Source: Promethearchaeota archaeon
GTDB taxonomy: Archaea > Asgardarchaeota > Lokiarchaeia > Sigynarchaeales > SOKP01
NCBI GenBank assembly: GCA_030605085.1
Contig: JAUWBH010000079.1
Location: forward strand, 1 to 25,116
Direction: 5' to 3'
Length of the DNA: 25,116 bases
Both the position numbers and the translations under genes were made by a program. The notes under the pieces were generated by a model. That model saw only the letters and a list, made by a program, of their open reading frames with translations. It did not search any database and was not told the DNA's origin. This document shows, piece by piece, positions 1 through 25,116 of the stretch. The first letter of the stretch is position 1, and each line of letters begins with the position of its first letter.

Positions 1-1
1 T

Positions 2-943
2 GCTTTGGATATCAGAAAACTAAATAAGAATATTTTAACAATTCAGGATTTATTAAAAAATGGAACTCTTGACCCTTTAATGGCTGCATTTTTATACTTT
101 AACATTTTACGAAGAACTAACATAACCGCTACGGGAGAAACAGATACTGGAAAAACAACATTAATTAATGCTTTCGATTTATTAACTCCTAAAGAATTTA
201 GAAAAATTTATGTTGAAAATGTGACAGAATCGTTAGAACAACGCGAATATGGAAAACATCAATTAAAATATCGAGCAGATTCTTTAGATACTACAAACGA
301 AAAATACTCAAAAAGCAATTATATTAAAACATTATTGCATCGAACACCAGATCTTATCTTTTTAGGCGAAATTTTAACTAAAGAAGAAGCAGAAGCGATG
401 TTTCATTGTCTTGCGGCAGGACTAAGAGGGTTCCAAACAATACACTCCAATACAATAGATTCCTTAATAAATAGGTTTCTATATCATTTTAATATAAGCC
501 TAACTTGTCTCAATGATCTTGATATTATAGTTTTATTAAAAAAAGATCATTTTAAAAGAAGGATTGTCTCAATTTCTGAGATTAATATTAAGAATTTTGA
601 AGAAGACAGACACCATCAAGTAATATTTCAATATAATTCAAGTAAAAAAACATGGGACAATTTAATTTCATTATACGAGACCAATACAGTAGGTAAATTA
701 AAAAAATTTGAAGATTTGTCAGAAGAAAAATTTAATACTATTATAAGGCTTTATAAAAATATTTTTGAATATCTTATGATCATTGAAAAAATTAGTAATA
801 AAGCATTGACTGATTTGTTCCACAGTATTGCATACTTTTCTATATCATCTATTGCATTCTTACAAGATTTTTGGAATAATTGGAAAAAGATGTATCCTTT
901 GAAGGCAAAATCAAACACAAACTTAGAATTTAAATCTTATTAG
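2..943 (+). CDS. Type II/IV secretion-system ATPase, PilT/CpaF/FlaI-like (5' end outside window)
   Basis: Hexameric secretion/pilus motor ATPase that would power assembly of a type IV pilus-like fibre at the cytoplasmic membrane. Counting from the TTG at position 5, the Walker A motif GETDTGKT is at residues 44-51. The Walker B region RTPDLIFLGE is at about 113-122, and the His-box TIHSN at 145-149. The order and spacing match the C-terminal ATPase domain of CpaF/FlaI proteins. The reading frame is open to the window edge and the usual N-terminal domain is absent, so the true start lies upstream and the TTG is internal. The ~120 residues after residue 190 are Lys/Asn-rich and not recognised. 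The next gene is a T2SSF-type membrane platform, the usual partner. Family is confident; the pilus, archaellum or secretion role is not resolved. Confidence 0.85.
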   Translation, partial: ALDIRKLNKNILTIQDLLKNGTLDPLMAAFLYFNILRRTNITATGETDTGKTTLINAFDLLTPKEFRKIYVENVTESLEQREYGKHQLKYRADSLDTTNEKYSKSNYIKTLLHRTPDLIFLGEILTKEEAEAMFHCLAAGLRGFQTIHSNTIDSLINRFLYHFNISLTCLNDLDIIVLLKKDHFKRRIVSISEINIKNFEEDRHHQVIFQYNSSKKTWDNLISLYETNTVGKLKKFEDLSEEKFNTIIRLYKNIFEYLMIIEKISNKALTDLFHSIAYFSISSIAFLQDFWNNWKKMYPLKAKSNTNLEFKSY

Positions 944-1145
944 AAATGTTTTTTAAACTTTTCTTTTTGTTCTTTCTTGTTCTTAATAAATTACCTTCTA
1001 CTATGAGCATCATAGAAAAAATTGAAGTTTAAATTATTCTATTTGGAATAAATATAAACCACATTAAAATCGTTAGGAATGTTTTATTTTTTACTTTTTA
1101 ATTTGAACGTTAGGCCTTCTCAAGAAAGATTTTAAAAATATAAAC

Positions 1146-2681
1146 ATGAAAGCTCTTGAATACTATTTAAAATTTTGTAAATTATTTCATAAATATAATT
1201 TACCAAAGATAAGATTTAATGCTTTTAAGGAATTTACTAACACATACAAATATTTATATAAAAATATTTACGGTATTGATGAGGACGATATCAATAAAGC
1301 CACCTTTGTAGTGTTTTCAATTTCTCTGTTTGCATTAGTCATTTTTTCCTTTATCTTCACGAACATCAGCGTTCTATACATAATAATTTACTCGTTTATA
1401 ATATCTTTCGCTATTTCGTATAAAATTAATACGTTTCTTTATTATAAGATTAAAAAAGACGAAAAAGTGTTAAACGCGTTATTATATTTGATCAAAATTG
1501 ATTTTTCTTTGATTAAGGCAACATTGAAAGACACTTCTGATTTATATATCGCTTTTATAAATTTAATCATAAAATATGATTTACCCATATCCGAAAGATT
1601 TAAAAAAATCTTTGGAAGGATACATCAAGGTTCAGATCCTAAAAGGGAATTAAGTAATACAATGACTTCTTCCGAGGATTTTAATCGTTATTTAAGAAAA
1701 TTGCTTTTAAGCAACTTTAATGTAGACTATGAACTCAATTACGACGAGGGATCTGCGGAAAAACAGATTAAGGTTGTTATAAGAAGTATTGAAAGCAAAC
1801 TAGCTGTGGTCTTTTTTGTAGGCCTTTTTTTGCCCATTGGTTTAGTTTTTTTTGTAATGCTACAAGATTTTAATACAGTTCTAATGCTAATTTTTATTCC
1901 AGTCTTTTTACTCTTGTTAAATTTTTTATTTAAAAGATTTGTTAGAATAAATGTCTTGTTAATTGGATTTTTACAAGACAGCGAGGACTTAGACAGGAGA
2001 AAGTTTAACGAATTTTTATTATTTTTAGAAGGCATTGCTATCAGTTTAGAACACAAGGTAGCCCCCGAAATTGCTATTTATAACTCTTACATTCAAAACA
2101 AAGAAAATATGGCTTTATTAGAAAGACCTATAGGCGGTCAAATATCCCATTTATTGAATCTATCTTATTCGCTTGATGATTTTTTCGATTTTTTAAGAAC
2201 CGAGTTAAAATCCGTTCGGTATTACATAATATTAGACACATTAGAAAGAATGTTTAAAGAAAGCGCGTATCATTCTCATAAAAAAATATACGACATTTTA
2301 GGTATTGTTCACAAACAACAAAAATTAGAAGAAAAACTTGACCTAATAATTAAAAGCGAGAAATTTAAAGTTCTTTTCTTTATTTTCTTATTACCTGTAA
2401 TAATTGGATTAATTGGAGGCATACTCCCTTTATTCAAAATTGTAACAGTAGGATTGGACTCAACTAAAGAAATAACTTCTAGCAATTACATGGAGTTGAT
2501 AGACTTTGTTGACTTATCGATAATTTTTATAACTCTATTCCTAAGCAATTTAATTGCTTGTTACTATTTCTTAAAGATTATTAGAGTTAAGAAAAAAGCT
2601 TTTGTTATGATTCTCAGTAGCTCATTCTTCGTACTATCTTTTGTTTTAGCGGTTGTGAACTTGTTGACATTTTTTGCGTAA
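1146..2681 (+). CDS. TadC/FlaJ-like type II/IV secretion membrane platform protein (T2SSF-like)
   Basis: Multi-spanning platform protein of 511 residues, expected to sit in the cytoplasmic membrane and anchor the neighbouring ATPase. Hydrophobic pairs lie near residues 52-90 and 218-262, and a third cluster lies near 408-430 and 452-510. Between them are long soluble, highly charged helical regions. This repeated TM-pair layout, with T2SSF-like segments such as LEGIAISLEHKVAPEIAIY at about 295, is what archaeal TadC/FlaJ proteins show. It lies 200 bp downstream of the ATPase on the same strand, with an AT-rich gap, so it may have its own promoter. No pilin gene is visible in the window. The assignment rests on topology plus context, so the family is likely but the system is not identified. 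Confidence 0.65.
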   Translation: MKALEYYLKFCKLFHKYNLPKIRFNAFKEFTNTYKYLYKNIYGIDEDDINKATFVVFSISLFALVIFSFIFTNISVLYIIIYSFIISFAISYKINTFLYYKIKKDEKVLNALLYLIKIDFSLIKATLKDTSDLYIAFINLIIKYDLPISERFKKIFGRIHQGSDPKRELSNTMTSSEDFNRYLRKLLLSNFNVDYELNYDEGSAEKQIKVVIRSIESKLAVVFFVGLFLPIGLVFFVMLQDFNTVLMLIFIPVFLLLLNFLFKRFVRINVLLIGFLQDSEDLDRRKFNEFLLFLEGIAISLEHKVAPEIAIYNSYIQNKENMALLERPIGGQISHLLNLSYSLDDFFDFLRTELKSVRYYIILDTLERMFKESAYHSHKKIYDILGIVHKQQKLEEKLDLIIKSEKFKVLFFIFLLPVIIGLIGGILPLFKIVTVGLDSTKEITSSNYMELIDFVDLSIIFITLFLSNLIACYYFLKIIRVKKKAFVMILSSSFFVLSFVLAVVNLLTFFA

Positions 2682-2899
2682 GATTACAACTAAAGAAGAT
2701 TTTACCATAAATTATATTCTGTAAACAAATTACTTGGATGAAAAATTAAATCTAAATAAAATAATCCTTTTCTTCTTAAGTATTATTGAAAAAAAATATT
2801 AATGTTCTAATATTCTTATCTTCAAGAAAATTTCACCTTTCTTTTGAATTAAATTAACAACAAGACTTCTTAGTTGCCTTAATTTGTAACAAAAAGAAC

Positions 2900-2908
2900 T
2901 TTATAAAA
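2900..2908 (+). promoter_or_regulatory. TATA box for tRNA-Sec
   Basis: TTTATAAAA, preceded by a purine-rich BRE-like stretch, starts 35 nt and ends 27 nt upstream of the first base of tRNA-Sec. This is the expected archaeal promoter distance. Inferred from sequence only. Confidence 0.55.
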
Positions 2909-2934
2909 TTAAAACTAATAATGAAATAAATAAG

Positions 2935-3027
2935 GGCCCTTATCGGTTGGAGTGGTCTCCGACGCTGGGCTTCAAACCCAGTTATCCTGCGGAGGGATAG
3001 CGGTTCGATTCCGCATAAGGGCCGCCA
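2935..3027 (+). tRNA. tRNA-Sec (anticodon TCA), CCA encoded
   Basis: Selenocysteine tRNA. The acceptor stem is 9 bp, GGCCCTTAT (2935-2943) with ATAAGGGCC (3015-3023). Discriminator G is at 3024 and CCA is genomically encoded at 3025-3027. The D stem is 7 bp with a 4-nt loop (2946-2952/2957-2963, loop TGGT). The anticodon stem CTGGG/CCCAG holds loop CTTCAAA with TCA at 2972-2974. The long variable arm is TATCC/GGATA. The T stem is only 4 bp (GCGG/CCGC) with loop TTCGATT. The 9+4 fold, long D stem and TCA anticodon are diagnostic of archaeal/eukaryal tRNA-Sec. SepSecS lies 510 bp downstream on the same strand. A T-rich tract directly follows the gene and could act as terminator. Confidence 0.96.
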
Positions 3028-3536
3028 ATTTATTTTTTTTTAAATCTTATTTTTTGAGAAATAATTCTGAGGTTTTTAACGATAGTTTTTTAAAAGCATT
3101 TATCTAACATGATCTTGACTTAACTTACTTCTGACCAGATTTCAAATGCTTTAAAGATTGGGATAATTAACAAAAAATTCATTTTTTTTTAAACAGTTCC
3201 TAATGAAGTATTATAAAGAAAAGGTGATTATGGAAAAAGTACGGATTTTATAATTTTTAATTGAGGTTAGATTGGATTTCATACTACTATGAAATTTTAT
3301 ACAGTAGTTTGAGGATTTCTTATCAATATTGTGCAATTCTATTTTGTTTTTTTGTTTTGTGTTTTCTGTACTCTAGAATATCAGAAAAAAAAAAAATTTA
3401 TTATAAATAGCAAAAGAGATATTTAGAAAAAGATTTTTTAAAATGTAATTATTTAGTATGATTTATATAACTTTAGTGCAGTGATTTTTTTGGTAGATTT
3501 TAACAAGATCATTTTAACCATCTTATAAATAATTGA
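3028..3536 (+). other. 509-bp intergenic region between tRNA-Sec and SepSecS
   Basis: No convincing gene on either strand. It contains one clear inverted repeat at 3276-3295 (8-bp arms, ATTTCATA/TATGAAAT, loop CTAC), several T/A homopolymer tracts, and TATA-like sites near 3461-3470 (ATTTATATAA) that could start the SepSecS transcript. The hairpin does not show the purine internal-loop signature expected of an archaeal SECIS element. Confidence 0.4.
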
Positions 3537-4913
3537 ATGTGGTTCCAAATGGTTGATTTCAATAAATTAATTGAATTCTTTAGAAACACATCTATTCCCC
3601 AAAATATGTTAAATAGAGGGCAATTAGTAATAGATAATTTCCTAAAACCAATGAAAATACTTTTCGAGCAAAAAAATGTTCCAATAAATCCATGGAACGA
3701 CGAGCAGATTAAATTTTTGCTTCAAACTCTTTCGAATATGGATACTGACAAAGATAGTAATGCCGCGCGTGTAGGCGAGAGGGAAGCGAGAATTGCCTCT
3801 AAGTTGCATTTAGAAACATCTGGAGGTTTTTGTCATGGCGTTGGTAGAAGTGGTTTTTTAACAGCTCCACAACCGAAAGCTCCTGGTGCCTCTATTATGT
3901 ACGAATTGTCAAATTTTTTAGCACGAAACTTTCTGAAAAATTATGGCTTGCCAAATATAGAAAAAGCAATAGTTGTTCCGCTATGTACGGGGATGTCGTT
4001 GGCATTATGTTTAAGTGCCCTAAAACCAGATTGGAATAGCAGTAATTCAATTAACAAGAGAACTATCCTATTGCCAAGAATTGATCATCAGTCGATATTA
4101 AAAGCTTTTGATTTAATAGGACTTAATACGAAAATTATTGATGGAAAAATTTTTGGAGATGCTGTAAGAGTACCAGTTGAAGATATTAAAAAAAGTTTTG
4201 ATGATAATTGTTTCGCTGTAGTTTCAATTACAAGTTTCTTTCCACCAAGAGAACACGATGATATAAAAGAAATTAGCAAATTTTCTAAAGAAAAAAATCT
4301 CGTACATATTATTATTAATGCATATGGCGTTCAAAGCCCTGAATGGATGAAATTAATTCGATCTGCAATCGATGCAGGAAGAGTTGATGCAATTATTCAA
4401 TCAACAGATAAAAATTTCCTTACTCCTATTGGTGGAGCTGTAATAGCTTCTCCTAAAAAAGAGATTATAACTAAGATTAGTCAAACATACGCCGGTCGTG
4501 CATCTGCAACTCCCGTGGTTAATTTCTTAATTTCTATGCTTTCATTAGGAATTAATGGTTATCAAAAATTACTACAAGAACAACAGCAAAATCGCAAAAT
4601 TCTCGAAGAAAAATTAAAAGAAATTGGAGTAAATATAAACGAAAGGGTATTAAATATTTTTAATCCAGTTGCCGTAGCGATCTCTCTTGAAAATTTGAAA
4701 AAAAATCAATTATCTGCTCTTGGAGGTGCTCTATATAATTTAAGAGTTACGGGACCAAGAGTCTATAATCCCACCGAAGACTCATTTGGTGCCTGCTGTA
4801 ATAATTATCCTACACCATATATAGTAATGAACGCTGCAATTGGAGCAGAATCTAAAGACATAATTAATGCTGTCGAGAGATTTGAAAAAGCTTACAATCA
4901 AATAACTCAATAA
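3537..4913 (+). CDS. spcS: O-phosphoseryl-tRNA(Sec) selenium transferase (SepSecS)
   Basis: PLP-dependent enzyme that converts O-phosphoseryl-tRNA(Sec) to selenocysteinyl-tRNA(Sec) with selenophosphate, the last step of Sec synthesis in archaea and eukaryotes. Length is 458 residues, normal for the family. The glycine/arginine motif GGFCHGVGRSG is at residues 96-106, followed by APQPKAPGAS, both hallmarks of SepSecS/SLA proteins. The PLP lysine motif STDKNFLTPIGGA puts the Schiff-base Lys at 292. The C-terminal substrate loop TGPRVYNPTEDSFGACCNNYPTPY is also recognisable. The first ATG gives MWFQMVDF; the ATG at 3549 is an equally possible start. It is next to tRNA-Sec. PSTK, SelD and SelB are not in the window. 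Function is confident; the exact start is less certain. Confidence 0.95.
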   Translation: MWFQMVDFNKLIEFFRNTSIPQNMLNRGQLVIDNFLKPMKILFEQKNVPINPWNDEQIKFLLQTLSNMDTDKDSNAARVGEREARIASKLHLETSGGFCHGVGRSGFLTAPQPKAPGASIMYELSNFLARNFLKNYGLPNIEKAIVVPLCTGMSLALCLSALKPDWNSSNSINKRTILLPRIDHQSILKAFDLIGLNTKIIDGKIFGDAVRVPVEDIKKSFDDNCFAVVSITSFFPPREHDDIKEISKFSKEKNLVHIIINAYGVQSPEWMKLIRSAIDAGRVDAIIQSTDKNFLTPIGGAVIASPKKEIITKISQTYAGRASATPVVNFLISMLSLGINGYQKLLQEQQQNRKILEEKLKEIGVNINERVLNIFNPVAVAISLENLKKNQLSALGGALYNLRVTGPRVYNPTEDSFGACCNNYPTPYIVMNAAIGAESKDIINAVERFEKAYNQITQ

Positions 4914-5048
4914 TACTATAATTTTTTTCATTATAAAATCGATTAATTCCTATACTTTGTGTATGGGCAAAAAAAAAAAAAGTTTTCGTTTGATAGTATC
5001 ATGTAGATATTACAGCTTATTATAACAAAATTTGCTGCTTTTGAATTC

Positions 5049-5335
5049 ATGGACTTTACTAAAAGCGTGACGCCTTAACTCAAAATAAGAAGTACTCTGA
5101 TAAATTAAACACTGCTATAACGACGCTCAAAAAATATAAATCGGAAATCATAGCATTTGCAAGAGTCTTTCTCGAACATCCAGAATTAGGGAAAACCTGT
5201 CGTTCTAACATGGAATGGCTCAATAAACGCGTGAAAGCGCCATTTAAAGCAAGTTTGAATCGACAAGGTCTCGATCACATTGTAAATCGCTTGCAATTAC
5301 AGCTGGGATGCGAAGTGCGCAATTTTATTAAGTAA
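5049..5335 (+). pseudogene. Frame-broken short ORF of foreign-looking composition
   Basis: An open frame of 90 codons (5063-5335) has no usable start before an ATG at 5210. An ATG at 5049 in another frame begins MDFTK and then stops at 5078. One extra A in the AAAA run at 5061-5064 would join the two into a basic ~95-residue protein with central motif FARVFLEHPELGKTC and C-terminus QLGCEVRNFIK. The segment is clearly richer in G+C than the flanking DNA. I do not recognise the family. It could be a decayed mobile-element or horizontally acquired gene, or an intact gene with a homopolymer sequencing error. Confidence 0.45.
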
Positions 5336-5467
5336 GAAAAAATAATTTAAATATACACAAGATTTAGGAATTAATCATAAAATCGAAAAAAAAAAATATA
5401 AAAACTATAAATTTTATTTTTATTTTAATAAGAATTATAATAATAATTACAAAAGAGTTTAGCATTC

Positions 5468-6148
5468 ATGGAAAATAGACTGTTAAATCAATTCAATAAT
5501 GTAATTAGCTCTCAATGGCTTACAACTAACATTTCCGTTAATTACGAGCCTTTAAATCATCGAACTTTATTTGAACTTGCGTATCATACTTGTAATTCGG
5601 TAGGAACAAGAAATATCTTCATAAAACTATCCCAAGACGAAAATAAAGGTGGCTCAAAAGCAATTCTCTATTCAAATACCAAAAAGTTTACTACTATAGA
5701 AGCTTTGGATGATTCCTTAGAAATAAAAAAGTATTTTGGTGAAGGAAATACAGGAGATAAATTAATAAAAATCGTAAAACCGATGCTTGAAAAAAGAAAA
5801 GAGAATTTGGCTGCTAAAGAAAAAGATATGAAAGAACAAATTTTAAAAACTATTTTAGTCGAACGTAAGTTAGACGAATGTGCAAATTTAATTATGATTA
5901 AGGATATTAATAGAAAAGTATATTTTGCGATTGGAGATGCTCGCGAAAGCGCAGCCATTGTGCCTATGTTTATGGAAGCAGATGGAGCTAGCCTTGTGCA
6001 ATTGGCTTTAAATAAATGGATGACTGAAACGCAAAAACTCGACCAAGAAAAATATTTTCCGGAATCTCATGTCCCTGGTCTGCTAAAAAACTTGATTTCC
6101 ATTAAAAAATGGATTCTAAATTTAATTTCCACAAATTTAGATAAATAA
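5468..6148 (+). CDS. Hypothetical protein, 226 residues
   Basis: Not recognised. It begins with an ATG after an AT-rich leader containing a TATA-like stretch near 5396-5403. It has no clear signal peptide or membrane span. The N-terminal half looks alpha/beta (IFIKLSQDENKGGSKAILY at about 50-68). The middle is a highly charged helix, likely coiled coil (residues ~100-130, KRKENLAAKEKDMKEQILK). The C-terminal half again looks alpha/beta, with VYFAIGDARESAAIVPMF near 160. It stands alone between a broken ORF and the HTH/TnpB module, and nothing in the context gives a function. Codon use is like the neighbours, and an intact 226-codon frame at this AT content supports a real gene. Confidence 0.7.
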   Translation: MENRLLNQFNNVISSQWLTTNISVNYEPLNHRTLFELAYHTCNSVGTRNIFIKLSQDENKGGSKAILYSNTKKFTTIEALDDSLEIKKYFGEGNTGDKLIKIVKPMLEKRKENLAAKEKDMKEQILKTILVERKLDECANLIMIKDINRKVYFAIGDARESAAIVPMFMEADGASLVQLALNKWMTETQKLDQEKYFPESHVPGLLKNLISIKKWILNLISTNLDK

Positions 6149-6219
6149 CACGAATCTCCTTATCTTAAATTATTGAAATTATTTCAATATCGCCTTTAAA
6201 AAAGGATATATTAATCAAA

Positions 6220-6240
6220 GATAGTATTATCTGATATTAT
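6220..6240 (+). repeat. Direct repeat, left copy
   Basis: Begins GATAGTATTAT and matches 7744-7764 at 18 of 21 positions. A related 13-mer, TTGATAATATTAT, occurs at 6317-6329 just at the HTH start codon, and an identical 13-mer occurs in the second element copy near 23190-23202 on the minus strand. These may be recombinase or HTH binding sites, but AT-rich chance similarity is possible. Confidence 0.4.
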
Positions 6241-6327
6241 CAAGATGTAATACTGAGAGAATTTTTAATAAATCAGTAAATTGGCGAGCTATAATCATTA
6301 TAAAGGATACTCTCATTTGATAATATT

Positions 6328-6531
6328 ATGAAGACGGGGGACATATTACGATTACTACGAATCTCAAGACCAACATTATATAGGTATAAAGAGCAAGGGA
6401 TATTAGAGGCATTTAAATTACCGCATGGATGTTACGATTTTGACGAAAAAACAGTCTATTCTTTATTAAATAAAGATATTCCAAGAAAGAATTATATAGT
6501 AAAAAGAAATAGTGAAACTAATGACAAATAA
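6328..6531 (+). CDS. Stand-alone MerR/IS607-type helix-turn-helix protein
   Basis: Small DNA-binding protein of 67 residues. MKTGDILRLLRISRPTLYRYKEQG is a MerR/excisionase-type HTH with wing segment HGCYDFDEKTVYSLL. It corresponds to the N-terminal DNA-binding domain of IS607 serine recombinases (TnpA). In those proteins the HTH is followed by a resolvase domain beginning roughly (V)IYARVS. Here the chain ends NYIVKRNSETNDK with a stop just where that domain would begin, and no recombinase sequence follows before tnpB 18 bp downstream. It could therefore bind element ends or regulate tnpB but cannot catalyse recombination. It may be a truncated TnpA or an adapted regulator. Confidence 0.8.
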   Translation: MKTGDILRLLRISRPTLYRYKEQGILEAFKLPHGCYDFDEKTVYSLLNKDIPRKNYIVKRNSETNDK

Positions 6532-6549
6532 CGCTAAACGATAATAGAA

Positions 6550-7758
6550 ATGAGACTAACTGAAATAATTCAGGTACCGTATTCTGAAGAATTGTCAGAA
6601 ATATGCCACTTGGCTAAGAATCTGTATAATTTAGCGAATTGGTACGTGAGACAAGATTTCTTTCATTTGAACAATATCCTCAATTACTACGATCTAGATT
6701 TCATTCTTAAGGATAAAGAAGCGTATAGAGCACTCCCTTCTCAGACTTCTCAGCAAATTCTAAGATACGTAAGTAGAGACTGGAGGTCTTATTTTAGAGG
6801 CTTAAGAGAATATAAAAAAGATTACAAAAAATTCAAAAGAAAACCCAGGATACCCGGATATAAAAAGAAGAATGGAGAATCCATCGTAATTTTTACAAAT
6901 CAACAATGTAGAATTAAAGAAGAGTTTCTTTATTTTCCAAAAAAGGTTAATCTTGAACCAATTAAAACAAGAATGCAAAATAAATTGAAAGAAGTGAGAA
7001 TAATACCATTAGGGTGTTGCTATAAAATCGAGATTGTGTACGAGAAAAAAGCTCCGGATTTAGGATTAGATAAAAATAACATTTTAGCGATTGATTTAGG
7101 ATTGAACAATCTTATAACTGCTGTAAACAATATCGGTCAAAATCCGATTATTATTAAGGGTAAGGTTTTGAAATCTATAAATCAATTTTACAACAAACAA
7201 TTAGCGTATTATAGAAGTATTGAAAACAAGAAAGGCAATTTTTCTGATACTAAAAGAATTTTGAAATTACATTTGAAACGAAATAATAAAATAACTACGT
7301 TATTTCATCGAATTTCACGATCCGTTGTAGATTATTGCGTTCAAAACGACATTGGAACGATTGTAATTGGATGTAATCAAGGCTGGAAGCAAAAAATAAA
7401 CATAGGAAAAAGAAACAATCAAAATTTCGTTCAAATTCCTTTTCGTAAATTATTACAACAAATTAAATATAAATCCGAATTAGTAGGAATACAATTCGAA
7501 ACGGATGACGAGTCTTATACTTCTAAATGTAGTTTCTTAGACAACGAAGAAATCAAAAAACACGATAAATATCTTGGCACACGAATAAGGCGAGGGTTAT
7601 TTCGAGCTTCAAACGGAACGACTATTAACGCCGACGTGAACGCGGCGTATAATATCCTGAAAAAAGCATTCCCAAATTCCGTAGCGGTTGATGGGATAGA
7701 GGCATTCGGACTAATGCCGCAAATAATTCAACAAAACATCGTTGATAGTATTATTTGA
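6550..7758 (+). CDS. tnpB: TnpB, RNA-guided nuclease (IS607/IS605 OrfB family)
   Basis: TnpB proteins are omega-RNA-guided DNA nucleases of IS200/IS605 and IS607 elements, ancestral to Cas12. Length of 402 residues is normal. RuvC-I is ILAIDLGLNN with catalytic Asp at 182. RuvC-III is INADVNAAYNI with Asp at 362. At the usual RuvC-II position the motif is TIVIGCNQGWKQ, with Gly274 in place of Glu. A Glu at 321 in DDESYTSK is the likely replacement, as in the TnpB clades that have this motif. The usual four-Cys zinc ribbon is absent (only CSFLD after TSK). An N-terminal wedge/REC-like region occupies residues 1-170. The frame is intact, so the protein is probably active. The 3' end is duplicated at 23149-23284. 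Confidence 0.93.
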   Translation: MRLTEIIQVPYSEELSEICHLAKNLYNLANWYVRQDFFHLNNILNYYDLDFILKDKEAYRALPSQTSQQILRYVSRDWRSYFRGLREYKKDYKKFKRKPRIPGYKKKNGESIVIFTNQQCRIKEEFLYFPKKVNLEPIKTRMQNKLKEVRIIPLGCCYKIEIVYEKKAPDLGLDKNNILAIDLGLNNLITAVNNIGQNPIIIKGKVLKSINQFYNKQLAYYRSIENKKGNFSDTKRILKLHLKRNNKITTLFHRISRSVVDYCVQNDIGTIVIGCNQGWKQKINIGKRNNQNFVQIPFRKLLQQIKYKSELVGIQFETDDESYTSKCSFLDNEEIKKHDKYLGTRIRRGLFRASNGTTINADVNAAYNILKKAFPNSVAVDGIEAFGLMPQIIQQNIVDSII

Positions 7759-7796
7759 AATAATTTGAATATCGTTTTATTCATTTTGATAGTCTA
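7661..7796 (+). repeat. tnpB 3' end and element right end, duplicated at 23149-23284
   Basis: These 136 bp cover the last ~33 tnpB codons plus 38 bp downstream. They match the minus strand of 23149-23284 with about nine mismatches (~94%). In TnpB elements the omega-RNA comes from this 3' end and the right flank, so the conserved block is the likely scaffold-encoding part. Confidence 0.85.
7744..7764 (+). repeat. Direct repeat, right copy
   Basis: Overlaps the tnpB stop codon and matches 6220-6240 at 18 of 21 positions. Confidence 0.4.
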
Positions 7797-7826
7797 GACT
7801 AATAAAAAGATGATAAAAATAAAAGT

Positions 7827-8037
7827 GCTCCCGGGGGGCGTATCGCAACCAAATGTGAGGGTTGTTTCGAACCCCCGATTTCCTCGGTTTCTTCATTATT
7901 TATAAAGAACACTCAGGTTTTTACTGAACACGGACAATTCTTTTTATAATGTATGTCTGTGGGCCATTTATAAGACCTGCGCTTGTTGATCAAGCTCATA
8001 AAACCTGTGCTTGTTAACCAGGCTAAGCAACGGGAGC
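7827..8037 (+). ncRNA. Candidate 211-nt structured non-coding RNA
   Basis: A G+C-rich island in AT-rich DNA with no ORF. GCTCCCG (7827-7833) pairs perfectly with CGGGAGC (8031-8037), closing the whole segment. Inside, CGGGGG/CCCCCG (near 7833-7877) encloses CAACC/GGTTG. TCAG/CTGA forms a short hairpin near 7913-7927. CACGGAC/GTCTGTG (7929-7935/7955-7961) is a 7-bp stem. GCTTG/CAAGC and CCTG/CAGG hairpins lie in a 28-bp tandem repeat near the 3' end. In AT-rich archaea such islands usually mark functional RNA. A weak TATA-like sequence (7800-7808) sits about 26 bp upstream, and a T-rich stretch follows. It lies outside the homologous end of the TnpB element. I see no tRNA, RNase P, SRP or 5S signature. 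The strand is assumed. Confidence 0.6.
7970..8024 (+). repeat. Tandem duplication, 28-bp period
   Basis: Two units, 7970-7996 and 7998-8024, match at 22 of 27 positions. Each holds a different hairpin: GCTTG/CAAGC in the first and CCTG/CAGG in the second. The differences change stem bases while keeping a hairpin in each unit, which suggests selection on structure. Confidence 0.65.
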
Positions 8038-8202
8038 TTATTTTATGAAAAAATTTGTGATATCTTATAAAGTCAAAAAGAACCAAAAAAATAAAAATTT
8101 TTTTATAATCAACAGCATGAATTACTTATATTTAAATTAAATGATTTTTAATTTAATTTTAAACTTAGAAAAGAAATAATTAAACTAGGTGCAGAATAAG
8201 AT

Positions 8203-8622
8203 ATGGCAGAAATGTTACAAGACCTCCTAAGCTCCATCTACAATAGGATAGCACAGTTAAGCGACGCGATAAATGGTTTAAAAACTTCTTTAGACGACTT
8301 AAACCAAACTATTACAACGAAAATAACTGATTTAAACAATAGATTCTCGAACCTCACCAATGAAATGAATTCAATTCAAAATTCTTATGTTGAATCGATT
8401 TCTGTTATTGGTGAGGGTGTTGTAGATGAATTAGGAAAAATTCAAGAAGGGTTAGCGCTCGATTCTTTAAAGAATATTATTTCAAATCTCGAAACTTTCG
8501 AAAAAGTGGCTTCTGAAGTCCTTAACCAAGATACTGTAAATCTTCTACTTTCAGAAGCAATAGAATCCGTTAAAAAGATTAAAGAAACCTATAAAATTGA
8601 AGAGGTGGCTCCTTCTGGCTGA
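8203..8622 (+). CDS. Coiled-coil protein, 139 residues
   Basis: Not assigned to a family. It is almost wholly helical with heptad spacing: residues 1-60 (LLSSIYNRIAQLSDAI onwards) form a long predicted coiled coil rich in Asn/Leu/Ile. A short linker (VIGEGVVDELGKIQEGL, ~67-83) and a C-terminal helical segment follow. No membrane span, no signal peptide and no cysteines. AGGTG lies upstream of the ATG. The 3' end overlaps the next gene, whose N-terminus looks similar (AE-LL pattern), so the two may be paralogous partners of a heteromer. The operon continues with a TPR-like protein at 9087. TATA-like sequence CTTATATTTAAA lies near 8128-8139. Confidence 0.75.
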   Translation: MAEMLQDLLSSIYNRIAQLSDAINGLKTSLDDLNQTITTKITDLNNRFSNLTNEMNSIQNSYVESISVIGEGVVDELGKIQEGLALDSLKNIISNLETFEKVASEVLNQDTVNLLLSEAIESVKKIKETYKIEEVAPSG

Positions 8623-9031
8623 ACAATTACTAAATCAAATGATTGAGAAAATAAATCAAATCACCAGTAGTTTAGATGGTACGATCGCCCAAATCCAAAA
8701 TATGAACAATGCAATTGCCCAACTCTCATCAAAATTTAGTGAAGAGACTGTTAGTTTAAATGAGAATATCAGGTTAATTGTAGAGATATTAAAACAATTC
8801 CGAATTTCTTCCAATGAAGCGCTTAACTCATTAAGTAAAGATTTTAACGATAAATTAAAAGATATTTGGGAAAAAAAATCTATTGAGGCAATTTTAAAAG
8901 AAGAAAAGGAAGCTATTGAATTAATAAAGAAAGGAGAACAAACTATTTCTAATAACTTATATTTTGCTCAATTACTTTCAATAATTCAATCGATTAAAGA
9001 AGAAACCAACCGTTTACTCGGCGGTGGATAA
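8615..9031 (+). CDS. Coiled-coil protein overlapping its upstream partner
   Basis: About 138 residues, helical with heptads (IEKINQITSSLDGTIAQIQN at ~10-29), ending LLGGG. Function unknown. The start is ambiguous. A TTG at 8597 has no Shine-Dalgarno, and the first ATG (8639) also lacks one. GAGGTG (8602-8607) lies 7 nt before a CTG at 8615. The codons from there (CTG GCT GAA) align with the ATG GCA GAA start of the upstream gene. I therefore favour the CTG, which gives an 8-bp overlap with the upstream stop and tight translational coupling. Composition and pattern suggest divergence from the upstream gene after duplication. Confidence 0.65.
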   Translation: MAEQLLNQMIEKINQITSSLDGTIAQIQNMNNAIAQLSSKFSEETVSLNENIRLIVEILKQFRISSNEALNSLSKDFNDKLKDIWEKKSIEAILKEEKEAIELIKKGEQTISNNLYFAQLLSIIQSIKEETNRLLGGG

Positions 9032-9086
9032 TAATAATTAATTTTTTTTAAATTAAATTAAGTCAACATTAAGGGGCTTAGAAACA

Positions 9087-9986
9087 ATGCCAATAGGCTG
9101 CTTTACCGTATTATTACCAAAGGATATAGATTATAAGGTATTAGGTTATTATTTTAAACAAAAAGGATTAGATTTTAAAATTACAAGCGATCTATTTTTA
9201 AGATTAAATCTAGATCACTCAAAAAACGAGTATACACTTTTAAAATTAAAAAATTATACTCTTGTCTCTTATATTCATAAATTTATTGGAAAAATTAGCC
9301 GAAAAGCCTCTGGAATTATATTTGGATTGTTATTAAACGAAGAAGATGACGCTGAGAAATTTAGGATCTCTTTAAAGAATTGTGCCTTGATAATTGAAGA
9401 TCTTAATTTTTTAGAGATGTCCAATAATGATTTTGAAGCAAAATTAAAAGAAATCTATCAAAAGAATTTAGAAACATTAAAAGATGTTTTAGACGCTAAC
9501 GTATTAAAAGACAGTATTATCAACCGAACTAAAGAAATGCTAAGCGGAGATAAAAAAGAAAGAAAAAAAGCTCAAGAATTACTTGATAAAATTGAGGATA
9601 AACTTCATACGAAGATTCCTGATTATTATAAAACGGCGGAAGACGCACTTGAAAAAGAAGATTACGATAAAGCAAAAAAGTTTTTTAATAAAGCTGCTGA
9701 AGTTGCTGACGAATTATTGGAAAATGAACTAGCTAAATCCTTAATGGAAAGAGCTAATTTATCTATTAATATCCCCAATTTGACCAAAAACCTTAATGAG
9801 GTAGTCCAAAAAGCAAGAAATGCGTTAAAAAAGGAAGATTTTCATAATTCATATATTTTTTATCTAAAGGCTAGCGAATTATCGAAAGAATTAATGTTAG
9901 GTGAGAAAGAAGAAGAATACCGGCTAAAATCAAAGGCTTTACAAGATTTTTATCAAGTTGATCAAAGATTTAAGAAAAAAAAATAG
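9087..9986 (+). CDS. Hypothetical protein with C-terminal TPR-like helical repeats
   Basis: 299 residues with a good ribosome-binding site (AAGGGG) before the ATG. Residues 1-105 look like a small alpha/beta domain (MPIGCFTVLLPKDIDYKVLG), reminiscent of the N-terminal sensor-like domains Asgard archaea fuse to trafficking proteins, but I cannot name the fold. Residues ~140-300 are charged helices. Two segments, YYKTAEDALEKEDYDKAKKFFNKA and a second near 250 (RNALKKEDFHNSYIFYLKAS), have the TPR/MIT-like pattern of helical hairpins. It is 55 bp downstream of the coiled-coil pair and probably in the same operon, so a scaffold or adaptor role is plausible. A TPR versus MIT reading cannot be settled by eye. 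Confidence 0.7.
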   Translation: MPIGCFTVLLPKDIDYKVLGYYFKQKGLDFKITSDLFLRLNLDHSKNEYTLLKLKNYTLVSYIHKFIGKISRKASGIIFGLLLNEEDDAEKFRISLKNCALIIEDLNFLEMSNNDFEAKLKEIYQKNLETLKDVLDANVLKDSIINRTKEMLSGDKKERKKAQELLDKIEDKLHTKIPDYYKTAEDALEKEDYDKAKKFFNKAAEVADELLENELAKSLMERANLSINIPNLTKNLNEVVQKARNALKKEDFHNSYIFYLKASELSKELMLGEKEEEYRLKSKALQDFYQVDQRFKKKK

Positions 9987-10040
9987 TTTTTTTTAAAAAA
10001 TTCTTTTACGAATATATTTAAATTTTAATTTTTTGACAAA

Positions 10041-10868
10041 ATGAGAAAAGTAATAGCTCTATTAACTGATTTTGGGCCAAAAGGCTCGCATTATGTTGCT
10101 AGTATGAAAGGAGTTATCCTAAAAATTAATCCTGAAGCAACTATAATTGATATTTCTCATAACACTTCCTCCTATTCTATTATAGAAGCATCCTATTTAC
10201 TTAAAAGTACCTATAAAAGCTTACCAGAAAATACTATAATTATAGTTGTTGTAGATCCTGGGGTTGGTTCAAGTTCAAGAAAGATCTTGGCAATCCAAAC
10301 TAAAACTAATTATTATTTTGTAGGACCTGATAATGGAATTTTTTACAATTTCCTATCTAAAGATGAAATCGAAGAATGTGTGATCGTAAATAACGAGAAT
10401 TATTTCATTAAACCTGTTTCAAATACATTTCACGGAAGGGATATAATGGCACCTGTTGGAGCCAATATTTTAAAAGGAGTTCCGTTATCAAATTTTGGTC
10501 CGCGATTTGACCCGAAAAATTTTGTAAAATATCCGATTAAGTTTGAAATATTGCCTAAAAGAAATATTATTAATTGCATGATTCAATATATAGATTCTTT
10601 TGGAAATGGAACTACGAATATTCCGATAGAAGCTAATTTAATTAAAGGAACTTCGTCTAAATTGAAAGAGGGAGAAAATTTAAAAATAATTGTTAAAAAT
10701 CAAGAGTACGCAGGTGTGTTCACCTCACATTTTTCTAATGTACCAATAAATTCTTTATTATTTTTCCAGAAATCGAGCAATTTTCTTGAAATTTCTATCA
10801 ATCAAGGAAATGCGGCAAAGCGTATAGGTTTTAAAGTAGGAGAAACTATAAAATTTGTTTTAGGATAA
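10041..10868 (+). CDS. SAM hydroxide adenosyltransferase (SAM hydrolase, DUF62 family)
   Basis: Cleaves S-adenosylmethionine to adenosine and methionine using hydroxide as nucleophile; relatives are fluorinases and chlorinases. Length of 275 residues is typical. N-terminal motif LLTDFG (8-13) is followed by SHYVASMKGVI and the block INPEATIIDISHN. Then come VVVDPGVGS (~70-78), YFVGPDNGIF, and FHGRDIMAPVGA near 132-143. The C-terminal beta domain is present (YIDSFGN, FFQKSSNFLEISINQGNAAK). The GRD/H motifs are those of the hydrolase group rather than fluorinases. It is 14 bp upstream of the Nudix-NadM gene on the same strand, so probably co-transcribed. Both proteins handle adenosine-containing metabolites, though a shared pathway is only inferred. 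Confidence 0.92.
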   Translation: MRKVIALLTDFGPKGSHYVASMKGVILKINPEATIIDISHNTSSYSIIEASYLLKSTYKSLPENTIIIVVVDPGVGSSSRKILAIQTKTNYYFVGPDNGIFYNFLSKDEIEECVIVNNENYFIKPVSNTFHGRDIMAPVGANILKGVPLSNFGPRFDPKNFVKYPIKFEILPKRNIINCMIQYIDSFGNGTTNIPIEANLIKGTSSKLKEGENLKIIVKNQEYAGVFTSHFSNVPINSLLFFQKSSNFLEISINQGNAAKRIGFKVGETIKFVLG

Positions 10869-10882
10869 AAAAGGATTTAGAA

Positions 10883-12004
10883 ATGGAAAAAGAAATCTTA
10901 GCTTGCATCGACGATGAAAATATTAAATATCTTCACTTAGGGCAAATTTCAAAATATGTGTTTCCAATGGAAAGGAAAGAAGTTCATAACAAAAAGGTTA
11001 GCCATTTGATTATCCGTTTTTTTATAATGACAATTACACCCGATAATCAAGTGTTATATCTTTTACAAAAAAGAGGTAAAAACAAAAGAAATTTTCCCAA
11101 TTATTTTACAGACTCTGCTTCTGGTCATGTTTTATATAGAGATAACTTAAATCTTAATTATATTAAAGAAAACGCAATTAGGGAACTTGAAGAAGAATTT
11201 AAAATCCCTAAGAAAGCCATTCAAAAAATCATTTTTAACGATCTAAATGTTGAAGAGGATAACTTTACTAAGGAAATTGCCTATATCTTCTTTGGATTAG
11301 TTGATAACGATGTGAAATTCGACCCCAATCCTCGCGAATTAGAAATTGATGGTAGTGAATTTTATAATAAGACCGAATTAAGAAAAATATTACAGAATAA
11401 GAAAAATGTTGACTATTCAAAAAAAATTTGGGAGTATTTACTAAAAATAGATGTTAAAGCTCTTTTTAAAAGAGAAAAAAATTTAATTAAGAACGGTCAA
11501 AATGAGGTTGCTCTATTTATAGGAAGATTCCAGCCGTTGCATCACGGTCATATCTATGTTCTAAGAAAAATCTTAGAATTACATAAAAAAATAAAAATTG
11601 GTATCGGGAGCTCACAATTATCGAGTACTAAAAATGATCCATTTACGAATGAAGAGAGAAAACGGTTTTTAAAATCCGCATTAGAGAAAAGAAACATAAC
11701 GAATTATGAAATATACGATATACCTGACATTTTCAACGCAAAAAAATGGGTGGAGCATGTCGCTTCAATAGTAGGTAGTTTTAATGTAATTTATTCTAAC
11801 AGCGACTGGGTTCGACAATTATTTCAAAATAAAGGGTATACCCTCGGAAAAAAACTAGGAATCTTTAAAAAGAAATATAACGGGAGTAATGTGAGAAAAT
11901 TAATAAGCAAAGAAAATAAAAATTGGACAACTTTAGTGCCAAAAGAAGTTGTAAACTTAATTATTAAGGTTAATAGGATTGAAAGAATTAATTCTTTACA
12001 GTAA
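10883..12004 (+). CDS. nadM: Nudix hydrolase - nicotinamide-nucleotide adenylyltransferase fusion
   Basis: Two enzymes in one 373-residue chain. Residues ~35-195 are a Nudix domain of the IPP-isomerase-like branch: DSASGHV (77-83), then RELEEEF (100-106), the metal-binding Nudix core with Lys where Gly is usual. Residues ~208-373 are an archaeal NadM-type NMNAT that makes NAD from NMN and ATP. It shows GRFQPLHHGH (214-223, the HxGH nucleotidyltransferase motif), SSQLSSTKNDPFT, VIYSNSDWV and GSNVRKLI. In described bacterial NadM-Nudix fusions the NMNAT is N-terminal; here the order is reversed. The Nudix part might clean up ADP-ribose or similar nucleotides, but its substrate is unknown. The ribosome-binding site AAAAGGA lies between the upstream stop and the ATG. 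Confidence 0.9.
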   Translation: MEKEILACIDDENIKYLHLGQISKYVFPMERKEVHNKKVSHLIIRFFIMTITPDNQVLYLLQKRGKNKRNFPNYFTDSASGHVLYRDNLNLNYIKENAIRELEEEFKIPKKAIQKIIFNDLNVEEDNFTKEIAYIFFGLVDNDVKFDPNPRELEIDGSEFYNKTELRKILQNKKNVDYSKKIWEYLLKIDVKALFKREKNLIKNGQNEVALFIGRFQPLHHGHIYVLRKILELHKKIKIGIGSSQLSSTKNDPFTNEERKRFLKSALEKRNITNYEIYDIPDIFNAKKWVEHVASIVGSFNVIYSNSDWVRQLFQNKGYTLGKKLGIFKKKYNGSNVRKLISKENKNWTTLVPKEVVNLIIKVNRIERINSLQ

Positions 12005-12045
12005 ATTCACTTTAATTGAATATAAAAAGGAATAATTTAACTAAA

Positions 12046-13140
12046 TTATTTTAAATAATCAATTTTGCTATCATCAGTAGGTTCTTTGAAGAAAAATAAC
12101 TTATCTCCGTCTAATCTGACATTTACTCTTTTACTTTTTATAGTTTCAAAAATCTTAAATTTTATTTCGTCATCTGTAAAAGCCAAGCTAGGAGTTTTGT
12201 ATTTTATGTATCCAATCATATCTGTTAATAAGAAAGAATTTGATATTGTAGAAAATAATTGAAAAGCACCGTTTATTTTTTCCACTAGTAGGGGGGTCAT
12301 ATCAAATTTCGTCTTAATTCTTACAATTTTTTTATGGAGTTTAATAACATCGTCAAATTTTGGATTAATTTCTAAAGCGCGATTACATGAGTCAACTGCT
12401 CTTTTATATGCCTTAGCGATATAGAATCCATTAGCTATATCTTTCCATAATAAAGAATCATCGCAGTTGTTTTTAATCATAGCTTTATATACTTTAATAA
12501 GATTACTAAAAGCCAAGTCATAGAGCCAATCGATCTCTAATGATTTAATATAAGCCTCAATTGCTTTATCGTATTGATTTGTGCTGAAATAGACCCATCC
12601 CAAATTATTCCACGCAATCTTATCGTTTTTGTCTAGCTTTAAAGCTTTTAAATATGCATCAATAGCGTCGTCGTATTTTTCTAAATAACGATATGCGCGC
12701 CCAAGATCTACCCAATTGGCCGTGTTTAACGGATCCTTTTCTAATGCTCTTTTAAATACTTGTATCGCTTCATCGTACTGTTTTTCTTTGAAATAAATAT
12801 TCGTTAGATTAACTATCGGGACATCGTAAGCGCAATCGATTTCCAGGGATTTTTTATACATTTCAATTGCTTTTTCTAATTCTCCTTTACACTGGAGGCT
12901 CCAGCCAATATTGTTTATTGCCACTTTATTATTAGATTCAATTTCTAATACCTTATCGTAATATTCAATTGCCTTATCGTATTTTTCCAAGTGTCTATAG
13001 GCTAAACCAATGTTAATTAAGGCATCAATATTTTCAGGTTCTATATTTAAAGCACGGCTGTAATTTTTGACTGCTTCTTCATATTTACCTTCGTCAAAAA
13101 AAAAATGTCCTTTATCAATCAATTCTTTAGCGTTAACCAT
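12046..13140 (-). CDS. Tetratricopeptide-repeat protein
   Basis: 364 residues. At least seven consecutive TPR units run from residue ~3 to ~275. Each is about 34 residues with the W/L-G-Y-A-P pattern, for example YEEAVKNYSRALNIEP, YDKAIEYYDKVLEIE, YDEAIQVFKRALEKDP and YDKAIEAYIKSLEID. Some units carry a 35-residue spacing or a Trp-containing variant (NNLGWVYFSTNQ). The last ~90 residues (from about 276) are a separate, non-repetitive domain. No membrane span or signal peptide, so it is likely a cytoplasmic scaffold for protein contacts. Transcribed divergently from rtcA across a 160-bp AT-rich gap. A specific partner cannot be named. Confidence 0.92.
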   Translation of the reverse strand: MVNAKELIDKGHFFFDEGKYEEAVKNYSRALNIEPENIDALINIGLAYRHLEKYDKAIEYYDKVLEIESNNKVAINNIGWSLQCKGELEKAIEMYKKSLEIDCAYDVPIVNLTNIYFKEKQYDEAIQVFKRALEKDPLNTANWVDLGRAYRYLEKYDDAIDAYLKALKLDKNDKIAWNNLGWVYFSTNQYDKAIEAYIKSLEIDWLYDLAFSNLIKVYKAMIKNNCDDSLLWKDIANGFYIAKAYKRAVDSCNRALEINPKFDDVIKLHKKIVRIKTKFDMTPLLVEKINGAFQLFSTISNSFLLTDMIGYIKYKTPSLAFTDDEIKFKIFETIKSKRVNVRLDGDKLFFFKEPTDDSKIDYLK

Positions 13141-13302
13141 CTTAGTGCACGCAATTTTTCTCTTTATAGTAGTAAATATTAAAATAGTCAGTAAAATTTA
13201 TTTTTTTTCATTTTGTTTTATATGTATTACATAAAAATATAAGTTTAAAAATTTAGAATAAGAAATTTAATATTCGTGAATTTAAGAGAGATCAGAATTT
13301 AA

Positions 13303-14370
13303 ATGAACGATGAAACTCTGTTGGAAATAGATGGCTCGATGATGGAAGGAGGAGGTGCGATATTACGTCTAAGCGCAGGTTTCTCTATTTTATTTAATCG
13401 TCCAATCAAAATTAAAAATATTCGCGCTAATCGCCCAAAACCAGGTCTAAGAACACAGCATCTTTTAGGGCTTCAAACATTAGCGAATTTAACTAATAGT
13501 AAATTGAGCGAATGTAAGGTTGGAACGAGAGAATTAACTCTCACACCTAATAAAGGAGTTAAAAGCAAGATTCATGTAAACATAAATACTGCTGCAAGTA
13601 TTGGGCTTCTTTTGCAGCCAATTCAGATTGCGTGTTTAGGTTTTAATAAATCTAATAAAATCGAAATATTCCTTAGAGGTGGGGCCATTTTTGGTAAATG
13701 GGCTCCCAGCCTTAATTATCTTAGAGAAGTCCCTTTTCAAATTTTTCAAAAATCGGGGTTGAAAATTGATATATTTATCCAGCGTTATGGATTTTATCCT
13801 AAGGGGGGTGCAGAAGTAAAATGTGCAATATATCCTCCAAAACAAAATCTAAAGCCAGTTAACTTAACCGAATTAGGAAATATTGAATTGATCCAAGGGG
13901 AAATCATTATCACAAATCAATTAAGACGACAGAGAGATAATATAGGAGCAAGAATTCGAAAATCAGTTAAGCAGCAACTTAAAAGAAATTTAAACATTGA
14001 TACAGATATCAAATATACATGGGTGGATTCTATTAGCCCAGGTGTAGGGCTCTCATTATGGGCTCGATCCGATTCAGGAGCGATAATTTCAACGGGAACA
14101 ATTTTAGGTGAAAAACGCATTACTTCAGAGAAATTAGGTGTGATGGCTGCAAATGAAATAATAAAGTATATTCAAAACGACATTCCTGTTGACAATTATT
14201 TAAGCGACCAATTAATACCCTTGATGGCTTACACTAAGGGACCTTCAAAAATTAAAGTGCTCGAAATCTCCAATCATACTAAAACAAATTTAGAATTGGT
14301 TAAAATGTTCACAGCAAGAAATTATACGATAAATAAAGAAAACGAATATTTTATAATAGAATATCTATAA
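13303..14370 (+). CDS. rtcA: RNA 3'-terminal phosphate cyclase
   Basis: Converts RNA 3'-phosphate ends to 2',3'-cyclic phosphates through an adenylated His intermediate. 355 residues, usual length. N-terminal EIDGSMMEGGGAILRLSAGFS is the family signature, followed by IRANRPKPGLRTQH and the glycine-rich PKGGAEV (~166-172). DSGAIISTGTILGEK and YLSDQLIPLMAYTKGPSK precede the active-site segment NHTKTNLELVKMF. This places the nucleophilic His at 325, equivalent to His309 of the E. coli enzyme. All key blocks are present, so it should be active. The neighbouring genes give no shared pathway. The ATG at 13303 starts directly before the conserved N-terminus. Confidence 0.95.
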   Translation: MNDETLLEIDGSMMEGGGAILRLSAGFSILFNRPIKIKNIRANRPKPGLRTQHLLGLQTLANLTNSKLSECKVGTRELTLTPNKGVKSKIHVNINTAASIGLLLQPIQIACLGFNKSNKIEIFLRGGAIFGKWAPSLNYLREVPFQIFQKSGLKIDIFIQRYGFYPKGGAEVKCAIYPPKQNLKPVNLTELGNIELIQGEIIITNQLRRQRDNIGARIRKSVKQQLKRNLNIDTDIKYTWVDSISPGVGLSLWARSDSGAIISTGTILGEKRITSEKLGVMAANEIIKYIQNDIPVDNYLSDQLIPLMAYTKGPSKIKVLEISNHTKTNLELVKMFTARNYTINKENEYFIIEYL

Positions 14371-14470
14371 ATTGAAATTGTCTTCAATCCCATCCCCAAA
14401 ATAAGAAAAAGATTATATATAGGAAATTTTTATATGATAAATATAAAAACATTTTAAGATTACTAAAAAG

Positions 14471-15367
14471 ATGTCCGAAGGAACTATAAGATGTCCAAGG
14501 TGCGGAAACGAGAATAGTTCTGACTCGTTCGCCTGTTCTTTCTGTGGTAGACGGTTAAGGATTGAAAAAATTGAAAACATATCTTTTTTCAAAAGAATAG
14601 AAGAAGAATGGATTAGCCCTGCACCTTGGTTTGTGAAGATCTACTGGTTATTCGTTAAGCCAAATTTCGCTTTCTGGGATATTAATCATAAGAGAAAGAC
14701 AGCTCCGGGTTATATTATATTAATATTGAACACTTTACTTTGGGGATTAATGGGATTAGCCTTCGCTTCTCGCTTTAGATTTAACGATTTGGCTTTAATG
14801 GCCATTTTTGGTTTAAGTTTTTTCTTGATTTTTTTAGTGTTTGGATTTATCTTTAATTTCGTCTTTTACATGATACTGATTTGGATGTTTTCGAAGGGTG
14901 CTGACTATTCAGTCAAATTTTCAGAAAGATTAGAAACTCGGTTTGGAGGTGTAAAAAAAGAAACTTATGAAGAATCTGAAATGAGCCCATTTAGTATCTA
15001 TAAAAGTGGTACGCTCATGCAAAAAATGGAAGCACATAAATATAAAATGTTAATGTGTGCATTTACACCTTTCTTGTTAACAAACACAATTAAAATTATT
15101 ATCGTTCTAATAGCACTCCCTACATTAAATGTTGGTGGAGGTGGGGCTAATTTTAATGCGCTAAGGATAATGTTTAGCTCTCCAGTATGGGCCGTTTTAG
15201 ATGTTATTGATGCCTTAACTATGGCAATTTGGGTACCTATTTTGATGGCATTAGCGATTAGAGAATTATCTAATTCATCTACGATCCGAGTTTTAATTTC
15301 GTCGCTGGTTATAGGCGTTATTGTGTCAATATTCTTCTATTTTTTGAGGCCAACCTTATTCGGTTAA
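14471..15367 (+). CDS. Zinc-ribbon plus Yip1-like multispanning membrane protein
   Basis: 298 residues. An N-terminal zinc ribbon has CxxC pairs at Cys8/11 and Cys22/25 (CPRCGNEN...CSFCGRRL). A short amphipathic linker follows, then about five hydrophobic segments near residues 82-102, 107-140, 193-217, 232-258 and 270-295. The layout (soluble N-terminus, YIIL-N-LLWGLMGLAFASRF, paired TM helices) matches archaeal Yip1-domain proteins, relatives of the eukaryotic Rab-associated Yip1 family. The hydrophilic loop around 150-190 is charged. It lies just upstream of vps28 and the small GTPase, which would fit a membrane-associated group, but shared function is inference. Confidence 0.75.
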   Translation: MSEGTIRCPRCGNENSSDSFACSFCGRRLRIEKIENISFFKRIEEEWISPAPWFVKIYWLFVKPNFAFWDINHKRKTAPGYIILILNTLLWGLMGLAFASRFRFNDLALMAIFGLSFFLIFLVFGFIFNFVFYMILIWMFSKGADYSVKFSERLETRFGGVKKETYEESEMSPFSIYKSGTLMQKMEAHKYKMLMCAFTPFLLTNTIKIIIVLIALPTLNVGGGGANFNALRIMFSSPVWAVLDVIDALTMAIWVPILMALAIRELSNSSTIRVLISSLVIGVIVSIFFYFLRPTLFG

Positions 15368-15435
15368 AGGTTAAATTTATTAACTCAAAATCAATTTCAT
15401 ATTTAACGGATTTGATTTATTAATTGTTAATAAAC

Positions 15436-16065
15436 ATGACAAATCCTCGTAAAAAACATCTTGAAATCGAATTTGAATCTGAATTATTTGCTTTAATTAA
15501 TACTATAATTAATTTACATCAAAAATATCGAGAAGGGTCCATCAACGACAATTTCTTTCGAAAAGCCATAAAAAATTCTACAAACAATTTAATTAAGTTG
15601 AACATTAAACTGAAAGAAAAGCAGATTTCTCTTTCTGAAGTAATTCATGGCATGAATCTTATTAAAAAATATAATAAAGCAATTGGTATATTGCGTTTGG
15701 CTTTAAATTCTTCAGACGATTTCCTTGGAAATAATAGCCAAACCAAATCTCAAAATTCAAACAAAGTGAGATCTTCGATATTAGAACTGCCCGGATTGTT
15801 CTCAAAAATTACATCATCATTTATCACCCTTATGGATGCTCTAAAATTAGAGGGTCTTAAAAGTAGCGACCTTATAATTAAACTATTAAAAGAATTGAAA
15901 TATAACATTAATAAAATTCCAATTACAGGTTTTGAGGAAATTCAACTTAAAATTGAAAAAATATCTTATATAGTTTTAGATAATTCACAAAATCTCGTTG
16001 AAAACAAATTAATTGTAAACAAATTGTACGAAATTTTTAAAGAATTTCAGCAAAAACTTAATTAG
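15436..16065 (+). CDS. vps28: ESCRT-I subunit Vps28 homologue
   Basis: Eukaryote-like ESCRT-I component that links ESCRT-I to ESCRT-II and helps remodel membranes. Both Vps28 domains are visible. The N-terminal core helix hairpin runs at about residues 14-90 (ELFALINTIINLHQKYREGSI, then a second helix and NKAIGILRLAL). The C-terminal four-helix bundle runs from ~122 to the end: FITLMDALKLEG followed by LLKELKYNINKIP and GFEEIQLKIEKI. It closely parallels the FITVMDKLRLE, RELMETM and PPDFEG blocks of human VPS28. I chose the ATG at 15436 because the upstream TTG (15424) lies in an AT-rich stretch without a ribosome-binding site. An internal 45-bp stretch is duplicated at 16861. No other ESCRT gene is in the window. 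Confidence 0.87.
   Translation: MTNPRKKHLEIEFESELFALINTIINLHQKYREGSINDNFFRKAIKNSTNNLIKLNIKLKEKQISLSEVIHGMNLIKKYNKAIGILRLALNSSDDFLGNNSQTKSQNSNKVRSSILELPGLFSKITSSFITLMDALKLEGLKSSDLIIKLLKELKYNINKIPITGFEEIQLKIEKISYIVLDNSQNLVENKLIVNKLYEIFKEFQQKLN
15679..15723 (+). repeat. 45-bp perfect repeat, copy inside vps28
   Basis: Codes for vps28 residues AIGILRLALNSSDDF and is repeated without mismatch at 16861-16905 on the same strand. Confidence 0.95.
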
Positions 16066-16099
16066 TATTTCTTCGCTTAAAGTCTTTTAAATTAAATAT

Positions 16100-16693
16100 T
16101 TAAGCTAAATTTGCTATTAAACTACTTTGATATAGGTCTTTAAAAATTAATCTTAAGATATTTTCAAACGAATCAAGAATACCTTCGCCATTTGTAGCAA
16201 TTGTGTGATTAATATCTATATTTTTGTATTCATCGTAATTAATCTCTTTCAAGAAATTTGACGGATTAAATTTCTCGGGTAAATCTTGTTTATTAAATGC
16301 TATGATTTTTGGAAGCTCCTTAAGATATTCGTTAAAATAACTCTTTAACTCTTTCCACGAAATCAGATTTCGCTCGTAAGCACTTGTTTGGGAATCTGCT
16401 ACAAAAATAAGCCCGTCAATTGCTCTCAGCGTTATAGGACGTGTAACAACATAAAAATCTTGTCCAGTTGTTGAATAAATATGAAGTTTTAACACCCAAA
16501 GCTTATTTTGGAAAGAAATATTCGCATAATCAAAAAATAGAGTTCGTCCAACTGTACTTTCAATACTTTCAACTTCATCTTCTTTACCAAAATGTTTAAA
16601 AAGAGCTTTAAGAGATGTAGTTTTTCCGGAGAGCGCAGGACCGAAATAGACAATCTTGAGCTGTATGGTTTTGTCGAGAGCATTAATTATCAT
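16100..16693 (-). CDS. MglA/Arf-like small GTPase
   Basis: Ras-superfamily GTPase of 197 residues, the type that is strongly expanded in Asgard archaea. G1/P-loop GPALSGKTT is at residues 18-26. The switch I region TVGRTLFFDY lies near 47-56. G3 is STTGQ (74-78) in place of DxxGQ, as in the MglA group where TVPGQ is usual. FVADSQ, G4 NKQD (134-137) and G5 IATNGEG (165-171) follow. There is no obvious C-terminal prenylation cysteine and no transmembrane segment. It is convergent with vps28, with only 34 bp between the stop codons. It could act as a polarity or trafficking switch; the effector and GAP are unknown. Confidence 0.92.
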   Translation of the reverse strand: MIINALDKTIQLKIVYFGPALSGKTTSLKALFKHFGKEDEVESIESTVGRTLFFDYANISFQNKLWVLKLHIYSTTGQDFYVVTRPITLRAIDGLIFVADSQTSAYERNLISWKELKSYFNEYLKELPKIIAFNKQDLPEKFNPSNFLKEINYDEYKNIDINHTIATNGEGILDSFENILRLIFKDLYQSSLIANLA

Positions 16694-17118
16694 AATTTAA
16701 TTAGAATAAATGATTTTTCAATAATTCTAAAATTAGATATAAAAACTAATATCAAAAATAAAATAATAAATGAAAGATAATGAAAAAACAGCTTTTTGTA
16801 ATCATAAAAATTAACCCCAATAAAGACTGGCAATATCTCAATTGGTATATGATATATTTTGCAATTGGTATATTGCGTTTGGCTTTAAATTCTTCAGACG
16901 ATTTCTTTTGAAAGAGCATTTCAAAATATTAATTAAGAATTTTCACATCTTTCAATAAAAAGTAATAATTTAATTTTCGTCATTTGTTCAAGATGTAAAA
17001 TTGGAATTTTAAAAACTTAAAATAATAAAATTAATAATTTTTTCTTGCTTTATAAAAATAATAGTTTCACAATTAATTCTATTAGTATAATCATTAGCAT
17101 TAAAAGGTACGAATAAAA
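16694..17118 (+). other. 425-bp intergenic region with vps28 fragment and L34e promoter
   Basis: No gene. It holds a 12-bp direct repeat (CAATTGGTATAT at 16839 and 16862) and the 45-bp copy of an internal vps28 segment (16861-16905), which here reads into a stop after 16 codons. A TATA-like sequence CTTTATAAAAATA near 17048-17060 could drive rpl34e. Confidence 0.6.
16861..16905 (+). repeat. 45-bp perfect repeat, intergenic copy of vps28 segment
   Basis: Identical to 15679-15723, 1182 bp away in the same orientation. Similarity fades over the next eight bases. Confidence 0.95.
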
Positions 17119-17391
17119 TTGCCACGACCCGGTTTAAGATCAAAAGCTCAAGCACGAAAAAAATTAAGAACTCCTGGAAACCGAAATGTTACGCATTATT
17201 GGCGGAGGAAACCTAAGAAAGACCATTGTGCTATTTGTAAACGACCCATTGGCAGTATCCCGAGACAAAGGCCTTCAAAAATGAAAAAGACTAAAAAATC
17301 TAAGAGAAGACCCAATAGATTGGAAAGTGGACGCTATTGCCACAAATGTCTTCAAACCTTAATAAAAGAAACTGTTGTAGGGAACCAATAA
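17119..17391 (+). CDS. rpl34e: 50S ribosomal protein L34e (eL34)
   Basis: 90-residue, strongly basic large-subunit protein found in archaea and eukaryotes. N-terminus MPRPGLRSKA and the RTPGNRNVTHYWRRKP block are family signatures. Zinc-binding cysteine pairs are at Cys37/Cys40 (CAIC) and Cys74/Cys77 (CHKC). Translation begins at a TTG codon; the conserved N-terminal MPRP fixes that start. It lies upstream of cmk and L14e on the same strand, an archaeal arrangement that usually also includes secY and the DUF106 gene. Here those two lie nearby on the opposite strand. Confidence 0.97.
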   Translation: MPRPGLRSKAQARKKLRTPGNRNVTHYWRRKPKKDHCAICKRPIGSIPRQRPSKMKKTKKSKRRPNRLESGRYCHKCLQTLIKETVVGNQ

Positions 17392-17502
17392 TCTCTTGAT
17401 AATTGCCTAAGTTTCTTTATTTATAAGAAAATGTCAAATTTTTTATAATTTAAATTCAATCTTTAAACATACTTATAAATAAAAGGAAATCTGTAATAAA
17501 TA

Positions 17503-18051
17503 ATGATTTTAACTATATCTGGATTACATGGTTCTGGTAAATCTACGATTGGAAAATTAATTGCTAAAGCTCTTGGAATTAGGTATTATTCCGCTGGCGA
17601 TGCGTTTCGAAGTCTCGCAAAAGAAATGAACATGACATTAGAGGAATTTACTGAGTACGTAGAGAAACACCCCGAAATTGATAAAAAATTGGACGATAAA
17701 ATCGTAGAAATTGCTAAGAAGGGAAATGTCATTGTTGATAGCCAATTAAGTGGATTTCTCCTCAAATCGATCGCAGATCTAAAACTACTTCTCACTTGCC
17801 CTCTAGAGACTCGAGTAAAAAGAATGGCTAATAGGGATGGAACTTCCTACGAAGAAAAGATGAATGAAACAATCTTAAGAGAAAAATCAGAATTAGAAAG
17901 ATTCAAAACAATATATAATATTGATTTGGCTGATATCGAAAAAGTTAAAAAAACTTACGATGTAATCCTCGCCACCGAAGGATTATCTATTGACGAAGTT
18001 TTAAATAATATTTTAGACATTATAAAAAACAAAAATCTAACTAAATCGTGA
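17503..18051 (+). CDS. cmk: Cytidylate kinase (archaeal type)
   Basis: Phosphorylates CMP/dCMP with ATP. 182 residues, the compact archaeal form. P-loop GLHGSGKST is at residues 7-15, followed by YYSAGDAFR (CMP-binding region) and NVIVDSQLSGF with the conserved DSQL block. LLTCPLETRVKRMANRDG is the lid-side motif with arginines. A C-terminal helix ends the protein. It lies between L34e and L14e, as in many archaeal genomes. The ATG follows AAAAGGAAAT, a plausible ribosome-binding site. Confidence 0.96.
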   Translation: MILTISGLHGSGKSTIGKLIAKALGIRYYSAGDAFRSLAKEMNMTLEEFTEYVEKHPEIDKKLDDKIVEIAKKGNVIVDSQLSGFLLKSIADLKLLLTCPLETRVKRMANRDGTSYEEKMNETILREKSELERFKTIYNIDLADIEKVKKTYDVILATEGLSIDEVLNNILDIIKNKNLTKS

Positions 18052-18109
18052 TTTTAAAAAAACATAAAAATTTTATTTTTGTGTTTATTTCATTATCTAA
18101 AATAGATTG

Positions 18110-18191
18110 TTTGTCCTTACTGGAATAAATCCAGCAAAGACGAATTAACTAAAAATAATTTGGTGACAAATTATAAGCGTAAGCGTTTACG
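18110..18191 (+). promoter_or_regulatory. Three-hairpin leader upstream of L14e
   Basis: Hairpin 1: TTTGTC/GACGAA (18110-18115/18139-18144) around CTGG/CCAG with a 4x4 internal loop. Hairpin 2: AATTTG-GTGA-CAAATT (18157-18172), closed by a GNRA tetraloop. Hairpin 3: CGTAA-GCGT-TTACG (18178-18191). They end 26 nt before the L14e ATG. Such a leader could be an autoregulatory site for the ribosomal protein or a small RNA. Inferred from complementarity only. Confidence 0.5.
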
Positions 18192-18217
18192 ATATAGGAA
18201 GAATAGTTGTAAAAACA

Positions 18218-18451
18218 ATGGGACGTGAAGCAGGAAAGTACTGCGTAATCGTGGACATTATCGATAAAAATTACTTACTTATTGATGGCCTGAAAGTTCG
18301 AAGACGAAGGGTTAATTATAATCATATTGTACTTACACCAGATGTAATTAGCCTTGAAAAGGGAGCTGATCACGCTGCTGTTGAAGCAGCTATTAAAAAA
18401 GCGAGGAAAACCAAGAGAATGGGCGAGACAGTTCCAATCCCAACTAAATAA
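18218..18451 (+). CDS. rpl14e: 50S ribosomal protein L14e (eL14)
   Basis: 77-residue basic large-subunit protein with an SH3-like KOW-type barrel. MGREAGKYCVIVDIIDKNYLLIDG is the family start (GR-aGr-cVvv-i-d--vlidG). RRRRVNYNHIVLTPDVISL follows, and the tail is helical and Lys-rich. Length is normal for archaea, which lack the long eukaryotic extension. It follows cmk, and a tRNA gene begins 64 bp downstream. The structured leader upstream may regulate it. Confidence 0.95.
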   Translation: MGREAGKYCVIVDIIDKNYLLIDGLKVRRRRVNYNHIVLTPDVISLEKGADHAAVEAAIKKARKTKRMGETVPIPTK

Positions 18452-18515
18452 TCTAAATAATAATTTATTTCAATTTTAATAATATCAACTAAATTTTATT
18501 TTACTTTAACTTTAA

Positions 18516-18678
18516 GCAGCGGTAGCCTAGCCTGGTAAGATTTTTCTACATGAAAAGCCTAGATAGACGCTGGCTTGGAGTAGATTATTGTAATCCCCCC
18601 GATAAGCCAGTGCGCGTATGCGCTCGAGGGTTCGAATCCCTCCGTCTTGCTCGGAGAACGAAAATCCCTCCCGCTGCG
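18516..18678 (+). tRNA. tRNA-Ser (GGA) interrupted by three introns
   Basis: Acceptor GCAGCGG (18516-18522) pairs perfectly with CCGCTGC (18671-18677), with discriminator G at 18678. Class II variable arm: GCGC-GTAT-GCGC (from 18612). Anticodon stem CTGGC/GCCAG with GGA at 18577-18579. Intron 1 (18538-18564, 27 nt) lies in the D-loop; its ends are ambiguous by 3 nt because AGA is repeated. Intron 2 (18581-18604, 24 nt) lies after position 37, with central helix TTGG/CCGA and bulges AGT/TAA. Intron 3 (18637-18664, 28 nt) splits the T-loop between 59 and 60, with central helix TTCG/CGAA, both bulges AAT, and outer helix GAGGG/CCCTC. Splicing gives an 84-nt tRNA with T arm GAGGG-TTCGAAT-CCCTC. 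One C-A mismatch remains in the D stem. CCA is not encoded. Confidence 0.88.
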
Positions 18679-18743
18679 CTTTTTAATTATTTCAGTCTAT
18701 TTAAAATTGAAGGGTCAAAATCAAAGAAAAAGAAAAATTTTAA

Positions 18744-18752
18744 TTTATATAA
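18744..18752 (+). promoter_or_regulatory. TATA box for the leuA leader transcript
   Basis: TTTATATAA matches the archaeal TATA consensus. A start about 25 nt downstream (~18776) would give a leader of ~220 nt before the leuA ATG and include the small ORF at 18796. Confidence 0.5.
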
Positions 18753-18795
18753 TAGTTTTTATAATTAATTAACAATTCTTTAAGGATTTATTAAA

Positions 18796-18903
18796 ATGAA
18801 AAAGCTTCAAACTAAAAGTTATTCTAGAACTAAAGTCTTTTTGAAGCAAGAATCTCCTTTAGGATTGTTAGGGTTATTAAATCTTTTATTATTGTTACTA
18901 TAA
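18796..18903 (+). CDS. Leu-rich 35-residue leader peptide upstream of leuA
   Basis: A small ORF with ATG, preceded by AAGGA 9 nt upstream. The first 21 residues are basic/polar. The last 14 codons contain 11 Leu (ending GLLGLLNLLLLLL, then TAA), using TTA, TTG, CTT and CTA. The next gene is 2-isopropylmalate synthase, the committed step to leucine. Runs of the regulatory amino acid's codons just before a stem-loop are the hallmark of bacterial attenuation leaders such as leuL. I infer a translation-coupled leucine sensor. The alternative is chance: AT-rich DNA favours TTA/ATT codons and the ORF is short. Confidence 0.6.
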   Translation: MKKLQTKSYSRTKVFLKQESPLGLLGLLNLLLLLL

Positions 18904-18959
18904 GCCTTCTCTCGTTCTATAAGAATCGGGCTTAATGGGTTCTTATAAACAGAAAAGGC
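18904..18959 (+). promoter_or_regulatory. Stem-loop directly after the leucine leader ORF
   Basis: Begins at the base after the leader stop codon. Nested pairs are GCCTT/AAGGC (18904-18908/18955-18959), GTT/AAC and TATAAGAA/TTCTTATA (18918-18925/18940-18947), with a 14-nt loop. A second stem inside the leader ORF, GCTTCAAA/TTTGAAGC (18804-18811/18840-18847), is topologically incompatible with CTAAAG/CTTTAG (18830-18835/18857-18862), so alternative folds exist. No U-run follows, so control may act on translation or on transcript elongation rather than by a bacterial-type terminator. Confidence 0.6.
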
Positions 18960-18996
18960 GTGCAAATGTTGAATAAATTAAAGTAGGTTAAAGAAA

Positions 18997-20610
18997 ATGG
19001 CAGGAAAAAAAGATATTTATGTATCGTCAATGATGGAACAAATTAGGGGGTCTCTAAACCTCCCAGAACGGGCGTATTTTTTTGATACAACCCTCCGTGA
19101 CGGCGAGCAAACACCAGGGATAAGTTTTACGCACGAGGAAAAGTTATCCATTGCTCAAGCCTTAGATGTACTAAGAATAGATATAATTGAAGCTGGTTTT
19201 CCTATAACATCTCAAGGAGATTTTGAAGCTTGTCGAGACATTGCTAAATTAGGACTGGATTTGGAAGTAATAGGTTTAGCTCGAATGAACAAATTAGACA
19301 TAGATAGAGTTATAGAAGCCGATATGGACAGCATTCATGTATTTATTGCTACTTCGGATTTGCATCTGAAATCAAAATTGCAAATGACCCGGGAACAAGT
19401 ATTAGATCAAATTGCAAAAATGGTATCGCATGCAAAAGATCATTATTCAATTGTGCTATTTTCGGCAGAAGATGCAACCCGTTCGGATTTAGATTATTTA
19501 ATTAAAGCGAATCTAACCGCAATTGAAAATGGAGCTACAAGAATAAACATTCCTGACACGGTTGGAACAATCTCTCCACGAGCTTTTGGCTATATTATAA
19601 AAAAGGTTTACGAAGCAATTCCTAAAGATATTAGAATCGCTGTACATTGTCACAACGATTTTGGATTAGCTGTAGCGAATACCATTGCTGGCTTCGAAAA
19701 TGGCGCATCGGAAGCTCAAACTACAATAATGGGACTCGGAGAGCGCGCTGGAAATGCTTCTTTTGAAGAAACGGCTATGTCTATTTACGCTTTATATCAA
19801 ATTCCTATGAATATTAATACGAAAAGCATTTTTCCCACGGCGAAATTAGTAGAAAGTTATTGTGGTGGCAAAATTAAGATTGGTAGATTACAACCGTTAA
19901 TCGGTCAAAACGCTTTTGCTCACGAAGCCGGAATTCACGCACACGCAATGATACAGAACGCTCGTACGTACGAACCAATTACACCTGAATTAATCGGTAT
20001 TAAAAGGTCTGACGATGTTGAAGAAATCATTAAGCAATCAATTAAGTTAGGAAAGCACACAGGAGGCCACGCTCTTAGAGCAAAATTGGAAGATATTGGA
20101 GTACAAGCCACAGACGACCAATTTAAAAAAATAATGGAACGTGTAAAAAGTTTTGGCGATAAGGGACACGAAGTAATGGAAGAAGACTTTTTAGCAATTG
20201 TTAAAGATGTTTTAGGAGAGCTTCCAAAAGAAGAACAATATGTGATACTCGATGAATTAACTGTCTTAACTGGATCAGTTACTCCCACCTCTACTGTACG
20301 CTTGAAGATTCGTAATAATGGAAATTTCATCGAGAAAGTAGCGTCTTCTGTGGGAGTAGGTCCTGTTGATGCGTCAGTTAAGGCAATTGTTAAATGCTTT
20401 GAACCAATGGGTAGAGTTAAACTTTTGGAATATCATATTGAGGCTGTAACTGGTGGAACCGAAGCTCTTGCTAATGTTAAAGTTGAATTAATGGATTTAG
20501 AAAGTAATTATATTGTAAAAGCAAATGCTACGCACGAAGACATTGTAATGAGTTCCGTTTTAGCACTTTTGAAAGGACTAAATCGCTTAATGAAACAAAA
20601 AAATACTTAA
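18997..20610 (+). CDS. leuA: 2-isopropylmalate synthase (alpha-IPMS family)
   Basis: Condenses acetyl-CoA with 2-oxoisovalerate, the first committed step of leucine synthesis. 537 residues. The TIM-barrel catalytic domain begins FFDTTLRDGEQTPGISF (28-44), with metal and substrate residues around D30/R34. HCHNDFGLAVANT (H217, H219) provides metal ligands. GLGERAGNASFEE and NAFAHEAGIHAHAM follow in the linker region. The C-terminal ~140 residues are the LeuA allosteric dimer domain, typical for feedback inhibition. Citramalate synthase and homocitrate synthase share these motifs; the Leu-codon-rich leader upstream supports LeuA. It ends 80 bp before the convergent DUF106 gene, across T-rich sequence. 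Confidence 0.87.
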   Translation: MAGKKDIYVSSMMEQIRGSLNLPERAYFFDTTLRDGEQTPGISFTHEEKLSIAQALDVLRIDIIEAGFPITSQGDFEACRDIAKLGLDLEVIGLARMNKLDIDRVIEADMDSIHVFIATSDLHLKSKLQMTREQVLDQIAKMVSHAKDHYSIVLFSAEDATRSDLDYLIKANLTAIENGATRINIPDTVGTISPRAFGYIIKKVYEAIPKDIRIAVHCHNDFGLAVANTIAGFENGASEAQTTIMGLGERAGNASFEETAMSIYALYQIPMNINTKSIFPTAKLVESYCGGKIKIGRLQPLIGQNAFAHEAGIHAHAMIQNARTYEPITPELIGIKRSDDVEEIIKQSIKLGKHTGGHALRAKLEDIGVQATDDQFKKIMERVKSFGDKGHEVMEEDFLAIVKDVLGELPKEEQYVILDELTVLTGSVTPTSTVRLKIRNNGNFIEKVASSVGVGPVDASVKAIVKCFEPMGRVKLLEYHIEAVTGGTEALANVKVELMDLESNYIVKANATHEDIVMSSVLALLKGLNRLMKQKNT

Positions 20611-20689
20611 TTAAATTAAATTTTTTTACGCTTTTTTTTTAGACATTAAAATTCTTTTAAATATATTAAAAAGGAATAAAAAAAATAAA

Positions 20690-21028
20690 TTATATGTCGG
20701 GAAATTCCATTGATGCTGCCTTTTGCCCGCCAAACATTTGTTCCATGCCACCAGAAGCTTGTGTCTGTAATTTTAAAATTCGTTGAAGCAAAGTATTGAT
20801 GCCTAAAGAACAAACAAAATACCATCCCGTAAAGGTCAACCACGCTCCGTAAGGCTGCATAGCTTCGGCTATTCCCATACGGACAAAGAATGTTAAGTTC
20901 CCATAAAAATCGGGATTCATCGGTGTTGCCGCCACCGGATTATCGCCTAAAAGATTTCTTAAAATCAAAAATATGATTATCATTGGTACGAAAGTAATCA
21001 AAGTAGGCTTCATCCGAGCCATTGCCAT
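20690..21028 (-). CDS. DUF106/EMC3-like insertase, C-terminal part
   Basis: 112 residues with the second half of the archaeal Oxa1/YidC-superfamily DUF106 protein (relative of eukaryotic EMC3/TMCO1). MKPTLITFVPMIIIFLILRNLLG (7-29) is TM2, with the KP motif conserved in the family. A conserved hydrophobic stretch and GWYFVCSLGINTLLQRIL (~68-85) form TM3. It is in the same reading frame as the preceding N-terminal part, separated from it by one TGA and two sense codons. AAAAGG upstream could support reinitiation at the first or third codon. It is likely to assist SecY in membrane protein insertion if the two parts reassemble, or if the TGA is read through. Confidence 0.85.
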   Translation of the reverse strand: MAMARMKPTLITFVPMIIIFLILRNLLGDNPVAATPMNPDFYGNLTFFVRMGIAEAMQPYGAWLTFTGWYFVCSLGINTLLQRILKLQTQASGGMEQMFGGQKAASMEFPDI

Positions 21029-21034
21029 GCCTTT

Positions 21035-21343
21035 TCAGATAGAGAAAGAGATTTTCACTATTTGCTGAGTTTTTTTAAGCATTACATCGCGTCGCTCCCA
21101 TTTTTTCCGCTGTTTTTTGTACCTATCTACATCGATTTCAGCCAATTCAATTATCTTTTTCTTCTCCTCTTGGTGTGCTTTTATTTGCTTTTGCTTCCTT
21201 TCAATCTCCTTAGTATCAATCAAAAGTTTTGTGAGACCAACGCTGATGACTGCTACTATTATTGATAATACTAAAATAAAGAGCGTCGAACCAGGAGGAG
21301 TAACCATCCATTGAGGTGCTTGATTGAGCATTAATAATCCCAT
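21035..21343 (-). CDS. DUF106/EMC3-like insertase, N-terminal part, ending at an in-frame TGA
   Basis: 102 residues. TM1 (LFILVLSIIVAVISVGLTKLLID, ~22-44) is followed by the basic coiled-coil hairpin (IERKQKQIKAHQEEKKKIIE...RRDVMLKKTQQ) that contacts ribosome and substrate in this superfamily. It ends KISFSI then TGA (21035-21037). The same frame then runs through KG into MAMARMKPT, the second part. In the intact family these are one protein. Possibilities: a split gene with reinitiation, a nonsense mutation, a sequencing error, or recoding. It lies 200 bp downstream of secY, as in other archaeal genomes. Confidence 0.85.
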   Translation of the reverse strand: MGLLMLNQAPQWMVTPPGSTLFILVLSIIVAVISVGLTKLLIDTKEIERKQKQIKAHQEEKKKIIELAEIDVDRYKKQRKKWERRDVMLKKTQQIVKISFSI

Positions 21344-21543
21344 TATAATAACCTCTTACGATTTATGAATTTTATTTGATTAAATTAATTCTAATTTTAT
21401 AATTTTTTATCAATTAAATATCATATCATTATAAGATTGGATTTTTATAAGATTATATAAATTTTTATAAGATATTAACGAATTGTAGTAGCAATAAAAT
21501 AATTGAAAAATCGTAAAAAAAAAAATGGTGAGATGCCTAAAAA

Positions 21544-23010
21544 TCAATCTAATCCTAGGAATCCTCGCATGCTCGGGTATTGTTCTGCCGCCACTTCCTT
21601 ACTTATAGTTTCGGCATAATTGTGAATAATCCCAATTGCAATCAAAAGGCCTGTACCGCTTGTAAGCGCGCCAAGACTGTCTGCCATAAAGCTTAACACG
21701 GCTATGATGATTCCATTTAACACTATTAATGTGGGGATATATCGCTTCAAGATTCTTTCGATTATTTTTTCTGAGCTTCGGAATCCTGGTATCATCATTC
21801 CTGAATCTATTATCTGAGATGCTATAGTGCGCGGGTCCAAACCGCCTACATCGACCCAAATTTTCCCAAGATATATACACAGGAAGATGAATATGAATAA
21901 ATAAATAACCGCCCGAATGGGATCGCCAATTAATGCTTCTATTCCTAGCGGTGGCGAAAGGTAATATATTATGCCTCCTGTCGGTAATAGATAATTCCCC
22001 GCACCTGTTCCTTTTTGTGCTTCGAAAGTCCCAATTAAATCAAGCCAGAATGCTGTGTCTTCATTACGCAATCCCGAGGCTGGTCCTGCGATTAACTGAC
22101 CAAAAAACAGGAGGTTAGCGTATAGAGCGTTAACTAATATTACAGGGATATTAGAAACATAAAGCAGTTTCATGGGGTACTTGCCTTTAAATCCTCTGTG
22201 GCCTCTATAGGCAAGCGGTATTTCAACGCGCGTACCTTCGAACCACACAACAATTAGAAATATTATAATGGTTGTAATTATACCTAATATCGATGGGAGT
22301 TGTCCTCGTATGAATAAATCGTCTAAGTTAGTATTAGGGTCGTCGTCGAATAGCACGTAAAAAAAAGCGATGACAACGCCTCTTGGCACACCGCCTTCAC
22401 CAGGAGCCTCGACAAAACTAAAAGCGTTCCAAAATATTTGCCCTGCAACGCCAGCAGCTATGAACAAAGAAACGCCACTACCGAGTCCCCATCCCTTCTG
22501 GAGTAATTCGTCTAGCATAATGATAACAATACCTGCGAACAATAATTGGAGAAATATAAGAACTGCGGCTTGGAGTCCGATTTGATTTAATGGACCGAAT
22601 GCTCCGCCGATGAGATAAGCAATAATATTAAACATTGTAAGAAAAACAGCAATTACTTTCTGCGATCCGCTAAACATCGATCTATCGTAAGGATCGCTCA
22701 TGTCAACATTGATCATTTTGGAACCGAGCAATAATTGCATTATAAGACCTGATGTAACTATTGGACCTATTCCAAGCTCAGTTAAACTTCCTCTCTGACT
22801 TGCAAGGATTACCCTAAGCCAATAGAAATAATCCGTAGATTCTTCGAGTTGTACGCCGTATAAGGGTATATTGGACATTATTAAATAAACTACTAATACT
22901 ATCGCAGTCCATACAAATTTCTCTTTAAATGATACCTCCCTTTGTGGATTTCTAATTTCTGGCATAATCCTTACAAAAGGGGTAAAAACTTTAATAAATG
23001 TTCCAGCCAT
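21544..23010 (-). CDS. secY: Protein translocase subunit SecY
   Basis: Central channel of the Sec61/SecYEG translocon in the cytoplasmic membrane. 488 residues with ten hydrophobic segments. N-terminal FTPFVRIMPEIRNPQREVSFKEKFVWTA is the archaeal/eukaryal-type start. The plug and TM2 region GSLTELGIGPIVTSGLIMQLL is conserved. Cytosolic loop motifs YRGHRGFKGKYPMKLLYVSNIPVIL (TM6-7 loop) and GFRSSEKIIERILKRYIP (TM8-9 loop) are present, where ribosomes dock. The C-terminus is short. The downstream partner on the same strand is the DUF106 insertase. Adenylate kinase, which often lies between them in archaea, is absent here. Confidence 0.97.
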   Translation of the reverse strand: MAGTFIKVFTPFVRIMPEIRNPQREVSFKEKFVWTAIVLVVYLIMSNIPLYGVQLEESTDYFYWLRVILASQRGSLTELGIGPIVTSGLIMQLLLGSKMINVDMSDPYDRSMFSGSQKVIAVFLTMFNIIAYLIGGAFGPLNQIGLQAAVLIFLQLLFAGIVIIMLDELLQKGWGLGSGVSLFIAAGVAGQIFWNAFSFVEAPGEGGVPRGVVIAFFYVLFDDDPNTNLDDLFIRGQLPSILGIITTIIIFLIVVWFEGTRVEIPLAYRGHRGFKGKYPMKLLYVSNIPVILVNALYANLLFFGQLIAGPASGLRNEDTAFWLDLIGTFEAQKGTGAGNYLLPTGGIIYYLSPPLGIEALIGDPIRAVIYLFIFIFLCIYLGKIWVDVGGLDPRTIASQIIDSGMMIPGFRSSEKIIERILKRYIPTLIVLNGIIIAVLSFMADSLGALTSGTGLLIAIGIIHNYAETISKEVAAEQYPSMRGFLGLD

Positions 23011-23148
23011 TTTACTTCAGTTCAAAGTATTTTCGTATAATATACTAGTAAATTATAATATAACTAATAAAAATAGAATTTTAAAAAAAGTTTTTGATTT
23101 AAGTATGTTAGAAAAGAAAATTAATCTTTTTCAAACTCTTAATGCGAT

Positions 23149-23284
23149 TAGACTATTAAAATGAATAAAATGGTATTCAAATTATTTTAAATAATATTAT
23201 CAACGATGTTTTGTTGTATTATTTGCGGCATTAGTCCGAACGCCTCTATCCCATCAACCGTTACGGAATTTGGGAATGCTTTTC
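23149..23284 (-). repeat. Second copy of the tnpB 3' end / element right end
   Basis: Read on the minus strand, this matches 7661-7796 at about 127 of 136 bases. It codes for KAFPNSVTVDGIEAFGLMPQ and the rest of the TnpB C-terminus, ending in TAA. Differences are mostly silent or conservative (A/T, S/N). Upstream of it the reading frame is unrelated to TnpB and soon stops, so the gene is a remnant. Confidence 0.9.
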
Positions 23285-23435
23285 TACTCCGAAAGGTCGC
23301 CATCCAGATCTGCGCTGGACGGGCTTTCAGTTATGCTCTCCCATTCTCGATACGAGAAAACTTTTCTACTATTGAGGGAACCCCTCAATATGTTAATATT
23401 GAGTTAAAGTATTTAAGCGTCTATAGTGTAGAGAC
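23285..23435 (-). ncRNA. Hairpin-rich segment, candidate omega-RNA-like RNA
   Basis: Perfect or near-perfect inverted repeats: CCATCCAG/CTGGACGG (23300-23322, one G-U in RNA), TTCTCG/CGAGAA (23344-23358), ATTGAGGG/CCCTCAAT (23371-23389), CAATAT/ATATTG (23386-23401, competing with the previous one) and GTCT/AGAC (23419-23435). Together with the tnpB end it would form a multi-hairpin RNA. The strand is inferred from the linked tnpB end. Confidence 0.45.
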
Positions 23436-23603
23436 TTTCTAATTTACAGTAGTATTTTCGAAATAATTACAAAAATAATATTGTTTGATAATATTTGGTA
23501 TAAATGTTATTGATTTTTTTGACTATAAATTTTAAAATTAAAAAAAATTAAAAAAAAAAGAAATTTCCTTATTCTTTAGATATCGAAATAACGATTGAGA
23601 CGC

Positions 23604-23900
23604 TTAAAAAAGGCTTCCGATTCCAGTAGGCTCCTCAGCTTCAGTCTCTTCCTCTTTTCCTTCTTTAGGTGGTGCTTTACCTTTTGCTCCCCCTGTTGCT
23701 ACGGGAGCGGCCATCACTGGAGCGGCTGTTGCCGATGCAATTATTGTATCAATGTCTTTTTCTTTTAAACCAGCAACGAGTTTAGAAATCTGTGCTTTAT
23801 CGCTTGTAACTCCCGTCGCTTTTAGAATTTTTTCGATATTTTCTTCAGTAATCTCTTTTGACGCCTTATGAAGTAAGAGCGCAGCATATATACTTTCCAT
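23604..23900 (-). CDS. rpl12: 50S ribosomal protein P1 (L12ae)
   Basis: 98-residue stalk protein that recruits translation GTPases. The N-terminal dimerisation domain MESIYAALLLHKASKEITEENIEKILKATGV is typical. It is followed by a helical part, an Ala/Pro/Gly-rich flexible hinge (AAPVMAAPVATGG) and an acidic tail ending EEPTGIGSLF, the factor-binding peptide. It follows P0 by 78 bp on the same strand, the standard archaeal L1-P0-P1 order. Confidence 0.96.
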   Translation of the reverse strand: MESIYAALLLHKASKEITEENIEKILKATGVTSDKAQISKLVAGLKEKDIDTIIASATAAPVMAAPVATGGAKGKAPPKEGKEEETEAEEPTGIGSLF

Positions 23901-23978
23901 AATTCCATACCTCTATTTTTTATATTTTTTATTCAAATTTTTAGTAAACTTCAATATTTTTTTTAAAAAAAATTTAAT

Positions 23979-24941
23979 TTATGTATCAAATAATCCTCCT
24001 ATTCCAACACCATCTTTTTCCCCTTCTTTTTCTTCAGCCTTAGACTCTTTATTCTTTGCTGTTGGTAATGTAGCTCCCCCGAAAATCGTTGCGTTAATAA
24101 CATTCGCATTAAATATCGCTTTTTTGATATATTCTTCCATCATCTCATCAACAAAAATAGGCACTTCTAAAAGAACTCCGAGTGCTTCCCTCCACGCTTT
24201 TTGTATCATTGGTTCAATTGTTTCGTCGTCGACAACTCCTAACTCTATAGCAAGCCGTTGAGCAGCTAAATAACAAGATGCAATATCTTGTTGGAACGCT
24301 TCCATATCCATGTACAAGATTTCACTTGGTATTATTTCTCCATCGCTCCAAGCAAAGTGGATTTTAACCAATGATTCTATAGGTGTAATGACAAGTTTTT
24401 TTAAAACGGCCGCTTGTTTAACGTCCACAAAAGATCCCGCTGTGTGAGTTCTCGTGTCTTCTTTTATCCAAATAGTATCGTTTTGTATGCGAGTAGGCAA
24501 TCGCAATGTCATGTTTAGTTCCGAAATTACTTGTCCAGTAGGTAGACCTGTATCTCCTGCAGGAACCCAAATGTCCACCGGAGTAATCTCATCTGGTTTA
24601 GCTGGAACCATCCATTCATTCTCGTTAAAGATTCTTTTCAATTCAAACATATCCATATTCGTAAAAACAAGACTCGATTGGCCGGGAATGTTTTTAGCTA
24701 ATTCGTCTAAATTTGCTTTTTTTGACTCTTTTTGATATTTTTCTATAGCCCGTATCTGTAAAGATTTTTTGGACATTCTAATTTCCGCTTTTCCTCTTAA
24801 TAGTTTCCGCGTTGCCTGGATTTGTTTGTCGTTAATAGTTCCAACCTCAATTACGGCGACATTTTTGTATTGTTTGAATAAATCAACTAAATAACCAATT
24901 TCATCTAATTTCCATTGCGGTACAGATTTTTTCGTTATCAT
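23979..24941 (-). CDS. rplP0: 50S ribosomal protein P0 (uL10, stalk base)
   Basis: 320 residues. The N-terminal rRNA-binding domain is VPQWKLDEIGYLVDLFKQYKNVAVIEV, then LRGKAEIRMSKKSL. The archaeal/eukaryal insertion domain (~108-185, PAGDTGLPTGQVISEL) is present. C-terminal helices bind P1 dimers (YIKKAIFNANVINATIF), and the acidic tail ends GVGIGGLFDT, resembling the P1 tail. The start codon lies 4 nt after the L1 stop, and GGAGTG at the end of L1 serves as Shine-Dalgarno, so the genes are translationally coupled. Confidence 0.96.
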   Translation of the reverse strand: MITKKSVPQWKLDEIGYLVDLFKQYKNVAVIEVGTINDKQIQATRKLLRGKAEIRMSKKSLQIRAIEKYQKESKKANLDELAKNIPGQSSLVFTNMDMFELKRIFNENEWMVPAKPDEITPVDIWVPAGDTGLPTGQVISELNMTLRLPTRIQNDTIWIKEDTRTHTAGSFVDVKQAAVLKKLVITPIESLVKIHFAWSDGEIIPSEILYMDMEAFQQDIASCYLAAQRLAIELGVVDDETIEPMIQKAWREALGVLLEVPIFVDEMMEEYIKKAIFNANVINATIFGGATLPTAKNKESKAEEKEGEKDGVGIGGLFDT

Positions 24942-24945
24942 TTTT

Positions 24946-25116
24946 TTACACTCCTATGCTTTTTAAATAATTTTCCTCTATCTTAATTGATTTTCCCATA
25001 CTCGTTTTGACAAACATGGATTTAAAATTATTATATTTATGAGGCATCAAGCTTGCGATATATTCTACAATTGCCTTAATATTTTCGTAAACTTTATCCA
25101 TCTCCATGGACTTTTT
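24946..25116 (-). CDS. rpl1: 50S ribosomal protein L1 (uL1), C-terminal 56 residues
   Basis: The frame is open to the window edge. The visible part (VYENIKAIVEYIASLMPHKYNNLKSMFVKTSMGKSIKIE) matches the C-terminal block of archaeal L1, where TMGP-x-xKV is usual. The gene is upstream of P0 in the typical L11-L1-P0-P1 ribosomal operon. The stop overlaps the ribosome-binding site of P0. Confidence 0.85.
   Translation of the reverse strand, partial: KKSMEMDKVYENIKAIVEYIASLMPHKYNNFKSMFVKTSMGKSIKIEENYLKSIGV

What the first reader, a model, noticed from the sequence alone, without database searches (positions are those of the whole stretch)
18744..18997. Possible leucine attenuation leader in an archaeon, upstream of leuA
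A 35-codon ORF with a Shine-Dalgarno-like AAGGA ends with 11 Leu codons among its last 14 and stops exactly one base before a nested stem-loop (18904-18959). A mutually exclusive pair of stems lies inside the ORF. The next gene is alpha-isopropylmalate synthase. In bacteria this layout is amino-acid attenuation; I know of no established leader-peptide attenuator for an amino-acid operon in archaea. Chance enrichment of TTA/TTG in AT-rich DNA is the main alternative.
Basis: partly seen in the sequence, partly recalled or inferred. Interest (0 to 1): 0.87.

Follow-up and report, generated by a model that had tools for sequence, protein, structure and literature searches.

The report
Amino-acid leader peptides in Asgard archaea
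Lokiarchaeial archaea place a tiny leucine-rich gene and an RNA hairpin in front of their leucine-synthesis gene, and some also have tryptophan and histidine versions in front of tryptophan and histidine genes, which looks like the ribosome-based amino-acid sensing known from bacteria and, as far as I could find, not reported from archaea.

Summary
The window has a 35-codon ORF (18796-18903, 11 Leu in its last 14 codons) whose stop abuts a hairpin (18904-18959), 93 nt before leuA; no shuffle of 10,000 exceeded 7 Leu. The same leader stands before leuA in 35 of 36 Lokiarchaeial loci (at least 66% LeuA identity, upstream sequence available). Leu is kept while codons vary, and the post-stop hairpin and a stem inside the ORF covary between species. 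It is absent from the 29 next-best Asgard homologues. Beyond the finding, the lineage has cognate leaders before other genes: Trp-rich ones at 14 loci (before trpE 5, a trpE remnant 1, trpD 3, a TrpB-like gene 4, unclear 1), His-rich ones before hisIE (6 of 15 loci read) and Leu-rich ones before leuS (5 of 5). I conclude that these are ribosome-sensing leader peptides: a ribosome slowed at the terminal cognate codons covers the base of the hairpin. The output step is not shown. leuA leaders lack a consistent U-tract, a supported antiterminator and a hidden ribosome-binding site, so they are not the textbook trp/leu attenuator. I found no archaeal precedent in the searches made.

The parts
18733..18746 (+). 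AT-rich TATA-like element, inferred promoter of the leader-leuA transcript
   Evidence: bases 18734, 18738-18740 and 18743 lie in columns at least 90% invariant in the 33-sequence alignment A2; function inferred from position
18782..18786 (+). AAGGA, Shine-Dalgarno-like site of the leader ORF
   Evidence: sequence
18796..18903 (+). leader ORF, 35 codons plus TAA, C-terminal Leu run (codons 22-35)
   Evidence: relatives; 0 of 10,000 shuffles reach 8 Leu
18804..18811 (+). 5' arm of stem A (GCTTCAAA, leader codons 3-6)
   Evidence: own-versus-cross duplex test S1:S2, 0 of 5000 permutations, 33 sequences; 3 of 5000 with 13 thinned representatives
18840..18847 (+). 3' arm of stem A (TTTGAAGC, leader codons 15-18), just before the Leu run
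18859..18900 (+). Leu-codon run; each of the last four codons is Leu in 30-33 of 34 leaders
18904..18959 (+). stem C, hairpin starting at the first base after the stop codon
   Evidence: hairpin at this place in 35 of 35 loci, mean z -3.5; S3:S4 0 of 5000 permutations
18984..18988 (+). TAGGT, Shine-Dalgarno-like site of leuA
   Evidence: AGGT 11-13 nt before the leuA start in most of the 34 loci listed
18997..20610 (+). leuA, 2-isopropylmalate synthase
   Evidence: NF002085, 582.8 bits against cut-off 517

Best explanation
The region 18733-18996 is the regulatory leader of leuA. A ribosome translates the 35-codon leader, and the supply of charged leucyl-tRNA decides how long it stays on the Leu run that ends at the stop codon. 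While it sits on the last few Leu codons its leading edge covers the 5' base of the hairpin that begins right after the stop. Once it has run through and left, the hairpin forms and lowers leuA expression, most likely by making RNA polymerase pause or terminate early. A second stem joins leader codons 3-6 to codons 15-18; it probably either holds the polymerase until the first ribosome arrives or limits reloading of the leader. Shown by sequence: the ORF, the Leu run, stems A and C, their conservation and covariation, and cognate Trp, His and leuS leaders in the lineage. Inferred: translation, stalling, the footprint geometry, the direction of control and the output step.
For: Leader in 35 of 36 close leuA loci. 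Leu at 345 of 544 codons in the last 16 of 34 leaders, against 23 and 49 of 544 in the other two frames, with all six Leu codons used. Hairpin 0-5 nt after the stop in 35 of 35, z below -2 in 25, against 0 of 34, 0 of 34 and 4 of 35 in three control stretches. Stems A and C bind better within than between species, 0 of 5000 permutations each (33 sequences), also after thinning to 13 representatives below 84% LeuA identity, 3 and 0 of 5000. A leuC-family gene lies directly behind leuA in 5 of 15 genomes (coordinates). Cognate leaders elsewhere: trpE type in 7 of 227 genomes, trpD/TrpB-like type in 7 of 79, hisIE 6 of 15 loci read, leuS 5 of 5 loci. A scanner for 'aa-rich ORF end plus hairpin' gave 32 hits at leuA and 10 others in 373,130 bases of 36 loci.
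Against: No expression, RNA or protein data. One close relative lacks the leader (L111, 69% LeuA identity) and L026 has a weak run (6 Leu of 16). The longest T-run between stop and leuA is 6 or more in only 3 of 35, so an archaeal U-tract terminator is not visible. RNAalifold on the plain MAFFT alignments returned no pairs at all, which I put down to arms of unequal length falling out of register. The stem test does not model a tree beyond thinning, and 12 pairings were tried; S1:S3 also scored 40 of 5000. Ten of 35 hairpins have z above -2. The Trp stop-spanning stems are not unusually stable against shuffles (z 0 to -2.6). No convincing cognate leader near thrC (28 loci), pheA (11), ilvC (20) or leuC-family genes (15, of which 12 not next to leuA) among the top candidates printed.
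Confidence: 0.8

Rival explanations
1. Classical bacterial attenuator: stalling on Leu codons frees segment 2 to pair with segment 3 (antiterminator), otherwise 3:4 forms an intrinsic terminator.
For: Stem 1:2 (inside the ORF) and stem 3:4 (after the stop) both exist and covary. T is about 50% in the first five bases after the hairpin. T-runs of 5 or more follow 7 of 7 trpE-type Trp leaders within 170 nt.
Against: 2:3 pairing is not better within than between species (751 of 5000; 974, 559, 93 and 1104 of 5000 in the 32-, 19-, 13- and 9-sequence sets). The Leu codons lie downstream of segment 2, the reverse of the bacterial order (recalled). No consistent U-tract before leuA.
Confidence: 0.1
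2. Translational attenuation: the leader ribosome changes access to the leuA start site.
For: Stop-to-ATG distance is 87-95 nt in 25 of 35, and 86-87 nt for 5 of 6 His leaders, which looks constrained.
Against: The leuA start region needs on average only 3.85 kcal/mol to open with no ribosome and 3.37 with one at the last codon; easier by over 1 kcal/mol in 9 and harder in 3 of 34 loci. Pairing of the Leu run with the start region is no better within than between species (4620 of 5000).
Confidence: 0.2
3. Factor-dependent termination: a ribosome on the leader shields the U-rich nascent RNA from FttA, and its release exposes it, with the hairpin as a polymerase pause.
For: FttA prefers U-rich RNA, and the authors hypothesise that it and a coupled ribosome exclude each other (PMC11616081, passages). 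The Leu run itself is U-rich, and the leuS hairpins have U-rich loops.
Against: Trp and His runs are not U-rich. Asgard FttA was not examined here. Purely inferential.
Confidence: 0.3
4. The ORF encodes a small hydrophobic membrane peptide with a job of its own.
For: The C-terminus is a hydrophobic Leu run.
Against: The run is broken by charged or polar residues in several relatives (for example L021 DLDLLLL, L027 LELHLLLIL). No Pfam match. Cognate Trp and His versions exist before trp and his genes.
Confidence: 0.04
5. Chance enrichment of TTA/TTG in AT-rich DNA.
For: The region is AT-rich and TTA is the commonest Leu codon (229 of 345).
Against: 0 of 10,000 shuffles reach 8 Leu; recurrence in 35 of 36 loci; Leu in 23 and 49 of 544 codons in the other frames; CTN codons are used too.
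Confidence: 0.01

Closest known systems
Leader-peptide attenuators of bacterial leu, trp and his operons (E. coli type)
   Same: Short ORF with codons for the end product before the biosynthetic gene, with RNA stems in and after the ORF; inferred sensing of charged tRNA by a ribosome (trp and his designs: PMC1183508, passages).
   Different: Archaeal host; codon run at the very end of the ORF; hairpin abuts or spans the stop codon; no supported antiterminator; no consistent U-tract before leuA.
Histidine leader peptides before hisS/hisZ in bacilli (PMC2965389, passages)
   Same: Leader peptide with cognate codons, also before an aminoacyl-tRNA synthetase gene, as with leuS here.
   Different: Bacterial, and found through Rho-independent terminators.
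ermC-type translational attenuation (recalled; named in a passage of PMC2965389)
   Same: A stalled leader ribosome alters a downstream hairpin.
   Different: There the hairpin hides the downstream start site (recalled); here the leuA start is open.
tnaC-type control, a ribosome at the leader stop blocking factor-dependent termination (recalled)
   Same: A ribosome held at the end of the leader would decide the fate of the RNA just behind the stop.
   Different: TnaC senses free Trp through its nascent chain and involves Rho (recalled); here there are many cognate codons, and archaea use FttA.

Membership tests
Leader-peptide (ribosome-mediated) control of amino-acid genes | Short ORF directly upstream on the same strand, rich in codons of the pathway's product | tested here: met
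   35 of 36 leuA loci; Leu 345 of 544
Leader-peptide (ribosome-mediated) control of amino-acid genes | Amino acid conserved while synonymous codons vary | tested here: met
   per-column codon table, for example position -5: TTA 13, CTC 9, CTT 6, CTA 1 of 34
Leader-peptide (ribosome-mediated) control of amino-acid genes | Conserved RNA hairpin whose formation depends on ribosome position | tested here: inconclusive
   hairpin and adjacency conserved and covarying; dependence on the ribosome not testable here
Leader-peptide (ribosome-mediated) control of amino-acid genes | Expression of the gene responds to charged cognate tRNA through translation of the leader | not testable with these tools
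   no expression data
Classical transcription attenuator (alternative 2:3 / 3:4 hairpins) | Antiterminator pairing 2:3, exclusive with 1:2 and 3:4 | tested here: not met
   751 of 5000 permutations as good; thinned sets 974, 559, 93 and 1104 of 5000
Classical transcription attenuator (alternative 2:3 / 3:4 hairpins) | Intrinsic terminator: hairpin followed by a U-tract | tested here: not met
   leuA: longest T-run 6 or more in 3 of 35; trpE-type leaders do have T5-T8 runs within 170 nt, 7 of 7
Translational attenuator (ermC type) | Downstream ribosome-binding site hidden in the default fold | tested here: not met
   mean opening energy 3.85 versus 3.37 kcal/mol, 34 loci
Known Rfam element (T-box, riboswitch, listed leader) | Match at the family's gathering score | tested here: not met
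   only tRNA-Sec at 2935-3023 in the window

The most novel reading that the evidence does not exclude
Lokiarchaeia run an RNA-based amino-acid control network of leader peptides for leucine, tryptophan and histidine synthesis and for leucyl-tRNA synthetase. It would be the first leader-peptide control in archaea, and it uses a reduced design: a terminal cognate codon run abutting one hairpin, with no antiterminator and, for leuA, no U-tract. Ribosome and polymerase would then be functionally coupled in the archaeal group closest to eukaryotes.
Probability: 0.72. Interest if true: 0.93.

Novelty: new variant of a known kind. Interest (0 to 1): 0.9.

Why it matters
Leader-peptide attenuation is a textbook bacterial mechanism that needs a ribosome close behind the polymerase. 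A conserved, multi-operon version in Asgard archaea would show that coupled transcription and translation is used for regulation there, give archaea a form of control that does not act at promoter recruitment, and offer concrete, cheap tests (codon swaps, leader mutants) of how archaeal transcription responds to a stalled ribosome. The different design before leuA suggests an independent origin and possibly a different output step.

Tried and rejected
RNAalifold on the MAFFT alignments A1 and A2 gave no pairs; replaced by per-sequence folding with shuffles and an own-versus-cross duplex test. A2 has 33 of the 35 leaders: L020 (near-copy of L018) and L014 (cut by the contig end) were left out, and L001 is out of register in segment 1. 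Antiterminator 2:3, Leu run with the leuA start, hairpin arms with the leuA start and other pairings were tested and not supported; S1:S3 reached 40 of 5000 and is unexplained. Start-site sequestration was modelled and not supported.

Leaders were sought and none convincing seen near thrC (28 loci), pheA (11), ilvC (20) and leuC-family genes (15, of which L166, L175 and L176 lie directly behind leuA), judged on the seven best candidates printed per gene. Of the Asgard leuA homologues I read the 29 next-best loci L113-L141, none with the leader; many weaker hits were not read. In some searches I had mistyped the start of L141; one search repeats it correctly, again without a leader. For hisIE I read 15 of the 30 loci returned (L230-L244): 6 with a His leader, 8 without (L236-L243), 1 without an ORF found (L244); L245-L259 were not examined.

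The Trp pattern search gave 8 of 227 genomes, with the reversed control pattern matching in 3; G010 lies in another ORF with no such layout and was dropped, in G106 the gene behind the leader matches no family, and in G002 only about the first 40 codons of trpE remain. Only one trpE, one trpD and one TrpB-like protein were run against family models; the others are judged by likeness to these. The scan of 787,754 bases from three genomes used contigs chosen because they hold such leaders, so it is not a random sample. A search of the 5.8-billion-protein set was not run because a 35-residue low-complexity query would say little. Two of ten paper searches were not used.

Full report
What is in the window. 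Between a tRNA-like stretch and leuA lies an ORF of 35 codons, 18796-18903, MKKLQTKSYSRTKVFLKQESPLGLLGLLNLLLLLL*. Eleven of its last 14 codons are Leu. Its stop is followed without a gap by a hairpin, 18904-18959. leuA begins at 18997 and is a 2-isopropylmalate synthase by NCBIfam NF002085 above cut-off. In 10,000 dinucleotide shuffles of 18700-18996 the highest Leu count in the last 14 codons of an ATG ORF was 7 (2 shuffles) against 11. Rfam has no match there at gathering scores. No whole genome is held for the window.

Conservation before leuA. A scan for LeuA relatives gave 78 loci, and a search of 227 Asgard genomes gave more. Among Lokiarchaeial loci of at least 66% LeuA identity that have upstream sequence I count 36 distinct ones including the window. 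Thirty-five carry the leader: L001-L033 without L031, L035, L087 and the window, L014 being cut by the contig end. L018 and L020 have near-identical leaders. One, L111, does not carry it. L031 starts inside leuA and cannot be judged. L026 has a weak run (6 Leu of 16). Of the more distant Asgard homologues I read the 29 next-best loci, L113-L141; none has a Leu-run ORF ending upstream, the best count being 5 Leu of 16 (and 84 for L141, first read at a wrong place). Weaker hits were not read.

It is coding and it is about leucine. In 34 leaders the last 16 codons hold 345 Leu of 544, against 23 and 49 in the other two frames of the same DNA, one of which has 73 stops. The last four codons are Leu in 30, 31, 33 and 33 of 34. 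Codons vary: at position -5 TTA 13, CTC 9, CTT 6, CTA 1. TTA makes up 66% of leader Leu codons against 42% in leuA, so rare codons are not favoured. In 5 of 15 genomes a leuC-family gene lies directly behind leuA (coordinates), which supports a leucine pathway.

RNA structure. The 60 nt after the stop fold into a hairpin whose first paired base is 0-5 nt after the stop, 47-58 nt long, in 35 of 35; mean z is -3.5, and 25 of 35 are below -2. Three control stretches gave 0 of 34, 0 of 34 and 4 of 35. I tested pairing by comparing duplex energies of two segments from the same species with those mixed between species (33 sequences, 12 segment pairs tried). The hairpin arms gave 0 of 5000 permutations (z -12.5). 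A second stem, leader codons 3-6 with codons 15-18, gave 0 of 5000 (z -5.8). Thinning to LeuA identity below 84% (13 sequences) left 0 and 3 of 5000. RNAalifold on the plain alignments found no pairs; the arms differ in length between lineages. A possible antiterminator (segment 2 with the hairpin's 5' arm) was not supported (751 of 5000; in thinned sets 974, 559, 93 and 1104 of 5000). S1:S3 at 40 of 5000 is unexplained.

The output step. T is about 50% in the first five bases after the hairpin and falls after that. The longest T-run between stop and leuA is 5 or more in 11 of 35 and 6 or more in 3 of 35, so a U-tract terminator is not evident. The leuA start region is open with or without a modelled ribosome (means 3.85, 3.37 and 3.47 kcal/mol, 34 loci), so simple start-site hiding is not evident either. 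The stop-to-start distance is 87-95 nt in 25 of 35. I therefore commit to ribosome sensing (confidence 0.8) and leave transcription pausing or termination as the likeliest output, unproven.

The same design elsewhere in the lineage: tryptophan. Near trpE in three genomes I found a Trp-rich ORF ending W(F/V)W(V/A)WRWH(A/V)*. A pattern search over 227 genomes matched 8 (reversed control: 3). Seven are such short ORFs: five have a TrpE-like ORF behind them, in G002 only about the first 40 codons of trpE remain, and in G106 the next ORF matches no family; G010 is a false hit. Each of the seven has a short hairpin spanning the stop, with paired changes (CACGC/GCGTG in L206, GCACGT/ACGTGC in L204), though its energy is not unusual against shuffles (z 0 to -2.2). 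A second Trp type..W.W.WR(A/S)*, occurs in 7 of 79 genomes (up to 2 mismatches; reversed control 0), before trpD in 3 and before a TrpB-like gene in 4. Its stop-spanning stem reads GCGCG/CGCGC in three and GCGT/ACGC-like in four (z -0.4 to -2.6). G008 has one more Trp leader, before a GNAT-methyltransferase gene.

Histidine and leuS. His-rich ORFs (for example SHFHHHQHHE*, YLHHWLHHE*) precede hisIE in 6 of 15 loci read, ending 86-87 nt before it in 5 of the 6; the hairpin starts 0-1 nt after the stop (z -0.9 to -6.2). Archaeal-type leuS was found in 5 of 14 genomes, and Leu-rich ORFs precede it in 5 of 5 loci, 4 found by scan and L343 by eye. Four share ACAAATCC/GGATTTGT-like arms (z -0.7 to -4.1), and L343 has CAATACC with GGTATTG. 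In 897 small intergenic ORFs from 787,754 bases of contigs chosen because they hold such leaders, the Leu, His and three Trp leaders ranked 4, 5 and 9-11 by amino-acid bias. No convincing leader was seen near thrC, pheA, ilvC or leuC-family genes.

Literature. Searches for archaeal leader peptides or attenuation listed no archaeal case. Only openly licensed papers were searched, and several lists were cut (12 of 386, 15 of 51, 15 of 30 and 10 of 144 shown). The one methanogen paper listed mentions attenuation of the ilv operon in general and cites a corynebacterial leader peptide (PMC13158618, passages). A 2010 survey said that leader-peptide systems had until then been shown only in Proteobacteria and Actinobacteria, and added bacilli (PMC2965389, passages). 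The abstract start of PMC8448881 calls recruitment of polymerase and initiation factors the only known target of transcription regulation in archaea (listing). PMC8116511 (passages) describes archaeal termination at poly(U) or by FttA and does not contain the word attenuation. PMC11616081 (passages) hypothesises that FttA and a coupled ribosome exclude each other.

Verdict. The interpretation as a leucine-sensing leader is well supported. The claim that it is the bacterial attenuator is not: two of its defining features failed for leuA.

Noticed in passing
window 2935-3027 and 3537-4913: tRNA-Sec gene followed by a gene that by eye looks like SepSecS (recalled, not tested), so this lineage encodes parts of a selenocysteine system.
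   Followed up: no
window 18515-18680: tRNA-like sequence with acceptor arms GCAGCGG/CCGCTGC that by eye looks like tRNA-Ser(GGA) broken by several introns; ARAGORN finds nothing there by default and an implausible tRNA-Gly when introns are allowed.
   Followed up: partly
window 6550-7758: ORF of 402 aa that by eye resembles an IS605-type TnpB (recalled, not tested).
   Followed up: no
L216 (G008), leader stop at 6170 on the - strand, gene 4803-5957 -: Trp leader (..ISWFWVLHWHA*) before a GNAT plus methyltransferase fusion of unknown role, behind the trp cluster; suggests a Trp-related function.
   Followed up: partly
L207 (G002), about 136 nt after the Trp leader stop: The Trp leader and about the first 40 codons of trpE remain while the rest of trpE is gone; no TrpE match in this genome at E 1e-40. 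It looks like a decaying trp locus.
   Followed up: partly
L201 (G106), after the Trp leader near position 1500: Typical Trp leader, but the ORF behind it (99 aa, 1735-2031) matches no NCBIfam or Pfam family.
   Followed up: partly
L339-L343, hairpin loops after the leuS leaders: The loops are U-rich (CTTTTTCTT-like) in all five although the arms of L343 differ.
   Followed up: no
Lokiarchaeial genomes: Ketol-acid reductoisomerase: 30 of 79 genomes pass the family cut-off but only 7 with E of 1.1e-115 or better; several genomes with the leuA leader (for example G003, G106, G107, G156) have no match, so the source of the leucine precursor is unclear.
   Followed up: no
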